Source of the DNA: a virus
Virus record (IMG/VR): IMGVR_UViG_3300025030_000014
Coordinates: 1-63,715 of that record
Length of the DNA stretch: 63,715 bases
Reading direction: 5' to 3' (one strand)
Numbering within the stretch: position 1 is the stretch's first letter; every line of letters starts with the position of its first letter. Shown in pieces: positions 1 through 63,715 of the stretch. The notes under the pieces are model-generated. The model saw nothing but the letters and a program-made list of their open reading frames with translations, had not been told where the DNA came from and did no database searches. Made by a program: the position numbers and the translations under genes.

Positions 1-127
1 ACCAGCCGAGTGAGGTAGAAGCAAGAAAGAGAATAGTGTCAATCACAGCGAAGATGATTGAGAGCATTTGTAGCTTAATCTCAGGAGAGTTGAGCATCGA
101 AGGGGCGTACTTGTCGAGATAGTAGAC
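1..127. repeat. Direct terminal repeat, left copy
   Basis: These 127 bases are identical to the last 127 bases of the window. A repeat of exactly this odd length at both ends is typical of an assembler that failed to trim the k-mer overlap of a circular contig, so it is probably not a biological terminal repeat. The duplicated stretch lies inside the holin-like gene, whose reading frame is restored when the ends are joined. Confidence 0.95.
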
Positions 128-517
128 ACAATATGCCATCAACAGCCCCATCATTACCTGATAGAACACAGTAGATCCAGGACGGACTAGATTGTTAAAC
201 GCATCAGTAACTACAGCAAGGGAAAGTCTCCAGCCAGTGAGTTTTGTTCCAGAGCTAACCATAGGAGCTGTGAAGACTTCATAGCTCTTATCCTGCAGGG
301 CAGCATCAGTAGAGATAGTAAGCTTCTCAATATCAATCTCGGAAATCTTTACAAGTCTTGCGTATTCTTTATCTGCAAGAGCTTCAGAGTAGCGATTGTT
401 CTCTTTGAGAATGAGTAGATCAGCCTTGGCCTTCTTAGCCTCAGCGAACTTATCCACTACTGAACCTATCAGCCCTGTAAGCCCACCAAGCAACGGAATC
501 AATCCTGTAAGTAGCAT
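1..517 (-). CDS. Holin-like 3-TM protein (5' part, runs across the contig junction)
   Basis: The reading frame opens at an ATG on the minus strand (515-517), overlapping the stop of the upstream gene in a TGATG arrangement. It stays open to base 1 and continues from 63588 to a TAG at 63548-63550, giving 185 residues. The N-terminus is hydrophobic (MLLTGLIPLLGGLTGLIG), a charged helical middle follows, and two further hydrophobic segments lie near residues 125-145 and 155-172. This resembles the three-TM phage and gene-transfer-agent holin family (PF11351-like): a short N-terminal segment, a charged helix and two C-terminal membrane spans. The family assignment is inferred from this pattern. 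It would form inner-membrane lesions at lysis. It follows a DUF5675-like gene and small membrane genes, which supports a lysis cassette. Confidence 0.7.
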   Translation of the reverse strand, partial: MLLTGLIPLLGGLTGLIGSVVDKFAEAKKAKADLLILKENNRYSEALADKEYARLVKISEIDIEKLTISTDAALQDKSYEVFTAPMVSSGTKLTGWRLSLAVVTDAFNNLVRPGSTVFYQVMMGLLMAYCVYYLDKYAPSMLNSPEIKLQMLSIIFAVIDTILFLASTSLGW

Positions 518-924
518 CACCTTATCTCCAGCATAAAGGGTTTAAACTCAGTATACTTCACGAGTTTGTCCATTGCTTCTCTACTACGAGCTATAACCTT
601 CTGCCCATCAAACTTCGCTAATGCCATCCCTACAAGAATACACCCAAGAATCTCAGACCTCTTACCAAGTTCTTTATCCCCGCAATAATTCCCAGAGTGA
701 GTAAGGATATAACTGCGATGCTTAGTATCTGATAGTATAAAATGCTTACCCCTACTAGTGACTCTAGGAGTACATGTGTATATTCCTGTAGGTATGCAAC
801 TAACTCCATTTCTATCTTCTTTCCAAGGAAGCTCTCCTGAGTACATCAAGAGAGCTTCTCCACATAGTATCCCGAACGTACCATCTGGGGTAGAGGCTCC
901 ACGAGTGAGGACTAGTTCTATCAT
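517..924 (-). CDS. DUF5675-like protein in the lysis cassette
   Basis: This 135-residue protein has the signature SCIPTGIYTC near residues 41-50, preceded by a pattern like LPWKED, and later a THSGNY/ILGC stretch. That matches what is known of the DUF5675 family, small phage proteins often encoded beside lysis genes. Its activity is not established. The C-G-H-bearing core could be a compact peptidoglycan-acting domain, but that is inference. It overlaps the preceding 79-residue membrane gene by 4 bases and the holin start by one base, so translation is probably coupled. Confidence 0.65.
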   Translation of the reverse strand: MIELVLTRGASTPDGTFGILCGEALLMYSGELPWKEDRNGVSCIPTGIYTCTPRVTSRGKHFILSDTKHRSYILTHSGNYCGDKELGKRSEILGCILVGMALAKFDGQKVIARSREAMDKLVKYTEFKPFMLEIR

Positions 925-1160
925 TGCTTATGATTCCCATGATGTTGAGTTTCGATGATAATGAGTCTAGTATCAATCTTATCAACAGAGGAGTCAAGTT
1001 CCTCTAATGTCTTCCCTTGACTCTTAATCCTGCTATTAATCGAACCTACTATGTACTTAATCGAGAACCCTATAACGGATAATAGAATGCCCACGACACT
1101 TACAAGTGCCGCAATTACCTTAGCAGAGTTCTCAGGATCAATTGGGATGGTTGTCACCAT
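921..1160 (-). CDS. Small membrane protein with coiled-coil tail
   Basis: This 79-residue protein has one hydrophobic segment (about residues 14-37) followed by a charged heptad-like region (SINSRIKSQGKTLEELDSS). The topology fits an accessory holin or holin regulator, but no family signature is visible. It overlaps both neighbours, as expected for a compact lysis operon. Confidence 0.55.
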   Translation of the reverse strand: MVTTIPIDPENSAKVIAALVSVVGILLSVIGFSIKYIVGSINSRIKSQGKTLEELDSSVDKIDTRLIIIETQHHGNHKQ

Positions 1161-1323
1161 AGTTAGATTCTCCTACACAGTATCCTACAGCTACTATGAC
1201 ATCAACTACTAGGCGCAGAATGATTATAAGAAACAAGATACAAACTCCCCAGATAAGGGAGTTCAGGGTTAGGGCGAATAATCCAAGAAAAGTACTTATC
1301 AGGAATAAGAAGTCCTTAAACAT
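1138..1323 (-). CDS. Small hydrophobic membrane protein
   Basis: This 61-residue protein is mostly hydrophobic (residues 3-48, probably two membrane spans) with a short polar C-terminus. It begins directly after the stop of the candidate small terminase and overlaps the next gene by 23 bases. A second holin or anti-holin is possible from position and topology only. Confidence 0.55.
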   Translation of the reverse strand: MFKDFLFLISTFLGLFALTLNSLIWGVCILFLIIILRLVVDVIVAVGYCVGESNYGDNHPN

Positions 1324-1920
1324 CTACCCAATCCTTTCCCCTTCAATAGGAGTCACGTCTATCGGCTGGTTGGAGATCTCGTGCATGGAAGTTTTACTCT
1401 GCGCGGCCATAGCTAGAAAAGAGCCGAAGTCTACTGGCCCGATGTTGTTGATAGTGCCGACAGTGGGAGCTTTGGGCATTACGGATTCGAGGAGATAGCA
1501 GGAAGCGCGGTAGTCGCCTTCAGCAACCTTTTCTACAATGTTCTCCGCAGCTTTAAGAGAGGCACTCTTCATCAGCTCCTTAGCCTGAGCTAGAATGTCA
1601 ATCTTAGTCTCTAACTCACGACCTTTCATCCTAGGATCACGCAGGACTTTAAGCGCGTATCCTCCACCATTATAGTGCTTCCCAGCTTGTAGGGCTGCTT
1701 TAGAGAATGAGGGCTTCCCGAACATCTTATGCAGCTCTGTACCATTTGCCCCCATAGCGTGTAAGTCTGCCATGAGGATTTGTTTTAGCTTGAGGGGCTT
1801 AGTGGGATCAAACATGGCTCCCTGCTTACCTCCCTTTGGTCTAAAGTAATGGTTACTTGTGGCGAAGTCAACTCCTTCACCGAACTGAATCTCCGCCAGT
1901 ATGCGCTTTGCTGCCGACAT
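1324..1920 (-). CDS. Candidate small terminase subunit
   Basis: This 198-residue mostly helical protein has a possible helix-turn-helix at about residues 45-75 (LKQILMADLHAMGANGTELH) and a later helical repeat with AAENIVEKVAEGDYRASCYLL. The order (N-terminal DNA-binding helices, then a helical oligomerisation segment with a GD..A..LLE pattern) is typical of phage small terminases, which bind the packaging start site and load the large subunit. It has no clear catalytic motif. If correct, it lies about 1.6 kb of lysis and zinc-finger genes away from the large terminase when the circle is closed. A different virion-associated DNA-binding protein is the main alternative. Confidence 0.45.
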   Translation of the reverse strand: MSAAKRILAEIQFGEGVDFATSNHYFRPKGGKQGAMFDPTKPLKLKQILMADLHAMGANGTELHKMFGKPSFSKAALQAGKHYNGGGYALKVLRDPRMKGRELETKIDILAQAKELMKSASLKAAENIVEKVAEGDYRASCYLLESVMPKAPTVGTINNIGPVDFGSFLAMAAQSKTSMHEISNQPIDVTPIEGERIG

Positions 1921-1944
1921 AAGGGTATATCTCCTGTGGTTATC

Positions 1945-2118
1945 TTAATCATCTATAGAATCCTCTGTTGAGTGCTTACGATATGGCTCTGGGACTACGC
2001 AAGTTTTAGTATGAATACACTGTACCAGATTGCCTCGATGATGGCAATAGGTTGTGGGACTGTTCGGGCATCTTTTAAGAGTGTCTAGGTAGCACTCAGG
2101 GACTGTAGTAGTTTCCAT
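1945..2118 (-). CDS. Small Cys/His-rich protein
   Basis: An ATG at 2118 follows a good AAGGAG site and opens a 57-residue frame ending at TAA 1945-1947. It contains five Cys and several His (PECYLD, KRCPN, YCHH, VQCIHTKTC), suggesting a small metal-binding fold. No function is recognised. Confidence 0.6.
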   Translation of the reverse strand: METTTVPECYLDTLKRCPNSPTTYCHHRGNLVQCIHTKTCVVPEPYRKHSTEDSIDD

Positions 2119-2186
2119 TGAGAACTCCTTAGTAGAATAACAAAGAGGGCTAGTGATGGATTACTATCCCTCCTTGAAAGTAAGTT

Positions 2187-2423
2187 TTACATACGGGCTA
2201 GAATAACCAGTCCTACACTCAACACACCGCCAAGGGTAGTAGCGATAATATCATTAAGCTCAACCGTGCCTCCGTGAAAGTGGTCATAGACCTCTTTTCC
2301 GATGGCAACAGCCAGCACTGGGATGCAGGCATATCCGCCGATGAGTAAGGCCGAGGTGCCAATGAGAGCGCCCCAGATAGCGTGGTTTGCTTTGTCTTCA
2401 GGGATGATTGGAAGTTTAATCAT
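2187..2423 (-). CDS. Small membrane protein with DK..H / KE..D motif
   Basis: This 78-residue protein has three hydrophobic segments. The conserved-looking polar pattern DKANHAIWG, GKEVYD and then ELNDIIATTLGG recalls DUF2279/YfiM-like membrane proteins (DK..H, KE..D, DI..T..G). A role near the envelope at lysis is possible. Its start overlaps the end of the 122-residue gene by 4 bases. The G+C-rich composition is shared with the two preceding genes. Confidence 0.55.
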   Translation of the reverse strand: MIKLPIIPEDKANHAIWGALIGTSALLIGGYACIPVLAVAIGKEVYDHFHGGTVELNDIIATTLGGVLSVGLVILARM

Positions 2424-2788
2424 GCATCTTCCCCCGCGTCTTCCCCCGCGTCTCTTGCATCTCGCGCTGCCGCTTCTGCCCGATAGAGTGAGTAAAGAAC
2501 GATCTGCACCATGCCGTAGGTACGGGCGATTGCCAGCAAAGTTGCATCGTCCAGTACCGAGTCGTCCAAAGGATTGAGCAGTATGAGCGGCTGCATCAGG
2601 TCTGTGAGTTCGACGGGCAGTTGTCCAATCCCATCCTTGACGTTCTTCGTGCCGTCCACATAGAGCGAAATTTCCTGCTCATTAAAGATGATTTTCGGTA
2701 TGGCCTCAAACTCGTTGTAGCCAGAGAATGAACCAACACGACAATAAGTTGTTCCGGCTGCGGTCGTTTTTTCTTTATAGAGTGACAT
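2420..2788 (-). CDS. Fibre-associated small protein with acidic repeat tail
   Basis: This 122-residue protein is encoded right after the tail fibre, as fibre chaperones or tail-tip accessories often are. The N-terminus (SLYKEKTTAAGTTYCRVG) looks beta-rich. The C-terminus ends in an Ala/Asp/Glu-rich repeat written by a tandem 12-bp unit (CTTCCCCCGCGT) at about 2427-2452. No family is recognised. Its codon use is clearly more G+C-rich than the rest of the late block. Confidence 0.55.
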   Translation of the reverse strand: MSLYKEKTTAAGTTYCRVGSFSGYNEFEAIPKIIFNEQEISLYVDGTKNVKDGIGQLPVELTDLMQPLILLNPLDDSVLDDATLLAIARTYGMVQIVLYSLYRAEAAARDARDAGEDAGEDA

Positions 2789-2807
2789 TTTGATTCTCCT
2801 TTAAAGT

Positions 2808-4865
2808 TTAAGCTATGGTTGCGCCCGTATTCATTGCCCATCCACTTGCCGTCCAGATCAAGGATATTCCCTTTCCTAGCGGGTTAGCGGCGAAGGTTAT
2901 CGTTGCCCCACCGAGTAAGGTTGTAGGTGTTATTACCAGTGAGTCACCGGCATTAGATACCGCCTTGACATAAATGTTGATTATCTGCCCGACTGTTGTT
3001 CCATTGGCTAACGTTGCCACGGCTGCGCCGGTTATTGAGACTTCGCAGTTGGTTGAGGTGATGGGGATGGCCGAGGTTGTGGATGTTACTGCCGCTGTGG
3101 TGGGCGTGACGTTTATCGATTTGGCAAAAATCACCGCGCCTGTATTTAAAACTCTTATTGCCTCCAGCCAAGTGATCGCAGCATTAGCACTTCCTGATGG
3201 TGCTACCCTGAAGTATAGCTCACCGAGGGCAGTTAAAAATTGTGAAGCATGGCTGGCTGTTTTGTATTTCCATATACCATCGTAATAGGCATTAGTCATG
3301 AAGACCATGCTCTTATCAATACCAACCTTATCGTAAAAAATCGAACCATGTGGGAACTCTATTGCGCCGTAGTTTGAGTGCCAGGAGGCAGGCGTAACCC
3401 CCGCTAGAGCCATATTCCCACTATCCAACACGGTGAACTTCACCGCATCAGCAGAGTCTTGAACTTGTAACGCAACGCCAGTCGTGGTGCCGGTGCCTTT
3501 AATTTGGACTCTTGCTGCGGTAGGGATGACGCCGACACCGAAGTTGCCACCTTGAAATCTAGCCCATTCAACAAATGAGTTAAGATCGGTTGCTACAGTC
3601 AAACCCCCTACTGATAGGTGGCCGTTGCCCCCAGTCGGCAGAAACCATCTCACCTCATTTGCTCGTATTCCAAACCCGTATTTAGCGGATGCACTCTCAA
3701 AGAGTAATAGTTTACCGTCCCCCACAGAAGAGCCTAGAGACAGGCCGGTAAACGTCGGAGAGTCTGCTGTTGTCAATCCCGCAACTGCCGCCTGATTAAG
3801 TGTGCCAAGGCTTTTATCGCCCTTGAGATATTGTGCCGTAGTGCCCGCCGTGATAGCAGGCTCTGCTCCAACATCGGCAGCAGTCAGAACAACGACTCCA
3901 GCTTTTGTGTTGACAGAAGAGACTGCTCCTCCTGCCGCCCATGTCCCGTCATCTTTGAGAAATAGTCCGGTAGGTGAGCCCGTTGCAGGAACGCCGCCTT
4001 TCTTTGTGGCGGATACGGCGGGCAGTTTATCTCCGTCTATGGTGATTGACGCCCACCATGCCGTGACAAGTTGCACCAGGCGCTGCACTCCCCAGCTGTA
4101 GAGGGTACCAGAAACATCAGCAACATCCTCAGCTTGTTCTTGCGTAGGCGCAGAGGGATTAGCCTGAGCATCACTAGGTGCATGTGCTACTTGACTATGA
4201 TCGTAAGCTGTCTTACCTCTATCTCCACGATAAGCAGTGCTGGAAGTTTCTCCAAGAGCTAAGGAGGCAGAGATTTCTACATAGACTGTGCCACTCCAGC
4301 GGTAGGTGAGGTTAGTGTCAAGAGTGAGGTAGATCTTAGCAGATTCTCCAGTTACAGGAAATGCTGCAAGGTTGGCATATTCTAGTATGTCATCTACGTA
4401 AGAGGGTAGTTGGGAAGCTGGGACGAAGCCATCTACTAAGTCAGCTTTACCAGAAAGATCTTGGATATCAGTTCCAGCAGAGTGGATTTTAGCAATCTCT
4501 GTATCGGGGACTAGTGAATAGCCAGTGACTTTTTCTACTAAGTTGGAGAGATCTTGGTTATCACTACTTGGAGCATGGAGGTTAGACTTCTCGGTGTCAG
4601 TTACATAGTTGTCATCTTCCCCAAGAGAAGCCCCAGTAGGGGTATACGTATCTACTACCCAGGAGTAAAGTTGGTTAGTATCAAGAGTAACGTAGAGTAT
4701 AGAAGAGCTACCAAGAGCTGGAAGCGCTGCTAGGTTAGCTACCTGAACTACAGAAGCAGCCACCATGCCTATTTTGGAGACTGCGACTTCTAGGTTGGTG
4801 GTAGCAGAGGTAATAGGGTTTCTTCCAAGTTCTACCACGACTACAGGAGCGTTAGCGTTTATCAT
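2808..4865 (-). CDS. Tail fibre protein
   Basis: This 685-residue protein has two related N-terminal modules: LAALPALGSSSILYVTLDTN near residue 45 and LAAFPVTGESAKIYLTLDTN near residue 165. Linkers typical of phage fibres follow (VPASQLPSYVDD; STAYRGDRGKTAYDHS; LKDDGTWAAGG) and then a long beta-rich C-terminal part rich in Gly, Thr and Ala. It is likely a trimeric receptor-binding fibre attached by its N-terminus. The composition changes inside the gene: the 5' part (4865 to about 4100) has the phage's usual codons, while the 3' part is more G+C-rich, consistent with a swapped receptor-binding tip. Confidence 0.75.
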   Translation of the reverse strand: MINANAPVVVVELGRNPITSATTNLEVAVSKIGMVAASVVQVANLAALPALGSSSILYVTLDTNQLYSWVVDTYTPTGASLGEDDNYVTDTEKSNLHAPSSDNQDLSNLVEKVTGYSLVPDTEIAKIHSAGTDIQDLSGKADLVDGFVPASQLPSYVDDILEYANLAAFPVTGESAKIYLTLDTNLTYRWSGTVYVEISASLALGETSSTAYRGDRGKTAYDHSQVAHAPSDAQANPSAPTQEQAEDVADVSGTLYSWGVQRLVQLVTAWWASITIDGDKLPAVSATKKGGVPATGSPTGLFLKDDGTWAAGGAVSSVNTKAGVVVLTAADVGAEPAITAGTTAQYLKGDKSLGTLNQAAVAGLTTADSPTFTGLSLGSSVGDGKLLLFESASAKYGFGIRANEVRWFLPTGGNGHLSVGGLTVATDLNSFVEWARFQGGNFGVGVIPTAARVQIKGTGTTTGVALQVQDSADAVKFTVLDSGNMALAGVTPASWHSNYGAIEFPHGSIFYDKVGIDKSMVFMTNAYYDGIWKYKTASHASQFLTALGELYFRVAPSGSANAAITWLEAIRVLNTGAVIFAKSINVTPTTAAVTSTTSAIPITSTNCEVSITGAAVATLANGTTVGQIINIYVKAVSNAGDSLVITPTTLLGGATITFAANPLGKGISLIWTASGWAMNTGATIA

Positions 4866-4866
4866 A

Positions 4867-5217
4867 CTATACCTCCCTAGAGACTGTGGAGTTTATGAGA
4901 GCGGAGAAGGATAGGAGGGTGATGGATTTGTTAAGTGCTGTGCGAAGTCGGAGGTCTCCGTAGATTGTGGAGCCTACTAGGTCCGCGAGATCTGCTTTAG
5001 CAAAGGTAGTGGTGATTATGTCAGAAGCTACTGAGCAAGTTCCTTGAGCAATGAGGGTTCCTGTGTTGGCATCGGGAGTAGTACGGATTTGAGCAAAAGG
5101 AGTAGCTCCGGTGAGGGAGATAGCTACTCCGCTGTCGGTCATGGAGAAGGTGATTACTACGTCATCATCGTCGTAGAAATCCCACTCACGTTTTATAGGA
5201 AGCTTTTCTACTTGCAT
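4867..5217 (-). CDS. Baseplate/fibre-attachment domain protein (BppU-like)
   Basis: This 116-residue beta-rich protein has the pattern REWDFYDDDDVVITFS, then SGVAISLTGATPFAQIRTTP. It resembles the N-terminal domain of BppU-type tail proteins (dD..dLtg.t...qIR). It is the gene just upstream of the tail fibre and separated from it by one base, so it probably belongs to the same adsorption structure. Confidence 0.5.
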   Translation of the reverse strand: MQVEKLPIKREWDFYDDDDVVITFSMTDSGVAISLTGATPFAQIRTTPDANTGTLIAQGTCSVASDIITTTFAKADLADLVGSTIYGDLRLRTALNKSITLLSFSALINSTVSREV

Positions 5218-5291
5218 GGGTAGCTCCTTAAAAAGAGGATGCTAGGCAGGAGGAGGCCTAGCATCCTGATTGCAACTAGAGAAGGAGAGGA

Positions 5292-5663
5292 TTAGGTCGG
5301 GTCGGTGAAGACGATAGCGAATGCAGGGGAATCCCAGACATCAGTGGTCAGGACTGCTTGGGAAGTTACAGAGGTTCCTGTAAGCAAGGTATCAGCCGAG
5401 ACAAGCACTGCGTAGGTGATAGTACCATTGGCAGAAGGTGCGAGGTCGTTGATAGCGTTTACTGTAAGCTTGCGGCCACTAACATCTCCATCAGCGGGGC
5501 CGGTGAAGTCAGCAGCGGTGAGTGCGGCAGAGGAGCAGAGAGTTACGGCAGCTACTCCAGCAAAGTTAGCGGGTTCAGCAGAGCAGAAGACAAGGGAAGT
5601 AGCACCGTTCTTGATGATGTTGAGTGCTGCGTCGAATACCGAGTTGTCGTATTTTTTAGCCAT
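5292..5663 (-). CDS. Putative virion structural protein
   Basis: This 123-residue protein has the pattern YDNSVFDAALNIIKNGATSL, two Cys, and a beta-rich Thr/Ser/Ala-rich remainder. Small proteins of this kind are common in phage structural blocks. It sits between fibre-type genes under the same late promoter. No function can be given. Confidence 0.55.
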   Translation of the reverse strand: MAKKYDNSVFDAALNIIKNGATSLVFCSAEPANFAGVAAVTLCSSAALTAADFTGPADGDVSGRKLTVNAINDLAPSANGTITYAVLVSADTLLTGTSVTSQAVLTTDVWDSPAFAIVFTDPT

Positions 5664-5675
5664 GAGGAGGACTCC

Positions 5676-6092
5676 TTAGTTTTGAGTTAGAGTTATGAGT
5701 TCGATGGTAGAGGCAGAGGAGAGGTCAGCGATGACTAGGAGGCCACCAGCAAGAGCTAGGACAATCTCTTCGATGGTAGAAGCTCCGGTGACATCAGCTA
5801 TCACGAGGTCTTTGTCAATAGTCAGGGTTATGTTACCGATGGTGGAAGCTGAGGTTATGCTAGCCACTGTGAGGTTCTTGTCTACGATGTACGTCCACTT
5901 GATATTAGCAGCGGGGATACCGAGGCTACGGAGGCCATCTATAGAGGCTTGGGTAGTAGCATCAGGAGTCGTGCCGCCGTCAGAGGAATCTCCATAGACG
6001 TATAGGAGAAGTTGCGGGCAGACTCCTAGGAGGTCTAGGAGAGTAGGTCGAGCCTCGTTGTTCAGAGCTAGGTTGGTGCATAACTGGCTCAT
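5676..6092 (-). CDS. Virion protein with three tandem beta repeats
   Basis: This 138-residue protein has an unrelated N-terminal half, then about three copies of a 22-24 residue unit: NLTVASITSASTIGNITLTI, DLVIADVTGASTIEEIVLAL and LLVIADLSSASTIELITLTQ. The strict spacing of the ASTI core suggests a small beta-solenoid or repeated strands. It is probably a fibre or surface component from its position. It ends 12 bases before the next gene. Confidence 0.6.
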   Translation of the reverse strand: MSQLCTNLALNNEARPTLLDLLGVCPQLLLYVYGDSSDGGTTPDATTQASIDGLRSLGIPAANIKWTYIVDKNLTVASITSASTIGNITLTIDKDLVIADVTGASTIEEIVLALAGGLLVIADLSSASTIELITLTQN

Positions 6093-6095
6093 AGG

Positions 6096-6437
6096 TTAGT
6101 TACTCCCATAGAGGAACATAGAAGCAGTGGCGTCCCCTCCAGAAGCGTTGGAGATGGAGAAACGGACATAGGGAGCAACTCTTGCGAATCTAAATGCTCC
6201 AGTTGTACCTGCTGCGAGAGTAGCATTCCCAGGGATATTGCTGACAGTCTCTTCAAACACTACAGTGCTACCATCGTTACTCTGCTGAACCTTTACTGTG
6301 ACTACAGCGTCACTCTTACAATTGCCCACAAGGGCTGGCATGTTCCACGGAGTTTCCCCGCGCTCGATGTTCCATGTAGAGGAGTATGTCGCCCCTGTCG
6401 CTATTACTTCGTCTATCGTACTACCTCGTATAACCAT
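6096..6437 (-). CDS. First gene of the late block, virion beta-sandwich protein
   Basis: This 113-residue beta-rich protein (WNIERGETPWNMPALVG; VQQSNDGSTVVFEE; VRFSISNASGG) resembles small jelly-roll-like proteins that decorate capsids or tails. Its ATG at 6437 follows an AAAGGAG site 7 bases upstream and lies about 45 bases downstream of a predicted minus-strand promoter, so it heads the roughly 27-kb late transcript. Confidence 0.6.
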   Translation of the reverse strand: MVIRGSTIDEVIATGATYSSTWNIERGETPWNMPALVGNCKSDAVVTVKVQQSNDGSTVVFEETVSNIPGNATLAAGTTGAFRFARVAPYVRFSISNASGGDATASMFLYGSN

Positions 6438-6488
6438 CCTCTTACTCCTTTGCTAGGGTTACTTGCTCTACGCCTCTAGGATGACTCT

Positions 6489-6517
6489 ACTATACCTCAT
6501 ACTCCGCAAAGTTACAA
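6489..6517 (-). promoter_or_regulatory. Sigma70-like promoter for the late block
   Basis: Read on the minus strand, TTGTAA (6517-6512), a 17-base spacer and TATAGT (6494-6489) form a good -35/-10 pair pointing at the first late gene. A TTTCTGAGTGAGT element lies about 20 bases upstream (6548-6536) and again at 6651-6639, so activator or repressor binding is plausible. Confidence 0.6.
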
Positions 6518-6725
6518 GACTTAGTCCTCTACCCCACTCACTCAGAAACGCCAAATTCTATTTCTGGAAAATTTTCACTTTACTACTCAGAGGTGTTTAA
6601 TAGGTAGGTTTTGGGAAATTTAGTAGAGCCTTGAAAGTACTCACTCAGAAATCGAAAACTACAATCTCACGTCATCAGACTGCCCCACCTGATGCTCGTA
6701 CTTTTATATTTCTGGAGCCTCCTTT

Positions 6726-6745
6726 TTGGCACGATAATTGTTGCA
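6726..6745 (+). promoter_or_regulatory. TTGGCACG box 1 (sigma54-like -24 element)
   Basis: TTGGCACG at 6726-6733 matches the sigma54 -24 consensus exactly. At the required spacing the -12 position reads TTGT instead of TTGC, so the match is incomplete. It lies 33 bases upstream of a second box. Confidence 0.35.
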
Positions 6746-6758
6746 CTAAATAAAATAC

Positions 6759-6776
6759 TTGGCACGATAATAGCGT
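6759..6776 (+). promoter_or_regulatory. TTGGCACG box 2 (sigma54-like promoter)
   Basis: TTGGCACG at 6759-6766 is followed by GC at 6773-6774, giving the GG-N10-GC spacing that sigma54 promoters need. The -12 box reads TAGC rather than TTGC. It would start RNA near 6785, towards the early genes. Confidence 0.4.
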
Positions 6777-6883
6777 ACTTGTAAAGGTGCGGGGAAGGTG
6801 TATAGTGTAAGGGAAGTCAGGAAAGGAAGGGTAGCAAGTGATCCCAGGTAGTAGAAAAAATGCAGAGAGTAGAAAATAAATGC

Positions 6884-6912
6884 TTGACAAGTAGAAAGAT
6901 GTTAGATATACT
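6884..6912 (+). promoter_or_regulatory. Strong sigma70 promoter for the early block
   Basis: A perfect TTGACA (6884-6889), a 17-base spacer and TATACT (6907-6912) lie 31 bases upstream of the first early ATG at 6944. This is the best promoter seen in the window and points into the early genes. Confidence 0.85.
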
Positions 6913-6943
6913 CTTTACAAGATCAAAGAGAGGAGATAAGGAA

Positions 6944-7144
6944 ATGACAGTTAACCAGATCCAATATCAGATTGACCTATTGACAGAAGAACGAAATGGA
7001 CAGCCTGCAAAATATCATGCTGATTATAACAAGGGGATTAAACTCTTGCAAAGAGGTATGGTAAAGCAGGCAAAGCTGGAAAAAGAATTGCAAGAGGTAG
7101 TAGAACAATTGGATAGAGATTACTTTAGTTGGTGTAAGTCTTAA
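6944..7144 (+). CDS. First early gene, small helical protein
   Basis: The start is the ATG at 6944 (MTVNQIQYQIDLL), 8 bases after AGGAG. A longer in-frame extension from 6860 overlaps the promoter and is unlikely. The 66-residue product is charged and helical with coiled-coil character (LEKELQEVVEQLDRDY). Its place immediately after the strongest promoter suggests an early host-takeover or regulatory role (inference). Confidence 0.6.
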   Translation: MTVNQIQYQIDLLTEERNGQPAKYHADYNKGIKLLQRGMVKQAKLEKELQEVVEQLDRDYFSWCKS

Positions 7145-7201
7145 CACGTAGCCTAGAGCTACCATAACAGGCAAGTCATAGAGCTTGCAACGGAGGAAAG
7201 T

Positions 7202-7825
7202 ATGTCAAACTTCAAGTGGGAAAAGAAGTCAAACGAGACAGCAACGGAAGGGCGGGTTTTTAGTGGTACTATCAACGGGATGAAAAAGACGGTAACGAAT
7301 ATTCGTTATACGATCAATGTTCCGACGTTTACAACGCTGGAAGATTTTTGCAAGGAAGCGTCCAGCATGAGTGACGCGGGGAAGATGAATTTGCTATCGC
7401 TTGTCACGGTAGCAGTATCAAACGCTTACATGAACAAAGCAACGGAACTTGTGGCGCGTGATATTCCGGTGGAGGATTTTACCCTTGAACAGTTCTTTAC
7501 CATGTCAGGGAACAGGGAGGGAGTGGGCAAAGCGATTGAACAGGCCGAGGAGGAGCTTGTTACACTGTCTGCGGAAAGAATGGAAGCGTTGTCAGCCGTC
7601 AACAATATCCTTACGGATGTTATCAGCGGGAAAGTGAAGATGGCAGATGCACCGACATTGCAACAGGAGTTGACAGCACAAGTTGCTGATATTGACGTGA
7701 AGGTAGCAGAGGTTAAGGCAAGGTTGGTTAAGTTGGAGGGGATTAAAGCAGAGCAAGCGGAGAAGAACAAAATTCGTGGTCTTGCTGCAGCAGCGAGTAG
7801 GAAGGCGAATGCAGAAGCCAAGTAG
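7202..7825 (+). CDS. Early protein with helical, coiled-coil C-terminal half
   Basis: This 207-residue protein has an N-terminal region with FKWEKKSNETATEG, a helical middle, and a long charged helix rich in Ala, Glu, Lys and Val from about residue 115 (EQAEEELVTLSAERMEALSA), ending in a basic Ala-rich tail. It is highly soluble with no catalytic motif. Codon use is G+C-richer than most early genes. It is followed by a hairpin. Function is unknown; a DNA-associated structural protein is one possibility. Confidence 0.6.
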   Translation: MSNFKWEKKSNETATEGRVFSGTINGMKKTVTNIRYTINVPTFTTLEDFCKEASSMSDAGKMNLLSLVTVAVSNAYMNKATELVARDIPVEDFTLEQFFTMSGNREGVGKAIEQAEEELVTLSAERMEALSAVNNILTDVISGKVKMADAPTLQQELTAQVADIDVKVAEVKARLVKLEGIKAEQAEKNKIRGLAAAASRKANAEAK

Positions 7826-7840
7826 CACAAGCGTTTGAAT

Positions 7841-7891
7841 GTTTAACAGGGTGCTAGGTTATGAGACTAGCACCCGATTAAGCAGTTAAAC
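7841..7891 (+). terminator. Intergenic hairpin after the 207-residue early gene
   Basis: GTTTAAC (7841-7847) and GTTAAAC (7885-7891) enclose a nine-base-pair stem GGGTGCTAG/CTAGCACCC (7849-7857/7867-7875). There is no U-run after it, so it may stabilise or process mRNA rather than terminate. Confidence 0.5.
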
Positions 7892-7916
7892 AACTAACTG
7901 AAGAGGAGATAAAGCC

Positions 7917-8123
7917 ATGTTTATTCATGATGCTACGAAAATGAGCAAAGAAGCAAGGGTGTTAAACTTCTGCAATTGTGGGCAAAGGCTTGTGATATTT
8001 TTAGACAAGGTAGAAGGGGAGACAGTATTAAGTTTTGGTTGCGATGCATGTAATTGTGGAACGTCTGTTAATATTGGAAAACAGACGGAAAAACAGTTAA
8101 GGCATTGGATAGAAGCAAGTTAG
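7917..8123 (+). CDS. Small zinc-ribbon-like protein
   Basis: This 68-residue protein has Cys pairs NFCNCGQRL and FGCDACNCG about 20 residues apart, a typical spacing for a zinc ribbon. A GAGGAG site precedes the ATG. Function is unknown. Confidence 0.6.
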   Translation: MFIHDATKMSKEARVLNFCNCGQRLVIFLDKVEGETVLSFGCDACNCGTSVNIGKQTEKQLRHWIEAS

Positions 8124-8145
8124 CAAATAAAGAACGTCAGGTTAC

Positions 8146-8179
8146 AAAATCCCCTTACAGTAGATTGTAAGGGGATTTT
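8146..8179. terminator. Perfect 14-bp stem-loop (terminator-like)
   Basis: AAAATCCCCTTACA (8146-8159) pairs perfectly with TGTAAGGGGATTTT (8166-8179) around a 6-base loop. The symmetric A and T ends let it act as a terminator in either direction, although no long U-run follows the stem. Confidence 0.65.
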
Positions 8180-8191
8180 GGCGTTTGAAGC

Positions 8192-8238
8192 GTCTGGAGA
8201 GTAGGAAAGGGGAAGGATTACTTTTAAACTCTCCAGAC
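8192..8238 (+). repeat. 11-bp inverted repeat
   Basis: GTCTGGAGAGT (8192-8202) and ACTCTCCAGAC (8228-8238) form a perfect 11-bp stem with a 25-base loop, just after the 14-bp hairpin. A TGAGTGAG-family motif (minus strand, about 8253-8268) follows. Confidence 0.5.
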
Positions 8239-8312
8239 TAGTCAAGCAGGAAAAACGCTCACTCACTTATAACGCCCAAAATGGGCAAATAAGGCCAAAG
8301 GAGGATAAAGGC

Positions 8313-8519
8313 ATGATTGACGTTAAGGGGAGGGATTTTAAGGGCTTCAGGACGGCAAAACGCTCGAATCAGCATGGGAAAATGGCGCAATTCTACAGGG
8401 CTCCGAAAACGCCCAAAATGAGCGATAACGCTCTCCTGCTACTAGGCGCAAGCTGCATAGTGCTAGGGACGTGGTTAGCTGTAGTCGTGATCTGCGGGAT
8501 GTTAGCAGAGATTGGTTAG
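8313..8519 (+). CDS. Small single-TM membrane protein
   Basis: This 68-residue protein has a basic N-terminal half (VKGRDFKGFRTAKRSNQHGK) and one membrane span at about residues 42-64 (LLLLGASCIVLGTWLAVVVI). An AGGAGG site is well placed. It is likely an inner-membrane protein with the N-terminus in the cytoplasm. Function is unknown. Confidence 0.55.
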   Translation: MIDVKGRDFKGFRTAKRSNQHGKMAQFYRAPKTPKMSDNALLLLGASCIVLGTWLAVVVICGMLAEIG

Positions 8520-8578
8520 GAGTGCCTGGGAGTTTCTCTCTCTCTCTTATAACCTAATAACTTTTGAGGAGATTTATC

Positions 8579-8821
8579 ATGCAATCTGACTATTTTCACC
8601 TTGGAAAACTAGAAGCGTTTGGAAAAATGCAGCATAGAACGTGTAAAGCAGAAAATGCTGTATTAGCAGATAAGATAGATGCATATTGTAATCAGCATAA
8701 CATTACATGGTATAAGCCAGGTAATGCTTATGTGGCGAAGTTATTAGTAAAGATTAGATTTAAATCTGCAAGTTCTCAGGAGTTAGCAGATTATCAAGCA
8801 GGTAAGACTAGTTCTCTCTAG
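8579..8821 (+). CDS. Small early protein, unknown
   Basis: The ATG at 8579 follows GAGGAG at good spacing and gives 80 residues (MQSDYFHLGKLEAFGK). The gene is A+T-rich with a mixed charged sequence. No family is recognised. Confidence 0.5.
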   Translation: MQSDYFHLGKLEAFGKMQHRTCKAENAVLADKIDAYCNQHNITWYKPGNAYVAKLLVKIRFKSASSQELADYQAGKTSSL

Positions 8822-8833
8822 TAACTCTTTCAC

Positions 8834-8864
8834 TCTGTACTATGATCTTCTTTCGTAGTACAGA
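8834..8864 (+). repeat. 9-bp stem-loop upstream of a mini-ORF
   Basis: TCTGTACTA (8834-8842) pairs with TAGTACAGA (8856-8864). It lies between a gene end and an AAAGGAG site, so it could tune translation or RNA stability. Confidence 0.45.
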
Positions 8865-8882
8865 TTAAAGGAGTTAGTAAAA

Positions 8883-8918
8883 ATGAGTGAGTGTTTTCGA
8901 AACGCTGCGCGATGCTGA
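8883..8918 (+). CDS. 11-residue mini-ORF with full ribosome binding site
   Basis: AAAGGAG (8867-8873) precedes ATG 8883 by 9 bases. The frame encodes only MSECFRNAARC before TGA. Its first codons overlap a TGAGTGAGTG motif. It may be a leader peptide, the remnant of a deleted gene, or chance. Confidence 0.3.
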   Translation: MSECFRNAARC

Positions 8919-9105
8919 TTTGGGGGAGCGTAGGCGAGACTATAGGGGAGAAGAGAAGGGCTGTCAGAATGGCGCACAGAGCTTCTGAGCTATGGTTTCT
9001 AAATCCCTCTTTCTTCTTTCTTGCACGTAGGTCGCTTTCTAGTGGTCATGCCAAGTTTGAGGACAAAAGCATTATAATTTCTCTGCCTATTTTCTGTGCA
9101 AATCT

Positions 9106-9122
9106 TTGGCACGAATCTTGTC
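9106..9122 (+). promoter_or_regulatory. TTGGCACG box 3 (sigma54-like -24 element)
   Basis: This is a third exact TTGGCACG, with TTGT at the -12 position (GG-N10-GT). It shares the box but not the GC doublet, so it may be a related protein-binding site rather than a working sigma54 promoter. Confidence 0.3.
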
Positions 9123-9187
9123 ATTGAAGTTAGCTTCTAGAGTTGTATAGCGCTTGAAGATCAATACTATATCTTGTATGTAAGTGA

Positions 9188-9377
9188 GTGAGTGCATAAG
9201 TGAGTGTGATAGTATGAAAGGGGTCTATAGACAGAAAAGAAGAAAGAAAGAGGAGGAAAGAGATATAGATATACTAGAAAAAAAATATTAAAATTAATTA
9301 ATGTATATGTCCTCCTTTCTCTTCTTCTTTCTCTACCAAGGGGGTCTGTATACTATCACACTCACACACGCACTCAC
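9188..9377. repeat. 190-bp inverted repeat with A/T-only centre (origin candidate)
   Basis: The outer arms 9188-9215 and 9350-9377 match at 25 of 28 positions as inverted copies (GTGAGTGC...GTGAGTGTGATAGTAT). Purine-rich inner arms at about 9233-9267 and 9303-9336 (AGAAAAGAAGAAAG type against its complement) match imperfectly. About 26 bases of pure A/T (around 9277-9302) lie at the centre. A GGGGTCTRTA motif occurs on both sides in direct orientation (9218, 9340). A DNA unwinding element between protein-binding arms would look like this. Confidence 0.7.
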
Positions 9378-9387
9378 AAAGAAATAA

Positions 9388-9422
9388 GACAAACAGATTA
9401 GAGAATGGACAAACAGGTTAGA
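9388..9422 (+). repeat. Two direct copies of GACAAACAGRTTAGA
   Basis: Copies lie at 9388-9402 and 9408-9422, spaced 20 bases apart (about two helical turns). A third copy is at about 22256-22270 in another gene-free stretch. They look like binding sites for a phage initiator or regulator. Confidence 0.6.
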
Positions 9423-9463
9423 AGAGCTTAATAATTATGCCCTAACTACAGGCCACGCGCTTG

Positions 9464-9472
9464 TGCTATACT
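9464..9472 (+). promoter_or_regulatory. Extended -10 promoter
   Basis: TGC followed by TATACT (9464-9472) is an extended -10 element. No good -35 box is present, which is acceptable for this promoter type. It points to the SprT-like gene at 9674. Confidence 0.45.
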
Positions 9473-9589
9473 TTGGGCAAAGAGGTAGACTTGAGGCAGG
9501 TAGTAGGTAGTGGTATGAAGGAAAGACTGGAGTTGGCTATTAGGTTTATTCAGATAGCGAGGGATATGGGGAAGAGGTAGGATAGTCTA

Positions 9590-9621
9590 GGGAGTAGCAG
9601 GTAGTCTTTCTTGCTACTCCC
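9590..9621 (+). terminator. 10-bp stem-loop in the leader of the SprT-like gene
   Basis: GGGAGTAGCA (9590-9599) pairs perfectly with TGCTACTCCC (9612-9621). There is no U-run, so attenuation or RNA processing is more likely than simple termination. Confidence 0.45.
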
Positions 9622-9673
9622 TGGGATGTGCTAGACTTTCACCACGAATAGTAGATAGAGGAGATAGAGAGCC

Positions 9674-10174
9674 ATGAAGAACTTGCAGAGATTGGCGGAT
9701 TCGTTTTGTAGTACTCATGGGTTGGAGAAGATACCTGTAGAGTTTAAGGCGATTAAGAGAGCTAATGGGCTTTATTGTTGGAAGGGAAACTCTGCGGAGA
9801 ATAGCAGGATAGTGCTGAGTAGTGGGATAAAGGAGCACTATGGGTTTGCTCAGCAGATGAGTACGTTGCTGCATGAGCTTACGCATTACTATTGTCATGT
9901 GAAGTTTAATGACGTGCAGCATAGTGAGACTTTCAAGAAGTATTGTAGCATGTTCGGCGGGACGATGAATGAGAGTATGGCGGGAGAGGAGTACTCTGAA
10001 GCGGCTAGTCAGCAGTATGTGAGTAGTGCTATAGAGTTTAGGCTTCAATGCTCTTGTGGGCGTTGTAGAAGTCAGAGGTATTTGAAGCTCCCAGCGCTTT
10101 CTTATAGAAAGAATCGCTGGTGTGGGAGTTGTATGGAGACTATGGATATGTGGCAGAAGGTGGGATGTAGGTAA
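9674..10174 (+). CDS. SprT-like zinc metalloprotease
   Basis: This 166-residue protein has HELTHYY at residues 67-73, the HExxH zinc site of SprT-like proteases, followed by a helix with HSETF that can supply the third ligand (H at about residue 83). The C-terminus carries a zinc ribbon (CSCGRC near residue 126 and CGSC near 156), as in SprT/Spartan-type proteins. Such proteins degrade DNA-bound proteins or act as nucleic-acid-associated factors. Its phage role is not known. It opens a run of small genes after a control region with an extended -10 promoter. Confidence 0.75.
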   Translation: MKNLQRLADSFCSTHGLEKIPVEFKAIKRANGLYCWKGNSAENSRIVLSSGIKEHYGFAQQMSTLLHELTHYYCHVKFNDVQHSETFKKYCSMFGGTMNESMAGEEYSEAASQQYVSSAIEFRLQCSCGRCRSQRYLKLPALSYRKNRWCGSCMETMDMWQKVGCR

Positions 10175-10195
10175 CTCTAACTAAGGAGAAGAGAG

Positions 10196-10420
10196 ATGAA
10201 AGAGAAGAAGATGAGAGTGGTAGCTAAGAATGTAGGGACGTGTACTTATTTCACGGCAGGGAAGTATTATGTGGTGAATAGACTCTCTAGTAATGGTTGT
10301 GGTGGAGAGGTTACTGGAGATGATGGGCAGGAGTGTTTTATTCATTTTCCGTATAGCTCACATATAGATGATAATTCCTGGAGAGTGGTGGGTGAGAGGA
10401 CGATACGGAAGATGCCTTAG
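10196..10420 (+). CDS. Small beta-rich protein, unknown
   Basis: This 74-residue basic protein has strand-rich segments (FTAGKYYVVNRLSSNG; CFIHFPY) resembling a small SH3-like barrel (YF.aGK.Y.V). It follows a CTCTAACTAAGGAG leader that recurs before other early genes. Confidence 0.5.
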   Translation: MKEKKMRVVAKNVGTCTYFTAGKYYVVNRLSSNGCGGEVTGDDGQECFIHFPYSSHIDDNSWRVVGERTIRKMP

Positions 10421-10509
10421 GTCAGTCTAGGGAGGAAGAGAATGAGAGATACTATCCTGTTCTCTTCTTTCGTGGGAAGGACTAAAGAAGATCACTAAGG
10501 AGATGTACT

Positions 10510-10683
10510 ATGTTTGAATGTACCTGCTACTTCTGTAAGAATGGTAAAGAACATCCTGGGAGTCATGTAGTATGGGAGGATGATAATCCCGTGCTGCTCA
10601 AAAGTAATTCGCTCAGGAAAGAGGATATAGTGTTGATGGAGTTTTGTAGTACTTGTGGGCATAGTAGAAGGAAAGAGGAGTAG
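10510..10683 (+). CDS. Small zinc-finger-like protein
   Basis: The ATG at 10510 follows an AAGGAG site. The 57-residue product has FECTCYFC at the N-terminus and FCSTCGHS near the C-terminus, a likely four-Cys zinc site. Confidence 0.5.
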   Translation: MFECTCYFCKNGKEHPGSHVVWEDDNPVLLKSNSLRKEDIVLMEFCSTCGHSRRKEE

Positions 10684-10732
10684 GACGGGTAGATAGGTAG
10701 TCTTGGGTGCAATCCAACAGAGGAGAGTGGCT

Positions 10733-11020
10733 ATGAAAAAGCTAGTACTAGACCCAGAGAAGTACAGAGCACCAGTAAATGAGCAGGAAGCCCTGGAGTA
10801 TATTACTACTCACAGGGAGTATGTAGTTGAGGATAATAGAGGAAAACTCTGGAATTGTCGGAGTAATGGGAAGCTTAAGACTTTCGTTAAGTCTGGTAGC
10901 TGGAGAAAGCCTGTTAAGCATGGGTTGTATGAATGTTTTTCTATTAGTTATATTAATGGTATTACTCAGCAGTCTGGAGATCATCCCTGGGAGTTTCTGA
11001 GAATAGCGAAAGGAGAGTAG
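10733..11020 (+). CDS. Small early protein, unknown
   Basis: The ATG at 10733 (MKKLVLDPEKYRAPVNEQEA) follows GAGGAG. The 95-residue product has an N-terminal acidic helix and a beta-like C-terminal half. An upstream in-frame start at 10703 has no ribosome site. No family is recognised. Confidence 0.5.
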   Translation: MKKLVLDPEKYRAPVNEQEALEYITTHREYVVEDNRGKLWNCRSNGKLKTFVKSGSWRKPVKHGLYECFSISYINGITQQSGDHPWEFLRIAKGE

Positions 11021-11022
11021 AG

Positions 11023-11241
11023 ATGTTCTACGCACAGAAACGCAGACATGGGTGTGAGATACTAGGGAGTAATGGCATCATGATGTTAGATGCTAGGTGG
11101 AGTAGGAGTACGGCAGAGAGGTATGTGGTAGAGCATTTGAAGCTGTATAACCTGGACTGTGCAGATGCGTACCAGTTGTTCAAAGGCGAGAAGTTTACAA
11201 CTGCTGTAGCTGTGAGTCCTGTTATTCCTCTAGAGCTATAG
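11023..11241 (+). CDS. Small early protein, unknown
   Basis: This 72-residue product (MFYAQKRRHGCEILGSNG...) starts 2 bases after the previous stop with an AAAGGAG site inside the upstream gene. It has a mixed alpha/beta pattern. No function is recognised. Confidence 0.5.
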   Translation: MFYAQKRRHGCEILGSNGIMMLDARWSRSTAERYVVEHLKLYNLDCADAYQLFKGEKFTTAVAVSPVIPLEL

Positions 11242-11319
11242 CCCATGGTTCTCGGTAAGGGAGCCAGATAGAAGTAGTTCCTCACCACAAGATAGATAAC
11301 CTGGAGAAGGAGAGTAGTC

Positions 11320-11622
11320 ATGGAAAGTCGTAGAGTGGTGCTTAGTGAGCTGTATCAGCAGGCTAAGCAGAGGATGGACTGGGAGAAGATACAGGCTTAT
11401 ATGGTGCTGAATAAATGGAAGTGGCAAGGAGAGACTCCTACAGTCGAGCAGATGGAGCATACTTGTGACCAGCTCTATGCGGCGCTTAATGTAGAGAAGG
11501 ATTACTACAGAGTCTCTACAGGAGGATTTGTCCTGACATTCTTTGTCTGGGAGAGTTGTATAGAACTCTGCCTGGATTTTGTACTTGAGCATCAAGGGCA
11601 GGAAGAGTCGTTGAGAGATTAA
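11320..11622 (+). CDS. Small helical early protein, unknown
   Basis: This 100-residue mostly helical protein (LSELYQQAKQRMDWEKIQAY) starts with an ATG after GGAGA. It is followed by an inverted repeat (11632-11665). No family is recognised. Confidence 0.5.
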   Translation: MESRRVVLSELYQQAKQRMDWEKIQAYMVLNKWKWQGETPTVEQMEHTCDQLYAALNVEKDYYRVSTGGFVLTFFVWESCIELCLDFVLEHQGQEESLRD

Positions 11623-11631
11623 TCCCTGTTT

Positions 11632-11665
11632 AGAGAGTAGAAGCACTATGATGTTTCTACTCTCT
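11632..11665 (+). terminator. Hairpin of the AGAGAGTA family, copy 1
   Basis: AGAGAGTAGAA (11632-11642) pairs with TTCTACTCTCT (11655-11665). The surrounding bases (GTTTAGAGAGTA ... TACTCTCTAGGA) recur almost exactly at 13580-13617. Confidence 0.55.
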
Positions 11666-11826
11666 AGGAAGGGTTAATAGCAACAGAAGCTATAACCTCG
11701 TCAGTACAGTGCAGGGGAGAGTGGTAGAGCTTTCACTTTCTAGTCACTTTCTCCTGCTGTCCTCGGTGTTGGAAATGGAATCGGAGAGCTACGAAGTTTC
11801 ACAGCTTCACTCAAGGAGAACTTGCT

Positions 11827-12459
11827 ATGTATATCCAGCTGACTACGCGTTGTAACATGCTCTGTGGACATTGTTGCTTCTCCTGCACAGCTAGAGGAGT
11901 AGATATGTCCCAAAGGACTTTTGACAAGGTTATAGCACTGTGTCGTGAGGAGTATGTGACTCTCGGAGGAGGAGAGCCGACTCTCCATAAGAGGTTCCAG
12001 AGCTATCTTCTCTCCGCTATAGCAGAGTGTGAGGGAGTGTATGTTATTACCAATGGGACAGTGGAGAAGACAGCACTCTTGCTTGCAAAGCTAGCAAAGG
12101 CAGAAGTAATAGGAGCGCAGCTCTCCTTCGACAAGTACCATGATAAGAGTATGATCTCTCCAGCTGTACAGGATATCTTCCACGCGCTAAAGCTGGATAA
12201 GGATGTTAGTCGTGTACTCTCTAGAGGCAGAGCTAAGGAGAATGATCTCTCTACCCTTGATGAGTGTTGTTGTGATGATCTATTCTTTGCTCCTACAGGG
12301 AATGTCTACACTTGTGGATGCAAAGCTATCAAGCTCGGTAGTGTACACGACCTGGGCATTCAGGACAAGATAGTAGAGTATCAGAGTTTCTCAGACTACG
12401 AGAATCCATGTGGGAAAGACTTCAAGACTGAGTGGAATAGTAGATCTTCCAACCTCTAA
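11827..12459 (+). CDS. Compact radical SAM protein
   Basis: This 210-residue protein has CNMLCGHC at residues 9-16, the CxxxCxxC site that holds the radical SAM [4Fe-4S] cluster, then LGGGEPTLH (GGE motif that binds SAM) near residue 47 and YVITNGT near 75. Towards the C-terminus lie further Cys (DECCCDD about 143-147; VYTCGCKA about 156-160; NPCGKD), suggesting an auxiliary cluster as in SPASM-like proteins. Reductive cleavage of SAM to a radical is the known family chemistry. The substrate here (RNA, peptide or nucleotide) cannot be told. It is shorter than most radical SAM enzymes, so it has a partial barrel. It is flanked by small unknown genes. Confidence 0.8.
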   Translation: MYIQLTTRCNMLCGHCCFSCTARGVDMSQRTFDKVIALCREEYVTLGGGEPTLHKRFQSYLLSAIAECEGVYVITNGTVEKTALLLAKLAKAEVIGAQLSFDKYHDKSMISPAVQDIFHALKLDKDVSRVLSRGRAKENDLSTLDECCCDDLFFAPTGNVYTCGCKAIKLGSVHDLGIQDKIVEYQSFSDYENPCGKDFKTEWNSRSSNL

Positions 12460-12473
12460 CAGAAAGGCTAAGT

Positions 12474-12665
12474 ATGAAGGATAATGTGTTAGTAGAACTC
12501 CGAGACGATCAGCATCGACTGCTAGGAGAAATCTCTAGAGTCATTCAGCAGAAAGGCTCTGCTGCTTCTCTACGAAAGATAGAGTATCGCGGCAAGCAAT
12601 ATGTCATGTACGGAGGAATCCGTACTCCCTACTGGATAACCATTTATGAAGAAAAGGAGAGCTGA
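12474..12665 (+). CDS. Small early protein, unknown
   Basis: This 63-residue protein (MKDNVLVELRDDQHRLLGEI) is beta-rich after a helical start. It follows the radical SAM gene by 14 bases and could be a partner, though nothing in the sequence proves it. Confidence 0.5.
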   Translation: MKDNVLVELRDDQHRLLGEISRVIQQKGSAASLRKIEYRGKQYVMYGGIRTPYWITIYEEKES

Positions 12666-12666
12666 G

Positions 12667-12960
12667 ATGAGCAAGAGTCGTGCAGTACAAGGAAGTACAA
12701 TACAAGAAGTAAAGACTGGACTTCAATCCACTTCTTTCATCCGTGAGCCTGCAAAGAAGCAGTATAAAACAGTCAATGGTAAAAGGTTTGTAGTCTTTTG
12801 TGGCTGTGAGGCGATAAGTAAAGGATTAAGTATCTCTGCTAATCACCCCAACTTCTGGAAAGCCTCTTGCGTCATAGTCTCTTATAGAGAATGTCCTAAG
12901 TGCAAATGTGCTAGCTACATCGACATCACCTCGCTCAACCTCCCAGAAAGGAGTTACTAA
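12667..12960 (+). CDS. Small protein with C-terminal zinc ribbon
   Basis: The ATG at 12667 (MSKSRAVQGST) starts one base after the previous stop. The 97-residue product has FCGCEA near residue 46 and CPKCKC near residue 80, a probable zinc ribbon. Confidence 0.5.
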   Translation: MSKSRAVQGSTIQEVKTGLQSTSFIREPAKKQYKTVNGKRFVVFCGCEAISKGLSISANHPNFWKASCVIVSYRECPKCKCASYIDITSLNLPERSY

Positions 12961-12961
12961 C

Positions 12962-13111
12962 ATGGCTAGACTATGCACTTTCACCATTTCCATCGAAGTA
13001 GACGAAGACTTCACCGACTCTGATGCTCAAAAGCACTGTGATGATCTTGAGCATCTACTAGCATCTTCTTTCTACATCAACGACGCAAGCTACGAACTGG
13101 AAGAGGAGTAG
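12962..13111 (+). CDS. Small acidic protein, unknown
   Basis: The ATG at 12962 follows GGAG. The 49-residue product (MARLCTFTISIEVDEDFTDS) has strands followed by an acidic helix. No family is recognised. Confidence 0.45.
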   Translation: MARLCTFTISIEVDEDFTDSDAQKHCDDLEHLLASSFYINDASYELEEE

Positions 13112-13116
13112 CTCTC

Positions 13117-13320
13117 ATGTCCTTCAAAGGAACTATCCATCTCACCCATACTGGCTACTACGCAGGACGTGTCTTCTGCGGAGCTGTCAGAACAGAGGTA
13201 GACACCTACATGCACATACCATATTCCCACACTAAAGAGTTCCTAACTAACCCAGCACTATGTCCTGATTGCTTAGAAGTACTGGAAGCTAGTGAGAATG
13301 CTGAGCCTGAAGCTCAGTAG
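13117..13320 (+). CDS. Small Cys-containing protein, unknown
   Basis: This 67-residue protein has VFCGAVR and LCPDCLEVL, which could bind zinc together. It has an acidic C-terminus. Confidence 0.45.
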   Translation: MSFKGTIHLTHTGYYAGRVFCGAVRTEVDTYMHIPYSHTKEFLTNPALCPDCLEVLEASENAEPEAQ

Positions 13321-13371
13321 TAGTTATCCCCTCCCCACTGCCCTTGACCTTCAGCTAAGGAGACTTACGAG

Positions 13372-13572
13372 ATGACGCAGAGAAGAAGCAAGTTAATTTA
13401 TGCTATAGAAGACTTGGATTATCCTATCCTTCTACTGCAAGAAGGGAATGATAGATTCTCGGTGGTATATGGTCAGCAGGCTAAGACAGGGCTAGGCTAC
13501 TCAGCAGCGAAAGAGAAGTTCGCTGATTGTCTGTTTCATGCACTCGCACTTGCAGGCAAGTTTGCTCAATAG
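13372..13572 (+). CDS. Small early protein, unknown
   Basis: This 66-residue protein (MTQRRSKLIYAIEDLDYP) has an AAGGAG site upstream. It is alpha/beta mixed with a C-terminal Ala-rich helix. It is followed by the second AGAGAGTA-family hairpin. Confidence 0.45.
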   Translation: MTQRRSKLIYAIEDLDYPILLLQEGNDRFSVVYGQQAKTGLGYSAAKEKFADCLFHALALAGKFAQ

Positions 13573-13581
13573 TCCCAGTTT

Positions 13582-13614
13582 AGAGAGTAAGAGCTTCTAG
13601 GGTTCTTACTCTCT
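13582..13614 (+). terminator. Hairpin of the AGAGAGTA family, copy 2
   Basis: AGAGAGTAAGA (13582-13592) pairs with TCTTACTCTCT (13604-13614). Stem sequence and flanks are near-identical to 11632-11665, with a different loop. Confidence 0.55.
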
Positions 13615-13657
13615 AGGATGTGCTATTGAAGGCACACATAATGAATAGGAGGATGTG

Positions 13658-13843
13658 ATGAATAAGAAGATCATACTTAATGGAGTAGAGTTCTACAGAT
13701 ACATGGAGAAAGACTCTCATGGTTCTAGGAGTGAGAACTACTGGATAGATAAGAAGTTAGTCACTTCAGTAGAGTTTACCAGAGAGCTTAAAGCTCAATT
13801 AGGCCCTGAAATGCTCAGTGCATTGCATTGTGTGTTTTATTAG
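13658..13843 (+). CDS. Small early protein, unknown
   Basis: The ATG at 13658 lies behind AGGAGG. A GTG one codon earlier is possible. The 61-residue product (MNKKIILNGVEFYRYMEK) is beta-rich at the N-terminus. No family is recognised. Confidence 0.45.
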   Translation: MNKKIILNGVEFYRYMEKDSHGSRSENYWIDKKLVTSVEFTRELKAQLGPEMLSALHCVFY

Positions 13844-13895
13844 TAGTCCAACCATTCCACCAGCACTACCATGCTGGAAACTAAGGAGAGAAGAG

Positions 13896-14132
13896 ATGAC
13901 TAAGAAGCAGAAGTTTAAAGTAGGAGATCTAGTAGAGATCACAGGGAGTGAGGATTACTACTTCCATAAAGGAGATAGGGCTGTGCTACTCAAGCAAGCC
14001 TCTGCTGGCGACTGGTATGCGGATTTCAACAACCAAGGCAATCCTACTATCACTCAAGAAGGTCAATGGTGGATAGGGGATGGTAAGGTTCCTAAGGAAT
14101 ACACTTTCCGTCTAGTCGGAGGAGATAAATAA
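13896..14132 (+). CDS. Small SH3-like barrel protein
   Basis: The ATG at 13896 follows AAGGAG. The 78-residue product has FKVGDLVEITGSEDYYFHKG, then DRAVLLKQ and DWYADF, a pattern of short strands as in KOW/SH3-like barrels. It is one base from the helicase gene and may be co-translated with it. Confidence 0.55.
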   Translation: MTKKQKFKVGDLVEITGSEDYYFHKGDRAVLLKQASAGDWYADFNNQGNPTITQEGQWWIGDGKVPKEYTFRLVGGDK

Positions 14133-14133
14133 C

Positions 14134-15693
14134 ATGGCTAAGATATCCACAAAGTCCTGGCCTAAGAAGTCATGGGAGAAGCCAGCCCCACGTCCTGAGT
14201 ATGTAGAGAAGAGCTTTACTCCTTCACCCATGCAACAAGACTTCTTCTCATGGGTGCAGGAAGGCTCAGGTAGTGCTATCCTTGAAGCAGTAGCAGGATC
14301 GGGAAAGACTACTACTCTTATTCACGCTACCAAGCTGATGAAGGGTTCCGTGTTCTTCGGAGCTTTTAACAAGGCCATAGCTGAGGAGATTGCCCACAAG
14401 ACAGCTTCTAACCCTCTAGTCACTGCTTCTACTCTTCACTCCGCAGGATATTCCATCTGGAAGTCCCATGTAGGGAAGTGTAAAGTAGATAGCTGGAAGG
14501 TTACTAATATCTTCCGAGAGCTGTTTACTGAGGAGAAAGAGCAGGAGTTTTTATATGCTGTTAAGGATCTAGTAAGCTTTGCCAAGCAAGCAGCCACCTC
14601 CCTGAGTGGCCTGAATGACGCCTCTACCTGGGAGCAACTCTGCGGAGACTTCATAGATCGGTATTCTATAGCTGTACCTGATAATCAAGATGAGCTGGCT
14701 ATAGAGATGTCGAGGGAAGTGCTATTGAAGAGTAACTCTGTGAAGGACGTAGTAGATTTCGACGATATGATCTACTTCCCTGTGCTTCATGGAATTAGAT
14801 CAGTTACTCAATACGACTGGGTACTCATAGACGAAGCTCAAGACACGAACTACTCTCGTAGAAAGCTCTCTCTTCTACTGCTCAAATCAGGTGGCCGTCT
14901 AGTAGCAGTCGGTGATCGGCACCAAGCTATCTACGGATTTACTGGTGCCAACTCAGATGCACTAGACCTTATCCGGCAAGAGGTTAAGGCTATCACGCTT
15001 CCCCTTACTGTCACTTATCGCTGTCCTTATTCTGTAGTAGAAGAGGCAAGACGCTACGTAGGTCACATTACAGCCTATGAAGCTAATCCTGTCGGGCAAG
15101 TACGCCACCTAGAGCAGAAGGATCTGTTCTCTAGTACTTCTGCTGGAGACGCTATCCTCTGTCGAGTCAACGCACCACTCGTAGAGCTAGTCTACAAGTT
15201 CATCGCTAAAGGCATAGGAGCCAAGGTAGAAGGACGTGAGATCGGGACTAACCTTAAAACTCTACTCAAGAAAGTCCCTGACTTCTCTTCCTTTCGTTCT
15301 TTCTTCCATGGACTAGAGGTGTGGGGAGATAAGGAAGTAGAGAAGCTAACCTCTAAGGGTCACTTTGTCAAAGCTCGTAACCTTGAGGACAAGCTCTATT
15401 GCCTGAATATCATAGCCAACAGAGCAGATAGTCTCAATCATAACTCAGGTTCTCCCAAAGAGGATATTCTCCGTGAGATAGACAATCTCTTTGGGGATAA
15501 TCTCAGTGGAGTAGTAATCCTCTCTTCCATCCACAAAGCCAAAGGCCGTGAGTGGAAGAATGTTTACTATCTCACTACGCCCACGAGGAAGAACTTGCAG
15601 GATTGGGAGTTAGAGCAGGAGAGGAATCTTGCTTATGTGGCTATTACAAGAAGTATGGCGAATCTTTATTTCGTCGAGTATGAAGGGAAGTAA
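14134..15693 (+). CDS. UvrD/PcrA-like superfamily 1 DNA helicase
   Basis: This 519-residue protein has a Q-motif-like SPMQQDF (residues 31-37), Walker A AGSGKTT (54-60), Walker B VLIDEAQDTN, motif III GDRHQAIYGFTGA, motif IV TYRCP, motif V IHKAKGREW and motif VI YVAITRS. All the hallmarks of a UvrD-type SF1A helicase are in order. It is shorter than cellular UvrD (about 720), lacking large 1B/2B insertions, as is common in phages. It likely unwinds DNA in replication or recombination. Confidence 0.9.
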   Translation: MAKISTKSWPKKSWEKPAPRPEYVEKSFTPSPMQQDFFSWVQEGSGSAILEAVAGSGKTTTLIHATKLMKGSVFFGAFNKAIAEEIAHKTASNPLVTASTLHSAGYSIWKSHVGKCKVDSWKVTNIFRELFTEEKEQEFLYAVKDLVSFAKQAATSLSGLNDASTWEQLCGDFIDRYSIAVPDNQDELAIEMSREVLLKSNSVKDVVDFDDMIYFPVLHGIRSVTQYDWVLIDEAQDTNYSRRKLSLLLLKSGGRLVAVGDRHQAIYGFTGANSDALDLIRQEVKAITLPLTVTYRCPYSVVEEARRYVGHITAYEANPVGQVRHLEQKDLFSSTSAGDAILCRVNAPLVELVYKFIAKGIGAKVEGREIGTNLKTLLKKVPDFSSFRSFFHGLEVWGDKEVEKLTSKGHFVKARNLEDKLYCLNIIANRADSLNHNSGSPKEDILREIDNLFGDNLSGVVILSSIHKAKGREWKNVYYLTTPTRKNLQDWELEQERNLAYVAITRSMANLYFVEYEGK

Positions 15694-15715
15694 CCTCTAA
15701 CTAAGGAGCTATGTA

Positions 15716-16090
15716 ATGAATAGAAAAGATGCAATAAAGATTCTTCGTGGAGGGGAAGGACTAACAGACGAGGCAGCTTTACTCCTGCTGTTAGTCAAGT
15801 ATTCTGGTAAGCTGACAAAGGCAGATGAGCTTATTATAGAGAATCTGCGCTTCTGCTGTCCTCTCTGCCAGATTCATTGTAATAACTCTCATTGTCAGGA
15901 TAAAGGAGCTTGTCCTTGGCTTAGGTTTACGGACTTCAACTCCCTAAGTGGTGACAAAGCTTGTGTAAAATGGAGAAGAAGTCAAGACTCCAGTATAGAG
16001 GTAAAATTTGCAGAACTACCAGAGCATATCCTGAATAAGCGTATAGAGATGATAAAAGATTGGCTTAAGATAATTAGAGCAGCTAAGTAG
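15716..16090 (+). CDS. Cys-rich protein following the helicase
   Basis: This 124-residue protein has a helical N-terminus and a cluster of Cys/His at about residues 47-67 (FCCPLCQIHCNNSHCQDKGAC) suited to zinc binding. A CTCTAACTAAGGAG leader precedes it. Function is unknown. Confidence 0.5.
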   Translation: MNRKDAIKILRGGEGLTDEAALLLLLVKYSGKLTKADELIIENLRFCCPLCQIHCNNSHCQDKGACPWLRFTDFNSLSGDKACVKWRRSQDSSIEVKFAELPEHILNKRIEMIKDWLKIIRAAK

Positions 16091-16118
16091 TACTCACCTC
16101 TAACTAAGGAGATCTACA

Positions 16119-16268
16119 ATGAAAGACTTACTACAGCAACTCTGGGATGAGTACAAGTTAGCTATCGACGTAATAGACGACCTCAATGACGAGCATCCCT
16201 TTCTCACTGATACTCAAGAGATGCAAGAGCTACGAGGAAAGTTAATCGAAGCAGGAGTAGCTATCTAA
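16119..16268 (+). CDS. Small acidic helical protein
   Basis: The ATG at 16119 follows TAACTAAGGAG. The 49-residue product (MKDLLQQLWDEYKLAIDVID) is helical and acidic. Its stop codon falls in the left arm of the following terminator. Confidence 0.45.
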   Translation: MKDLLQQLWDEYKLAIDVIDDLNDEHPFLTDTQEMQELRGKLIEAGVAI

Positions 16269-16323
16269 CCCCTTACCCATACACAAGAGAACTCCCACCT
16301 CTCTTGTGTATCAATAAGGGGTT
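16267..16323 (+). terminator. Long two-part stem-loop
   Basis: AACCCCTTA/TAAGGGGTT (16267-16275/16315-16323) encloses ATACACAAGAG/CTCTTGTGTAT (16279-16289/16301-16311), 20 base pairs in all with a 3+3 internal loop. There is no U-run. It is a strong structural element at a cassette border. Confidence 0.6.
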
Positions 16324-16363
16324 AGGTAGGAAGTCCAACATTCAATCACAGAGGAGATTTTCA

Positions 16364-16765
16364 ATGCGAAAGTTACTACTCACTACAGCTTTACTAGTAC
16401 TACTCTCCAGTCACTCCTTAGCTGCACCTTGGAGCAAGACTGACATCGCTCTCCAGTCCATCACCACAGTCACCCTTGCTGCTGACTGGAGGCAGACTAG
16501 GGATATCAAGAACCACCCTGAACTACAAGAACTTAACCTCCTCCTAGGCCCTCATCCTAGCAACGAGAAGATAGATATGTACATGGGAGGAGCTATAGTA
16601 GGACATGCTCTCATCTCTCACTATCTCCCTGACCTTGTGCTTCTCTGCGGAGGCTCTCCTGCCGCAGCAAAACTCTCTCGTACTATCTGGCAGGCAACTT
16701 GGATCGGCCTAGAGACTAGTGCTATTGCTAATAACTATGCCATGGGGATCAAAGTAGGATTCTAA
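16364..16765 (+). CDS. Exported/membrane protein, paralog A
   Basis: The start is the ATG at 16364 (MRKLLLTTALLVLLSSHSLA), a classic signal peptide with cleavage near AAA residues 20-21. The mature part has WRQTRDIKNH, then NLLLGPHPSNEKID and GHALISHYLP, and ends NNYAMGIKVGF. A paralog at 42639-42995 shares the pattern DIKNH..L.E.N..LG.HPS..K. Similar proteins are frequent in phages of Gram-negative hosts, but their function is unknown. Two or three hydrophobic segments suggest envelope localisation. Confidence 0.65.
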   Translation: MRKLLLTTALLVLLSSHSLAAPWSKTDIALQSITTVTLAADWRQTRDIKNHPELQELNLLLGPHPSNEKIDMYMGGAIVGHALISHYLPDLVLLCGGSPAAAKLSRTIWQATWIGLETSAIANNYAMGIKVGF

Positions 16766-16777
16766 AGGAGACTTTCT

Positions 16778-16909
16778 ATGCTATACCTAATCATCACCTT
16801 ACTAGCTCTTGTCCTAACCTGCCTCATCCTCAGCCCTGTTGCTAACTTGGTAGCTGTGGGAGTCTTGACAGTAGTTTTCTTGCTCCTTTGCATGATTACC
16901 CTTGCCTGA
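16778..16909 (+). CDS. Small two-TM hydrophobic peptide
   Basis: The ATG at 16778 follows AAAGGAG. The 43-residue product is nearly all hydrophobic (MLYLIITLLALVLTCLILSP...), forming two short membrane spans. A toxin-like or membrane-modifying role is possible but unproved. Confidence 0.5.
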   Translation: MLYLIITLLALVLTCLILSPVANLVAVGVLTVVFLLLCMITLA

Positions 16910-16976
16910 ACTTGCCAAGCAGGATTCTACACCTGCTTATTACTGGAACGCTAGACTATAGAAGAGGAGAAGTGAG

Positions 16977-17285
16977 ATGAGCAACCTTCCTAAGATTTAC
17001 TGTTTCTCAAATGTCCGTGGTGGTGGAGATGGAATTGCCTACGCAATGGCAGAGGATGGTACTGTGCTAGGTAGTCACTGGTGTAGTCATGAATACTATG
17101 TTCCTGGAGATCTTGGAGTAACAGAAGGTAGTCGGCCAGATCGACACGAAGAGAGTTACTCTAAGCACTATCCTAATGGCTATGAGATGGAGTTTGTCAG
17201 AGCTGCTGAAGTAAAGAGTCATGAAGGCTTGATGAAAGCTTTTGTGCTGAATACTAAGCAAGGTGAAGAATCCAAGGAGTCCTAG
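16977..17285 (+). CDS. Small early protein, unknown
   Basis: This 102-residue protein (MSNLPKIYCFSNVRGGGDGI) has MAEDGTVLGSHWCSHEYYVP and a charged C-terminus. The pattern AEDG..LGSH.CS is common in small phage proteins of unknown function. Confidence 0.5.
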   Translation: MSNLPKIYCFSNVRGGGDGIAYAMAEDGTVLGSHWCSHEYYVPGDLGVTEGSRPDRHEESYSKHYPNGYEMEFVRAAEVKSHEGLMKAFVLNTKQGEESKES

Positions 17286-17287
17286 TC

Positions 17288-17518
17288 ATGCTCCCCACCA
17301 ACATCTCCACAGACCTTGCTTTCGAGACTTACCTTAAGTCTCTGCATAAGGCAAGGACAGTCATGCCACAGCTATTCGTGTACGGCTATCTACACGCGCT
17401 AGGGGATAATGAGTTACTGACTACGAGGCTTACTAGATTCAGATTACAATTCAACATCCAATGCCCCACTACCTCAGATCGGATTCTTTCAATATGGTAT
17501 TTGTTATCATCATACTAA
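17288..17518 (+). CDS. Small early protein, unknown
   Basis: This 76-residue helical protein (MLPTNISTDLAFETYLKSLH) starts 2 bases after the previous stop. No family is recognised. Confidence 0.4.
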   Translation: MLPTNISTDLAFETYLKSLHKARTVMPQLFVYGYLHALGDNELLTTRLTRFRLQFNIQCPTTSDRILSIWYLLSSY

Positions 17519-17527
17519 GGAGACTTC

Positions 17528-17767
17528 ATGCCTAAGATAATTCAAGATGAATTTACAGACTTACCAATATCCGCCCCTAGAAAGTGGCAACTTAGACAAC
17601 TAAAAGCTGGTAAGTGTTGTACTTGTGGGAAATCTGCAATATATGGAGGTTTCTGCTCCGAGCACTTAAAGCAAAATAGAACTACATGCAGGAATATTTA
17701 TCGGAAATCTCATGGTATTCCAGTAGACTTACCATTATTACCAAAAGGGCTAAAGTATGGTATTTAA
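17528..17767 (+). CDS. A+T-rich small zinc-binding protein (mobile-type)
   Basis: This 79-residue basic protein has PISAPRKWQLRQLKAGKCCT, then CGKSAIYGGFCSEHL, a C..C...C..H zinc-knuckle layout like the N-terminal finger of phage homing endonucleases and related orphan proteins. Its base composition is more A+T-rich than the genes before it, suggesting recent arrival. Confidence 0.5.
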   Translation: MPKIIQDEFTDLPISAPRKWQLRQLKAGKCCTCGKSAIYGGFCSEHLKQNRTTCRNIYRKSHGIPVDLPLLPKGLKYGI

Positions 17768-17811
17768 ATTTAAGACTTATGTTGAATAACTCTATCTATA
17801 AAGGAGACCTC

Positions 17812-17985
17812 ATGCTCTGCAACTCTGCTATCTGTCCTTTCCTACAGGAGTGTAAGCGTCATGTGTCAAAGGTTCCAGTGCATCAGAAGAGATTTAAGGA
17901 TGTACATATTAAGGACTTCACTATCGGCATCATCATCGGGGACGAAGGATTGTATTGCTACCAGTTTAAGGAGAAGGTGAGATGA
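17812..17985 (+). CDS. Small early protein, unknown
   Basis: The ATG at 17812 follows AAAGGAG. The 57-residue product (MLCNSAICPFLQECKRHVSK) has three Cys near the N-terminus and then a beta-rich end. It overlaps the next gene by 4 bases. Confidence 0.45.
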   Translation: MLCNSAICPFLQECKRHVSKVPVHQKRFKDVHIKDFTIGIIIGDEGLYCYQFKEKVR

Positions 17986-18194
17986 GTAGAAAATATCAAA
18001 CAGAACAGTTAATAGAAGATAATCAGAGAATGAAAGAAGCTTTACTTAAAATCAGTAAGTGGCATGGGGAGTTTCCTATAACTGGTGAAATGTGGGCAAA
18101 TGGAACTCCAATGAGCTACAGTACTTGTTATGGCTCTAATGGAGAACGTGACTACATGAGAGAAGTAGCAAGGAAAGCTTTAGAAGGAGAGTAG
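17982..18194 (+). CDS. Small helical protein, unknown
   Basis: This 70-residue protein (MSRKYQTEQLIEDNQRMKEA) has a charged N-terminal helix, a Gly/Trp-rich middle and a basic helix at the end (YMREVARKALEGE). The layout is common among phage small proteins. Confidence 0.45.
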   Translation: MSRKYQTEQLIEDNQRMKEALLKISKWHGEFPITGEMWANGTPMSYSTCYGSNGERDYMREVARKALEGE

Positions 18195-18196
18195 TC

Positions 18197-18526
18197 ATGG
18201 AACCCACTCGTATCCACAGGACTAAAGTCTACTCACTCCTACACGCACAACGAGGTATGCTCTTCTCTGTAGACTTTATAAAAAAGGATCTTTCTCATCG
18301 TCATCTCACCGGCATGATAAAGCCTCCTAAGCCTCATCCTAAACGTCCAGCACCAGCGAAGGACTCCAACTCCTATCTCCTCATGTGGGATATGACGGAG
18401 TATAAGAAGTTACGACGTGAGGGAGTAGAAAAGGAAAAAGCTTCCGACTCTTGCTACCGACTCGTGAATATGGAGACTGTCTACATGTTTCACTACAAGA
18501 AGGTTTACTACGTTGTCGTAGACTAA
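18197..18526 (+). CDS. Small basic protein, unknown
   Basis: This 109-residue protein is rich in Lys, Arg, His and Pro at residues 30-55 (MIKPPKPHPKRPAPAKDSNS) and has a Tyr/Val-rich C-terminus. Nucleic-acid binding is possible from charge alone. Confidence 0.45.
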   Translation: MEPTRIHRTKVYSLLHAQRGMLFSVDFIKKDLSHRHLTGMIKPPKPHPKRPAPAKDSNSYLLMWDMTEYKKLRREGVEKEKASDSCYRLVNMETVYMFHYKKVYYVVVD

Positions 18527-18561
18527 CATGACTTTTAATTCTATCCCAAGGAGCCTTACCA

Positions 18562-18705
18562 ATGCAATGTCACAAGTGTGATTCCCGTGTTTCCTGTACT
18601 CGCTGTGCTGGCTGTGAGCATCATGAGGTGGCTACTATCACCTGTCACCATTGCTTGCATTCTGAAGTGAAGTGCTATCATAAGGAGAAGAAGGAAGATG
18701 AGTAG
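18562..18705 (+). CDS. Tiny Cys/His-rich zinc finger
   Basis: The ATG at 18562 follows AAGGAG. The 47-residue product has CHKCDSRVSCTRCAGCEHHE and CHHCLHSEVKCYH, with nine Cys and seven His, enough for two zinc sites. The tail is basic and acidic mixed (KEKKEDE). Confidence 0.55.
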   Translation: MQCHKCDSRVSCTRCAGCEHHEVATITCHHCLHSEVKCYHKEKKEDE

Positions 18706-18928
18706 AGATAATAGTCCAGTGTCGGAGACTTGCCCTTCTATAGATAAAGTAATTTCTATCATGGAAGATATTCGTGACGCTAACTCTTCTCTTCGTGAGT
18801 GGGGGAATGAACTCTACTATGAGTTAGATGAAGCTAAGTCTACTATCAGGGACTTAGAGCGAGAGATTGATGATCTGAAAGCTGAGGTGCGAGCATTAGA
18901 GGAGGAACTCTCTAATGAACGATCTTAG
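18698..18928 (+). CDS. Coiled-coil protein
   Basis: This 76-residue protein overlaps the end of the zinc-finger gene. From residue 30 it shows clear heptads (YELDEAKSTIRDLEREIDDL), ending in ALEEELSNERS. It is likely a dimeric coiled coil. Confidence 0.5.
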   Translation: MSRDNSPVSETCPSIDKVISIMEDIRDANSSLREWGNELYYELDEAKSTIRDLEREIDDLKAEVRALEEELSNERS

Positions 18929-19211
18929 TGCCCTAGCCTACACTCCAGACGACCCTTCTTCCTGTCCTATCAAGGAAGTCTACGCTCTCTGGCATGATGT
19001 GTTGATGCAAGCGATATTTGACTTGCAGTATCACCCACTAGACTCTCGTAGCTCTCATAGATGGTTCTTGAGTGAGAGTGTAGAGATAGGTAGCTTTCTC
19101 TGGATATGTCACACTGTAGGGGGAAGCCCTGAGCACCTGCGAAAGAAGTATTCAACCCAACTCACCTCTATGATTACAGGGAAGTGTAAGAGTAGGGGGA
19201 GAGTGCACTGA
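18915..19211 (+). CDS. Small early protein, unknown
   Basis: This 98-residue protein (MNDLSALAYTPDDPSSCPIK) overlaps the coiled-coil gene by 14 bases. It has a Trp/His-containing helical middle and a basic C-terminus (GKCKSRGRVH). No family is recognised. Confidence 0.4.
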   Translation: MNDLSALAYTPDDPSSCPIKEVYALWHDVLMQAIFDLQYHPLDSRSSHRWFLSESVEIGSFLWICHTVGGSPEHLRKKYSTQLTSMITGKCKSRGRVH

Positions 19212-19222
19212 GGAGAAGAGCT

Positions 19223-19411
19223 ATGCAAAAGAAAATAGAAGTAAATGGCAAATTCTACAGACGTACTAAATGCAAAGAAGATGGTTTCTGCTTTGGTTGT
19301 GTAGGTTATGAAGCAGGTGGCCCTTGTACGGCACTATCTCCTTGCTATGAGAATGGCAAGAACTACATCTTTGTTGAAGTAAAAGAAAAGGAGCCCCTCT
19401 CCCATGACTGA
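19223..19411 (+). CDS. Small Cys-rich protein
   Basis: This 62-residue protein has KCKEDGFCFGCVGYEAG and PCTALSPCY, five Cys in total. The pattern CFGCvGY recurs in small phage proteins of unknown role. Confidence 0.5.
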   Translation: MQKKIEVNGKFYRRTKCKEDGFCFGCVGYEAGGPCTALSPCYENGKNYIFVEVKEKEPLSHD

Positions 19412-19652
19412 AGAACTCGCGAGGACTAAATGGTGCCCACAAGTAAGATTAGGACTTGGCCCACAAGATCCTAGTTGGCAAGGTGCTATGTATTCTAACA
19501 GGGTTAATTGTACTGATGTTTCCTGCTGTTGTATCGCCTCAAACTGTATGATGTGGAGAGAAGTAAAGGACTATACAAGAAACTCTCCAAATGACTCCCT
19601 TGGAGGTTGTGAAGTCGTTGGTGGCTACTGTGGCCTAGCAGGAAAACTATAA
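19404..19652 (+). CDS. Small Cys-rich protein
   Basis: This 82-residue protein has CTDVSCCCIASNCMMWR in its middle and ends GGYCGLAGK. The C.....C.CiAS.CM.WR pattern is a recurring phage motif of unknown function. It overlaps the previous gene by 8 bases. Confidence 0.5.
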   Translation: MTEELARTKWCPQVRLGLGPQDPSWQGAMYSNRVNCTDVSCCCIASNCMMWREVKDYTRNSPNDSLGGCEVVGGYCGLAGKL

Positions 19653-19663
19653 AGGAGAAGGTT

Positions 19664-19906
19664 ATGAACATAAATAAACTCAAAGCAGGAACAAAGTGTA
19701 GACTACTCCAGAATAGAATGGATTTAAAATCTGGACAGCTTGTGACAATTAGTACTGATTCAGCTTTTCATAGAGGAGATTCAGTACTAGACTTGCAAGG
19801 AGATTTATGGGTATCACCACTAGGGGATGGTGAATATAACCATCTCTGCTATTGTCTTTGTGATAGTGATGAGGCCCACGAGTATCTTAAAGTTCTGAAG
19901 TATTAA
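19664..19906 (+). CDS. Small beta-rich protein, unknown
   Basis: This 80-residue protein (MNINKLKAGTKCRLLQNRMD) has short strands and Gly turns. It ends with an acidic helix. No family is recognised. Confidence 0.4.
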   Translation: MNINKLKAGTKCRLLQNRMDLKSGQLVTISTDSAFHRGDSVLDLQGDLWVSPLGDGEYNHLCYCLCDSDEAHEYLKVLKY

Positions 19907-19919
19907 GGAGTACCTAACC

Positions 19920-20228
19920 ATGAGAAAATGTAAACTCTGCTCCAACATCCTAACAGGGCTATCTCCACTATGCCCTAGTTGCTCACAGACTAAAGAGAAA
20001 TCAGAGGTGGTAGATCGGCCAGAGTATGTCTTCGGCCTCCAACCCCACGCTATCTTCTGCAATTCCTGTAAGGAGGTAGTTCTCCTAGAGAACGAATACC
20101 ACGAGCAATGTAACTCTCTAGACGATGACTGGTATTGTCCTGTGTGTGGGCATAAGGCTTGGTACATGCAGGATAATGAGGATGCGTACTTTAAGAGTAA
20201 CTTCAACGAAGACAAGGAGGAGAGATAG
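19920..20228 (+). CDS. Double zinc-ribbon protein
   Basis: This 102-residue protein has CKLCSNI and CPSCSQT at residues 4-24, a further CNSC near 46, and WYCPVCGHKAWY near 80. Two zinc ribbons are likely. A role in binding nucleic acid or host RNA polymerase is possible. Confidence 0.5.
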   Translation: MRKCKLCSNILTGLSPLCPSCSQTKEKSEVVDRPEYVFGLQPHAIFCNSCKEVVLLENEYHEQCNSLDDDWYCPVCGHKAWYMQDNEDAYFKSNFNEDKEER

Positions 20229-20230
20229 CC

Positions 20231-20464
20231 ATGACTTCTACAGCATCCATATTCGCCTGGATAGACAAGAACGTAGACTATCTAGAGCACTCAAAAGAGG
20301 AACCCTCAGGCTTCTGGCCTCATGACTGTCTAGTCCATAGTCATGGTAGTCCTTGTATATACTACCTACAGGATGAAGGCGAGTGTGAACTCAACTGCCT
20401 ACGTTACAAAGACCTCTCTTTCGTGGAGTACATCTCTCTGCGAGTAGAAGAGTCCAACTCTTAA
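20231..20464 (+). CDS. Small acidic protein, unknown
   Basis: This 77-residue protein (MTSTASIFAWIDKNVDYLEH) carries four Cys and many acidic residues. No family is recognised. Confidence 0.4.
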   Translation: MTSTASIFAWIDKNVDYLEHSKEEPSGFWPHDCLVHSHGSPCIYYLQDEGECELNCLRYKDLSFVEYISLRVEESNS

Positions 20465-20493
20465 CCACTAACATCTTGCTATGGAGACTTGTA

Positions 20494-20643
20494 ATGCCAA
20501 GGAGAAAAGAACTAGAGAACTATCGTCCGCCGCTTACGAAAGAAGAAATCCTCTTTCGTAAGAAGCTTTCTATTGTAGAAGAACGCCACAACCACAACAA
20601 GCCTACATTGCAAAGAAGGGAGAATAGAGATGAGCTTAGGTAG
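20494..20643 (+). CDS. Small basic protein
   Basis: The ATG at 20494 opens a 49-residue highly charged, basic frame (MPRRKELENYRPPLTKEEIL) that ends inside the start of the next, broken gene. The ribosome site is weak. Confidence 0.4.
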   Translation: MPRRKELENYRPPLTKEEILFRKKLSIVEERHNHNKPTLQRRENRDELR

Positions 20644-20881
20644 TAAAGTAAGACGTTGGCAAGAAACCTTTGTGAACAATGGTACAGATTTCTAACACGC
20701 TCATATAGAGCGAGAGATTACAGAGTTACGGGAGGAGAATGAAGCCCTACGTAGACAGCAAGCTGCATTAGTTGATGCACTAAGACCTTTTACTATATAC
20801 CATTGTGATGATACTACCTGTGCTTGCTATAACTGTAATGGGTATAAGCTTCTTAAGAGGATCAAGGAGTCACAGATATGA
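20630..20881 (+). pseudogene. Early gene interrupted by an in-frame TAA
   Basis: An ATG at 20630 begins MSLGSKVRRWQETFVNNG and reaches TAA at 20693-20695 (codon 22). The same frame is then open to TGA 20879-20881 with a clear charged helix (EREITELREENEALRRQQAA) and a Cys-rich end. The single stop inside an otherwise sensible 83-residue protein suggests a nonsense mutation. The TGA overlaps the next ATG, as the intact gene would. Confidence 0.6.
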
Positions 20882-21198
20882 ATCTTTCTACTGAAGAACA
20901 GAAACTCCTGACAGAGTGGCTTGGGGAATGTTGGCATGAAGAAGGTACACCTACAGGAATGGTATATCATCCTTATCGCTGTGCTAAGTGTATTAAACCT
21001 ATTCATGCTGGTGGCCCTTCTCGTCTCGACTTCTCCGACTGGAGAGTTGTGGGGAGGATAGTGGAGAAAGTAAGATCCCTGCATATTGCAAGTGACTATC
21101 TCTGTAAAGTGTTTAGTAACGCTATATTCTTTAGTGATAACCCTCAACTCGCTATCTGCCGAGCTATCCTGGCCTACTTACAAGAAGGAGAGAAGTGA
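20878..21198 (+). CDS. CWHE-motif protein, copy 1
   Basis: This 106-residue protein has LTEWLGECWHEEG, a Cys pair (RCAKC), LDFSDWRVVGRI and a C-terminal ICRAILAYLQE. This LGecWHE..Y.C..C..D.. layout is frequent in small phage proteins of unknown function. The 21370-21714 gene shows the same layout. Confidence 0.55.
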   Translation: MNLSTEEQKLLTEWLGECWHEEGTPTGMVYHPYRCAKCIKPIHAGGPSRLDFSDWRVVGRIVEKVRSLHIASDYLCKVFSNAIFFSDNPQLAICRAILAYLQEGEK

Positions 21199-21377
21199 TG
21201 TTAATGTGGATCAAATGTCTAATTGGACTACACAGCTACATAAGAACTGTAAGTGTGACTAGTGGCATACACTATAGAACTTGCAGGTATTGTGCCAAGC
21301 GTCAATCGTTACGACTTTCTGAAACTTGGGAAGATTGCTGTACAGAACTTCATGAAAGGATTAGTAGTCATGAATAA
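21198..21377 (+). CDS. Small zinc-ribbon-like protein
   Basis: The ATG at 21198 overlaps the previous stop (TGATG). The 59-residue product has a hydrophobic N-terminus (MLMWIKCLIGLHSYIR) and TCRYCAKRQ, a half zinc-ribbon typical of small phage proteins. Confidence 0.5.
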   Translation: MLMWIKCLIGLHSYIRTVSVTSGIHYRTCRYCAKRQSLRLSETWEDCCTELHERISSHE

Positions 21378-21714
21378 CTCTCAACTCTCCATCAACATCT
21401 TCCTCACAGAGAAGTTCCTAGGGAAGTGTTGGCATGAGTGTGACAAGCTAGTGTTTGCAGATCCTAACTATTCAACAGTGTATAGCTGTAAGAACTGCAA
21501 AGAAGTTTGGGAGACTAATGCTGACCTCTTCACCCCTGATGGCTTCTTCCTGCTCTGGGAGAAAGCACAAGGGGAGGAGTGGTGGGCAGCTTTTCGTAAG
21601 TATGCTTATAAAAAGAATATACCTCACTTTCATACTTTCTGGGAAAAAGAAGTTAACCCACTCACCTTCCCTACTCTCCTCGCAGAGTATCTGGGATGGA
21701 AGGAGGAGATATGA
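21370..21714 (+). CDS. CWHE-motif protein, copy 2
   Basis: The start is the ATG at 21370 (MNNSQLSINIFLTEKFLGKC). The 114-residue product has FLGKCWHECDK, SCKNCKEVW, LFTPDGFFLLWEKA and FPTLLAEYLGW. The layout parallels the 20878-21198 product, so the two are probably distant paralogs. Function is unknown. Confidence 0.55.
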   Translation: MNNSQLSINIFLTEKFLGKCWHECDKLVFADPNYSTVYSCKNCKEVWETNADLFTPDGFFLLWEKAQGEEWWAAFRKYAYKKNIPHFHTFWEKEVNPLTFPTLLAEYLGWKEEI

Positions 21715-21917
21715 CTACCCCACGGCCCTTTCGTAAAAAAGCCCTTCTAGATAGCACTACCAAGGTGCTTGTCTACATCTTTCTACTAGCATCTCTCTGC
21801 TCTTGTGGCAGCGATGAGAATGACTCCATCGTGGATTGTAGGATAATCGGAGGAGAGGTGGTCTTTGATGCTAACGGGAATTATGTCGGGTGTGTGGAAC
21901 CAACTAACTCTAACTAA
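21711..21917 (+). CDS. Small lipoprotein
   Basis: The ATG at 21711 opens 68 residues. A basic N-terminus precedes a hydrophobic run and a lipobox (FLLASLCSCGSDEN), so the Cys near residue 32 could be lipidated. The rest is acidic and short. Outer-membrane spanin subunits look similar, but no matching inner-membrane spanin is evident next to it. Confidence 0.55.
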   Translation: MTTPRPFRKKALLDSTTKVLVYIFLLASLCSCGSDENDSIVDCRIIGGEVVFDANGNYVGCVEPTNSN

Positions 21918-21928
21918 GGAGATCTACC

Positions 21929-22252
21929 ATGAAATCACTAATCCTAGCTACCCTTCTACTCATCTTCTCCTCTTCCGCCTATGCAGATCTAGTCACTAGG
22001 GAGAAGACAATTACCTATCTCCATAACCAGCTAACACCTAAGGCCATTGTAACCTGTGACTCCCCTGACTGTATGGTTGCAACACTAAAACTCAACATGA
22101 TAAACAAACTTTCTCAGGAACAACTAGGCCCCTCTTGTAACCTGCTCTATCTCCAGTATGGAAAAGGTGTACTCATGCCTCAGGGATTCTCTTCAATGAT
22201 CGTAGTGGATACTTTAGATAACTTTATGTGTAGTAGTAAGTTGAACTACTAG
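21929..22252 (+). CDS. Small secreted protein
   Basis: This 107-residue protein begins with a signal peptide (MKSLILATLLLIFSSSAYAD, cleavage after YA). The mature region has CDSPDC and further Cys, possibly forming disulfides in the periplasm. It follows a CTCTAACTAAGGAG leader. Function is unknown. Confidence 0.6.
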   Translation: MKSLILATLLLIFSSSAYADLVTREKTITYLHNQLTPKAIVTCDSPDCMVATLKLNMINKLSQEQLGPSCNLLYLQYGKGVLMPQGFSSMIVVDTLDNFMCSSKLNY

Positions 22253-22253
22253 G

Positions 22254-22302
22254 GGACAAACAGATTAGAGCCTTTCGGACAATTTCCCCAAAGCAATCTA
22301 AT
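22254..22302 (+). repeat. Third GACAAACAGATTAGA copy with inverted GATTAGA
   Basis: GGACAAACAGATTAGAG at about 22255-22271 repeats the 9388 and 9408 elements. Its GATTAGA pairs with TCTAATC at 22296-22302. It lies in the control region before the 22410 gene, together with a TGAGTGAGCGTTTT motif at about 22335. Confidence 0.55.
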
Positions 22303-22409
22303 CATTTTGCCCACCTTTTAATGCTTTTGCCCCTTGTGTGAGTGAGCGTTTTGCTGTACTATTACTTTACCGGCAAAACATCAACTCTAACCTCAAGGAG
22401 CTACCCCGA

Positions 22410-22814
22410 ATGAAAAGCTTTAAAGACTCTGTTGGCGCACGTGTAGATAACAAAGTAGAAGTCCTCGCTACGTTTGACTTCTATGAAGTGGAGACTACTG
22501 AAGAAGCTATTACCCTCTTTGGTGAGGCTTCTGTCGTAGCCCTCATCAATCGCTCTTACATCCAAGGTCAGCAGAACCTTGCACGTGAAGCTTGTAAAAA
22601 AGACGGCGAAGGCAAGAAGAGTGAAGGGGAGATCCAGACCCTTATTACTAACTACAAGCCTGGGGCTTCTGTCACTCGCTTCAGTATCAAGAACTACCTC
22701 GCTCTCTTCAATGCCGCTGTTGAAGCTGAGAAGTACGAGATTGCTAAAGCCGCTGCTGCTATCTACCGTGATGGCAGTCCTGAGGAAGCTTTCAACTTCC
22801 TGCTGGAGAACTAA
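22410..22814 (+). CDS. Helical early protein, unknown
   Basis: The start is the ATG at 22410 (MKSFKDSVGARVDNKVEVLA), 9 bases after AGGAG. An in-frame ATG at 22338 overlaps the regulatory repeats and is unlikely. The 134-residue product is helical and Ala/Glu-rich and lacks catalytic motifs. It stands alone in its own control unit with two hairpins after it, which suggests high or separate expression. Confidence 0.6.
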   Translation: MKSFKDSVGARVDNKVEVLATFDFYEVETTEEAITLFGEASVVALINRSYIQGQQNLAREACKKDGEGKKSEGEIQTLITNYKPGASVTRFSIKNYLALFNAAVEAEKYEIAKAAAAIYRDGSPEEAFNFLLEN

Positions 22815-22822
22815 TCCTCTAG

Positions 22823-22871
22823 GGTTAGTAACCAGCTCGACCTAACTCTCCTCTCGCTTGAGTTACTAACC
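22823..22871 (+). terminator. 10-bp stem-loop downstream of the 22410 gene
   Basis: GGTTAGTAAC (22823-22832) pairs with GTTACTAACC (22862-22871) around a 29-base loop. A stronger hairpin follows 2 bases later. Confidence 0.55.
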
Positions 22872-22873
22872 TA

Positions 22874-22913
22874 GGCGGGTAGTAAGAATCTTTGCCGGTA
22901 CTTACTACCCGCC
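22874..22913 (+). terminator. Perfect 13-bp stem-loop
   Basis: GGCGGGTAGTAAG (22874-22886) pairs with CTTACTACCCGCC (22901-22913). GAAATTT follows, so the U-run is weak. With the preceding hairpin it closes the 22410 transcription unit. Confidence 0.6.
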
Positions 22914-22974
22914 GAAATTTAGAAATAAAAGTGAGTGAGTGAGTGAATGTTTCAAATGTTCCACCTAGTACAAC

Positions 22975-23660
22975 TCAGGGATACAAGTAAATAGTTCTTT
23001 ATCCCTGTAGAAGCACAGCTTGCCCACCTATGAAAATGAGAGAGTGACAACGAGTGCCACTTAGCGATACTGATAGACGCGGTGAAGGGTGCACAAGCTA
23101 ATCTCTCAAGGGAAACCCGTATGGTGAATCTCCTCAAAGTCGGCGAAAGCTTCTAGTAGAGACTGAAATCCCTTCCTACAGCGTAAGCCTAGAGAAGGTC
23201 AGTAGAGTCATTCTGGTCGAAATCCAGCTGCTATGCCCACGCCGAGCGAAGCCCCCTTGTAAAATAGGTGTGAATCCTACATGACAAACAATCCGTTATA
23301 TGCGGAAAAGGGGAACGTGTAGAGACTAGACGGGGAGGAGTTAAGGAAGTAAAAGGCGCACTCAAGAAGAGTGTCAGCCTAGCTGGAATAATGCTACTTC
23401 TAAGCTCAAGGCATAGTCCAGACTACAAACACTATGTGAAGACAGGGATTCGACACAAGAGTATTGAATAGGAATATAAAGTAGGCTAGTCCGAAACAGA
23501 AACCTTAGTAGACTCAACTGTGGCTCGGCGTGTTGGTTAGCTAGTGACAGCGAAAGCTGTAGTGGTAAGAGTGGTAACTCAATGAACGGTGGTTCAATGA
23601 CGGGGTTATACTCCCCTAGGAGTTCACCAGACCAGCACCTCAGTGGTATATCAGGGGTAG
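22975..23660 (+). ncRNA. Structured RNA with group I intron-like catalytic core
   Basis: No gene fits this stretch, but group I intron sequence elements do. An R-like element AGAGACTAGACGG lies at 23321-23333 and an S-like element AAGGCATAGTCC at 23408-23419. GACTA (23324-23328) and TAGTC (23414-23418) can form helix P7. A hairpin CACTC-AAGAA-GAGTG (23359-23373) sits in the P8 position between them. Upstream, CAAGGGAAACCC (about 23107-23118) resembles element P, and CAGGGATA/TATCCCTG (22976-22983/23000-23007) could be P1 or P2. After S there are further hairpins, for example GACAGC-GAAA-GCTGT near 23547. The splice sites and the interrupted exon were not identified. The end points given are approximate. 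Confidence 0.65.
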
Positions 23661-23667
23661 CTATTAC

Positions 23668-23743
23668 AAGGGCGAATGTTCCAAGGTTGGCGAACGAGTC
23701 TCCAAAACTTGTTGGCTAGGTTCGATTCCTAGCGTCCTTGCCA
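23668..23743 (+). tRNA. tRNA-Trp (anticodon CCA) with encoded 3' CCA
   Basis: This is 76 bases with acceptor AAGGGCG/CGTCCTT, T arm CTAGG-TTCGATT-CCTAG, encoded CCA end (23741-23743) and anticodon arm CGAGT-CTCCAAA-ACTTG, giving anticodon CCA at 23702-23704. The loop CTCCAAA is identical to that of bacterial tRNA-Trp. The D arm is irregular (GTTC/GAAC stem overlapping the anticodon stem, A at position 8), so it may be poorly functional or specialised. Confidence 0.8.
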
Positions 23744-23763
23744 TTATTCTAAGCACCTTCAAC

Positions 23764-23833
23764 CCACTCTGGTAACACATCTCTCTCCTCCATAGAAGAC
23801 CCTCCGCTTCTGTGCTAACTCTTACCAGAGTGG
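23764..23833 (+). terminator. 12-bp stem with 46-base loop after the tRNA
   Basis: CCACTCTGGTAA (23764-23775) pairs perfectly with TTACCAGAGTGG (23822-23833). It may help 3' maturation of the tRNA transcript or separate it from the next gene. Confidence 0.5.
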
Positions 23834-23879
23834 ATTTAAGAGGCTTAGCAGCACATCTTACAATCAAAAGGAGATCTAC

Positions 23880-24017
23880 ATGAGCAACATTCTACGCAAG
23901 ATCGAACGTACACAGAAGTGGCTAATCACAGGCTCTAGGAAGTTCACCAAAGCCTACAAGGATGCACGTTACAATGGTAAGCTTAAAGAATACTTCGCTC
24001 AGTATAGGAGTGTATAA
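23880..24017 (+). CDS. Small basic protein
   Basis: The ATG at 23880 follows AAGGAG. The 45-residue product (MSNILRKIERTQKWLITGSR) is strongly basic. Function is unknown. Confidence 0.45.
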   Translation: MSNILRKIERTQKWLITGSRKFTKAYKDARYNGKLKEYFAQYRSV

Positions 24018-24018
24018 C

Positions 24019-24180
24019 ATGACTAACGACGTAGAAATTCCAGAGCAGCAACGTATCAGAGATGCTGAGTCCAAGAAACGCTTTGGCAATAGCAAGTACA
24101 CTCCTCATCAATCTACCAAAGAGAAATCCCGTAGGCTCAAGCAACTAGCTTCTGGTAAGCTTACCTTCAAGGGAGCTTAA
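24019..24180 (+). CDS. Small basic protein
   Basis: The ATG at 24019 lies one base after the previous stop, with AGGAG inside the preceding gene. The 53-residue product (MTNDVEIPEQQRIRDAESKK) is rich in Lys and Arg. Confidence 0.45.
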   Translation: MTNDVEIPEQQRIRDAESKKRFGNSKYTPHQSTKEKSRRLKQLASGKLTFKGA

Positions 24181-24184
24181 CCTC

Positions 24185-24616
24185 ATGGCCCTACGATGGT
24201 CGCTCACAGAAGGAGCGTATAACAAATACGCCCACTTCTTTAACAAAGATCTACCAATAGAAATCCCTGCTAACTCCCCTGTAGCCACAGCTTCTCATCT
24301 CCGAGACATTATAAAATGGGCTCATCTTAACAAGCGCAAAGGAGGAGAGTTATACGGGAAAGTTAGAGTCTCTCCGCAAGAAGGGAACTTGGTAAAGATC
24401 ATTCCTCTTGTCTCTGTTAATGCTAACCTACCTACACATAATATCTTCGAGCTTATGTGTCTGCTAGGTGATGAAGCTCTCCCCCACGGCTACAAAGCTC
24501 ACGTCTCAGATGGAATAGAAGCAGTCCTAGCCATGCAAGATGGTTTCCCACAATACAACTTCATCCCTCTCCATGCGGATATTATGGAGTTTCAGAAAGT
24601 AGGAGGATTGTTATGA
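24185..24616 (+). CDS. Early protein, unknown
   Basis: This 143-residue protein (MALRWSLTEGAYNKYAHFFN) has an N-terminal basic region and a mixed alpha/beta remainder (HNIFELMCLLGDEALPHGYK). No catalytic motif is seen. Its stop overlaps the next start. Confidence 0.45.
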   Translation: MALRWSLTEGAYNKYAHFFNKDLPIEIPANSPVATASHLRDIIKWAHLNKRKGGELYGKVRVSPQEGNLVKIIPLVSVNANLPTHNIFELMCLLGDEALPHGYKAHVSDGIEAVLAMQDGFPQYNFIPLHADIMEFQKVGGLL

Positions 24617-24972
24617 GTCAGGATTTTAGCACAGCGAAGGTAGGGGATAAGGTTTGGACGATAGCTGATGGTGATAGTGCAATTAATTCACTAGACCCAA
24701 AAGATAAGCTTTGTATTAAAGTAGGGGAGTATTGGTATACTAAAGATGGCAAGATTGGTGAGCTAGATAAAATGCAATCCCTCTTCTGGTCTAACCCAAA
24801 CATCATAGCTCCTGAGAAGCCGAAGAAGGTAGTGAAGCATGAAGTTCTTATTCCAACATCATTAACTATTAGTAGCACACAAGATAGAAGTTTGATAGTA
24901 TCCTTTAATTCTTTACGTATTCCAGATACAATAAACATTAAAGCTATTCTTTACTATGAAACTCTGGAGTAG
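24613..24972 (+). CDS. Small A+T-rich beta protein
   Basis: This 119-residue protein (MSQDFSTAKVGDKVWTIADG) has a beta-barrel-like start (KVGDKVWTI) found in small phage proteins. It is more A+T-rich than its neighbours. Confidence 0.45.
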   Translation: MSQDFSTAKVGDKVWTIADGDSAINSLDPKDKLCIKVGEYWYTKDGKIGELDKMQSLFWSNPNIIAPEKPKKVVKHEVLIPTSLTISSTQDRSLIVSFNSLRIPDTINIKAILYYETLE

Positions 24973-24978
24973 CTCTAC

Positions 24979-25263
24979 ATGAATTATGCAGACTTATTTC
25001 CTAAACCTATTACAGAATGCACCGATGAAGAAATCATAGCACGAGCTATGGAACTCCGAGAAAAGAACGCTCTACCCAAATTCTCCTCCATCGGTAAAGC
25101 ACCTAAACTAGCAAAGGAGAAAGTAGCTAAAACTCCTGTGCTCTCCAAAGCAGAGCTTGCCATGCAGTCCATTCTAGAATCCGCAATGGCTAAGAAAGCT
25201 GCAAAGGATTCCACTAATGAGAAAGAAGATAGTAGTAACCCTAGCACTGATCTTCCTAGCTAG
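24979..25263 (+). CDS. Small helical protein, unknown
   Basis: This 94-residue protein has an N-terminal helix (CTDEEIIARAMELREK) and a Lys/Ala-rich C-terminal half. Its end overlaps the transglycosylase gene by 47 bases in another frame. Confidence 0.45.
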   Translation: MNYADLFPKPITECTDEEIIARAMELREKNALPKFSSIGKAPKLAKEKVAKTPVLSKAELAMQSILESAMAKKAAKDSTNEKEDSSNPSTDLPS

Positions 25264-25720
25264 TGTAAGTGCAGTCTTTTATCTAAAGGTGAAAAGAGTA
25301 GCGAAAGAGCTTGTTCCTGTAACCATCATCGAGATTGACCCTAACCTCAAGTCTCTTAACTGGCTGACTACGTTCTTTCAAAAGCATAACATCCAGAATG
25401 CAGATGAGTTAGCCCTAGCTCTACTCCTAGCACCAGCTGCCTATCGTGAAGTCCTTGCAGCAATAGCTGTGCAGGAAGGGACTCATGGAGATACTACAGT
25501 GGTGGGAAGAGCAGGGGAAAAGGGGATCTTCCAAGTACGGGAGAAATACTGGGGCAAAGTCCCACGAGACATAGCAGGGCAAGTGCTCCAAGCCTCGTAT
25601 ATCTACGCTTCTCTACACAAGATACATGGTTCTGAGTATCGAGCAGTCAAGGCTTACAACGGAAGCGGGTATAAAGCCCAACAATATGCTTATGCAGTTC
25701 TAGCGATGAAAGGGGAGTGA
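25217..25720 (+). CDS. Membrane-anchored lytic transglycosylase
   Basis: This 167-residue protein has an N-terminal hydrophobic segment (residues 5-23, IVVTLALIFLASVSAVFYL) followed by basic residues, a signal-anchor type. The soluble domain has AAIAVQEGTHG with the likely catalytic Glu at 87, then GRAGEKGIFQV (GxxG.fQ) and VKAYNGSGY (aYN.G), the order of motifs in SLT/LysM-type transglycosylases. It would cleave glycan strands. It lies in the early block, not with the holin, so it may act in lysis as a signal-anchor endolysin or in local wall opening. Confidence 0.75.
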   Translation: MRKKIVVTLALIFLASVSAVFYLKVKRVAKELVPVTIIEIDPNLKSLNWLTTFFQKHNIQNADELALALLLAPAAYREVLAAIAVQEGTHGDTTVVGRAGEKGIFQVREKYWGKVPRDIAGQVLQASYIYASLHKIHGSEYRAVKAYNGSGYKAQQYAYAVLAMKGE

Positions 25721-25721
25721 G

Positions 25722-25865
25722 ATGAACCTAGATTATAAAACAGTAGCAAGTTGGTGTGTAGTAGCTCTATTACTTGGCTTCTTCATGCAAATCGGTAACA
25801 AGATGGCTGAGAATGTCTGGCCTGACAAGCCTATCCAGATTATAGATATTACGGAAGTGGAGTAG
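25722..25865 (+). CDS. Small single-TM protein
   Basis: The ATG at 25722 opens 47 residues one base after the transglycosylase stop. One membrane span (VASWCVVALLLGFFMQIG) is followed by a short charged tail. It may partner with the transglycosylase, an inference from adjacency. Confidence 0.5.
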   Translation: MNLDYKTVASWCVVALLLGFFMQIGNKMAENVWPDKPIQIIDITEVE

Positions 25866-25870
25866 TCTTT

Positions 25871-26041
25871 ATGCTAATCGTAATCGACCCTATCCGTAAG
25901 CTCTACAAACGCTTTGTCGGACATACCTGCACTCACAAGGCAGAGGCAGATACTCACTTAACAGCAGGAGAAGTAGAACAGTTCCGAGTCAATCCTAATA
26001 GTGCAATAGTGGAGGAATCAGATGCCCCTAAAGCCTCGTAA
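25871..26041 (+). CDS. Small protein, unknown
   Basis: The ATG at 25871 opens 56 residues (MLIVIDPIRKLYKRFVGHTC). Its last 20 bases overlap the next gene in another frame. The ribosome site is weak. Confidence 0.4.
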   Translation: MLIVIDPIRKLYKRFVGHTCTHKAEADTHLTAGEVEQFRVNPNSAIVEESDAPKAS

Positions 26042-26243
26042 GGTAAAACGAGTAGTCTCTCCCATCGAACTAGCTCGCCGCGAATGGTGTTCCCGTAACT
26101 TCCGCATAGCAGGTCTACTAGCCAACATCGACCAAATTGCCTCTGAGCTTAGAGTAGATGCTGGGAGATATAAGGCTTCAGTAGAAGTGCTGAGGGACTT
26201 TAACAACTCCTGGGGTAAGGCTCAGGGGATTAAGATTGGGTAG
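26022..26243 (+). CDS. Small basic helical protein
   Basis: This 73-residue protein (MPLKPRKVKRVVSPIELARR) is basic at the N-terminus and helical in the rest (LLANIDQIASELRVDAGRYK). It starts after TGGAGG. Function is unknown. Confidence 0.45.
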   Translation: MPLKPRKVKRVVSPIELARREWCSRNFRIAGLLANIDQIASELRVDAGRYKASVEVLRDFNNSWGKAQGIKIG

Positions 26244-26250
26244 GAGTTCT

Positions 26251-27138
26251 ATGGAAGATTACTCAGCAGCAAATCTAAAGGTTAGACAATCTCTTCCTTT
26301 AGAAGCAAAGGTAAACTTTGCAAGATCACGAATCATAGATTGGTATGAACGTAACTCAGGAGATGTTTATATTTCCTTTTCTGGAGGTAAGGATAGTACT
26401 GTACTTCTACATCTTGTACGTTCTATCTATCCAAACGTACCTGCTGTATTTGCTAACACTGGACTTGAGTACCCAGAAATTGTAGAATTTGTTTCTACAA
26501 TAGAGAATGTAATAACAATTAGACCAAAAATGTCTTTCAAGTCTGTTATAGAAACTTACGGCTACCCAGTAATCAGCAAGGAACAAGCACAATACATTGG
26601 AGAGTACCAAACTACAAAATCAGCAGATCTAAAGTTTACTCGTAAGTATGGTAACTCTTCTGGCCGAGGCAAGATAAGTAACAAGTGGTTCTTTATGACT
26701 ACAGCACCTTTTAAGATTTCTCATAAGTGTTGTGACAAGTTAAAGAAAGAGCCATTTAAGATTTACGAAAAAGCTACTAAGCAAACTCCATACATAGGTA
26801 CAATGGCTTGCGACAGTGGCTTACGTTTCCAGTCTTATATCAAGTATGGATGCAATACCTTTAAAACTGTTAGGGCTTCAAGTCGTCCATTAAGTGTATG
26901 GCTAGAAGAAGATATTTGGGAGTATATTAAGCAGCATAATCTACCATATTGCTCAGTGTATGATAAAGGAATAGAAAGAACTGGTTGCATATTCTGCTTA
27001 TTTGGTATTGGACTTACAAAACAGAATGCAATAAGTTACTTGAAAGTCTATCATCCAAACTTATATGAATACTGTATGAGTCAGTTAGGTATGCGAGAGG
27101 TATTAGATTTTATGCAAATTAAAGAGAGTACTCTATAA
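26251..27138 (+). CDS. CysH/PAPS-reductase-family protein (PP-loop ATP pyrophosphatase)
   Basis: The start is the ATG at 26251 behind TAGGAG. An upstream TTG in frame is less likely. The 295-residue product has SGGKDS at 44-49, the PP-loop that binds ATP or adenylyl-sulfate, then FKISHKCCDKLK, RFQS, VWLEEDIWEYI and ERTGCIFC. The CC...C..C layout matches the [4Fe-4S] cysteines of CysH-type reductases. The known family reduces APS or PAPS, or serves as sulfur carrier in DNA phosphorothioation (DndC). Phage members have no settled substrate. No dnd partner genes are seen. The gene is A+T-rich next to G+C-richer neighbours, suggesting transfer. Confidence 0.8.
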   Translation: MEDYSAANLKVRQSLPLEAKVNFARSRIIDWYERNSGDVYISFSGGKDSTVLLHLVRSIYPNVPAVFANTGLEYPEIVEFVSTIENVITIRPKMSFKSVIETYGYPVISKEQAQYIGEYQTTKSADLKFTRKYGNSSGRGKISNKWFFMTTAPFKISHKCCDKLKKEPFKIYEKATKQTPYIGTMACDSGLRFQSYIKYGCNTFKTVRASSRPLSVWLEEDIWEYIKQHNLPYCSVYDKGIERTGCIFCLFGIGLTKQNAISYLKVYHPNLYEYCMSQLGMREVLDFMQIKESTL

Positions 27139-27965
27139 TGATTCTTCAAAGTTCACAACTCTCATGTTTCTATGAGTGCCCCAGGAAGTGGGTGTATCAA
27201 TATGGGCGAATGCGAACACGTCCTCCCTCTATGGCAATGGAAGCTGGTTCTACTTTCCACAATCTCTGTGAAAACCACCTGAAGAAAGGAATACCATTAG
27301 AGAGCTTATATGATAGTCTTGATGAGAATAGGCAAGAATTCTATGAAGTAATCTTCCCAGTCTTTCTAGGCTGGCTCAAAAAGGACGAGAAATCTGGCTA
27401 CATAACCCACACTATCAACGGAGAGAAGGCTATTGAAGTAGAGTTCTCAATCCAACTCTCTCCCAACGTAGAATACAGAGGAAAGGTAGATCGCATTGCA
27501 GAGAAAAGTGGCTCACTCTACTTCCTTGACTGGAAATACACCTCTAGCTATCTAAGCGACTCCTTCTTCAACAAATTCGAGATTAGCCCACAGGTACTTA
27601 GTTACTCTTACCTCGGCAAGACTGTATTCCCTGGACTAGATGGTTTCATCATCGACGCTGCTTCTCGTACCAAATCCGGCACTGTAGCCTACGAAAAACG
27701 CTACTTCCCACTACTCCCTGTAATGGATGAGTTTATGGGTGAGGTGCTGGCTATTGCTGAGTTTATGGAAGAGAATCTAGACAACGAAGAAGCTTTCTTC
27801 CACAATCGTTGTAGTTGTATGACGAAGTATAATAGTAGATGTTTGTTCTATGATGTGTGTCTTACGAAGCCTAGTAGTAGAGAGAGGATTCTTATGTCCG
27901 ATCTCTATGTCACCAACCAGCTCATTTATGACGAGGAGAAGAAGCCTGATGCAATTTCCTGTTAG
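27138..27965 (+). CDS. RecB/Cas4-like PD-(D/E)XK exonuclease with Fe-S Cys
   Basis: This 275-residue protein has QLSCFYECPRKWVYQYG at the N-terminus, GSTFHNLCE (GxxxH motif), GKVDRI (catalytic Asp) and FLDWKYT (DxK), then QVLSYSYL, the core of PDDEXK_1 nucleases. The C-terminal CSCMTKYNSRCLFYDVC, with the early Cys, resembles the [4Fe-4S] site of Cas4 and AddB. It likely resects DNA ends for recombination with the downstream Sak4-like ATPase. No CRISPR array or cas1 is present. Confidence 0.8.
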   Translation: MILQSSQLSCFYECPRKWVYQYGRMRTRPPSMAMEAGSTFHNLCENHLKKGIPLESLYDSLDENRQEFYEVIFPVFLGWLKKDEKSGYITHTINGEKAIEVEFSIQLSPNVEYRGKVDRIAEKSGSLYFLDWKYTSSYLSDSFFNKFEISPQVLSYSYLGKTVFPGLDGFIIDAASRTKSGTVAYEKRYFPLLPVMDEFMGEVLAIAEFMEENLDNEEAFFHNRCSCMTKYNSRCLFYDVCLTKPSSRERILMSDLYVTNQLIYDEEKKPDAISC

Positions 27966-28209
27966 TCCAGAGAACGTAGCTCGACTTATTGAGCTAAAGA
28001 AACAGCAAGAAGTAATTGACAAGATGATGGTTATGTTCATGGATAACTTTGAAGCAAAGCTCTACGCACTGTCTACTGAAGAAGGCACTATCTGGGATAG
28101 TATTTGTGTGGAGCATGATCTTGACGTTGTGACTCATCACTGGACTATCAAGACCCTGGATGATGGAAGTACAGTGGTAGTGAGTAGTCCGAAAGGAGGG
28201 TTGCAGTAA
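27949..28209 (+). CDS. Small protein between nuclease and recombinase
   Basis: The ATG at 27949 (MQFPVSPENVARLIELKKQQ) overlaps the nuclease gene by 17 bases. The 86-residue product has an N-terminal helix and a C-terminal strand-rich part. No family is recognised; it probably belongs to the recombination module. Confidence 0.45.
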   Translation: MQFPVSPENVARLIELKKQQEVIDKMMVMFMDNFEAKLYALSTEEGTIWDSICVEHDLDVVTHHWTIKTLDDGSTVVVSSPKGGLQ

Positions 28210-28430
28210 TGGCTAAGATTAATATTGATAACAAAAAAGAACTCCTTCGCGGCATGGATGTTATTCCTGATCCTATCTCGACCCTAGACCTACTTGCTGA
28301 TGTAGTTGAACTTAACTCTATCTCTGGCATTATGTACGGCTCTACTAATGTTTATGCTGAAGGTATTCTAGTAGGCAAAGTATTTAAATTCTTCATTCCA
28401 TCTAAGGAGTCTCCCCTTGGCCAACGCTAA
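28209..28430 (+). CDS. Small protein, unknown
   Basis: This 73-residue protein (MAKINIDNKKELLRGMDVIP) overlaps its upstream neighbour by one base and the Sak4-like gene by 14. It has a mixed fold. Function is unknown. Confidence 0.45.
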   Translation: MAKINIDNKKELLRGMDVIPDPISTLDLLADVVELNSISGIMYGSTNVYAEGILVGKVFKFFIPSKESPLGQR

Positions 28431-29154
28431 AGACCTAACCTCTTCCGCCCCACTAAAAGTCCTACTCTACGGCCCCGCAGGTACTCGCAAGACTACCCTC
28501 GCTGCTACTTTCCCTAACCCACATTTCGTAGACTTCGACAATGGCATGAGAACCATTAGGGGTCAATCAGTCCACTATGTCACCATCAACGGAAGGGAGA
28601 CTACAGATCCAGACTTTCTAGCTATCCCTGCTTGTAAGGCTGTGGCAAAGGCGTCTGCATTCATTAAGGGGCAGAAGTATCTCGAACACCTAGCCAACAC
28701 GCTTAAAGAAGAAGATACCCTAGTTCTCGACTCTCTCACCTTCTATGGCAACTACGCTATGGATCATGCACTTGCATTAGCAGGTCGGCCCACTCCTCAA
28801 TTGCAAGACTGGGGAACAGCACGTAAAATGGTAGAGATTAGCCTAGAAGCCCTGAAGAGTGCTGCCTGTAACCTCATCATCATTACCCATGAGGACTTCG
28901 AGAAAGACGAAGAGCAAGGTTATATCTCCTTCCAGCCCAAAGGAGTTACAGGGAATCAAGGCCGTATCCTAGGAACCTTCTTCGATGAAGTCTGGAGAGC
29001 AGGGATTGTGCATGGGCAGGGGGTAGATAAGGGTAAGATGACTTATACTCTCACTACTGTACCCTCCAAACGTGCAGAAGGGAAGAGTAGGTCTAACCTA
29101 CCTGCTACTATTGAGAATCCAACGTATGAGAAGATTAAAGGTTTGATTAAATAA
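28417..29154 (+). CDS. Sak4-like RecA-fold ATPase (recombinase)
   Basis: The gene starts at TTG 28417, 8 bases after AAGGAG. There is no ATG nearby in frame. The 245-residue product has Walker A GPAGTRKTT (residues 19-27), a Walker B-like DTLVLDSLTF, and IIITHEDFEKDEE, typical of AAA_24/Sak4 phage single-strand annealing proteins, a minimal RecA core. It would load with the SSB-like neighbour for annealing or strand exchange. Confidence 0.8.
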   Translation: MANAKDLTSSAPLKVLLYGPAGTRKTTLAATFPNPHFVDFDNGMRTIRGQSVHYVTINGRETTDPDFLAIPACKAVAKASAFIKGQKYLEHLANTLKEEDTLVLDSLTFYGNYAMDHALALAGRPTPQLQDWGTARKMVEISLEALKSAACNLIIITHEDFEKDEEQGYISFQPKGVTGNQGRILGTFFDEVWRAGIVHGQGVDKGKMTYTLTTVPSKRAEGKSRSNLPATIENPTYEKIKGLIK

Positions 29155-29170
29155 CCCAAGGAGGACTACC

Positions 29171-29692
29171 ATTGAAGAAATCATAACCCTACCTACCAAA
29201 TGGCTCATCGTGACTACTCCTGGATCTAGTAGTAGTTATTTCTATCAACTCTTTCAAGAAAGAAGATCTCTCATGGCTAATATCTCCCTCCCTACTAACC
29301 TCGCAGACGTTAAAGCCGAAGGTAATTTTGAACTCAAGCCCCTTGGCACGTATACCGTTGAAGTCCAGAAAGTAGAAGTCAAGCACTCTCCTGGGAAAGA
29401 ACACCCCTATCTCTCCATGCAGTACAACATCACTGAGCCGGAAGAGTTTGCTGGTGGCAAGTTCTTTGACAATGTTTCTATGTCTCCGAAGGCTCTGTTC
29501 AAGTTCAAGCAGCTCACCCTTGCTTGTAATCTGGATATCACCGATCAGTTTGACACTGATGATCTTCTGGGTAACACTGTTAGTCTCGTTATCAAGTATG
29601 AGAACAAGAAAGACTCCGCTGGTAACTTGGTGCTGAAAGAAGATGGTACTCCTGAGCAGCGGGAAGTCGTGGATCGCTATATCTACGAATAA
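29171..29692 (+). CDS. DUF669-like ssDNA-binding partner of the recombinase
   Basis: The conserved body begins at ATG 29273 (MANISLPTNLADVKAEGNFE) and contains LGTYTVEVQKVEVK, HPYLSMQYNITEP and GKFFDNVSMSPKA, the layout of DUF669/SSB-like phage proteins that sit beside Sak4 recombinases. The ATG has a poor ribosome site. An excellent AAGGAGG lies at 29158-29164, followed by an in-frame ATT at 29171 that would add 34 residues, so the true start may be this rare ATT codon. The body is OB-fold-like and acidic towards the end. Confidence 0.65.
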   Translation: MEEIITLPTKWLIVTTPGSSSSYFYQLFQERRSLMANISLPTNLADVKAEGNFELKPLGTYTVEVQKVEVKHSPGKEHPYLSMQYNITEPEEFAGGKFFDNVSMSPKALFKFKQLTLACNLDITDQFDTDDLLGNTVSLVIKYENKKDSAGNLVLKEDGTPEQREVVDRYIYE

Positions 29693-29710
29693 GCTCTAAC
29701 TGTTTCGTGG

Positions 29711-29735
29711 TGCTACAGCACGTTAATCTGTAGCA
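29711..29735 (+). terminator. Hairpin with U-tract after the DUF669-like gene
   Basis: TGCTACAG (29711-29718) pairs with CTGTAGCA (29728-29735), followed by GTTTTCTT, a rho-independent terminator layout. Confidence 0.6.
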
Positions 29736-29743
29736 GTTTTCTT

Positions 29744-29773
29744 CCCAGAAGCGCAACTCTGGGTTTCTTTTTT
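29744..29773 (+). terminator. Second rho-independent terminator
   Basis: CCCAGA (29744-29749) pairs with TCTGGG (29758-29763) and is followed by TTTCTTTTTT. Together with the preceding hairpin it ends the recombination transcript. Confidence 0.7.
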
Positions 29774-29795
29774 GTGTCAAAATTTCAGGAGCTTT

Positions 29796-30020
29796 ATGGA
29801 AGTTACAGGAGCAGACTTACCAGATTGGCTAGATATAGTTACCATTCTCAATGTAAAGACCAAAGAGACTAGAAAGATTACAGGACTAGTTCTCTATGAT
29901 GGCCAAACTCTATTATCAGCTATAGAAGACTCACTATCCCCTAGTGAGGTTGCAATCGCAAATTATCAAGAAATTGATTTAGCTAAATGGTGTGAATTAT
30001 ACTATTCAAGGAGCAAATGA
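29796..30020 (+). CDS. Small acidic protein, unknown
   Basis: The ATG at 29796 (MEVTGADLPDWLDIVTILNV) follows AGGAG. The 74-residue product is mixed alpha/beta and A+T-rich. No family is recognised. Confidence 0.45.
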   Translation: MEVTGADLPDWLDIVTILNVKTKETRKITGLVLYDGQTLLSAIEDSLSPSEVAIANYQEIDLAKWCELYYSRSK

Positions 30021-30305
30021 ATGATCTCTTCCATTACTACCCCAGTCACAGGTGCACCGATTAGTCACTGGATGAAACAACAAGTCCTAGACTGTCTAGA
30101 ACTCATCGACCCTGCGCACACCTCAGATCTAGCTATCTCCTCCTACGGCAAACTCAACGTCTACGAAGACGGTACTAGTGAGTTCCTCTGGAAAGGCAAG
30201 CGCATGATTCTCTTCCTCAACAAAGGCATTCGTAATGGTGCTATAGAGCTGGAAGCTATTCACAAGTACGAAGGGATGGAGAGGAGCGTGAGGTTTGATG
30301 AGTAA
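30021..30305 (+). CDS. Small protein, unknown
   Basis: This 94-residue protein (MISSITTPVTGAPISHWMKQ) is mixed alpha/beta with a beta-rich C-terminal half. It starts immediately after the previous stop. Function is unknown. Confidence 0.45.
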   Translation: MISSITTPVTGAPISHWMKQQVLDCLELIDPAHTSDLAISSYGKLNVYEDGTSEFLWKGKRMILFLNKGIRNGAIELEAIHKYEGMERSVRFDE

Positions 30306-30543
30306 GATACGTGCCTTGATTAACTTCGTTAGAGATAATGATATTGCAGTTCAAGGTAAGTTTGTTGAGATTGATGTAGCTCCGATAGAAGATGAGCTTA
30401 CTTACTTATCTCACCCTGTGGACATTCTATTAGATCTTGCAGCAAAACGAGGAATGGTAGTAACTAAAGAGACTGAAGAATACTTACGCTCTATCTGTGA
30501 TAAAGAAGTTATTATAGATTTCAATCTAGGAGGCTCTAAATGA
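30298..30543 (+). CDS. Small acidic helical protein, unknown
   Basis: The ATG at 30298 (MSKIRALINFVRDNDIAVQG) overlaps its neighbour. The 81-residue product is acidic and helical, and overlaps the ligase start by 4 bases. Confidence 0.45.
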   Translation: MSKIRALINFVRDNDIAVQGKFVEIDVAPIEDELTYLSHPVDILLDLAAKRGMVVTKETEEYLRSICDKEVIIDFNLGGSK

Positions 30544-31589
30544 AACGTGAATTTCTACAACAATGTCAACCCTACAAAGAGTCCAAGCATAACCTCGTAG
30601 GTTGGATGGCTAGTGAGAAGCTTGATGGACAGCGTTGCTTCTTTGATGGTGGAATCAGCCGTGGTACTATGTGCTCTCAAGTCCCGTGGGCGAATAACGA
30701 CAAGAAATCCTGTGATAGAATGGCTACTGGACTCTGGACTCGCTATGGCAACCCTATATTCGCTCCTGACTGGTTCCTGAATGGACTTCCTTCTTTCCCC
30801 ATAGACGGAGAGTTGTGGACTGGCTATAGACAATGGAGCAAGCTTCGTAAGATTATCTCCACGGACATTCCAAATTCGAATAGTTGGAAAGACGTTATCT
30901 TCTGTGCTTTCAACGCGCCAGTAGCTAACCAAGTCTTATTTGATGGAGAGATTAACCTGACTAACTTTCAGAAACGCATCATCGGCTGTGAGGAGTTTAT
31001 CTCTAACCACGGTGGGAAGATTGAGAAGCCACGTACTAACTGGGAAGGGCATAAGTTCCTACTGGACAATCTCATTGAGCATGACAACCTCCTTGTCCAC
31101 CCTCAACGCTTTATGTCCAAGCAGGAGGATCTGGATCAGTTCCTCTCTGATGTACTCGCCAAGACTGGAGAAGGCTTAGTCTGCATCCACCCTGCTACTC
31201 TCTACTCATGTAGTCGCCACAAGAACTCTGTGAAGATTAAGCCGTATCAGGATAGTGAGGCAGTTGTTGTAGGATATGTAAGTGGTCGTGAGACTGACAA
31301 GGGTTCCAAGCTCCTTGGACTCATGGGAGCACTCATCGTAGACTGGAAAGGAAAACGCTTTGAACTCTCAGGCTTCACTAATGCCGAGCGTGTCATTACT
31401 CATACTTCTGGTGTTGGTTCATCTATCCCCTACAATTGGGCATGCGCCAACCCTGAGACTCAGTTTCCTGCTCATTATCAATGTGATACTTTTCCTCGTG
31501 GGAGTGTTGTGACGTTCAAATTTAGGGAACTCACTGATGCTGGAGTACCAAAGGAAGCTTCCTACTTAAGGCCTTTTGAAGGAGTGTAG
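30540..31589 (+). CDS. ATP-dependent DNA ligase
   Basis: This 349-residue protein has EKLDGQR (motif I, Lys at residue 27 for adenylation), a motif III-like FPIDGELWTG, GEGLVCIHP (motif IV) and VKIKPYQD (motif V). A C-terminal OB-like part has GSVVTFKFRELTDAGVPKEA. It lacks a long N-terminal DNA-binding domain, typical of phage ligases. It seals nicks in replication and recombination. Confidence 0.9.
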   Translation: MKREFLQQCQPYKESKHNLVGWMASEKLDGQRCFFDGGISRGTMCSQVPWANNDKKSCDRMATGLWTRYGNPIFAPDWFLNGLPSFPIDGELWTGYRQWSKLRKIISTDIPNSNSWKDVIFCAFNAPVANQVLFDGEINLTNFQKRIIGCEEFISNHGGKIEKPRTNWEGHKFLLDNLIEHDNLLVHPQRFMSKQEDLDQFLSDVLAKTGEGLVCIHPATLYSCSRHKNSVKIKPYQDSEAVVVGYVSGRETDKGSKLLGLMGALIVDWKGKRFELSGFTNAERVITHTSGVGSSIPYNWACANPETQFPAHYQCDTFPRGSVVTFKFRELTDAGVPKEASYLRPFEGV

Positions 31590-31591
31590 TT

Positions 31592-31747
31592 ATGGAATTA
31601 GATCTTAAAGAACGTCTAAGGTGTCTTAACATAGATATAGAGCTAGTAACAGATGATGGCTATGGCTCTCAATATGTAGAGCCGGAGAGAATTTGTGTAC
31701 AAGAAGATGGAACTATCACAGTCACAGTAAGAGCTTGGAGAGACTAA
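31592..31747 (+). CDS. Small acidic protein, unknown
   Basis: The ATG at 31592 follows AAGGAG. The 51-residue product (MELDLKERLRCLNIDIELVT) is acidic. Its TAA overlaps the next ATG. Confidence 0.45.
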   Translation: MELDLKERLRCLNIDIELVTDDGYGSQYVEPERICVQEDGTITVTVRAWRD

Positions 31748-31920
31748 TGCAAGAAATCTCCCAACTCCTTATCCTCCTCATCTTCCTACGCCTTATCTAC
31801 CAACACCTCAAACTCTCCGCTTCTATCGGAGAACTTATAACCCTAGCCCTATTCCTCATGTTGTTCTTCATAGCAGGGACGTTTGAGGAGTTATGGGGAT
31901 GGATGAAAGGACTAGTATGA
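31747..31920 (+). CDS. Small two-TM membrane protein
   Basis: The ATG at 31747 overlaps the previous stop (TAATG). The 57-residue product has two hydrophobic segments (QLLILLIFLRLIY; LITLALFLMLFFIAG). A start further upstream would overlap the previous gene. Function is unknown. Confidence 0.5.
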   Translation: MQEISQLLILLIFLRLIYQHLKLSASIGELITLALFLMLFFIAGTFEELWGWMKGLV

Positions 31921-32105
31921 ACCTCAAAAGATATTTAAAAGGTACATTACATATCTACTATGAACCACACTCTCGTTGGTGGTATTGTAGTTTTGATAAA
32001 AGATGGTCAGGTAGATTATTCTTTCTGCACTTATCAAAATTAGTTATTACCCTAGACTGTAGAATATCTTGGATTGAGGATTTAATTACTGGTAAGGTGA
32101 AGTAG
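31917..32105 (+). CDS. Small A+T-rich protein, unknown
   Basis: The ATG at 31917 overlaps the upstream TGA (ATGA). The 62-residue product (MNLKRYLKGTLHIYYEPHSR) is aromatic and basic with a C-terminal helix. It is A+T-rich compared with the ligase and polymerase genes around it. Confidence 0.45.
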   Translation: MNLKRYLKGTLHIYYEPHSRWWYCSFDKRWSGRLFFLHLSKLVITLDCRISWIEDLITGKVK

Positions 32106-33104
32106 ATGATAGTTGAAAACATCCTACGTCCTGACTCACAGATAGCAATTATCTACACTCAACCTTCCACAGAATCCGAAGCTCGTAAGAAAGTCACAGG
32201 AGTCGATGAACACTTCCTCTCCAAGTCTGAGCAAGGCTTCTTATCCAAACTAGGAGGCTCTGGCATAGATGTAGACAAATGCTCTATCCTGACTATCGTG
32301 AGAAATAGATATTACAACGCCTCTGCACGTTTCCCAGAAGGGGAGCTTGACTGTTGGTATGAGCTTCTGAGTAGAGATCTTGCGAAGCTCTCTCCCAATA
32401 TCATAATCGCCTGTGGAGAGATTCCTACAGCGTTCTTCCTCAACAAGAAACTCACTTACAATAAGCTCGGCCTAGTAAACCAGCACTCAGAACGTATGCA
32501 AGGATATGTCTACCCTACCTCTTATGGAAAAGTTATAACCCTAGCAGGCATCACCAACTCTGATTGGGCAGTACCATCCTGGCATCCTATGATGCAGTGG
32601 AATTTAGGTAAGGCTAAGAGGAATGCAGAGACGAAGGAGAGTCTGAGTAAACAACCTACCATCCATGTTACTAACGATATGCAACTTCTCAAGAAAGTCT
32701 TCCTAGATGAAGAATATCAGAACGATCCTACTTCCTACTGTGCCTTCGACATCGAGTGTTGTGGTATGGAGATTACCTGTATTAGTTTTGCTCGGGATAT
32801 TCACAATGCCTATGTTGTGCCTCTTCATCACTTGCATAGTAGTGAGCTTGCTTATTGCCTCAGATGGGTAGGGAAGATACTGGATAGTCCAGTTGCAAAG
32901 GTCGGACAGAACGGTAACTTCGACATCCTCTACCTTGGCTTCTACTACAACATGCCAGTGAGGAATTATAAGTTTGATACGATGCTGGCGCAACATGCTA
33001 TGTATTCTAACTTGCCAAAAGACTTGAATACTCTTGGAGCAATCTTTACTGATGAGCCAAGTTGGAAGGACTCGAAGGGATGGGAGAAGGAGGGTGATGC
33101 GTAA
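32106..33104 (+). CDS. DNA polymerase, N-terminal part: UDG-like and 3'-5' exonuclease (Exo I, II)
   Basis: This 332-residue protein has two parts. Residues 1-185 look like a degenerate uracil-DNA-glycosylase fold (IAIIYTQPSTESEA; IIIACGEIPTAFF; WHPMMQW), as found fused to many phage family A polymerases. Residues 186-332 carry the DnaQ-like proofreading motifs FDIECCG (Exo I) and GQNGNFDILYL (Exo II), ending EPSWKDSKGWEKEGDA. The Exo III motif is missing here and instead lies in the next polymerase gene (YSGLD). The polymerase is therefore split inside its exonuclease domain, with a 55-codon gene in between. Confidence 0.8.
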   Translation: MIVENILRPDSQIAIIYTQPSTESEARKKVTGVDEHFLSKSEQGFLSKLGGSGIDVDKCSILTIVRNRYYNASARFPEGELDCWYELLSRDLAKLSPNIIIACGEIPTAFFLNKKLTYNKLGLVNQHSERMQGYVYPTSYGKVITLAGITNSDWAVPSWHPMMQWNLGKAKRNAETKESLSKQPTIHVTNDMQLLKKVFLDEEYQNDPTSYCAFDIECCGMEITCISFARDIHNAYVVPLHHLHSSELAYCLRWVGKILDSPVAKVGQNGNFDILYLGFYYNMPVRNYKFDTMLAQHAMYSNLPKDLNTLGAIFTDEPSWKDSKGWEKEGDA

Positions 33105-33271
33105 TGGACTGTGAAGACTTAACAGATAAATCTATTAAATATTGCTCTACTTGCTATTGGAAAGATGGTTGCAAATGTGTAATTCATTTTAAAGTAGTTA
33201 CCATTGTTACAATAGCCTGTAAAAGCTATATACGTTCTATGAAAGATTTACTGGGAGTATCTAATGGCTAG
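33104..33271 (+). CDS. Small Cys-rich gene inserted between the polymerase halves
   Basis: The ATG at 33104 overlaps the previous stop (TAATG), and the frame runs to TAG at 33269-33271. The 55-residue A+T-rich product has YCSTCYWKDGCKC and ends with a basic helix, suggesting a zinc-binding peptide. It overlaps the second polymerase ATG (33264). It separates the two polymerase parts and may be a mobile insert. Confidence 0.5.
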   Translation: MDCEDLTDKSIKYCSTCYWKDGCKCVIHFKVVTIVTIACKSYIRSMKDLLGVSNG

Positions 33272-35171
33272 TAAGTGGATAACAGAACAGCAACGACCCG
33301 ACTTTAATTGGAATCAATTCCACCAGTACTCAGGACTTGATAGCTGCAACACCCTAGAAATCTGCCTCTCTCAACTCCCGCTACTCAAGCAACGCAAGGT
33401 AGAAGCTATATTCCAGCGTGAGATGGATCTGTGCTATCCGCTTATCTCTATAGAGCTAAAGGGGATGTTGATAGATCAGAGTTGTAGAGGAAAGATAAAC
33501 GCAGAGCTTCAAGCGCAGATAGACAAGTGGCAACTATTCCTCACAGAACTAGCTGGCACTCTCAACGTCAACTCCCCCGATCAGATGAAGTCCTATCTAT
33601 TCGGGCAACTCAAGCTCCCTAAGAGGGTTAAAGATGGCAAACTATCGACAGATGAGGATGCGCTACTATCACTCATGCACTTGCAGCCAGCCCTTATTAA
33701 AACTATCCTCATTCTCCGAGGACTCAAGAAGAAGCAATCCTTTTGTAATAAGAGATTGTCAGATGACGGGAGGGTACGTACCACTTTCAAACCTGCCGGG
33801 ACGCTTACTGGGCGACTTTCTTCATCCAAATCTATCACTGGCACAGGGGACAACCTACAGACAATCATGAAAGAACTACGTGAGTTCTTCATCTGCGACC
33901 CTGGCTATATCCTCATCCAAGTTGACTACGCCAAAGCAGAGAGCTGGGTAGTGGCATATTTGGCTAAAGATGAGAAGATGATAGCGGCGTTGCAAGGGGA
34001 GGACTTTCATAGTACTAATGCCTCAGCAATACTTGGAAAGCCAGTCACTAAGGCGAATTATGGGGATAGACAATTAGGAAAGAAGATCTCTCATGCCTGT
34101 GTAACGGGTGATTGTGAAGTTTATACTCCTTTGGGTTGGATGTGCTTTGAGGAGTATATTAAACATCAAGGAGTTATAGTAGTTACAGACCCAATCAGAA
34201 GGGAAGAGTGGGTAGAAGTTCCTTCTGCTGTTCACTCCTATGATTATTCTGGGGATATGTATAGATTTAGGATGGGAAGTCAGGAACAGTTTGTAACTCC
34301 AGAACATAAGATGCTAGTCTATGATTACATGGGCAGACCTGTTGTCCTAACTGCTGAAGACTTGGCTAACTCTGATGGTTACGTAACTGACGATCATGCA
34401 AGTATTCACTGGAATATTGAGCAATTTACTGGAAAGGTCTACTGTGTAACTACCTCATCTGGATTCTTTACTATTCGTTATAATGGAAAAGTATCCATCT
34501 GTGGAAATAGTAACTACGGTATGTCCGAGTTTCAAATGCAACTTGACCTTGCAAAAGAGGGATATTCCTTCACCAAGACAGAGTGTAGGGAACTTATAGC
34601 TGCATACTTCAAAGCCTATCCGAAGATCAAGCAGAATTACCACAATTGGATAGAGGAGTGTCTACGGACTACCCGCACCCTAGTTACTCCCTTTGGCCGC
34701 AAAGTAACATTCTGGGACTTTTGGAGTAATAGGCTGCTTAACCAGAGCTATGCTTTCATCCCACAATCCACTGTCGGAGATATGACTAACCAAGCTTTGT
34801 TGAATGTCTACAATACTCTGCCTCATGTAGACATTCTTCTCCAAGTCCATGACTCCTTGGTAATGCAGGTGAAGCTGGAGGATTATACTCCTGAGCTACT
34901 TGCTCAAATCAAGAAGTGCATGTCAGTTCCTCTCACCATCAAAGGCTGCACGATAGATATTCCTGTAGATCTCGAAGTCGGCTGGAATTGGTATAAGCTG
35001 GTGGATGTAGAGGTTATGGATGAGGTGCTTCTTAGACTAAAACAGAAGTATCCCTTCATGCCTATTGATGCTGATGAGTACTTGACTATTCGTCAAGAAG
35101 TCTTCTCCACAATCATGCTTGAACACAAACTTGCTAAAGAAGCAGCTAAGGCTGCGAAGGAGAGTATATGA
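33264..35171 (+). CDS. DNA polymerase A, C-terminal part (Exo III and polymerase), with intein
   Basis: This 635-residue product begins with the rest of the exonuclease domain (Exo III: HQYSGLDS), then the palm, fingers and thumb of a family A polymerase: VDYAKAESWVV (motif A), KKISHA...SNYGMSEF (motif B, interrupted) and LLQVHDSLV (motif C, HD). Residues 279-415 form an intein. The mature extein would be 498 residues. It replicates phage DNA, presumably after assembling with the upstream product that carries Exo I and II. Confidence 0.9.
   Translation: MASKWITEQQRPDFNWNQFHQYSGLDSCNTLEICLSQLPLLKQRKVEAIFQREMDLCYPLISIELKGMLIDQSCRGKINAELQAQIDKWQLFLTELAGTLNVNSPDQMKSYLFGQLKLPKRVKDGKLSTDEDALLSLMHLQPALIKTILILRGLKKKQSFCNKRLSDDGRVRTTFKPAGTLTGRLSSSKSITGTGDNLQTIMKELREFFICDPGYILIQVDYAKAESWVVAYLAKDEKMIAALQGEDFHSTNASAILGKPVTKANYGDRQLGKKISHACVTGDCEVYTPLGWMCFEEYIKHQGVIVVTDPIRREEWVEVPSAVHSYDYSGDMYRFRMGSQEQFVTPEHKMLVYDYMGRPVVLTAEDLANSDGYVTDDHASIHWNIEQFTGKVYCVTTSSGFFTIRYNGKVSICGNSNYGMSEFQMQLDLAKEGYSFTKTECRELIAAYFKAYPKIKQNYHNWIEECLRTTRTLVTPFGRKVTFWDFWSNRLLNQSYAFIPQSTVGDMTNQALLNVYNTLPHVDILLQVHDSLVMQVKLEDYTPELLAQIKKCMSVPLTIKGCTIDIPVDLEVGWNWYKLVDVEVMDEVLLRLKQKYPFMPIDADEYLTIRQEVFSTIMLEHKLAKEAAKAAKESI
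34098..34508 (+). mobile_element. 137-residue mini-intein in DNA polymerase motif B
   Basis: It begins with Cys (CVTGDCEVYTPLGW, block A), has a block B with VTPEHKMLV (T..H), and a block F KVYCVTTSSG before the end NGKVSICGN, followed by Ser of the extein. The last residue is Asn and the next is Ser, as required. The residue before the final Asn is Gly rather than the usual His. There is no room for a homing endonuclease. The DNA is more A+T-rich than the flanking extein. Confidence 0.85.
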
Positions 35172-35326
35172 CTATACGTGAAGAAGTAATTGCTGAACTT
35201 AAAGCTCATGGGTGTGAGAGGGAAGAGTATATATTTGGTTGTGATGACTGCGGGTGTACTGCTGAGACTTGTGACTGCTATTATGATCCATATAATATAG
35301 ATGGTGACTGTTTAGCAGAAAAATAA
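35168..35326 (+). CDS. Small Cys-rich acidic protein
   Basis: The ATG at 35168 overlaps the polymerase stop (ATGA). The 52-residue product has FGCDDCGCTAETCDCYYD, five Cys in 14 residues, and may bind metal. It is A+T-rich. Confidence 0.45.
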   Translation: MTIREEVIAELKAHGCEREEYIFGCDDCGCTAETCDCYYDPYNIDGDCLAEK

Positions 35327-35350
35327 TTCCCTACTCCTGCATTTTGTCTA

Positions 35351-35380
35351 TTGACAATTATAGCCTCGCTATGTTAAGAT
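35351..35380 (+). promoter_or_regulatory. Sigma70-like promoter before the dNMP kinase
   Basis: TTGACA (35351-35356), an 18-base spacer and TAAGAT (35375-35380) lie 30 bases upstream of the ATG at 35410, opening a nucleotide-metabolism and replication unit. Confidence 0.7.
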
Positions 35381-35409
35381 AGACTCATTAATCGAAAGGA
35401 CTCTACTCC

Positions 35410-36117
35410 ATGCCCCCCACTATCATCGGCATCGCTGGCAACATGGGAACTGGCAAAACTACTATCGCCACCATGATCCAGTCCTACTATCCTAACTCAG
35501 TAATCCTTCCATTCGCGGGAGAAGTTAAAAAAGAACTACACACTCTCCTCTCCTCCTACCGCAAAGGACATTTCTTCTCCTACACGGCTAACATGCTATA
35601 CGGATCTCAAGAGGATAAGAACCTCATCTTCTTCGTCCCTGCAAGTCTATTCGCTGAAGCAGCTTCTCAAGGTATCTCTCTCACTGACATTGGCGATGAG
35701 CAGTTCATCCACGGCCAGACTTGGTACACCACTACTGGTCGCAAACTCATGCAGTGGTATGCTACAGACTATCGGCGCAAGCTAACTCCTTCCTACTGGC
35801 TAAACAAATGGCAGCACTCAGCAGAGAGAGCTATGGGTGGTGGGTGGAATATCATAGTTGACGACATTCGATTCCCTAATGAAGCGGAGTTAGTTCGCTC
35901 CCTAGGTGGCTATATCATCAAAGTCCTTCGAGACACCAATCATGATTTGACTCATCATAGTGAGTGTTTAGTCTCCTCCATTACTTCTCACTACGACATC
36001 GACAACTTCTACTCCTTAGATTACCTAGACTCCCGTACCTTCAACATCGCATCTTTCATCCTTCCTTCAGGAGAGCTACATGACCCCAGAGCAGGAACTC
36101 AAACTATGGCTGATTAG
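35410..36117 (+). CDS. Deoxynucleoside monophosphate kinase
   Basis: This 235-residue protein has a P-loop GNMGTGKTT (residues 10-18) at its N-terminus, TGRKLMQWYATDYRRK and IVDDIRFPNEAELVRSLGG, the pattern of T4 gp1-like and related phage dNMP kinases. It would phosphorylate dNMPs from degraded host DNA. It is the first gene after a clear promoter. Confidence 0.8.
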   Translation: MPPTIIGIAGNMGTGKTTIATMIQSYYPNSVILPFAGEVKKELHTLLSSYRKGHFFSYTANMLYGSQEDKNLIFFVPASLFAEAASQGISLTDIGDEQFIHGQTWYTTTGRKLMQWYATDYRRKLTPSYWLNKWQHSAERAMGGGWNIIVDDIRFPNEAELVRSLGGYIIKVLRDTNHDLTHHSECLVSSITSHYDIDNFYSLDYLDSRTFNIASFILPSGELHDPRAGTQTMAD

Positions 36118-36430
36118 GAATGGCTACCCTGACTCTCACATTCCTATTATCCTACGCTATTGCCCACAACTCCTAGACTCCTATTCCATCGAAGAAATTG
36201 GAATAATGAGTGTCTCCAACCACACGCTATTCATCCCTGACAAACAATACATCGCTATCCGCCCGATCATCTACAAAGCAGCAATAGCTGAAACTCAGGG
36301 CCGCAACACCTCTGCGTTCATCGAAGAATCCATCTCCATCTTCGCCAAGGACTCCCTAGAAGACACCTTCAAGGATCAGTTCACAGCTCTCTACAAGCGA
36401 CTCACCAGCTGTAAGAAGGTGGGGTTATGA
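36080..36430 (+). CDS. Protein of the replication unit, unknown
   Basis: This 116-residue helical protein (MTPEQELKLWLIRNGYPDSH) overlaps both neighbours, so it is probably translationally coupled to kinase and helicase-like genes. No family is recognised. Confidence 0.5.
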   Translation: MTPEQELKLWLIRNGYPDSHIPIILRYCPQLLDSYSIEEIGIMSVSNHTLFIPDKQYIAIRPIIYKAAIAETQGRNTSAFIEESISIFAKDSLEDTFKDQFTALYKRLTSCKKVGL

Positions 36431-37623
36431 GTGAGGAGAAAGGCATAGATCTGTTTGGAGAATATCACAACTATTGCAAACTCGCTGGTTGTCCTACATC
36501 TTATCATGACTGGGTACTACTGTCTTCCATCTCCGCTGTAATAGGCAAGAAGCTCTGGATACCCTGTAACTATTTCAAAGCCTACCCGAACCTCTATGTA
36601 ATCCTAGTCTCCCCTCCAGGAGTGGGGATGAAAAGCTCTGCTATGAGAATGGGACGCAGCACTGTGCAACTCTCTGCCTCACCTGTTCAATTCTGCCACG
36701 ACAATGCGACTCCTCAAGCTCTACAGATTGAGATGGTAGATAGCTATTCCACCTTTGAGATAACTCCAGGGAAGTTCTACGGAAGCTCTGCCCTGACTGT
36801 TATTGCCTCAGAGCTAGTCACGCTCCTAAGTGCTGGCCCTCCAATGGTAGAGTTTCTCACTGACATCTTCGACTCAGACACCAAGTTTGAGTATAAGACT
36901 AAGAATAAGGGTTGTCTAGAGATAGTCAATCCTTGTCTTAATATCATCGCAGGTGCGACTACAGAAACCTTCTGTTCACGGATTATCAAGGATGCTGTAG
37001 CGGGTGGATTTATGTCTCGCTCTATCATCGTCTATGACAACGCAGTAAATAGCTCTTCCCCTCTTCAAATGCCAGAAGATGACATGCTAGAGTCTCAGCG
37101 TAAAGTAGCAGAGCGTCTTGCTGAAATCTCCAAGCTCTATGGAGAGGTAAAGTTCACCAAAGAAGCCAAGGAACACTACGAAGCTTGGCATCTAGGAGAG
37201 AAGCCAGAGGCATCTGGAATGAATGTCTCCTTCCATTCTCGCAAACACATTCACATCCTAAAGGTCGCTATGCTCCTTGCAGCAGCAGATCTCACCCGCC
37301 TGATCTCCCTAGACCACATGAAACGGGCAATGCTCTTCATCGAGCGTATAGAGCATAACATGAAGTTCATCTACATGAGCGCGGGAGCTAATAAACAGAG
37401 CGAAATCCACCTCCGTATGCTGAATGCACTTAACGCCGCTGGTAGTCCTATTGAGTATAAAGAGCTACTGGCGCACTTCATGAAGGATGTTACCCAAGAA
37501 GAGTTTGATAAAGTTCTTGAGACACTAGAAAAGGTTGGGTATCTCCAGCAGAAGATTCAGGGGAATAGTCGGGCTATTGGAATTACAGAAAAGGCTAAAG
37601 GGATATTATCAACTTATAAGTGA
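36427..37623 (+). CDS. DUF3987-like replication ATPase/primase-helicase
   Basis: This 398-residue protein has a P-loop-like VSPPGVGMKSS near residue 60. The extra Met before Lys makes it a variant of Walker A. LNIIAGATTETF and a long helical region follow, with a winged-helix-like C-terminus (EEFDKVLETLEKVGYLQQ). The N-terminal pattern PTSYHDWVLLSSISAVIGKK is that of DUF3987/RepA-like proteins of phages and plasmids, which act in replication initiation. Confidence 0.65.
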   Translation: MSEEKGIDLFGEYHNYCKLAGCPTSYHDWVLLSSISAVIGKKLWIPCNYFKAYPNLYVILVSPPGVGMKSSAMRMGRSTVQLSASPVQFCHDNATPQALQIEMVDSYSTFEITPGKFYGSSALTVIASELVTLLSAGPPMVEFLTDIFDSDTKFEYKTKNKGCLEIVNPCLNIIAGATTETFCSRIIKDAVAGGFMSRSIIVYDNAVNSSSPLQMPEDDMLESQRKVAERLAEISKLYGEVKFTKEAKEHYEAWHLGEKPEASGMNVSFHSRKHIHILKVAMLLAAADLTRLISLDHMKRAMLFIERIEHNMKFIYMSAGANKQSEIHLRMLNALNAAGSPIEYKELLAHFMKDVTQEEFDKVLETLEKVGYLQQKIQGNSRAIGITEKAKGILSTYK

Positions 37624-37629
37624 GGTACT

Positions 37630-37830
37630 ATGTTTGCAACATTTGGTTGTGGCTGTACTGCTAATCTAGACCCTAGAACATTTACATTCTGTCTACGACA
37701 GAAGCCTATTTTTGAAGATATTTATTCATTGCATGGTACAATAGCAGAGAAGGTCTGTATTGGTAATGAATTTATTCATCCAATGACGCCTGAGTATCTA
37801 TTTTCTATGATTGAGTTTAATAACCACTAA
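37630..37830 (+). CDS. Small A+T-rich protein, unknown
   Basis: This 66-residue protein (MFATFGCGCTANLDPRTFTF) lies between the replication ATPase and the ribonucleotide reductase. Two nearby Cys are at the N-terminus. No family is recognised. Confidence 0.45.
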   Translation: MFATFGCGCTANLDPRTFTFCLRQKPIFEDIYSLHGTIAEKVCIGNEFIHPMTPEYLFSMIEFNNH

Positions 37831-37843
37831 CAAGGAGTCTTGA

Positions 37844-40000
37844 ATGCTCGAAAATGACATTGTATCCCACATCACCCTATCCCCACGCGCTGAGACTATT
37901 GCAGCAAAACGACTCTACCGAAAAGACCTCGAAGGGAATCCTATCGAGAACTATTCCTCCATGTGTCAGCGAGTAGCAAAGCATCTTGCTAACAGCGAGA
38001 CAGAATACCACTCCTTCCTAGAAGTAATGCTTGCACAGGAGTTTCTCCCTAACTCCCCTTGTCTGGTGAATGCAGGGATAGAAGGTCGGCCTAATCAACT
38101 TAGTGGCTGCTTTGTAGTACCCATCGAAGACTCAATGGAGGCAATCTTCGACTCAGTAAAACAGGTTGCTCTCATACACAAACACGGAGGAGGTACTGGA
38201 TCTGATTACTCAGCACTACGTCCAATGAACTCCACAGTAGCCTCTACGCATGGAGTAGCTAGTGGCCCTATCAGCTTCATGAAAGTCTTCGATGGTGCTA
38301 CTGAAGCTGTGAAGCAAGGCGGATCGCGTAGGGGTGCTAATATGGGAGTGCTCCGAGTAGATCATCCTGACATTATGCAATTCATTGCAGCCAAGAGTGA
38401 TCGTAAGTCACTCCAGAACTTTAATCTCTCAGTAGCAATCACCAACAAATTCATGCAGGCAGTCCAAGAGAACACTACCTATGATCTAGTCAATCCTGCA
38501 AATGGGGAGACTATCTCTACTCTTGCAAAGCCAGTATGGGAAGCCATCATCAATAGTGCTCATTACTCTGGTGATCCTGGCCTGATCTTTATTGATAAGA
38601 TCAATCAGCATAATCCACTAACTGGTGAGCATAATACTATCAGGGCGACAAATCCCTGCGGAGAGATGCCTTTAGTATCTTGGGAAGCCTGTGGCCTAGG
38701 CTCTGTTAATCTCTCCTTAATGGTTAGCAATGGACAAGTAAACTTTGAACGGCTTAGAAAAGTAGTCACGGTAGGTATCACCCTACTTAATCGTATGATG
38801 CAGAAGAGTGAGTACCCAAATGATAAGATTGCAGCAAGGGTAAACTATAGTCGCAAAGTAGGACTTGGCCCGATGGGACTTGCAGATCTACTCATCAAGC
38901 TGAAGATCCCTTTCTCCTCCCCTGATGCAGTAGAGATTGCTGAGAACATTGCTATTGTTATTCTGGATAGCACTACTCTTGCTACTCACAAGCTAGGAGC
39001 TATCGAAGGAACTTTCCCAGCTTTTGATGAATACAAGCTTCCTGAGCATATCAAGGAGTCCCTCAGTCGTCTTGGAATTGCAGAGTTAGACTACACTCCT
39101 GCTAATTCTACCATGACTACAGTCGCCCCAACTGGCACTATTTCCATGATCGCAGAGTGCAGCGCTTCCATCGAACCTATCTACAAATACATCCAATTTG
39201 AGAATCGTGCTGATACCCTCATAGAGCATCACCATCCTCTCTATGCTAAGTGGAAAGAGTTATATCCCAATGCTCCTATCCCTTCCTACTACGAGGAAGC
39301 ACATGATATCACCCCTGCACAACACATAGCAATCCAAGCTATCTTCCAGAAGTATACTTGTAGTGGAGTAAGCAAGACCATCAATCTCCCATCTCATGCT
39401 AGTAAGAAGGACGTTTCGGATGCCTACTTCTTAGCATATCGTAGTGGATGTAAGGGCATAACAGTGTATCGGGATGGCTCCTTAGACAACCAAGTCCTCA
39501 GTGGTTCTATGCCCAATGGTAGTGCTGCGAATAGCAACGTCATTGTCCCACTAGATCGTCCTAAGGCACTCAAGGGAGATACTTACCAGATTAAAACTGG
39601 CTATGGGGAGATGCTAGTTACTGTCAACTATCTCAATGGTAAGCCTTTTGAGATTCTGTGTACTCTAGGCAAGAGTGGTGCTTCTGAAATGGCCAAGGCA
39701 GAAGGGATCTCCCGACTCTGCTCTATCCTCTTGCGCTGTGGAGTCTCTCCTGATATTATAGTAGGTCAGTTAGAAGGGATTAAGGGCAGCACTCCTGTGC
39801 ATACAGAGTTGGGCCTTGTGGAGTCAATCCCTGATGCTATCTCTAAGGTCATTACTCATTATGTTTTAGGGAATGAGCATAGTACTGGAACAGTTCCAGC
39901 GATGATGCAATGTCCAGAATGCAAGAAGAGTCATGGATTAGTAAAAGTGGGCAGCTGTATTAAATGCAACCTCTGTGGCTTTGAGTCTTGCGGGGGGTAA
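37844..40000 (+). CDS. nrdJ: Adenosylcobalamin-dependent (class II) ribonucleotide reductase
   Basis: This 718-residue protein has NSPCLVNAG and LSGCFVVP near the N-terminus (redox Cys), GGGTGSDYSALRP, GSRRGANMGVLR, then NPCGEMPL (active-site Cys and Glu), a TVAPTGTISMIA motif and a C-terminal CPECKK...CIKCNLCGFESCGG zinc-ribbon/thioredoxin-like tail. The single-chain layout without a small subunit gene, and with the class II pattern, indicates a B12-dependent enzyme that makes dNTPs aerobically or anaerobically. It depends on host cobalamin. Confidence 0.9.
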   Translation: MLENDIVSHITLSPRAETIAAKRLYRKDLEGNPIENYSSMCQRVAKHLANSETEYHSFLEVMLAQEFLPNSPCLVNAGIEGRPNQLSGCFVVPIEDSMEAIFDSVKQVALIHKHGGGTGSDYSALRPMNSTVASTHGVASGPISFMKVFDGATEAVKQGGSRRGANMGVLRVDHPDIMQFIAAKSDRKSLQNFNLSVAITNKFMQAVQENTTYDLVNPANGETISTLAKPVWEAIINSAHYSGDPGLIFIDKINQHNPLTGEHNTIRATNPCGEMPLVSWEACGLGSVNLSLMVSNGQVNFERLRKVVTVGITLLNRMMQKSEYPNDKIAARVNYSRKVGLGPMGLADLLIKLKIPFSSPDAVEIAENIAIVILDSTTLATHKLGAIEGTFPAFDEYKLPEHIKESLSRLGIAELDYTPANSTMTTVAPTGTISMIAECSASIEPIYKYIQFENRADTLIEHHHPLYAKWKELYPNAPIPSYYEEAHDITPAQHIAIQAIFQKYTCSGVSKTINLPSHASKKDVSDAYFLAYRSGCKGITVYRDGSLDNQVLSGSMPNGSAANSNVIVPLDRPKALKGDTYQIKTGYGEMLVTVNYLNGKPFEILCTLGKSGASEMAKAEGISRLCSILLRCGVSPDIIVGQLEGIKGSTPVHTELGLVESIPDAISKVITHYVLGNEHSTGTVPAMMQCPECKKSHGLVKVGSCIKCNLCGFESCGG

Positions 40001-40010
40001 GGAGACTAAC

Positions 40011-40178
40011 ATGCAACTACTAAGCGACATCTCAGAAGACGACTACGCACCTCTACTCCACTCAGGAATGCTCTTCGAACTCTACCCAATGGCTACGGGG
40101 GACTACAAGATAGACTCCCTGAAGCCTGACATTCTCAATAACTGGTACTTAAAAAAGGAGTCTCCCCATGCCTCTTGA
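40011..40178 (+). CDS. Small acidic protein, unknown
   Basis: The ATG at 40011 (MQLLSDISEDDYAPLLHSGM) follows AAGGAG. The 55-residue product is acidic. It overlaps the next gene by 11 bases. Confidence 0.45.
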   Translation: MQLLSDISEDDYAPLLHSGMLFELYPMATGDYKIDSLKPDILNNWYLKKESPHAS

Positions 40179-40380
40179 TACCCGCCAAGTAACCACAGCA
40201 GAGGGAGAGCAACGCTTTTACTACAAATGCCACATCTGTAAGAAAGCGAAGAATATCCTTCCTTATGATACTAAGGCCCTAGCCCATCTTGAGAAGTGTA
40301 GCTGCAAGGTTACGCACTTCCAGCAAGAGATAGACCTTCGAGAGCTGCCACTCTACAACCCTATCGAGAACTGGAGATGA
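40168..40380 (+). CDS. Small zinc-finger-like protein
   Basis: This 70-residue protein has YYKCHICKKAKN and HLEKCSCKVTH, a likely C..C...C.C zinc site. An AAGGAG site lies in the previous gene. Confidence 0.5.
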   Translation: MPLDTRQVTTAEGEQRFYYKCHICKKAKNILPYDTKALAHLEKCSCKVTHFQQEIDLRELPLYNPIENWR

Positions 40381-40592
40381 AGTCTCGCTGTAAGGATTGT
40401 GGAGCTAATATAAAACCAGCCTGTGCTTCCTGTGAGCATTACTTAGGAGACATTAACCAGCGTTGGGTAGAGAAGGAGTGTAGAGAAAGCCATTCGGCCT
40501 ATCTACACTCCTCACTTTACAGAAGAAATAAATACCTCTACGGCTGTGTACGAGCCTTTGATGATAAGATGTATGATGAAGGTAGTTGGTAG
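40377..40592 (+). CDS. Small zinc-ribbon protein
   Basis: This 71-residue protein has RCKDCGANIKPACASCEHYL, a compact four-Cys zinc ribbon at the N-terminus, then a Tyr-rich tail. It overlaps the previous stop by 4 bases. Confidence 0.5.
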   Translation: MKSRCKDCGANIKPACASCEHYLGDINQRWVEKECRESHSAYLHSSLYRRNKYLYGCVRAFDDKMYDEGSW

Positions 40593-40617
40593 TGAAACTC
40601 TAACAAGGAGGATTATT

Positions 40618-40911
40618 ATGAATACAGGCAGCGAGGTAAGAGGTATACTCATGAATGAACTAGGACTTACTCGCGAATATGTTCGAGGTTTAGTTGATGA
40701 CATAGTTAGAGCTGAAGTAGCTAAACGCTTGGATAGTGTAAATATTCAGCAGTACCTTGATCGCATTATAGTACAAGAAATTGATAGGCTTTCACGTGGG
40801 TCGAATAGACTTACTGGCACAGATATTCGTGAATATGTACAAAGAGCTGCACAAGAGAAAATGAAAGAGTTTATTACCAGTCGAGTACAAATTCTAACTA
40901 AGGAGATTTAA
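40618..40911 (+). CDS. Small helical protein, unknown
   Basis: The ATG at 40618 (MNTGSEVRGILMNELGLTRE) follows CAAGGAGG. The 97-residue product is helical, with alternating charges. It is A+T-rich. No family is recognised. Confidence 0.5.
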   Translation: MNTGSEVRGILMNELGLTREYVRGLVDDIVRAEVAKRLDSVNIQQYLDRIIVQEIDRLSRGSNRLTGTDIREYVQRAAQEKMKEFITSRVQILTKEI

Positions 40912-41175
40912 ATGGAAGAGCAGAAAGAAGTAACCCTAGAGGATATTGCAAAGGAATGCGTAGGTAAGATAACCTTCGACATCAACATGAGAAGTGGCTT
41001 CGGTGCAGCTTACCGCATGATAGATCCGAATATGAAAGAGGAGATTCTACGCGGGTGGGTGTTTAGTGTGAAAGAGGTGTTGGAGAAGAGTGGACTTAGT
41101 GTGGCTAAAGAGGTTCCTGTTGTGTTGCCGAAGCCTGCTACTATGCCTTCCCCTGTGCAAATTGGAGGGAAGTGA
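40912..41175 (+). CDS. Small helical protein, unknown
   Basis: This 87-residue protein (MEEQKEVTLEDIAKECVGKI) starts immediately after the previous stop, behind TAACTAAGGAG. It has an acidic helical N-terminus and a Pro/Val-rich end. Confidence 0.45.
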   Translation: MEEQKEVTLEDIAKECVGKITFDINMRSGFGAAYRMIDPNMKEEILRGWVFSVKEVLEKSGLSVAKEVPVVLPKPATMPSPVQIGGK

Positions 41176-41849
41176 TGCAAGAATTTTGTAAGGTAGAGGG
41201 CTGTGGTAAACGTGCTATTAAGAAGGATTGCTGCGATCAGCACTATAGGCATTTTATTCGTTATGGTGAAGCACGTACAATTATTCGAGGAGGCGTTAAT
41301 GAGTACATTACTGAGGGTGATATTACTAAAATAGTACTTAAAGATCAGTTTGGAAAGGTATTAAACTATGCTTTAATTGACACAGAGGATGTAGCTTTGG
41401 TAAAGGATGCCCTCTGGAAATATAATACATCTACAGGATATGTAGGAACCAGCAATACTGGAATATTCCTGCATAAAGTAATTCTACAAACCAAAGGTAA
41501 TGTAGATCATATCAATAGAATACCTAGGGATTGTAGGAAGTCTAATCTACGACAAGCAACACAATCTCAGAATATGATGAATTGTGATTTACGTAGAGAT
41601 AACAGATCTGGAATGCGTGGAGTTAAGCCCATGTCTTGTGGGAATAAATGGAGAGCCATACTATGGTATCAAGGTAAAGAAATATTTATTGGCTCTTTTG
41701 AATGCCGAATAGCCGCTATGTGGGCATATAATCAAAAGTCACTAGAACTATTTGGTGAGTTTGCTTACCAAAATAAGATTGAAGACGTTAAACCATTGAG
41801 TGCTAAGGCTATTAAAGCCTCTAGTAGGAGAGTTTATAATGAGTATTAA
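41175..41849 (+). CDS. HNH endonuclease with AP2-like DNA-binding domain
   Basis: The start is ATG 41175, overlapping the previous stop (TGATG). The 224-residue product has an N-terminal zinc knuckle (FCKVEGCGKRAIKKDCCDQH), a central HNH core VDHINRIPRDCRKSNLRQAT (H-N-N pattern), and a C-terminal AP2-like domain RGVKPMSCGNKWRAILWYQG...IGSFE. This architecture is typical of mobile phage homing endonucleases. The gene is A+T-rich and sits between G+C-richer genes, consistent with insertion. It may serve the group I-like element or act alone. Confidence 0.8.
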   Translation: MQEFCKVEGCGKRAIKKDCCDQHYRHFIRYGEARTIIRGGVNEYITEGDITKIVLKDQFGKVLNYALIDTEDVALVKDALWKYNTSTGYVGTSNTGIFLHKVILQTKGNVDHINRIPRDCRKSNLRQATQSQNMMNCDLRRDNRSGMRGVKPMSCGNKWRAILWYQGKEIFIGSFECRIAAMWAYNQKSLELFGEFAYQNKIEDVKPLSAKAIKASSRRVYNEY

Positions 41850-42417
41850 GATCTTATGGCTAGATGTTGAGTCGACCGGACTTACCCCAGCTAACGGACT
41901 CATTCAAATCGGGGCTATGATTGAGCTTGATGGGCTAGTAGTGGAGACCATCAACTACAGAATGAACATCTGTGCTGGCGACCAAATCGTTGACGCCGCT
42001 CTACAATGTAACGGCATCACTCGTCAGCAGCTCCGCACCTTCCCTCACCCCAGTGTGAAATACCATCGCTTCGTGAATGTACTGAAGGAATATGTAGACC
42101 ACGAAGACCCTAACGATACCTTCATCCTCGCTGGCTACAACGTCAACTTCGACCTACGTATGCTGAAAGCTTGGTTTGAGAAGAATGATCCCTCGTTCTG
42201 TATCCACAACCTGATAGACGAATCTGCCTATGATGTCCTTGGACTCACTCGTCAGTGGTTCAAGAAACAGGGGATTAAGGTAGGTAAAGGTGGCACAGTT
42301 GAGAACCACAAACTCACTACTATCGCTGCCTACTTCAACATCGAAGAAGACTTCCATGACGCCCTAGGCGACATTCGAGCTACTAAGAAGATCTATGAAA
42401 TCGTGAGTGGAGGGTGA
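41839..42417 (+). CDS. DnaQ/RNase T-like DEDDh exonuclease
   Basis: The ATG at 41839 (MSIKILWLDVESTGLTPANG) has Exo I LDVESTG, then GYNVNFDLRML (Exo II) and FHDALGDIRAT (H and D of Exo III), a DEDDh exonuclease of 192 residues. It could act in proofreading or DNA processing, possibly compensating for the split exonuclease of the polymerase (inference). Confidence 0.85.
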   Translation: MSIKILWLDVESTGLTPANGLIQIGAMIELDGLVVETINYRMNICAGDQIVDAALQCNGITRQQLRTFPHPSVKYHRFVNVLKEYVDHEDPNDTFILAGYNVNFDLRMLKAWFEKNDPSFCIHNLIDESAYDVLGLTRQWFKKQGIKVGKGGTVENHKLTTIAAYFNIEEDFHDALGDIRATKKIYEIVSGG

Positions 42418-42418
42418 G

Positions 42419-42580
42419 ATGCTGAAGGCATTACTAGAAACTCGAACCTTAATGCAACTAGCCTTTCAAAAGAACGAAGATCTGATCGAGATGTATAAAG
42501 AGGTGGAGAGGCTCCGAGCACTCCTCACTCCACCTCCTCCAACTACTGTAGGAGATGCAGACTACTCCAGAGACATGTAG
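42419..42580 (+). CDS. Small helical protein
   Basis: The ATG at 42419 lies one base after the exonuclease stop. The 53-residue product (MLKALLETRTLMQLAFQKNE) is helical, with a Pro stretch (LLTPPPPTT). It ends just before a terminator. Confidence 0.45.
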   Translation: MLKALLETRTLMQLAFQKNEDLIEMYKEVERLRALLTPPPPTTVGDADYSRDM

Positions 42581-42587
42581 AAAACTA

Positions 42588-42621
42588 AAGCCCTACAAGA
42601 CTAACATCTCTTGTAGGGCTT
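42588..42621 (+). terminator. Perfect 13-bp stem terminator-like hairpin
   Basis: AAGCCCTACAAGA (42588-42600) pairs with TCTTGTAGGGCTT (42609-42621) around an 8-base loop, followed by CTTAC. Confidence 0.65.
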
Positions 42622-42638
42622 CTTACTACGGAGTTATT

Positions 42639-42995
42639 ATGTTACGTTACATTCTCATTGCTTTATTACTATTTGGGCACTCTACTCCATTATATGCTGA
42701 GTGGACTACTACAGAGAAGGTTACAGAAGTTGTGGTAGTTACTTCGCTACTAGTAGATATGGCCCAGACGCTAGATATCAAGAACCACGAAGGCTTATAT
42801 GAGACTAATCCTATCCTAGGCAAACATCCAAGTGATAAGAAGGTAGTAAGTTACTTTTTAACCTGTATCTTAGGACATTTATTAATTGCGGATTCCCTGG
42901 GGAATAAGAAAGTCTACTGGCAACATTTCATTCTTATACCTGAGATTTATATCATCGGGCATAATTATGAGCTAGGGTTAAGTGTAAAATTCTGA
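42639..42995 (+). CDS. Exported/membrane protein, paralog B
   Basis: The ATG at 42639 opens a 118-residue protein beginning with a signal peptide (MLRYILIALLLFGHSTPLYA). It has DMAQTLDIKNHEGLYETNPI, LGKHPSDKKVVSYF, GHLLIADSLG and NYELGLSVKF, matching the 16364-16765 protein in the same order (DIKNH, HPS..K, GH.LI, NY..G). It is the last early gene, isolated between two strong terminators. Function is unknown; envelope location is likely. Confidence 0.7.
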   Translation: MLRYILIALLLFGHSTPLYAEWTTTEKVTEVVVVTSLLVDMAQTLDIKNHEGLYETNPILGKHPSDKKVVSYFLTCILGHLLIADSLGNKKVYWQHFILIPEIYIIGHNYELGLSVKF

Positions 42996-43002
42996 ACAAA
43001 TA

Positions 43003-43037
43003 AAGCCCACTAGAGAGATAGATTCTCTAGTGGGCTT
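43003..43037. terminator. Bidirectional terminator between converging blocks
   Basis: AAGCCCACTAGAGA (43003-43016) pairs perfectly with TCTCTAGTGGGCTT (43024-43037) around a 7-base loop, with CTTTGTTTCT following on the plus strand. It lies between the ends of the early (42995) and late (43051) genes. Confidence 0.8.
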
Positions 43038-43050
43038 CTTTGTTTCTATT

Positions 43051-46000
43051 CTACTGTGCACCTACCTTAGCCCAGGTTGTACTATCTGAAGTATTAATAT
43101 AAAGAACTCCAGCAGATGTTACCCATAAAGAACCCATACTTGCTGTATGAGTAGGTGCCGCTGAAAGGGGACTAGGAGATAATCTTATAGGTGCACCAGA
43201 CGCAGTACTTGCAGATCCAACAGAAGTAGCGAAACTAGCGCCATACCCACCGCCGATATTTTTACAATATAAGGAATAAGTTCCACCTCCTTTTACTAAG
43301 CAGCCAATAGTAGTGCTATCCCAGTTACCAAATGATGCATAAGAAACTAGACCAGAGTAATAGTTATCATCATCTAGACCAATCCGACTAACTAGTTCTG
43401 AGTGACTATTAACATAATCAAATAACCGTATATCACCAGAAAATGAGTCAATAGTACAAACTTTACTATCAGGTACTATATATGTACCTATAGATCTTGT
43501 TATAAATTGTCTAAAGTATATAATGGCCAAACTATCTGCTGGAAGAGCTGTTGCTACTGTTATCCTATAACTATATGTAGTACCCCCCACGACCCATGTA
43601 CCTGTTGCTTTAGTAAGTATCCTATAATGTAGACTACTCATTTTAACCCACTCATTAGTTGTACCATTGCCAGTAATAGCAGTATAATTTGCAGATTCAT
43701 TAAAATATATATAACCTCCTGTCCATCTTGCAGTATCTACTACTGCGCCTGGAAGTGCTACTGTACCATAGGCGGTGTAATAAGAACCATCTAAAGCTAC
43801 CCCTGTCAATGTAGTACCAGTTTTTCCGGTATAGGTAATCCTAATAGCAGACCCTGTACCATCTGATTTTGTACCTAATGTGGCTATTCCAGAAGAGGCA
43901 AAATTAGTTGTATCTTTAACTGAGATAGTAGTATTAATAATATCCCAATCAGAGGTTAGAGCTGTTACATTATTACCTATTATAGCCCCAATAACTAAAC
44001 TACCAGATATAGTACTACCAGTGATATCAATAGCATATAATGTTCCTGTCGTAATACTCCCTGCATCAATAGCCACTGCATTGACTTGAGTAGCAGTAAG
44101 GGTTCCTGTATAAATCCCCGTACTACCTATATAAGTCCCTCTAGCACTCGTAGGAACCCAGCTACTCCCTACATACTGATACTGTGTCTGTGCATAGTAA
44201 GTCCCATCAGTATCTTGGGTATTAAACCACAAGGTATACTGAGCAGGACTTCCAGGAGGATCAGTAGATCTATAGTAACCTACTCCAGAAGTCCCATCTA
44301 CCCCAGCGAGGCTTTTCGTGAGACTCTGTGCAGTAGAGAGTGTGACACTAGTCCCATCTAACATCTTAACCTTCACAGTCCAGTTAACTACAACAGCTGT
44401 AGTCCCATCAGCCATAGCTGAGTAATCTGCGATTGTAGCTGTGGTAGTCCCTGCGCCACTAATACTCCCAGCTGTGATAGTTGCACTTGGAACTTGTGCC
44501 CCAGCCTCAACTGTAAACGTCCCCGCTACCGTAGGAGGATTAACTGCTGTATCTGTAAGATAAGTCCCGCCCTCTAACACTCTTATAGTCGTTCCACTAC
44601 CGCTATAACTACTCACCGCCCCAGCACTACTAGCAGGTAACGTATGCGCAGGATTGGAAACTATAACACTAAGAGCATTACTTCCATCTACTCCACTTAT
44701 CCCAGCAATACCAACAGGATACGCTGCACTCGTAACTGGACTATACCCTGAAACTATCATACTCTGCTCATACAAAAACTTATCCATCTGTGTCCAACCC
44801 TGAGCGTCGATAGTCGCACTAGGGTTAGAAGGCATAAGTCCCGTCAGTGAGCGTGTATTCTCTGTAATAGTCGGCCAGCCACCAGCACCAGCCACAGAAC
44901 TCCTCCAGCTACCTGTACCAGCTTCCACCTCTCCTACAATTCTAGTATCAACAGCATCACGATCTGCGGGCCTTGCACCAGAATACGCCAGAACATAGTC
45001 ATGCACATCTGCTGTGGGGAGGACAGTGATAGAAGCATCCCATAGTGGACGGGCCTCTACTATAACCCCAGCACCTTTGTAGTTCGTCACCAAGTCGCTT
45101 GTACCAGCGTATTCAGAGCCAGAGATGTAGATCTCAGAAGTGCTTGAGATATTGCTGTAGATGTAATAAGGTGATTGGTCATAAACAGAGTTCGGGCCTT
45201 CGAGGAAGTGATTGTTCTCGCTGGTAAACTTGATAGGCTCCCCAGCAGGGTTCTCTGTGGCGTTTTCTACAATCGGTACCCAACCTGTGAGGCCCCCGTT
45301 GTAGAGCAGGTTATTAACATGCACAACCTCAGAAGCAATGTTAACCTCTGGGAATCTAGTCTTCTGATGAGCTACTAGGTTTTTGATAATGGATAGATTC
45401 TTAACTCTATCGCTGACTAGAATACCACGAGAATTTCCTGCATCATATTCCAATCCCTCACTGAGAATGGAATGGGAGAGTGTAAGGTCGTGGGAGTAGT
45501 AATGAAAGGTAATACAATCATCCCGGCCCCAGCTGATTGAGCAGTGGTCTATTACTACGTTATAAATAACATTCTGATTAGGGTAGTGTTGGATATAGAA
45601 CGGGCCGACAATATCAGAGTAGGAATCTCCCATTCGCATACGAAGATGCTGAATAAGAATATCATGGGTTCGGATATTAATCCCGTAGTTGCGAATATTA
45701 ATCCCAGGAGAAGGGGCTGTTTGCCCAGCAATAGTGAGATAAGGGGAAGTTATGTAAATAGGCGAAGTAAGTGCAATCGTACCACTTACCTCAAAGACCA
45801 CAATACGAGGGCCAGTAGCTTCTAATGCTGCACGTAAGGAATCCGCCCCGCTGTTGTTTAAGTTCTTTACTGTGTATATCGTCCCGCCTCTACCGCCTAT
45901 AGTAGAGGAGCCAAATCCCTCGGCATAAGGAAAGGCTTTTAGTTCTCCTAGGATACTACTCCCTGTCGGCCAGACTACCTCAGTAGTAGCAGTGGAGAGG

Positions 46001-46518
46001 TAATCTACCACTCGGACCTTACTCCCCCAGAGGATATCTCCGGGAGTTGCAGTACCTGGGGTAAGCTCCCAGCCATTAGGTACTGTAGGAGCTGTGAACT
46101 CTCCAGTTGCCCAAGTGTAGGTAGAGGTTCCTGAAGGTGCTACGGGAGCAGATGTTGCCCATTGGAAGACTTCTAAGTCTGCTGTACGGGTAATCCCCAT
46201 CGAGATAGTAGCAGTTCCATCGTCATCTACCAGGACTCCAGTACTCGCCAGCCATTCGCTGTCGTCTCCCGGAAATACAGTCTGGACAAAAGGGATGTAT
46301 TGTACCCCATCATCTAGAGTGACATTCGAGAAGGTATAGCTAGGGGTGAGAGTCACAGGAGTAACAGTCGTCCCTCTCATCCCCACAAACGCTGAGGCAG
46401 TGATAGCAGTGAGGGGAGTCTCCCCAGACTTACACAGGGCTACATTAAACCCTAGCAGAAGTCTCTCATCTCCTGTCCACTCCCAGGATAAACTAACATT
46501 CTTTATAACCTTGGCCAT
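43051..46518 (-). CDS. Tail spike with pectate-lyase-like beta-helix
   Basis: This 1155-residue protein has an N-terminal beta-rich part (residues 1-190, two Ig-like segments). Residues about 195-560 follow with FPYAEGFGSSTIGGRGGTIY, VKNLNNSGADSLRAALEATG, IAGQTAPSPG and VIDHCSISWGRDD, the signature of the pectate lyase 1-like beta-helix, and should depolymerise or bind a surface polysaccharide. The C-terminal half has collagen-like GSS/GVDGS segments, repeated beta stretches (YTGTLTATQVNAVAIDAGSI), and a Gly/Ser/Thr-rich end. The 3' end (43051 to about 44060) is more A+T-rich than the N-terminal part. It is a likely host-range determinant. Confidence 0.75.
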   Translation of the reverse strand: MAKVIKNVSLSWEWTGDERLLLGFNVALCKSGETPLTAITASAFVGMRGTTVTPVTLTPSYTFSNVTLDDGVQYIPFVQTVFPGDDSEWLASTGVLVDDDGTATISMGITRTADLEVFQWATSAPVAPSGTSTYTWATGEFTAPTVPNGWELTPGTATPGDILWGSKVRVVDYLSTATTEVVWPTGSSILGELKAFPYAEGFGSSTIGGRGGTIYTVKNLNNSGADSLRAALEATGPRIVVFEVSGTIALTSPIYITSPYLTIAGQTAPSPGINIRNYGINIRTHDILIQHLRMRMGDSYSDIVGPFYIQHYPNQNVIYNVVIDHCSISWGRDDCITFHYYSHDLTLSHSILSEGLEYDAGNSRGILVSDRVKNLSIIKNLVAHQKTRFPEVNIASEVVHVNNLLYNGGLTGWVPIVENATENPAGEPIKFTSENNHFLEGPNSVYDQSPYYIYSNISSTSEIYISGSEYAGTSDLVTNYKGAGVIVEARPLWDASITVLPTADVHDYVLAYSGARPADRDAVDTRIVGEVEAGTGSWRSSVAGAGGWPTITENTRSLTGLMPSNPSATIDAQGWTQMDKFLYEQSMIVSGYSPVTSAAYPVGIAGISGVDGSNALSVIVSNPAHTLPASSAGAVSSYSGSGTTIRVLEGGTYLTDTAVNPPTVAGTFTVEAGAQVPSATITAGSISGAGTTTATIADYSAMADGTTAVVVNWTVKVKMLDGTSVTLSTAQSLTKSLAGVDGTSGVGYYRSTDPPGSPAQYTLWFNTQDTDGTYYAQTQYQYVGSSWVPTSARGTYIGSTGIYTGTLTATQVNAVAIDAGSITTGTLYAIDITGSTISGSLVIGAIIGNNVTALTSDWDIINTTISVKDTTNFASSGIATLGTKSDGTGSAIRITYTGKTGTTLTGVALDGSYYTAYGTVALPGAVVDTARWTGGYIYFNESANYTAITGNGTTNEWVKMSSLHYRILTKATGTWVVGGTTYSYRITVATALPADSLAIIYFRQFITRSIGTYIVPDSKVCTIDSFSGDIRLFDYVNSHSELVSRIGLDDDNYYSGLVSYASFGNWDSTTIGCLVKGGGTYSLYCKNIGGGYGASFATSVGSASTASGAPIRLSPSPLSAAPTHTASMGSLWVTSAGVLYINTSDSTTWAKVGAQ

Positions 46519-46529
46519 GTAGAACTCCT

Positions 46530-49500
46530 TTAGGAAAGTGTAACAGGGGTAACGGAAGTAGGAGGGTTGGCAATTAGATCAGGTACGGTGACGGAGAGAG
46601 TTTCACTAGGAGCGTCGAGAAGGTTCATAGTGATATCATCTGTATTCACTGTAGCCACAATGACCTCATAATTCGTAGTCATCAGCTCTGCGGGGAGAGG
46701 AAAGCTGAAGTAGTTTCCAGTGAAAGTCCCCGCAAAGTTCCAGTCACCGAGGATAGAGTCTGTAGTAGTACGGAAGTAGCACTTGGCTTGCTTGTAGTAG
46801 ATGCTGGAAGGAGGAGTGATAATGACTTCTATGTTCTTCTGGTATTCCCCAAGAGCGTTATAGAAGTCACTCGATGTAACGGAGACAATCGTAACCTCAG
46901 GCATATCTGCTATAGGACTATACACTATGTTAGGAATATCCGAGTCGTTATAATCATAGATCTCTGCGATGTATTGAATCCCGCTGATGGTGCAGAGAAG
47001 ATCTGTAGATTGTGTAAGATCCAGCACCCTAACCTTCTCCACAACTCTATCAGTCTCCCCAATGGCATAGGAGTCTAGAGCAGAGACTGTAATCCCAGCA
47101 GTCAGAGTTATTACACTAGTAGTACCACTAAGATTCACCAGAGTAGCAGTGATGAGCGTTCCATCTTGCTTGGCTACCTTAAGCGTATACCCTGTGAGAT
47201 TCACAAAGGTGTAAGCTCTATCCAAGACTAATATAGTAGGAGAGGTAACACTCTTTATCCTCCCACCACCCAGCGCTGCTTTAAGTACACAACTCTGAAA
47301 CTCTACCACATCACCTATTGTACAGGTAATAGCGTTAAGAGGAGCTTGGAAACTAATAGTTTTCTTCAAATGCTTGTTCTTTAGAAGTTCAAACTTTGCA
47401 CTTCTATAAGCCTGACTAGCATTGGTACACCCACGGAGAGTGAGGGCTACTTTTTTCTGGGAATCAGAGAATCCACTTTCCGTTAGGGAGAACTTGTTAC
47501 TCTCGTAATTCTTCCCAGCATCTATGAACTCTACCTCCACTGCCGTAGCCCTATCCGTGAGAGAAAGGTAACTCTCCTTCACTGAGTCAAGCACATAATC
47601 TCCAGCCCCGAAGAGTTGTGTAGTAGCCGTAGTATGATCCAGCACTACCTGAATTTCATTCCCATGCCAGACTAGCCATGCTTGAGAGTTACCCGCAATT
47701 GCCAGTGCTGCTTCCCAGAGGTTGCTGATTGTATCAAACCCTCCATTGAAGGTATAACGCTTTTCTGTGCCACCTGAGATATCTACTAAGGTGTCACAGA
47801 AATCCGCCCAAGCTTTGAAACTCACATAGTCAAGCTGTGCAGGATTAATTCCCTCATATCTTATCGCAGGACTGGTAGTAGTCCAAGGAGTTATAGCCCC
47901 ATCAGGCATCAACGGCTGACTCAGCACATCATAACACACCCATGCAGGGTTGTTGTTAAAAGCATATGCCCAAGTAGTCCCTCCCCATACAGCTACCTTA
48001 CGTCCTTGGAAGATAATCTCAGGGACTAACGAGCTTACATTCTTATCCCCTGTAGCCACTACATGAGCCAACACACATCTAGGATACGTAAGCGGATCTA
48101 CCTTAGTCATATCGCCATAGGAGTTGATAGTAGTAATACTACATCCCCTAACCACCATAGCCCATCCACCTGACTGTACTTGGGTACTGGTGAGATTTAA
48201 CTTCAATATATAAGAAGTCACTGACACAGCAGGGTTAATAGCAAACTCATAGGGAATCTCAAAGGTATTAGAAGTCCTAGCCCCATACACCTTCTTCACA
48301 GGCTCAGTATACTCAGCAATCACAATAGGCTCTGTGAGACTCAGATATCTCCACGTATAAAGACTAATCATCGCAGGAATAGTAGGAGGAGCAGACTCAG
48401 CATTGGCAGAAGTGGCATATTCTACCCATCTGGTAGTGCCTACTCCCTGGACTAAGTATTCTAAAGTCTTATACTTTCCCGAAATGACATTATCACTAAT
48501 CGCTGGTATCACCGCGTACTGCCCATAAGACCATCTACGGGTAGCTCTGGTAGCTTCCTTAACTACTCCAGCAGGAACAATATCCTTACCTGTAAAGTTA
48601 ACACTATTCACAGGCTGCCAAGCATAATCACCACCAGAGAAACTAGCAGAGTCAGCTATGGAGATTTCCATTCCTACAGCTACATAGCCTTTATCAGTAT
48701 CCTCATAAAGCGTATATGCCCCATTGGGAAAGATCATGTCAAACTGGATCTTATTAATCTCCGTAGCAGGAATCTCTACAGTAATTTCTACAGAGTTAGG
48801 AGTCGGAGCAGATTTAGGACTATTGGTGAATCCTGTGAGGCTAACCGTGTGACTCGTAGCTCCAGAGTAGGAAGGGTTAGAATCAAACTCACTTTGGGTG
48901 ATGTATCCAAGTCGATAATCAGTCTCAAGACTAGAAGAACTTAGCGCCCCAGGAATTGTAATACTAGTAATACTCTCCCAAGGGCCAAGACCTAGTGAGA
49001 ATACTACATCGTAGAATGTGGCCAACTGATTCTGTGTTAACACCTTATCATTCTTATACGCATTAATCGCATTAGCCGCTTTAAGCTTGAAATACCCATA
49101 CCACATAGGGTAAGGGAGTCCTTGCTGCTGAGTGGCTACAGGGTCGATGCTGTATGCAGAATACGTAGGAGCCTTCTCAGCCTCAGGATATGGCAACAAC
49201 TTATTCACCAGCATCCCGCCGATGATATTCGTCGCAGTCATACCTGCTATAGCCATCATGGTGGAGCCAGTGGTGATGGTGCCCATACCTACTGAAGTAC
49301 TAACAGCCATAGTCGTCGGGCCAAGCATAGCCCCTACACCCATCGAGGCAATACTCACCCCAATAAGTGCCATCATCCTGACGTTAGACTTCTCATCTCC
49401 ATTCTGGCCACCACCAGCGATACTAGGTTGAATGACTACCAGATCAGTATCAGTAGGGAAAGTCTGGGGCCATAGCTCCTCTTCCAGAGCTATGCCATTC

Positions 49501-49634
49501 AGACGTACCTCCCACTTCCCCTCTCCCAACTCTGCTTCCACCAGATCGGCAATACTACCAAGAAAGATAAACTCCTCAGAAGTATCCACCCGCCCATCCT
49601 CAAAAACATTCTCTATTCTCTTCAACCTTGCCAT
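46530..49634 (-). CDS. Tail tip protein, J-like, with an I-like N-terminal domain
   Basis: This 1034-residue protein has an N-terminal part (1-80) resembling the ubiquitin-like domain of lambda gpI, a hydrophobic segment (about 90-145, IGVSIASMGVGAMLGPTTMA), and then a large gpJ-like hub with VEVEFIDAGKNYESNKFSL and C-terminal fibronectin-like sections (EVTIVSVTSSDFYNALGEYQ). In lambda I and J are separate, so this looks like a fusion of both. It forms the tail tip and recognises the host. Order M-L-K-(I+J) is conserved. Confidence 0.75.
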   Translation of the reverse strand: MARLKRIENVFEDGRVDTSEEFIFLGSIADLVEAELGEGKWEVRLNGIALEEELWPQTFPTDTDLVVIQPSIAGGGQNGDEKSNVRMMALIGVSIASMGVGAMLGPTTMAVSTSVGMGTITTGSTMMAIAGMTATNIIGGMLVNKLLPYPEAEKAPTYSAYSIDPVATQQQGLPYPMWYGYFKLKAANAINAYKNDKVLTQNQLATFYDVVFSLGLGPWESITSITIPGALSSSSLETDYRLGYITQSEFDSNPSYSGATSHTVSLTGFTNSPKSAPTPNSVEITVEIPATEINKIQFDMIFPNGAYTLYEDTDKGYVAVGMEISIADSASFSGGDYAWQPVNSVNFTGKDIVPAGVVKEATRATRRWSYGQYAVIPAISDNVISGKYKTLEYLVQGVGTTRWVEYATSANAESAPPTIPAMISLYTWRYLSLTEPIVIAEYTEPVKKVYGARTSNTFEIPYEFAINPAVSVTSYILKLNLTSTQVQSGGWAMVVRGCSITTINSYGDMTKVDPLTYPRCVLAHVVATGDKNVSSLVPEIIFQGRKVAVWGGTTWAYAFNNNPAWVCYDVLSQPLMPDGAITPWTTTSPAIRYEGINPAQLDYVSFKAWADFCDTLVDISGGTEKRYTFNGGFDTISNLWEAALAIAGNSQAWLVWHGNEIQVVLDHTTATTQLFGAGDYVLDSVKESYLSLTDRATAVEVEFIDAGKNYESNKFSLTESGFSDSQKKVALTLRGCTNASQAYRSAKFELLKNKHLKKTISFQAPLNAITCTIGDVVEFQSCVLKAALGGGRIKSVTSPTILVLDRAYTFVNLTGYTLKVAKQDGTLITATLVNLSGTTSVITLTAGITVSALDSYAIGETDRVVEKVRVLDLTQSTDLLCTISGIQYIAEIYDYNDSDIPNIVYSPIADMPEVTIVSVTSSDFYNALGEYQKNIEVIITPPSSIYYKQAKCYFRTTTDSILGDWNFAGTFTGNYFSFPLPAELMTTNYEVIVATVNTDDITMNLLDAPSETLSVTVPDLIANPPTSVTPVTLS

Positions 49635-49996
49635 TGGTAGAATCCTCTCACTTTATTAACCCAAGGATCTTTGTCAAATCGCTCTATGGTAACTCTGGTA
49701 TTGTGCATGATATGTATAAACCTATTATACTCCAGCACAACACCTACGTGATTTACATAAGGATGGACTAGGGAGAAAGCTACTAGGCAGTACAACTCAG
49801 GAGCTTCTAACTTCTTCCACCGCCTAGCTTCTTCCTCTATCAGCCCATCTATATCTCTTGGGGTAGTATAACTCACTTTGGGAGGAAAGTAAATATCTAC
49901 TCGCCTCCCAACTTCCCTAGCAAGTCCATAGCAGTCATAGGCATCGGGGCCTCGCGCGCCATAGAGGAATTCTTTACCTAGCAAGTCAGAGAACAT
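49622..49996 (-). CDS. NlpC/P60-type tail peptidase, lambda gpK-like
   Basis: This 124-residue protein has AYDCYGLAREVG with the catalytic Cys at 22 and VNHVGVVLEYNR with His at 83, the C40 peptidase pair. It would cleave cell-wall peptides during DNA entry. It is shorter than lambda gpK, which has an extra JAB domain. Its end overlaps the J-like start and its start overlaps the gpL-like stop. Confidence 0.8.
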   Translation of the reverse strand: MFSDLLGKEFLYGARGPDAYDCYGLAREVGRRVDIYFPPKVSYTTPRDIDGLIEEEARRWKKLEAPELYCLVAFSLVHPYVNHVGVVLEYNRFIHIMHNTRVTIERFDKDPWVNKVRGFYQWQG

Positions 49997-50622
49997 TACA
50001 CTATCCTTACTTCTGGGTTGTAGAGTCCTGGAAAGCCTCCGAAGTTAGAGGTGTTGCTATAGTCTTGGCATTGCTGCCATGTGCCGTTGCAGGTAGAAGC
50101 AGCTCCAGCGTACTTGCATTCAGCACCCTTGAAGTTCTGCACAAAGTTACAGTAATGTGCCATATAGACGTAGAGAGGGAAGCGTTGCCGGAGGGGATTG
50201 CTACTCCCTAGTGTCCAACTCACCCAATAATTATCCACCCCTGCATCGAGGATAGTAAAGGTGCGCTGAAGCTCTGCGTAGTTCTCTGTGAGATGCTCAG
50301 AGGAGACTAAGGTGAAGACTACAGTTCCACCTACACCTCCATTATACTCCCGTAGGATCTGATTAAAGGTGTTAGCAATATTACTAACACGAATGCCTAG
50401 TGAGGGAATATCTCCCTTACTCGTCCAACTACTTGTATCTATCTCCATCGGGAAAGCCGTATAAGTCTCTCCTCCAAATACTACATCTTCGTTATTCTTA
50501 GCCAGCCGAATAACTATATCACTCGGACTGGCAGGAATCGTAACCTCCAACAGTACTATCCAAGCACTGTTGGAGGAGAGCTTGTTCTTCTCTGCTATAA
50601 GCGTCGAGGAAAGATTCAGCAT
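49996..50622 (-). CDS. Minor tail protein L-like, probable Fe-S protein
   Basis: This 208-residue protein has four Cys at 158, 169, 178 and 185 in HYCNF, GAECKYAG, STCNG and QQCQDY, ending SNFGGFPG. Lambda gpL uses four conserved Cys in this region to hold a [4Fe-4S] cluster. The N-terminal half is a DUF1833-like beta domain. It sits in the M-L-K gene order. Confidence 0.8.
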   Translation of the reverse strand: MLNLSSTLIAEKNKLSSNSAWIVLLEVTIPASPSDIVIRLAKNNEDVVFGGETYTAFPMEIDTSSWTSKGDIPSLGIRVSNIANTFNQILREYNGGVGGTVVFTLVSSEHLTENYAELQRTFTILDAGVDNYWVSWTLGSSNPLRQRFPLYVYMAHYCNFVQNFKGAECKYAGAASTCNGTWQQCQDYSNTSNFGGFPGLYNPEVRIV

Positions 50623-50623
50623 G

Positions 50624-50956
50624 TTACACCTCTTTCAGCATTATATCGCTTACCTTGAACCAGCCACTAAGAGCACGAGTGAAGGAGAGAGGGGAATCAT
50701 AGAAGACAGTGAAGCTAGCGCCATCCAAATCCGTCCAGCTAAAGCTAGTATGAGTCCCGACAGTATCAAAGTGAGTTTTGAGGAGTTCTTTATCAGTAGT
50801 ATTAAGTAGATCATACTGAACTTTAAAAGTCCTTCTCACTCTAGTAAAGCGTGGTCTCCGAAACTCATACCCTGCTTCTAACGAATGCCCTATCTTATTA
50901 TCCTCATTACTCGTCTCTACATCTATAGCTCTTCTACCTAATGTCGGAAAGGCCAT
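50624..50956 (-). CDS. Minor tail protein M-like
   Basis: This 110-residue protein is beta-rich with FPTLGRRAIDVETSNEDNKI and FTRVRRTFKVQYDLLNTTDK, and HTSFSWTDLDGASFTVFY. The layout (YxFRRPRFTRVRR..., fSWtd..g..f.V.y) is typical of distal-tail M-type proteins downstream of the tape measure. Confidence 0.7.
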   Translation of the reverse strand: MAFPTLGRRAIDVETSNEDNKIGHSLEAGYEFRRPRFTRVRRTFKVQYDLLNTTDKELLKTHFDTVGTHTSFSWTDLDGASFTVFYDSPLSFTRALSGWFKVSDIMLKEV

Positions 50957-50961
50957 CTCTA

Positions 50962-53820
50962 CTATCCTCTCATTGAGCTTCTAAAGCTCGGATTGGTTGA
51001 CATTTGCTTGACTATGATAGAGGTTACATACTTCTCACCATCGAAGGACATGCCGGATTGAGTAGCGGTTAGAGGGACGCTGGATTCATTTGTGAAGTTG
51101 ATAGTGACGTTAGGTGCACCAGAGCTGCCATAATCCTTACTCTCTTTATTACTCAACACTCTCTCTGGCCCACGCTCTGCGAAGGAATAGGAAGCTCCAG
51201 AGTTTTGTCCAATGCCAAAGACTGGCTCATTAATCATCCCACCAGCATAGTTGGGATAAGTTGCCCAGTTTATACCTAGATCAGCAGGAGTTCCACCACC
51301 AGTATAGTTAGCACTTCCCATACCAGTATACGCCGAAGCAGCACCTCCGAACATCTTCCCCATAATCCCTACTGCATTATCTCTAAACTGCATCTCCATC
51401 ATTGCACTGAACCACTCACTAACCATATCACTGAGCATGGAGGAGAAGGAGTCTTGGATGCTTTTCAGGACTCCTGTGAAGAGTTGTCCGAAGCTGGTGA
51501 TCTCATGGTTGAATACACTTGTGAAAAGTCCTTTAAAGCTACTCCCTAAATACGTTCCAAAAGAATCAAACGAGAGGTTCATCTTAGCTAGCTCAAAGTC
51601 CCAATTAGTGGAAATTCTCTTCTGTTCTGCAAGGACTAACTCAGTCGCAGTCTTATACTCCTCAGCTGTCATCTTCATAGGGAAGAAATCTGTCACAGCT
51701 GCTTGAGCTTTGATATTAGCCAGTAGAGCTTCTCTATTTATCCTAGCATCTAAATCCCCAGTATACTGCTTCTGCGCAGCTATAATAGCATTCCAATACT
51801 CAATCTCACTAGATCCCCAATCTCTAACTCTCTCAGGTGGCCCCATATCATCAGCAGCGAATCTCAACTTCCAGCCTGCTTGGAAGTCCATCATCATAGC
51901 CTCTAATTCCCCAGTAGAGAAATAATCCTTCACTTGTGCATAGAGGTCATATGTCAGCTGGTCTACAAAAGTAGTAGCCATTGAGGTAGCTGCTGCTTTG
52001 GTACCTTTATCGTCTCCATCTTTATCGGGAGCAAGAAGACCTGTAAGAGCTTTATGTGCTTTTTGTTGCATTGCTAATGTTGGACCTGTATAATCATCTG
52101 TCATTACTAAACTTGTACCAACTGCAAAATTCTCTAAGCCCTTTAATATAATCTTTCCCTCATCTACTAGTCCTTGAATTACATTCAATCCAGCTTCTTT
52201 AGCGTCTTCTAAAGCACCTAGAGATTTAAAAGTTTTAAATGCCCCTGCAAAATCTTTAGTTATTAATTGAGCCATACCAGTAGCAAATTTACTTAAATCC
52301 TCTCGTCCCATTCTGATAATAGAGTTTTTGATGTCTACAAGTAATTCCCATAAGATAAGAAATGGTTTAATTACACCACCATAGACTATTTGACCTATGC
52401 CAAGGAGAGTTAATCCCCAATCCTTAGTCCATTCCCAAGCTTTAAAGAATACTTTATAGATTTGAAGTCCAAATTCTGTGAGATTTCCAGAAACATTAAA
52501 TAACTTTCCATTGAAATCAGTAAGCCCTTTAAGCCAGATGTCATAGAGTCCAGTAGCATCTAATGCCATTGCAGAGATAACACTGAGAGAAGCTTTAAGT
52601 ACAGTATGCTGAACCTCTAGATTAGCATTAGCGGCCTTGAGAGAAGGAGCCATTTTAAACATCTCAGCATTTAACTTTTCCCACATCTGCTGGGTAGTAC
52701 CACCTTCTTTACGGATTCTCTCTAGTGCTCCTCGCAGTTCAGGCATAGAGTTCTTAATCATAAGTCCAAACTGTTCCGAGAGTCGTGTCTGTCCAGTAAA
52801 GAAACTTTGCAACTCTTGTCTAATCTGCTTAGTATCCCCCTTCAAGTTACTCGCAATTTCCTGAACAATCTTCATGCTTGCAATAGATTGTTCCAGATTA
52901 TCATTATCTATCACAACCCCAAACTGAGCAAGTTCCCTTGCACCAGTCATGAATTGTTCCATTGTGAGTCCATATTGCGGAAGTAGTACCATCGCGCGAC
53001 TTAATGTAGTCTGGAAGTTATTGAAGTAATTAGTATAGTTCTCGGTGAAGTCTTTTCCATTCTTAGTGACTAGCGCCAGCATACCAGCAACCATAGCACC
53101 AGAGCTACGGATGTCGTCCATTACTTTTATCCCACCAGCAAAGATCTGAAAGAAATAAGTAGCTGCCTGAGTTACAGCTCTAATACCTCCATAGATTACT
53201 CCAAAACCTATACCAATGCGACCAAAGTGATTCCACCAGTTGGAGAATACATCTTGGATTTGCTGACTAGGAGTTAGGAATGCCTTAGCACCTCCAGCAG
53301 CTGAGTGGAGGTTCTTAGTGAGTGTAGTAATCCCAGAGTTGATCTTAGCTAAAGTACTCTCATTCCAACTTCTCATAATAGAGTTAGTTGTAAAAGGAGT
53401 ATAATTAGAAGTCTGTCCACCAAGAGGAGTAGACCCTTTAGACATTTTATTAAAACCAGAGCTGGTTCTTTGTGCAGACATACTAGCTACTACTTTAGCC
53501 CTCAAAGCAGCAGCTGACATTTTCTCTATTTCTTTAGTGGTCTTAACATACTCGTGCTGAAGTTTAACTAATCCTTGTATAGCATCACGATAAGTATTAA
53601 TATTCCCTAAAGCCTGTTTAGCTGTTTGGGCCTTTTTAATAGTCTCAGCAATAGCAGGATTAACATCAGTCCAGCTTTTGGCATATCTATTCAGTGTAGC
53701 TTTACTAGAAATAAGGCTACTATCAAGCTTAGTCAGTTCGTTAGTAACCCGATCTAACTGCCTGATATTCTCCTTCAGTCCTTTTATATCAAATGTAGCC
53801 TCTACATTACCAACATTCAT
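50962..53820 (-). CDS. Tape measure protein
   Basis: This 952-residue protein has an N-terminal coiled coil (LKENIRQLDRVTNELTKLDS), hydrophobic segments near 190-230 (IGIGFGVIYGGIRAVTQAAT) and 440-500, and a long helical rest. The C-terminal part ends in MSTNPSFRSSMRG. It has the position, size and helix content of a tape measure, which sets tail length and passes through the cell envelope. Tail length would be roughly that of lambda-like phages (853-residue gpH), slightly longer (inference). Confidence 0.85.
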   Translation of the reverse strand: MNVGNVEATFDIKGLKENIRQLDRVTNELTKLDSSLISSKATLNRYAKSWTDVNPAIAETIKKAQTAKQALGNINTYRDAIQGLVKLQHEYVKTTKEIEKMSAAALRAKVVASMSAQRTSSGFNKMSKGSTPLGGQTSNYTPFTTNSIMRSWNESTLAKINSGITTLTKNLHSAAGGAKAFLTPSQQIQDVFSNWWNHFGRIGIGFGVIYGGIRAVTQAATYFFQIFAGGIKVMDDIRSSGAMVAGMLALVTKNGKDFTENYTNYFNNFQTTLSRAMVLLPQYGLTMEQFMTGARELAQFGVVIDNDNLEQSIASMKIVQEIASNLKGDTKQIRQELQSFFTGQTRLSEQFGLMIKNSMPELRGALERIRKEGGTTQQMWEKLNAEMFKMAPSLKAANANLEVQHTVLKASLSVISAMALDATGLYDIWLKGLTDFNGKLFNVSGNLTEFGLQIYKVFFKAWEWTKDWGLTLLGIGQIVYGGVIKPFLILWELLVDIKNSIIRMGREDLSKFATGMAQLITKDFAGAFKTFKSLGALEDAKEAGLNVIQGLVDEGKIILKGLENFAVGTSLVMTDDYTGPTLAMQQKAHKALTGLLAPDKDGDDKGTKAAATSMATTFVDQLTYDLYAQVKDYFSTGELEAMMMDFQAGWKLRFAADDMGPPERVRDWGSSEIEYWNAIIAAQKQYTGDLDARINREALLANIKAQAAVTDFFPMKMTAEEYKTATELVLAEQKRISTNWDFELAKMNLSFDSFGTYLGSSFKGLFTSVFNHEITSFGQLFTGVLKSIQDSFSSMLSDMVSEWFSAMMEMQFRDNAVGIMGKMFGGAASAYTGMGSANYTGGGTPADLGINWATYPNYAGGMINEPVFGIGQNSGASYSFAERGPERVLSNKESKDYGSSGAPNVTINFTNESSVPLTATQSGMSFDGEKYVTSIIVKQMSTNPSFRSSMRG

Positions 53821-53824
53821 ATCC

Positions 53825-54163
53825 CTAACTCCTTCCTCGTAGCATATCCCACGTAGAGTCTATCTTCTTCTGATCTACAGCTTTGGTGATTGTATAAGGA
53901 TTCAACAACTCATTAAACCCTTTATTCAACTTCGCTTGTTCACTTTTGTCTACTTCCCCGAACCTCGGCATCATGTTCACCAAGAGTAGAGTCCTGTAGG
54001 CTCTTTGCCTCTGTGCTTCTTTAAACAGCACTTCTAACTGAGAAGGTAAAAAAGAAGCGAGTTCTTCCAGTTTATACTGTGAGAACTCGCTTGCAATTGC
54101 TCCTATTAGAAATAGTTTCCTATCATCTAATTCAGTTATTTCGAGGAGAACAAGCTCTCGGAC
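53825..54163 (-). CDS. Tail chaperone T-like extension, read by -1 frameshift
   Basis: In the -1 frame the sequence after the slippery site T-TTT-TTG (54169-54163) stays open for 112 codons to the stop at 53825, without its own ATG. A fusion of residues 1-84 of the G-like protein with these 112 gives about 196 residues. The T part carries EITELDDRKLFLIGAIASEF, then VLFKEAQRQRAYRTLLLVNM. This is the classic lambda G/GT layout just upstream of the tape measure. The GTG at 54031 is an alternative start, but the fusion reading is far better supported. Confidence 0.8.
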   Translation of the reverse strand, partial: VRELVLLEITELDDRKLFLIGAIASEFSQYKLEELASFLPSQLEVLFKEAQRQRAYRTLLLVNMMPRFGEVDKSEQAKLNKGFNELLNPYTITKAVDQKKIDSTWDMLRGRS

Positions 54164-54414
54164 AAAAAATCAAGAGCACCTTTGAGTTCTACGAGGCCGA
54201 TGGAAGCGAGGTCTTCAGTAGAGAAGCTGCACATAGAGGCGACAACTTCTCTAATCGGCCCAGCTCCAGTACGTTCATCCTTCCCCAGTGCATCCATGAG
54301 AGTCATCGTCTCATCTTTAATCTCACAAACCACAGCCGTCTTTCCATTAGAGAAGGTGATACTTGCACTCTTCTCTTCAAGAAACTTGCCACCGTTGAAG
54401 ACCTTCATAGCCAT
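54136..54414 (-). CDS. Tail assembly chaperone G-like
   Basis: This 92-residue protein (MAMKVFNGGKFLEEKSASIT) ends ELKGALDFLSESLFSSK. Codons 82-84 read GAT TTT TTG, containing the slippery T-TTT-TTG. It lies between the tail-tube genes and the tape measure, the fixed position of lambda gpG. Most ribosomes should stop at TAA to make G; a fraction would shift to make GT. Confidence 0.8.
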   Translation of the reverse strand: MAMKVFNGGKFLEEKSASITFSNGKTAVVCEIKDETMTLMDALGKDERTGAGPIREVVASMCSFSTEDLASIGLVELKGALDFLSESLFSSK

Positions 54415-54444
54415 TGCTCTTTCTACGCGTCTGCGTGTTAGGGG

Positions 54445-55194
54445 TTAAGAAGTTGAAGTATCATCACCGAAGAAGTAGGTGACTGTCTTAGCTGTAGCTC
54501 CAGTACCTACTCCCCAGTTAGCTGTGATACTTTTCGGGAAACATTTAAACTTAGTAGCCATGACTCTCTGATTATCCGCATCGTAGGACAATTCAATATT
54601 CCCTACTGGAGCAGCCAGAGGGAGAATGATACGATCAGCGAGGTCAGTAGAAGCTGCGCCACTTACATACTTAATAAGCTGCAACTCTTTATCATCTGCC
54701 AGCAGAGAAGTACCTACGTTATTCTCCCCAAGTACCCCAGCAGCTGCCCCAAAGGTAGATTGGTGCAGGACTTTAGAGAGAAGCTCGAAGCTAATCTCAG
54801 CGAAGGAGCACTCTACTTCGACTGTCGTTCCTGTAATGATGGTGTCCTCAGCAGCAGTGCCATACTGATCGGATTTAAGATCCACACTCTCATCAGAGAT
54901 ACGAAGAGTTACCCCTCCTTGAGTTTTACCAAGATCAGTGAGTCCTACAGACAGCACAGTCCAAGTAATCCCATCATCAGTGATGGTAGATCCAACTGTC
55001 TTACCAGTCAGATCAGGAGAAGAAGCAGCAGAGCTACCTCCATCAGTAGTGACTTCAGCGAGAAGAGAGATAGCAGGAGAGGCGTCAGTGATGACTCGTT
55101 TATCTCCAAGTGCATAGTTCGTGAGTGCTGCCCATGCAGTGCCTCTTACCGCAATCCCATACATAACCTGACAAGGCCCTAATTCTAATGCCAT
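54445..55194 (-). CDS. Major tail-tube paralog with inserted domain
   Basis: This 249-residue protein begins MALELGPCQVMYGIA and shares with the next upstream gene the segments KTQGGVT, VDLKSDQYGT, EDTIITGT, GENNVGTSL, YDADNQRVM and TVTYFFGD. It has an extra 60-65 residue insert near residues 15-80 with WAALTNYALGDKRVI and GSTITDDGITWTVLSVG. That is the Y.lGd...TDG.tWt pattern of a domain seen in many phage tail proteins. It could form a decorated or tail-end ring variant of the tube. Confidence 0.75.
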   Translation of the reverse strand: MALELGPCQVMYGIAVRGTAWAALTNYALGDKRVITDASPAISLLAEVTTDGGSSAASSPDLTGKTVGSTITDDGITWTVLSVGLTDLGKTQGGVTLRISDESVDLKSDQYGTAAEDTIITGTTVEVECSFAEISFELLSKVLHQSTFGAAAGVLGENNVGTSLLADDKELQLIKYVSGAASTDLADRIILPLAAPVGNIELSYDADNQRVMATKFKCFPKSITANWGVGTGATAKTVTYFFGDDTSTS

Positions 55195-55203
55195 AAAGCC
55201 TCC

Positions 55204-55755
55204 TTAGGAAGTAGCAGCTTCATTACCGAAGTAATAAGTAACTGTCTTAACAAGATCTCCACTAGTACCCCATTTGGCAGTGACAGCTTTGGGGAAGCAT
55301 TTAAACTTGGCAGGAATGACACGTTGGTTATCTGCGTCATAGGCAAGCTCTAAGTTACCTAACGGCGCTGCAAGAGGAAAGACTATCCGATCCACAGCGG
55401 AGCTAGAAACAGCCCCATTGACATACTTAGTCAGAACAAGAGATTGTCCAGCAGTTTTCAGACTAGTCCCGACGTTATTCTCACCAAGAAGTCCACCAGT
55501 AGAGGCACTACCATACGTAGATTGGTTGAGGATCTGAGCAATCAGCGCAAAGCTAAGCTCCGCAAAATTACACTCCACTTCCACATTAGTGCCAGTGATA
55601 ATAGTATCTTCTGCTGAAGTCCCATACTGGTCACTCTTCAGGTCTACGGAATCATCCACAATCCTGACAGTAACCCCACCTTGAGTCTTTCCCAGGGACA
55701 CTTCTGCCCCTGCCGTACCAAACTTTACTTCACAAGGGCCGAGTTCGAGAGCCAT
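55204..55755 (-). CDS. Major tail-tube protein
   Basis: This 183-residue protein begins MALELGPCEVKFGTAGAEVS and has the same core as the neighbouring 249-residue protein (KTQGGVTVRIVDDSVDLKSD; GENNVGTSL; YDADNQRVIP). It lacks the insert. Size, position after the tail terminator and lack of catalytic residues fit a tail-tube subunit. The two tandem genes probably arose by duplication. Confidence 0.75.
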   Translation of the reverse strand: MALELGPCEVKFGTAGAEVSLGKTQGGVTVRIVDDSVDLKSDQYGTSAEDTIITGTNVEVECNFAELSFALIAQILNQSTYGSASTGGLLGENNVGTSLKTAGQSLVLTKYVNGAVSSSAVDRIVFPLAAPLGNLELAYDADNQRVIPAKFKCFPKAVTAKWGTSGDLVKTVTYYFGNEAATS

Positions 55756-55769
55756 AGTTATACTCCTTC

Positions 55770-56135
55770 TTAAGTTGTGTAGAAACCAATGTTACAAAAG
55801 AACACAGCGTTGAGGTGTTCGTCATAGCCGATGAATTGAGGTGTAGCTACTGGAACTGCGTTAAATATAACAGATCCGTCAGAGAATGTACAGCCTTTGT
55901 AGGAGAAGAGGGAGAATAGTACGTTGATGAAAGTATCTCCGGTGATATAGTCAGGGGAGATGTGCCTTATCTCTATGATCTTGCGTTTCATGCCGGATTC
56001 GTTCAAGGCTCCTGCATGTTCATAGATCACAGTACCAGTTTGTTTCTCTACTGGAATGCGGCCTATGTAGAGCGTTGTGCCTACTACTAGGGAAGCGTTT
56101 GTAGCTATGTAATCTGCCAGTCCTTTGATGAACAT
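55770..56135 (-). CDS. Tail terminator/completion protein
   Basis: This 121-residue protein (MFIKGLADYIATNASLVVGT) has a mixed alpha/beta pattern, with YIGRIPVEKQTG, an EIRHISPDY strand and YDEHLNAVFFCNIGFYTT. Its place between connector and tube genes matches the phage tail terminator family. It would cap the tube and join it to the head. Confidence 0.65.
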   Translation of the reverse strand: MFIKGLADYIATNASLVVGTTLYIGRIPVEKQTGTVIYEHAGALNESGMKRKIIEIRHISPDYITGDTFINVLFSLFSYKGCTFSDGSVIFNAVPVATPQFIGYDEHLNAVFFCNIGFYTT

Positions 56136-56136
56136 C

Positions 56137-56673
56137 TTATCTCCTCCTTATCGGAGCGGAACTGCTTAATGCAAATCTAGCAATCTCTGTGAATTTCCTT
56201 CCAAAGATAGGAAGTTTAGAACTCACAAATAATGGCCCTGAACCTGGCTCTCTAGGTTTATAAACTCCATTGTGCATTTGATTAGCATAGTCAGTCTTAA
56301 ACACCACTGAGACGGTATCTCTAAAGGAAGTAAGTGGAGCACCTCCCATTTGAGTAGCACCTTGTCTAGCTCTACTCCGAAAGGATTCCAGATGAGATCC
56401 TCCTGAAGCAGTCTTGCGGCCGTAGACTAGATCATTTGCAGAGGCTCTGGGGTTCTGACCATACTCCCCAAAGTCTTCTGTGGTAGTTACGAGTCTGGTG
56501 CCTACGTAGGCAGCACCAGAGTTCCTAAGATCTCCTGAGTCCCAAGGCGGCGTAGGCTCATCTTCTAAGCAACTCTGTAACAAAGCATAAGCAGTCTGCT
56601 CAGGCATATTAGAAAGGGAACTTTGCAACCTCTTTATCCCCTGCAATACCCCTGCAACATAACTCTTAGCCAT
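56137..56673 (-). CDS. Head-tail joining protein (HK97 gp10-like)
   Basis: This 178-residue protein has PPWDSGDLRNSGAAYVGTRL and DYANQMHNGVYK, a pattern (W.tG.Lr.s; YA...H.G) typical of gp10-like neck and minor capsid proteins. It has a basic C-terminus (SAPIRRR). It overlaps the upstream gene by 8 bases. Confidence 0.65.
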   Translation of the reverse strand: MAKSYVAGVLQGIKRLQSSLSNMPEQTAYALLQSCLEDEPTPPWDSGDLRNSGAAYVGTRLVTTTEDFGEYGQNPRASANDLVYGRKTASGGSHLESFRSRARQGATQMGGAPLTSFRDTVSVVFKTDYANQMHNGVYKPREPGSGPLFVSSKLPIFGRKFTEIARFALSSSAPIRRR

Positions 56674-56959
56674 AAGTCACCTCGTAATGATGAAATTCCC
56701 CTTCTACCACTAGCTTCTCCAACCTTGCAATCTTATACTCAACATTATCCACCTTGATCCCCATAGAAGGAAGGAGAGTAAGGGAAGTAGAGGTGTAGAA
56801 AGTCCCCTTACCGAGGAGTACAGTAGCCCCACTGATAGACCTAAACACATCACTTCTATCAATAACACCTTTACAACTGAACTCATAAGGAAGAGTAATC
56901 TGTCCATAAGCATCAATCGCGTACTCTACAAGAAACGCCTCTTCATTCTCAGGGATCAT
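56666..56959 (-). CDS. Head-tail connector-type protein
   Basis: This 97-residue protein (MIPENEEAFLVEYAIDAYGQ) is beta-rich (SLTLLPSMGIKVDNVEYKIA) and occupies the stopper/adaptor position between adaptor and gp10-like genes. The assignment rests mainly on position. Confidence 0.5.
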   Translation of the reverse strand: MIPENEEAFLVEYAIDAYGQITLPYEFSCKGVIDRSDVFRSISGATVLLGKGTFYTSTSLTLLPSMGIKVDNVEYKIARLEKLVVEGEFHHYEVTYG

Positions 56960-57273
56960 AACACAACCTCATCTTGCTCCAACACACTAGTCTCAGGATA
57001 CTCAAATCCATCATCAATCTGAGTAGCAGTGCTACGCATCATGTAGTTCTGAATCTCCTGCCTGATAGTCGCGCAGTCTATAACCTCTTCGTACTTCCCA
57101 ATCCTAACCCTTATCTTCCCCCTATAACGCCTTACTACCATTCTAAGAACTTCGGCACAGATGAGATTTAAATCACCTGTGCCGATTTTGTTCTCTACAT
57201 AGGCAATATCAGCGTCACTAATCACAGAGGCAGGAAGTTGTAACTCTGATCTGACTGATGTGATAGTAGACAT
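56956..57273 (-). CDS. Head-tail adaptor-type protein
   Basis: The start is ATG 57273 (MSTITSVRSELQLPASVISD) with AGGAG 9 bases upstream. An extension to 57306 is less likely. The 105-residue product is helical, with a gp6-like look (LP..visD.di.y.e.kig.gD...i.a..l.m). It follows the capsid gene, as adaptors do. Confidence 0.55.
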   Translation of the reverse strand: MSTITSVRSELQLPASVISDADIAYVENKIGTGDLNLICAEVLRMVVRRYRGKIRVRIGKYEEVIDCATIRQEIQNYMMRSTATQIDDGFEYPETSVLEQDEVVL

Positions 57274-57347
57274 ACTATCTCTCCTAGAGATAGCCAGCGC
57301 GTACATGATGGACTATGCAGAGGCGCTGGGCGTATTACTCACTAGTG

Positions 57348-58289
57348 TTACGTCAAAGGAGCATCGACAAAGAGGCCAAGGTCAGCGGCCACTTTCTTCA
57401 TCCCATGATAGTTATGTGCCTCAACCCGCCAAGCCTTAGGATCTTCACGATACCAAGTCTCAACGCCATAACCAGCAGTACCATAGCCAGTCCAGCCAAA
57501 GTTATAGCCAGCACTGGGGTCTTCCAAGGAAGGATTAGCCGCACAGTGGAGAAGCTGGAACTTATCACCAGCGATATATCCAATAGAAGCAGCAGCACCA
57601 TAGTTAGCAGTATCAACAATAGCACGAAGGACGATGATCTCATCCAGCTCAAGGATAGAAGCCAGCATAGCTTCAGTAATCTGTGCAGTGGGGACAGTAC
57701 TACCAGAGCTAAAGAGCGTACCTTTGATAGTCGGGTGACGCTTCAGCACGTCAAATACCTTCTGACTCATGACTGCTTTATTCGGACTAAAGCCAGTGGC
57801 ACTTGCCATAGTACGTTTAAATCCATCAATGTCTTCCAGAGGGACAGAGTTAGCCGCATCCCACTTAGGATTCGGTGCAGCAGCATCAGTACCCCAGACA
57901 CCAGTTTTGAAGAAGTTAGACACGTATGCAACTTCGTCGTACAGAGCAATCTTGTGAGTAACCCGACGAGTAGCGGCTTTTTGAGGATTCAACGGAGCAG
58001 GGTCATTAGCAACATACTCACGAGGGACATCTTCGTGGAAAGAAATGTCTTTGCAGACATAGCTATCAGTCCCACGGCCCTGCGGAGAACCCTCGCTCTC
58101 AGTACCAGGCATACGTTCAGCAGCTTCATTCTTCAGCCAGTAACTCTTATCCCAAGTAGGGAAAGTGCTGGATTGAAGAGTAACAGGGCAGAGAGGGAAG
58201 ATCTTACCAGCTTTGAAAGCCTTCGGATCTTGCATGTACTTCAAACCAACATTGGTGAGAGTAGTAGAGAATTGAGTAGCGAGCGGCAT
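57348..58289 (-). CDS. Major capsid protein
   Basis: This 313-residue protein (MPLATQFSTTLTNVGLKYMQ) has SYWLKNEAAERMPGTESEGS, AATRRVTHKIALYDEVAYVS, MSQKVFDVLKRHPTIKG and the conserved-looking YGVETWYREDPKAWRVEAH ending. It follows a decoration protein and a protease-scaffold gene, the order of many HK97-fold phages. A long open frame on the opposite strand is a shadow. Confidence 0.75.
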   Translation of the reverse strand: MPLATQFSTTLTNVGLKYMQDPKAFKAGKIFPLCPVTLQSSTFPTWDKSYWLKNEAAERMPGTESEGSPQGRGTDSYVCKDISFHEDVPREYVANDPAPLNPQKAATRRVTHKIALYDEVAYVSNFFKTGVWGTDAAAPNPKWDAANSVPLEDIDGFKRTMASATGFSPNKAVMSQKVFDVLKRHPTIKGTLFSSGSTVPTAQITEAMLASILELDEIIVLRAIVDTANYGAAASIGYIAGDKFQLLHCAANPSLEDPSAGYNFGWTGYGTAGYGVETWYREDPKAWRVEAHNYHGMKKVAADLGLFVDAPLT

Positions 58290-58314
58290 AGTGTAGTCTC
58301 CTTTTAAAGGTTAA

Positions 58315-58653
58315 TTAGACAATCTTGCAACGGGTAAGCTGGCCATCTGCCATAGTTTCGAGCGGGATGCAGCAGACAAGATCAGCATCAGTGCCATCAG
58401 CAGCAGAGGCAGTAGCTTTACCAGCGGCGTCACTACGACAGGGAACACCAGCGTTGATAGCGCCGCTACCCTGTACGAGAGCAATCCCACCAATCTGGAC
58501 TTGGCCAGAAGTCTCAGAAGCGCTAGTACCTTCGTAGGCAACACCAACAGCGCGGAGAGTAGCAGAGAGGGTGCCAGCCCCAGAGATCAGCAATCCACGA
58601 GCAGTAGAAGCCGGAATGGGCATAGTGATGAGCGTTTTACCTTGGTCAGCCAT
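58315..58653 (-). CDS. Capsid decoration protein (DUF2190-like)
   Basis: This 112-residue protein is Gly/Ala/Ser-rich and beta-stranded (LLISGAGTLSATLRAVGVAY; GIALVQGSGAINAGVPCRSD; DADLVCCIPLETMADGQLTR), matching the DUF2190-type capsid cement proteins. It lies directly upstream of the capsid gene in transcription. It likely stabilises the expanded head. Confidence 0.7.
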   Translation of the reverse strand: MADQGKTLITMPIPASTARGLLISGAGTLSATLRAVGVAYEGTSASETSGQVQIGGIALVQGSGAINAGVPCRSDAAGKATASAADGTDADLVCCIPLETMADGQLTRCKIV

Positions 58654-58664
58654 GTGATGTCTCC

Positions 58665-60011
58665 TTAGTTAGCGGGTTTGAAAAGGGAAGGATAGAGAGT
58701 CGATGCAGCTTCAATAGCAGCATCAATGTCAGTGATTTTACCTTCAGCGAGGATGGATTCTACAGCAGCGTCGATAGTAGCGGGGGTAGTTTTATCTTCT
58801 GCGTCAGTGGTGTGCGCGTCAGGGGTAGTCTCAGTCAACTCACCAGCAAGTTCTTTGATCTGAGTAGCCATCCCCGTCAGCTTACCAAAGATGAGGTCAG
58901 CGGTAGAAGCTTCGACAGCCAAGAGAGCTTCAGCCAGAGCAGCGTCATCAATCTTCACAGCTTTCAGCTTACCAGTGATCTCACTCAGCTTCTCTTTCCG
59001 AGCAGTCTCAGTCTTCTCAGCAGCCAGAGCTGCAACGGCATCTTCCTTCTCTTTAGCCAAAGCAGTAAGAATACTACCTTGATCTGCAAGCAGTTTGGTC
59101 TGTTCTGCAATAGTAGCTTGCAGAGTAGCAAACTGTTCGGCAGAGATTACATTAACCTGCCCAGTAGTTTCAGCCATCTTCATGTCTCCTTTGAGTGTTT
59201 GGGCGACTTTCATCGCGTGTTTCATACTTCCTACTTCGTGGATGAGGCCGAGGGTACGAGCCTTGGTAGCAATGTGAGTACGGGCATCTGCAAGAGTGAT
59301 TGCTTGTTCTACGGAGATACCTAGATTACGAGCGATGTCTTCTACGAAGAGAGTGTAGTAGTCATCAATAGAAGCTTGGAGATATTCTTTAGCTTCTCCT
59401 TCTAGTGGCTCAGAAGAGTTGCCAGCAGATTTGAACTTACCTGCGTAGATGTAGGTAGTCTTCAACCCTGCGGCTTCTTCACCTTTGCTCCAGTCTTGAT
59501 GCTTGGTAATAACACCAATAGATCCAATGGACGCAGTAGGAAAGCCCACCATTTTATCAGCAGCAGAGCCTATCCAGTACGCTGCACTGCACATTTGTCC
59601 AGAGGTGAAAGCTACTATAGGCTTCTTACCTCGTGACTCGTAGATAAAGTCTGCTAACTCCTTCGTCCCTGTCACTGTACCACCTGGACTGTCTATGTTT
59701 AGTATAATACCAGAAACGCTAGAATTATCAAGTGCTTCTTGTATACACTGCTTGTAGTCATCAGTGGTGTGCCCACCAGAGATAGCTTCGAGGCCATAGA
59801 GCTTTTTGCAGATAGTGCCACAGATGTTGATTACTGCATTACCATCCTGCATAGTCATGAGATCATCAGAGTCTGCCGAATCCCCTGACTTGAGATAGAC
59901 TGGATTACCATCTAGATGATTGGAGACTACTGTGAGCAGGACATCCAAATGATCTTTAGTAATTGCCCAGGCAGTAGTTTCCATGAACCTTATAATTGAC
60001 TTATCTTTCAT
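58665..60011 (-). CDS. S49-type head maturation protease fused to a scaffold
   Basis: This 448-residue protein has NIDSPGGTVTG near 105-115, SGQMCSAAYWIGSAAD with the likely catalytic Ser at 142, GSIGVI, and YIYAGKFKSAG with a candidate Lys at 192-194, the Ser/Lys pair of SppA/S49 peptidases. From about residue 235 it becomes an Ala/Glu/Lys-rich coiled coil (ALAKEKEDAVAALAAEKTET) ending in an acidic tail, as expected for a scaffold. It likely guides shell assembly and then cleaves itself and the capsid protein. Confidence 0.85.
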   Translation of the reverse strand: MKDKSIIRFMETTAWAITKDHLDVLLTVVSNHLDGNPVYLKSGDSADSDDLMTMQDGNAVINICGTICKKLYGLEAISGGHTTDDYKQCIQEALDNSSVSGIILNIDSPGGTVTGTKELADFIYESRGKKPIVAFTSGQMCSAAYWIGSAADKMVGFPTASIGSIGVITKHQDWSKGEEAAGLKTTYIYAGKFKSAGNSSEPLEGEAKEYLQASIDDYYTLFVEDIARNLGISVEQAITLADARTHIATKARTLGLIHEVGSMKHAMKVAQTLKGDMKMAETTGQVNVISAEQFATLQATIAEQTKLLADQGSILTALAKEKEDAVAALAAEKTETARKEKLSEITGKLKAVKIDDAALAEALLAVEASTADLIFGKLTGMATQIKELAGELTETTPDAHTTDAEDKTTPATIDAAVESILAEGKITDIDAAIEAASTLYPSLFKPAN

Positions 60012-61337
60012 CTATTCTTCCTCCTCTATGGGATCTTCTGAGTCTTCCTTCTTTTTCTTCTGCACTTCTTTAACAGGCTTATTCTCTTCTATCTTCCTAG
60101 CACTCTTAGGATCCGCACTAGGCATGGCTGCTTCATTGCGGAGATATTCTTCGAGTACATCATCAGGGGTTAGGACGTTGAATTTGAGTAGACGGCCTAA
60201 GAATCCTGCAAGCTCAGTGAGGTTAGGCTTGGAGATACCTACAGGCTTGACATACGGACGCTTCTTTAACCCATTCAACGCTACAAGAGCTGGCACACCA
60301 ATAAACTGAGTGTTGATGACGTTAGCGATAGTAGCAGCGAATCCTTCTACAGCCCGATTGAACAAATCCTTCTGCTCTTTAGCCAAGGCAAAGGAGCCAG
60401 AGGAGTTTACAACACCTAGGATAAGGAACTGAGACAACATACTCATAGCGATGTTGGCGGAGTATCTATCAATAACGAGGTTCATATCAAACTGACGATT
60501 ACCAGGACTACCTATAAGCTTCACTTCCCACCCAGGAGGAAGTACTAAGCCTTCTTGAGAGTTGCGTTTAATGCTACGAACAGTATTCCAACTCCACTGC
60601 CCGATAGCATTAAGAGCACCTTTATCATCTGTCAACTCACAGTTCTCAGGAGCAGTTAGAACAGGTAATCCTGTCAAATCCCGCTCAATCCCCATTGCTT
60701 CTACTTGCTCATAGTTAGTCTTGTAGTACCACGAGCGATAGGCATTACGAAAGAGAGACTTCCCTAATGGATTAACCTGAGTCTTCGTTGTGGTGAATAG
60801 TAGACACTTCTTAGCAGGAATATCCACCACATTACCAGAAAGTCCCTGCTGTTGAATAGTGACTAACTTTCCGTGTTTGTCATATTTCCAGTCAGAGAGG
60901 GTGGTTTGGGGCCGATAGTGCATGGAACCCCAGATGTAGGAGCCATCCTCACGCTCCTTCATGGTAACTTCCATGACATTGTGACCATAAATGAACTGAG
61001 TACAGACATCTTCTATGCGCTCCTGCCAGTTTACCTCAGCAAGAGAGTCACGAAGAATGTTATCATCATCATCCATACACTTCCATTCCGTAGCTTGGAA
61101 GATCTTGGTGAGGACGAGTAGAATAGATCCACAAATAGGATCATTGAGTCCCATCTTACGGAACTCGAACTTGTAGAGATCTCCTCTGAGTCTATTCTCC
61201 ACCTCAGAGTCTATATCTCTGTCGAATACCCCTTTGATGGTCATAAGCCCAGAAGGAGAAACTACCTTCTTTTCTAACGGAGCTGGCTTGTCATCAGGAG
61301 CTTCTACGGATTTGCTGAAGAAGTTATATTTTCTCAA
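60012..61337 (-). CDS. Portal protein
   Basis: This 441-residue protein has DPICGSILLVLTKIFQATEW, then YGHNVMEVTMKERED and MHYRPQTTLSDWKYDKHGKL, and a Gly-rich SMLSQFLILGVVNSSGSFAL stem region, the layout of DUF935/Mu gp29-like portals. The C-terminus is charged (EVQKKKKEDSEDPIEEEE). It overlaps the terminase gene by 14 bases. It forms the head-tail vertex through which DNA is packaged. Confidence 0.85.
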   Translation of the reverse strand: MRKYNFFSKSVEAPDDKPAPLEKKVVSPSGLMTIKGVFDRDIDSEVENRLRGDLYKFEFRKMGLNDPICGSILLVLTKIFQATEWKCMDDDDNILRDSLAEVNWQERIEDVCTQFIYGHNVMEVTMKEREDGSYIWGSMHYRPQTTLSDWKYDKHGKLVTIQQQGLSGNVVDIPAKKCLLFTTTKTQVNPLGKSLFRNAYRSWYYKTNYEQVEAMGIERDLTGLPVLTAPENCELTDDKGALNAIGQWSWNTVRSIKRNSQEGLVLPPGWEVKLIGSPGNRQFDMNLVIDRYSANIAMSMLSQFLILGVVNSSGSFALAKEQKDLFNRAVEGFAATIANVINTQFIGVPALVALNGLKKRPYVKPVGISKPNLTELAGFLGRLLKFNVLTPDDVLEEYLRNEAAMPSADPKSARKIEENKPVKEVQKKKKEDSEDPIEEEE

Positions 61338-62760
61338 AGGTAGACTCCACGGCGAGGTTATTATTCATCAGGAGAAAGGCATTAACGTCTATTTGGGTAT
61401 AGTGATTACGATTGACTACAAAGTGCCGGAAGGTACAAAGCATGAGGGAGTCGGAGTAGTCAGGAGAGTAGCCGAGTTTATTCTTGATGTAGACTTTATC
61501 TACTACTTGCAGAGGCTCTTTTTCCTCTATTACATTGAAGAGAGTAAGCTCCTCAAAGTAGCGAGGCTCTTCTGGGATAGCAAGTTCAGGAAAAGCATCA
61601 CTTAACTGCTTGTAGAGTTCAGCCCTGAGGTTCTTATACGCCTCTGGATCAGCTGCTCTAGCATTGGTGACTACTTTGTAGGTAGTGAAACCCTTTTCTA
61701 CCCTCAACAGGTCATACGCACCACAACCACAGCCATTGTACTCTACGAAAACCTCTTTTGCTCCATGATCTCGTAGTAGTTGAGCACACTTAGCACTAAG
61801 CTCTTGAACATTCTTATGCTTAATCCTATATGGCTTAAATATATACCCTCCACGCCGAATAGTCAACACAGAGGAGTCATTCTGCCCAGCAGAGGGGTCT
61901 AGTCCTGCTACTACAATACCAGAGTCTGGTGGCTCCATGAGATTCCAGCGCATGTTGGCGGATTGTATCATCTCAAGGGAGAAGAGATTCGTACCCGCGC
62001 CAGAAGGGAACTCACCTAGTACTTTAGTCTTAAAGAAGTCACTATCTTCTCCATGAATAGTCCTCATACGCTCTATCCACTCACGTTGAGCAAAGGGAGA
62101 GTTGATAGAGGAGAGAGTTACTTGATACCAAACAGCTTTGTTCTTGTTGAAAGCATCATAGAAGTATCCATTAGGTCTAGTAGGGTTGCCTACCATTAAG
62201 CAGTAGACATTCTTCTGAATCATCGAGCCTTCGATACCTAGGAATACTGGATCAGGGACGCCACTCGCTTCGTCGATCAAAAAAAGTAAGTAAGGTGCAT
62301 GAAATCCTGCCAGCACGTCACCTAGCTTATCCTTTGCATCCTTGGGAATAGTACGCCCGACTATGTACCAGTCAGAGTAGCCCTTTATGTAGATCTTACC
62401 TTTGATAGCTACAATGGAATCACGAATGAAAGGAACTTTGATCTTCCTTATCCAAGAGGTCATCTCAGCAAATAGCAAGTCTTCTAGCTGATGTCCTGTA
62501 GGAGCAGTACAGACGACCTTGGATTCATATCGTGTGGTCAAGAACCAAAGCGCTGTCGTTGCTGCTCTTGTCGTTTTTCCTGTAGTAGTTCCTGACTTAG
62601 CTACTATGAAATTATGCTTGGATAAGTCACATTTACGCTGGTCACTAGTAATCTCCGCCCCAAGAATCTCCTTCATCCAGAGTTCGTAGTTATTAATGTA
62701 ACGCTCAGTATACTGCGCTGGAGTCATTACATTCTGGGGTTCTGCTTCCTTGTGAGACAT
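61324..62760 (-). CDS. terL: Large terminase subunit
   Basis: This 478-residue protein has Walker A GTTTGKT (57-63), a C-motif-like TAPTG, Walker B LLFLIDEAS (160-167), and C-terminal nuclease acidic residues in AGLDPSAGQND, EVFVEYNG and PDYSDSLML. It is the ATPase-nuclease of DNA packaging. It sits next to the portal, while the candidate small subunit lies about 2.6 kb further upstream in the late transcript when the circle is closed. Confidence 0.9.
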   Translation of the reverse strand: MSHKEAEPQNVMTPAQYTERYINNYELWMKEILGAEITSDQRKCDLSKHNFIVAKSGTTTGKTTRAATTALWFLTTRYESKVVCTAPTGHQLEDLLFAEMTSWIRKIKVPFIRDSIVAIKGKIYIKGYSDWYIVGRTIPKDAKDKLGDVLAGFHAPYLLFLIDEASGVPDPVFLGIEGSMIQKNVYCLMVGNPTRPNGYFYDAFNKNKAVWYQVTLSSINSPFAQREWIERMRTIHGEDSDFFKTKVLGEFPSGAGTNLFSLEMIQSANMRWNLMEPPDSGIVVAGLDPSAGQNDSSVLTIRRGGYIFKPYRIKHKNVQELSAKCAQLLRDHGAKEVFVEYNGCGCGAYDLLRVEKGFTTYKVVTNARAADPEAYKNLRAELYKQLSDAFPELAIPEEPRYFEELTLFNVIEEKEPLQVVDKVYIKNKLGYSPDYSDSLMLCTFRHFVVNRNHYTQIDVNAFLLMNNNLAVESTFEKI

Positions 62761-62762
62761 TG

Positions 62763-63095
62763 CTAGTCCTCCAAGTAGACATAAGTATAATGCAACTTTG
62801 CAAACTCTTTAGCTTGGATAGTCATTTTAGGACTATCTATAACAATAACATTATCAGCACAATAACCAGCGATATCTTCTATATCTACTGGATTAATTAA
62901 CTTAAGAAACTGCTCAACTAGATATGGACTTCTTAATGCACCATTAACTATTTTAAAGTCAGTATACTTAAACCTATGATTCACAGTAGCTATAATGCTA
63001 TTGGCTAAAGTAGTAAATACCTCTTCATCTGAGATGAGGACTTTAATGCTTCTACTCCGCAAGAACAATTCTACCAAATCTCTCTTCTTCATCAC
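62763..63095 (-). CDS. Small protein before the large terminase, unknown
   Basis: This 110-residue mostly helical, A+T-rich protein (MMKKRDLVELFLRSRSIKVL) ends 2 bases before the terminase start. No motif is recognised. A packaging role is possible only by position. Confidence 0.5.
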   Translation of the reverse strand: MMKKRDLVELFLRSRSIKVLISDEEVFTTLANSIIATVNHRFKYTDFKIVNGALRSPYLVEQFLKLINPVDIEDIAGYCADNVIVIDSPKMTIQAKEFAKLHYTYVYLED

Positions 63096-63547
63096 ATCTC
63101 CTGAGGGGATAAACGAGTGTATTGTAGGGATACTAGATGCTCTATGGCTTCTTCTCTACTGCACTCAAGCTGCTGCTGAACAATGTGGATAGGATTATAG
63201 AACCTCTCACAGGCATAGCACTTGATAGCATTCTCCTTCTGTAAGACTTGCCAGCCACGAGGGGTGTCACAGCAAAGAGACTCACACTTATTGTGGGAGT
63301 CAAGCTCCAAGAGAAGCCAAATAGGATAAGCCCTCGCAATCGTATAATCCTGAGGATTGAAGTGACTATGATCTACCAGATCCTCTATGATGAACTCTTC
63401 AATGGAATGAGCAGGCATCACAGCCCTAGTATGACACTCCCCACACACAGCAGAGATAGAAGGAACTAACCTATCCTTCACTAACTCCGTATACAGCCCG
63501 AAGACTATATGCTTCGAGCTGCACTTCTCACAGAATACCTTTTCCAT
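63092..63547 (-). CDS. Double zinc-ribbon protein of the late block
   Basis: This 151-residue protein has VFCEKCSSKHI and VCGECHTR (first Cys set), then KCESLCCDTP and IKCYACERF (second set), suggesting two zinc ribbons. It lies between the holin and terminase genes. The layout recalls late transcription factors or nucleic-acid-binding proteins, but no family can be named. Confidence 0.5.
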   Translation of the reverse strand: MEKVFCEKCSSKHIVFGLYTELVKDRLVPSISAVCGECHTRAVMPAHSIEEFIIEDLVDHSHFNPQDYTIARAYPIWLLLELDSHNKCESLCCDTPRGWQVLQKENAIKCYACERFYNPIHIVQQQLECSREEAIEHLVSLQYTRLSPQEM

Positions 63548-63715
63548 CTACTTCTTTCCTCTCAGTGACATTCCCCGAACTCCAAACCACCAGCCGAGTG
63601 AGGTAGAAGCAAGAAAGAGAATAGTGTCAATCACAGCGAAGATGATTGAGAGCATTTGTAGCTTAATCTCAGGAGAGTTGAGCATCGAAGGGGCGTACTT
63701 GTCGAGATAGTAGAC
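63548..63715 (-). CDS. Holin-like 3-TM protein (3' part)
   Basis: This is the C-terminal part of the same holin-like gene, ending in TAG at 63548-63550, just before the ATG of the next late gene at 63547. It carries the last two hydrophobic segments and a basic tail (MSLRGKK). Bases 63589-63715 duplicate 1-127, so only the joined version (517 down to 1, then 63588 down to 63548) is one intact 185-residue gene. Confidence 0.7.
   Translation of the reverse strand, partial: VYYLDKYAPSMLNSPEIKLQMLSIIFAVIDTILFLASTSLGWWFGVRGMSLRGKK
63589..63715. repeat. Direct terminal repeat, right copy
   Basis: This is the second copy of the 127-base terminal repeat, identical to positions 1-127. Removing one copy gives a circle of 63,588 bp. 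Confidence 0.95.

Follow-up and report, generated by a model that had tools for sequence, protein, structure and literature searches.

The window analyzed in the present study, a 63.7-kb virus record (IMG/VR IMGVR_UViG_3300025030_000014) taken at its full length, contains a stretch of about 850 bases with no credible gene between the stop of a gene at 22410-22814 and a tRNA-Trp, noted downstream by the original prediction and intact according to ARAGORN. For this region the prediction had proposed a group I intron-like ribozyme spanning 22975-23660. By folding and comparison a ribozyme with P2, P3, P4, P5, P6, P7, P8 and P9 all present was recognized at 23022-23569 on the plus strand; its 3' limit is predicted at about 23569 (P9 and the putative omega-G), and the remaining 23570-23660 of the proposed span is only predicted 3' flank. 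From guide to predicted omega-G the element measures 548 nt, or 689 nt if the 5' splice site given below is correct, and an ORF check of the window revealed no credible frame over it. The features are as follows, 'members' being the eight aligned members of a subclass with a branched P2 domain, described below:

22858-22868, plus strand: 5' arm of a predicted exon hairpin, TTGAGTTACTA, pairing with 23572-23582
22878-22880, plus strand: predicted, tentative 5' splice site GGU^ (after U22880), pairing with guide GCC
23022-23024, plus strand: predicted internal guide sequence GCC, providing G for the U-G splice-site pair
23025-23028, plus strand: P2 5' strand CACC, pairing with GGTG 23123-23126; paired in all eight members
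23037-23043, plus strand: P2a 5' strand TGAGAGA, pairing with TCTCTCA 23102-23108; two-sided changes at five of seven pairs in eight members
23110-23118, plus strand: P2b hairpin GG-GAAA-CC (GGGAAACC); both counted pairs change two-sidedly among members
23129-23133, plus strand: P3 5' strand TCTCC, pairing with GGAGG 23334-23338; four of five pairs covary (covariance-model alignment)
Directly before 23140, plus strand: J3/4, TCAAA
23140-23145, plus strand: P4 5' strand TCGGCG, pairing with CGCCGA 23240-23245 (independent domain fold)
23146-23239, plus strand: P5 domain, enlarged to 94 nt with J4/5 and J5/4 counted in (local fold)
23246-23318, plus strand: P6 domain, GCG/CGT with extension; P6 pair covaries in relatives
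23324-23328, plus strand: P7 5' strand GACTA within R, pairing with TAGTC 23414-23418; guanosine-binding helix
23339-23413, plus strand: P8 domain and J8/7, closing helix at the expected place
23422-23569, plus strand: P9 domain (ACTAC/GTAGT); its last bases are GGTAAG, G23569 being the predicted omega-G (local fold)
23572-23582, plus strand: 3' arm of the predicted exon hairpin, TGGTAACTCAA, pairing with 22858-22868
23668-23743, plus strand: intact tRNA-Trp(CCA) (ARAGORN), 98 nt 3' of the predicted 3' splice site

Several other traits of the window were observed. Two adjacent inverted repeats (22819-22876 and 22873-22914) follow the upstream gene; their arms are alike (GGTTAGTAAC, GGGTAGTAAG) and neither has a T-run. 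A GTGAGTGAGTG-like motif occurs in 13 copies with at most one mismatch, 1.6 being expected; copies lie at 22931-22949, 22338, 9184, 8883, 8256, 9359 and elsewhere, several in A/T-rich context and one directly upstream of P2 of the ribozyme, and the motif is possibly a promoter or leader element. A free-standing HNH_3 endonuclease gene (41172-41849) is a further mobile-element trait of the phage, and the Pfam matches of a DNA polymerase A (33264-35171) fall into two separate stretches, the insert between them having, by eye, the look of a small intein that lacks an endonuclease. Neither neighbouring proteins nor a DNA search of phage records brought near relatives of the virus to light.

The R and S elements on which the original prediction was founded were located at 23321-23333 (AGAGACTAGACGG) and 23408-23419 (AAGGCATAGTCC), with P and Q elements upstream, where a P-like element had already been noticed, at 23134-23143 (TCAAAGTCGG) and 23240-23252 (CGCCGAGCGAAGC). 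P7, postulated from R and S, is borne out by the GACTA/TAGTC pairing, three of whose five pairs covary within the subclass, and the P8-type hairpin of about 75 nt enclosed by P7 folds alone (23333-23409, -23.4 kcal/mol by local folding). The core is complete: a P3/P7 pseudoknot in which R and S are conserved, a P4-P6 domain with joiners J4/5, J5/4 and J8/7, and correctly placed P8 and P9, whose end GGTAAG is homologous to GTGGTAAG^ of tRNA-hosted relatives. Every invariant core base of 85 distinct relatives is matched; the sole departure at a nearly invariant base is a C in J5/4, where 83 of the 85 have A. Among the relatives the last P4 pair covaries with a J8/7 base (52 combine T-A with T, 14 G-C with G, and 12 either T-G or C-G with C), and the window, with C-G and C, falls into the third class, while a P6 pair that is C-G in 60, G-C in 17 and T-A in five relatives is G-C here. 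The folding z of the element region is -4.3.

Under lax settings the Rfam group I model RF00028 aligned end to end with 23082-23438, but with a score of 30 bits and an E of 1.5e-5 for 1 kb it stayed below the gathering score of 50 bits and nothing was reported at the Rfam cut-off, which is a database threshold and no biological criterion. A covariance model (R1) trained on 33 hosted phage and prophage introns, from which the window was excluded, gave a single match in the whole window, at 23124-23427, with 85.7 bits and E 9.2e-17, E-values from the tool used being rough. The prediction had named the lack of any hit to group I models as one part of its refutation; what was found is a sub-threshold Rfam hit and a strongly positive one to the family-specific model. 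The low Rfam score could be taken to mean that R and S match by chance within a structured leader that is not group I at all, yet an undisputed tRNA-Leu intron (L002) also goes unreported at the same cut-off, and the R1 result already refutes this very improbable explanation. The element is almost certainly a group I ribozyme. As judged from sequence it is filed as a ribozyme of the intron family and not as a proven intron, because no tRNA gene, ORF or Rfam host is interrupted.

The absence of an obvious host exon, remarked upon originally, is uncommon among relatives, which are referred to here by L-numbers, that is, loci of related introns in other stretches. GTGTAGAGACTAGACGG (R with a GTGT prefix, 17 nt) has copies in at least 119 IMG/VR stretches, nearly always within introns. 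Split tRNA genes, mostly called tRNA-Leu(UAA), enclose 94 of 123 cores (ARAGORN intron mode), and the remaining cores that were read lie mostly in open frames, e.g., capsid-like genes, or are truncated where the contig stops. The window and L003 are conspicuous in that their cores lie in neither a tRNA gene nor an ORF. ARAGORN detected no split tRNA around the window element, and Rfam shows no other RNA that it could interrupt. A pattern scan of genome_contigs yielded coincidental matches only, as did most matches of two viral scans.

The pattern common to the window and L003 led to L123 and L124, and then to L125-L130 and others. Together they form a subclass, defined in the present analysis by a CACC/GGTG P2 around P2a and P2b, which the window possesses. 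Its P2 domain, missing from ordinary members of the family, consists of a guide GNN, CACC, a GAAAAATG stretch, P2a, the GAAA hairpin P2b and GGTG, the latter immediately before P3. In the alignment of eight members 95.3% of cells were paired, compared with 77.9% after shuffling, and two-sided changes numbered 41 against 11.8, where P2a is favoured by construction, its arms having been picked for complementarity, and P3, P4, P6 and P7 were taken from the known fold; sliding the partners by one to three columns abolished the signal. L126, L129 and L160 lie in tRNA genes (tRNA-Leu and tRNA-Met introns), and comparison of sequences shows the intact P3-P9 catalytic core and branched P2 of the window to be shared with introns of phage tRNA-Leu and tRNA-Met genes. 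Orphans outside tRNA genes are L003, L123, L124, L128 (with two elements), L163 and the window, and intact tRNAs are situated just downstream of the window, L124 and L128.

Some members show additional peculiarities. In L130 (minus strand, about 1400-2450) a tRNA-Leu-like 3' half comes after a subclass intron and the 5' half seems eroded; directly upstream lies an intronless tRNA-Leu. Permuted tmRNA genes (L003:3544-3830 and L126:12168-12417) are present on contigs also bearing the subclass. In the P2 region of the second L128 element, 72 nt (L128:5942-6013) match positions 2135-2206 of the bacterial 23S rRNA model with 50.4 bits, barely over the cut-off and unreported in a second run with other settings; blastn against E. 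coli genomes gave no match to the stretch. To the eye it looks like the L1 stalk, so that the RNA of this phage may imitate the site bound by L1.

Splice sites of orphans were predicted by the rules that the guide lies just before P2, as GNN does in nine of nine subclass members examined, and that the 3' end lies at the homologue of P9-GGUAAG. In the window the site after U22880 (GGGU^) scored highest of three GGU candidates within 320 nt under the guide rule, but it lies unusually far (142 nt) upstream of the guide and its P1 is backed by three to five pairs only. The intron ends are thus predicted at U22880 and G23569, with low confidence for the former. Two other P1 pairings were rejected: CACUU 23058-23062 with GGGUG 23087-23091 (intron 23063-23569), since the subclass alignment identifies this stretch as an insertion inside P2a, and CAAGU 22984-22988 with GCUUG 23018-23022, which violates the rule that the guide abuts P2. 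A frame of about 63 codons that can be read by eye across the junction 22988|23570 continues into tRNA-Trp and probably arose by chance. Taking the 3' flank as tRNA-like (ARAGORN, relaxed threshold) had no Rfam support, and GOLLD and ROOL, suggested by the tRNA-adjacent place, had no match in Rfam.

The predicted flanks of the window form a stem of 11 contiguous pairs, a length reached by 0.4% of random 25x25-nt pairs (p 0.004); by duplex energy p is 0.05-0.07 (25-40 nt flanks), and the 5' arm 22858-22868 pairs alternatively with 22819-22833 in another inverted repeat. In L003 and L163 the flanks make long terminator-like hairpins with T-rich tails, whose loops hold the intron; for 30-nt flanks the duplex p is 0.006 in L003 and 0.004 in L163, L003 losing significance at 15 nt and L163 showing p 0.05 at 40 nt. 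Their exon ends, CAU^, recur in the tRNA-Met intron L160, all three with a GUG guide. L123, L124 and L128 displayed no convincing exon hairpin at the predicted sites. Insertion into a hairpin loop, as deduced from sequence, is well supported for L003 and L163 and only suggestive for the window. A hairpin of four or more pairs begins at the omega-G of four orphans out of six, the window included, and at that of none of 58 hosted introns, a pattern noticed post hoc with a significance of about 0.005, given that 14% of random G positions do the same. A hairpin of 4-5 bp at omega-G may hide the 3' splice site in these four.

How the element came to lie here, and what it does, can be read in several ways. 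The preferred reading, itself an evenly balanced proposition, is that a tRNA-type group I intron was relocated to an intergenic hairpin and still splices. Such an intron would have left its tRNA context for the non-coding stretch between the upstream gene and tRNA-Trp, either by reverse splicing into a hairpin loop mimicking an anticodon loop and subsequent copying into DNA, or by loss of its former tRNA exons. Its transcript would fold, bind guanosine in P7 and be cut after an exon ending in U; joining of the flanks would leave tRNA-Trp with a pseudo-anticodon stem, a hairpin, in its leader. No empty site turned up. The wider claim that phages carry intergenic group I introns in terminator-like hairpin loops by way of anticodon-loop mimicry is doubtful as yet. 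Of the options originally offered, a free-standing ribozyme, a trans-acting RNA or an intron in an unrecognized RNA gene, the comparative evidence favours the last, in the form of an intron in an intergenic hairpin loop like L003 and L163, over the other two.

Somewhat improbable in our estimation, the orphans could instead be repurposed RNAs which keep a group I fold but no longer splice, either free-standing structured RNAs or cleavage-only ribozymes in tRNA leaders, with the 3' site locked in a small hairpin. The omega-G hairpins fit this, although the pattern is post hoc and of only moderate significance, as do the lack of a nearby 5' splice site in the window, the position of the window, L124 and L128 just upstream of intact tRNAs and the stretch resembling the L1 stalk in the second L128 element; the clear splice-site geometry in L003 and L163 and the guide's G, kept in position, argue against it. 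Less probable again is a relic, a tRNA intron without present function whose tRNA exons have decayed. L130, with its retained tRNA-Leu 3' half and seemingly eroded 5' half, could represent such a state and the J5/4 change in the window points the same way, but for all the high divergence the core bases and the covarying helices have stayed intact, which drift would not preserve, and apart from tRNA-Trp itself the window flanks bear no tRNA similarity (Rfam, E up to 10).

Among known systems, Clostridioides difficile possesses an allosteric group I ribozyme with a c-di-GMP-II riboswitch in a 5' leader (mentioned in PMC3984707). Both this and the window element are group I ribozymes in a non-coding leader, although the latter has no Rfam riboswitch upstream and precedes a tRNA instead of an mRNA. 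The nearest relatives detected for the window element interrupt tRNA genes of phages. Known bacterial and phage tRNA introns (IC3-type: tRNA-Leu(UAA), tRNA-fMet, Azoarcus tRNA-Ile; PMC3984707) resemble it in P, Q, R, S, the predicted 3' end GGUAAG^ and core covariations, whereas it lacks a tRNA host, has much expanded P5, P6, P8 and P9 and bears a branched P2 with P2a and P2b. Phage protein-gene introns like those in capsid-like genes (L029, L077) share the core and the GGU^/GCC-type guide pairing tentatively predicted for it, but they and those described elsewhere (PMC12363816, PMC11878797) interrupt ORFs and the window element interrupts none. Lariat-capping GIR1 ribozymes, considered as a likeness only, likewise combine a group I-like fold with a role other than that of an ordinary intron, but they are known only from eukaryotic rDNA introns (PMC4167309) and the window element resides in a phage.

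Group I introns have been catalogued by the genes they interrupt. As hosts in bacteria and phages tRNA, rRNA and protein genes are given, and the word 'intergenic' is absent (PMC3984707); phages with many group I introns inside genes are known (Jug phage introns, PMC12363816; Bastillevirinae, PMC11878797). A recent database takes only introns with annotated exon boundaries and therefore leaves out intergenic elements by design (PMC11835236). A search of largely open-access literature yielded no paper describing group I introns within hairpins between genes. Should phages indeed carry such introns in terminator-like hairpin loops, splicing would rebuild the hairpin, and ribozyme activity could thereby be linked to termination or to the processing of tRNA leaders. 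Orphans with a full core and relatives still residing in tRNA genes make intron movement testable, e.g., reverse splicing into hairpin loops, as well as the question whether a ribozyme can persist when it is not needed to restore a host gene.
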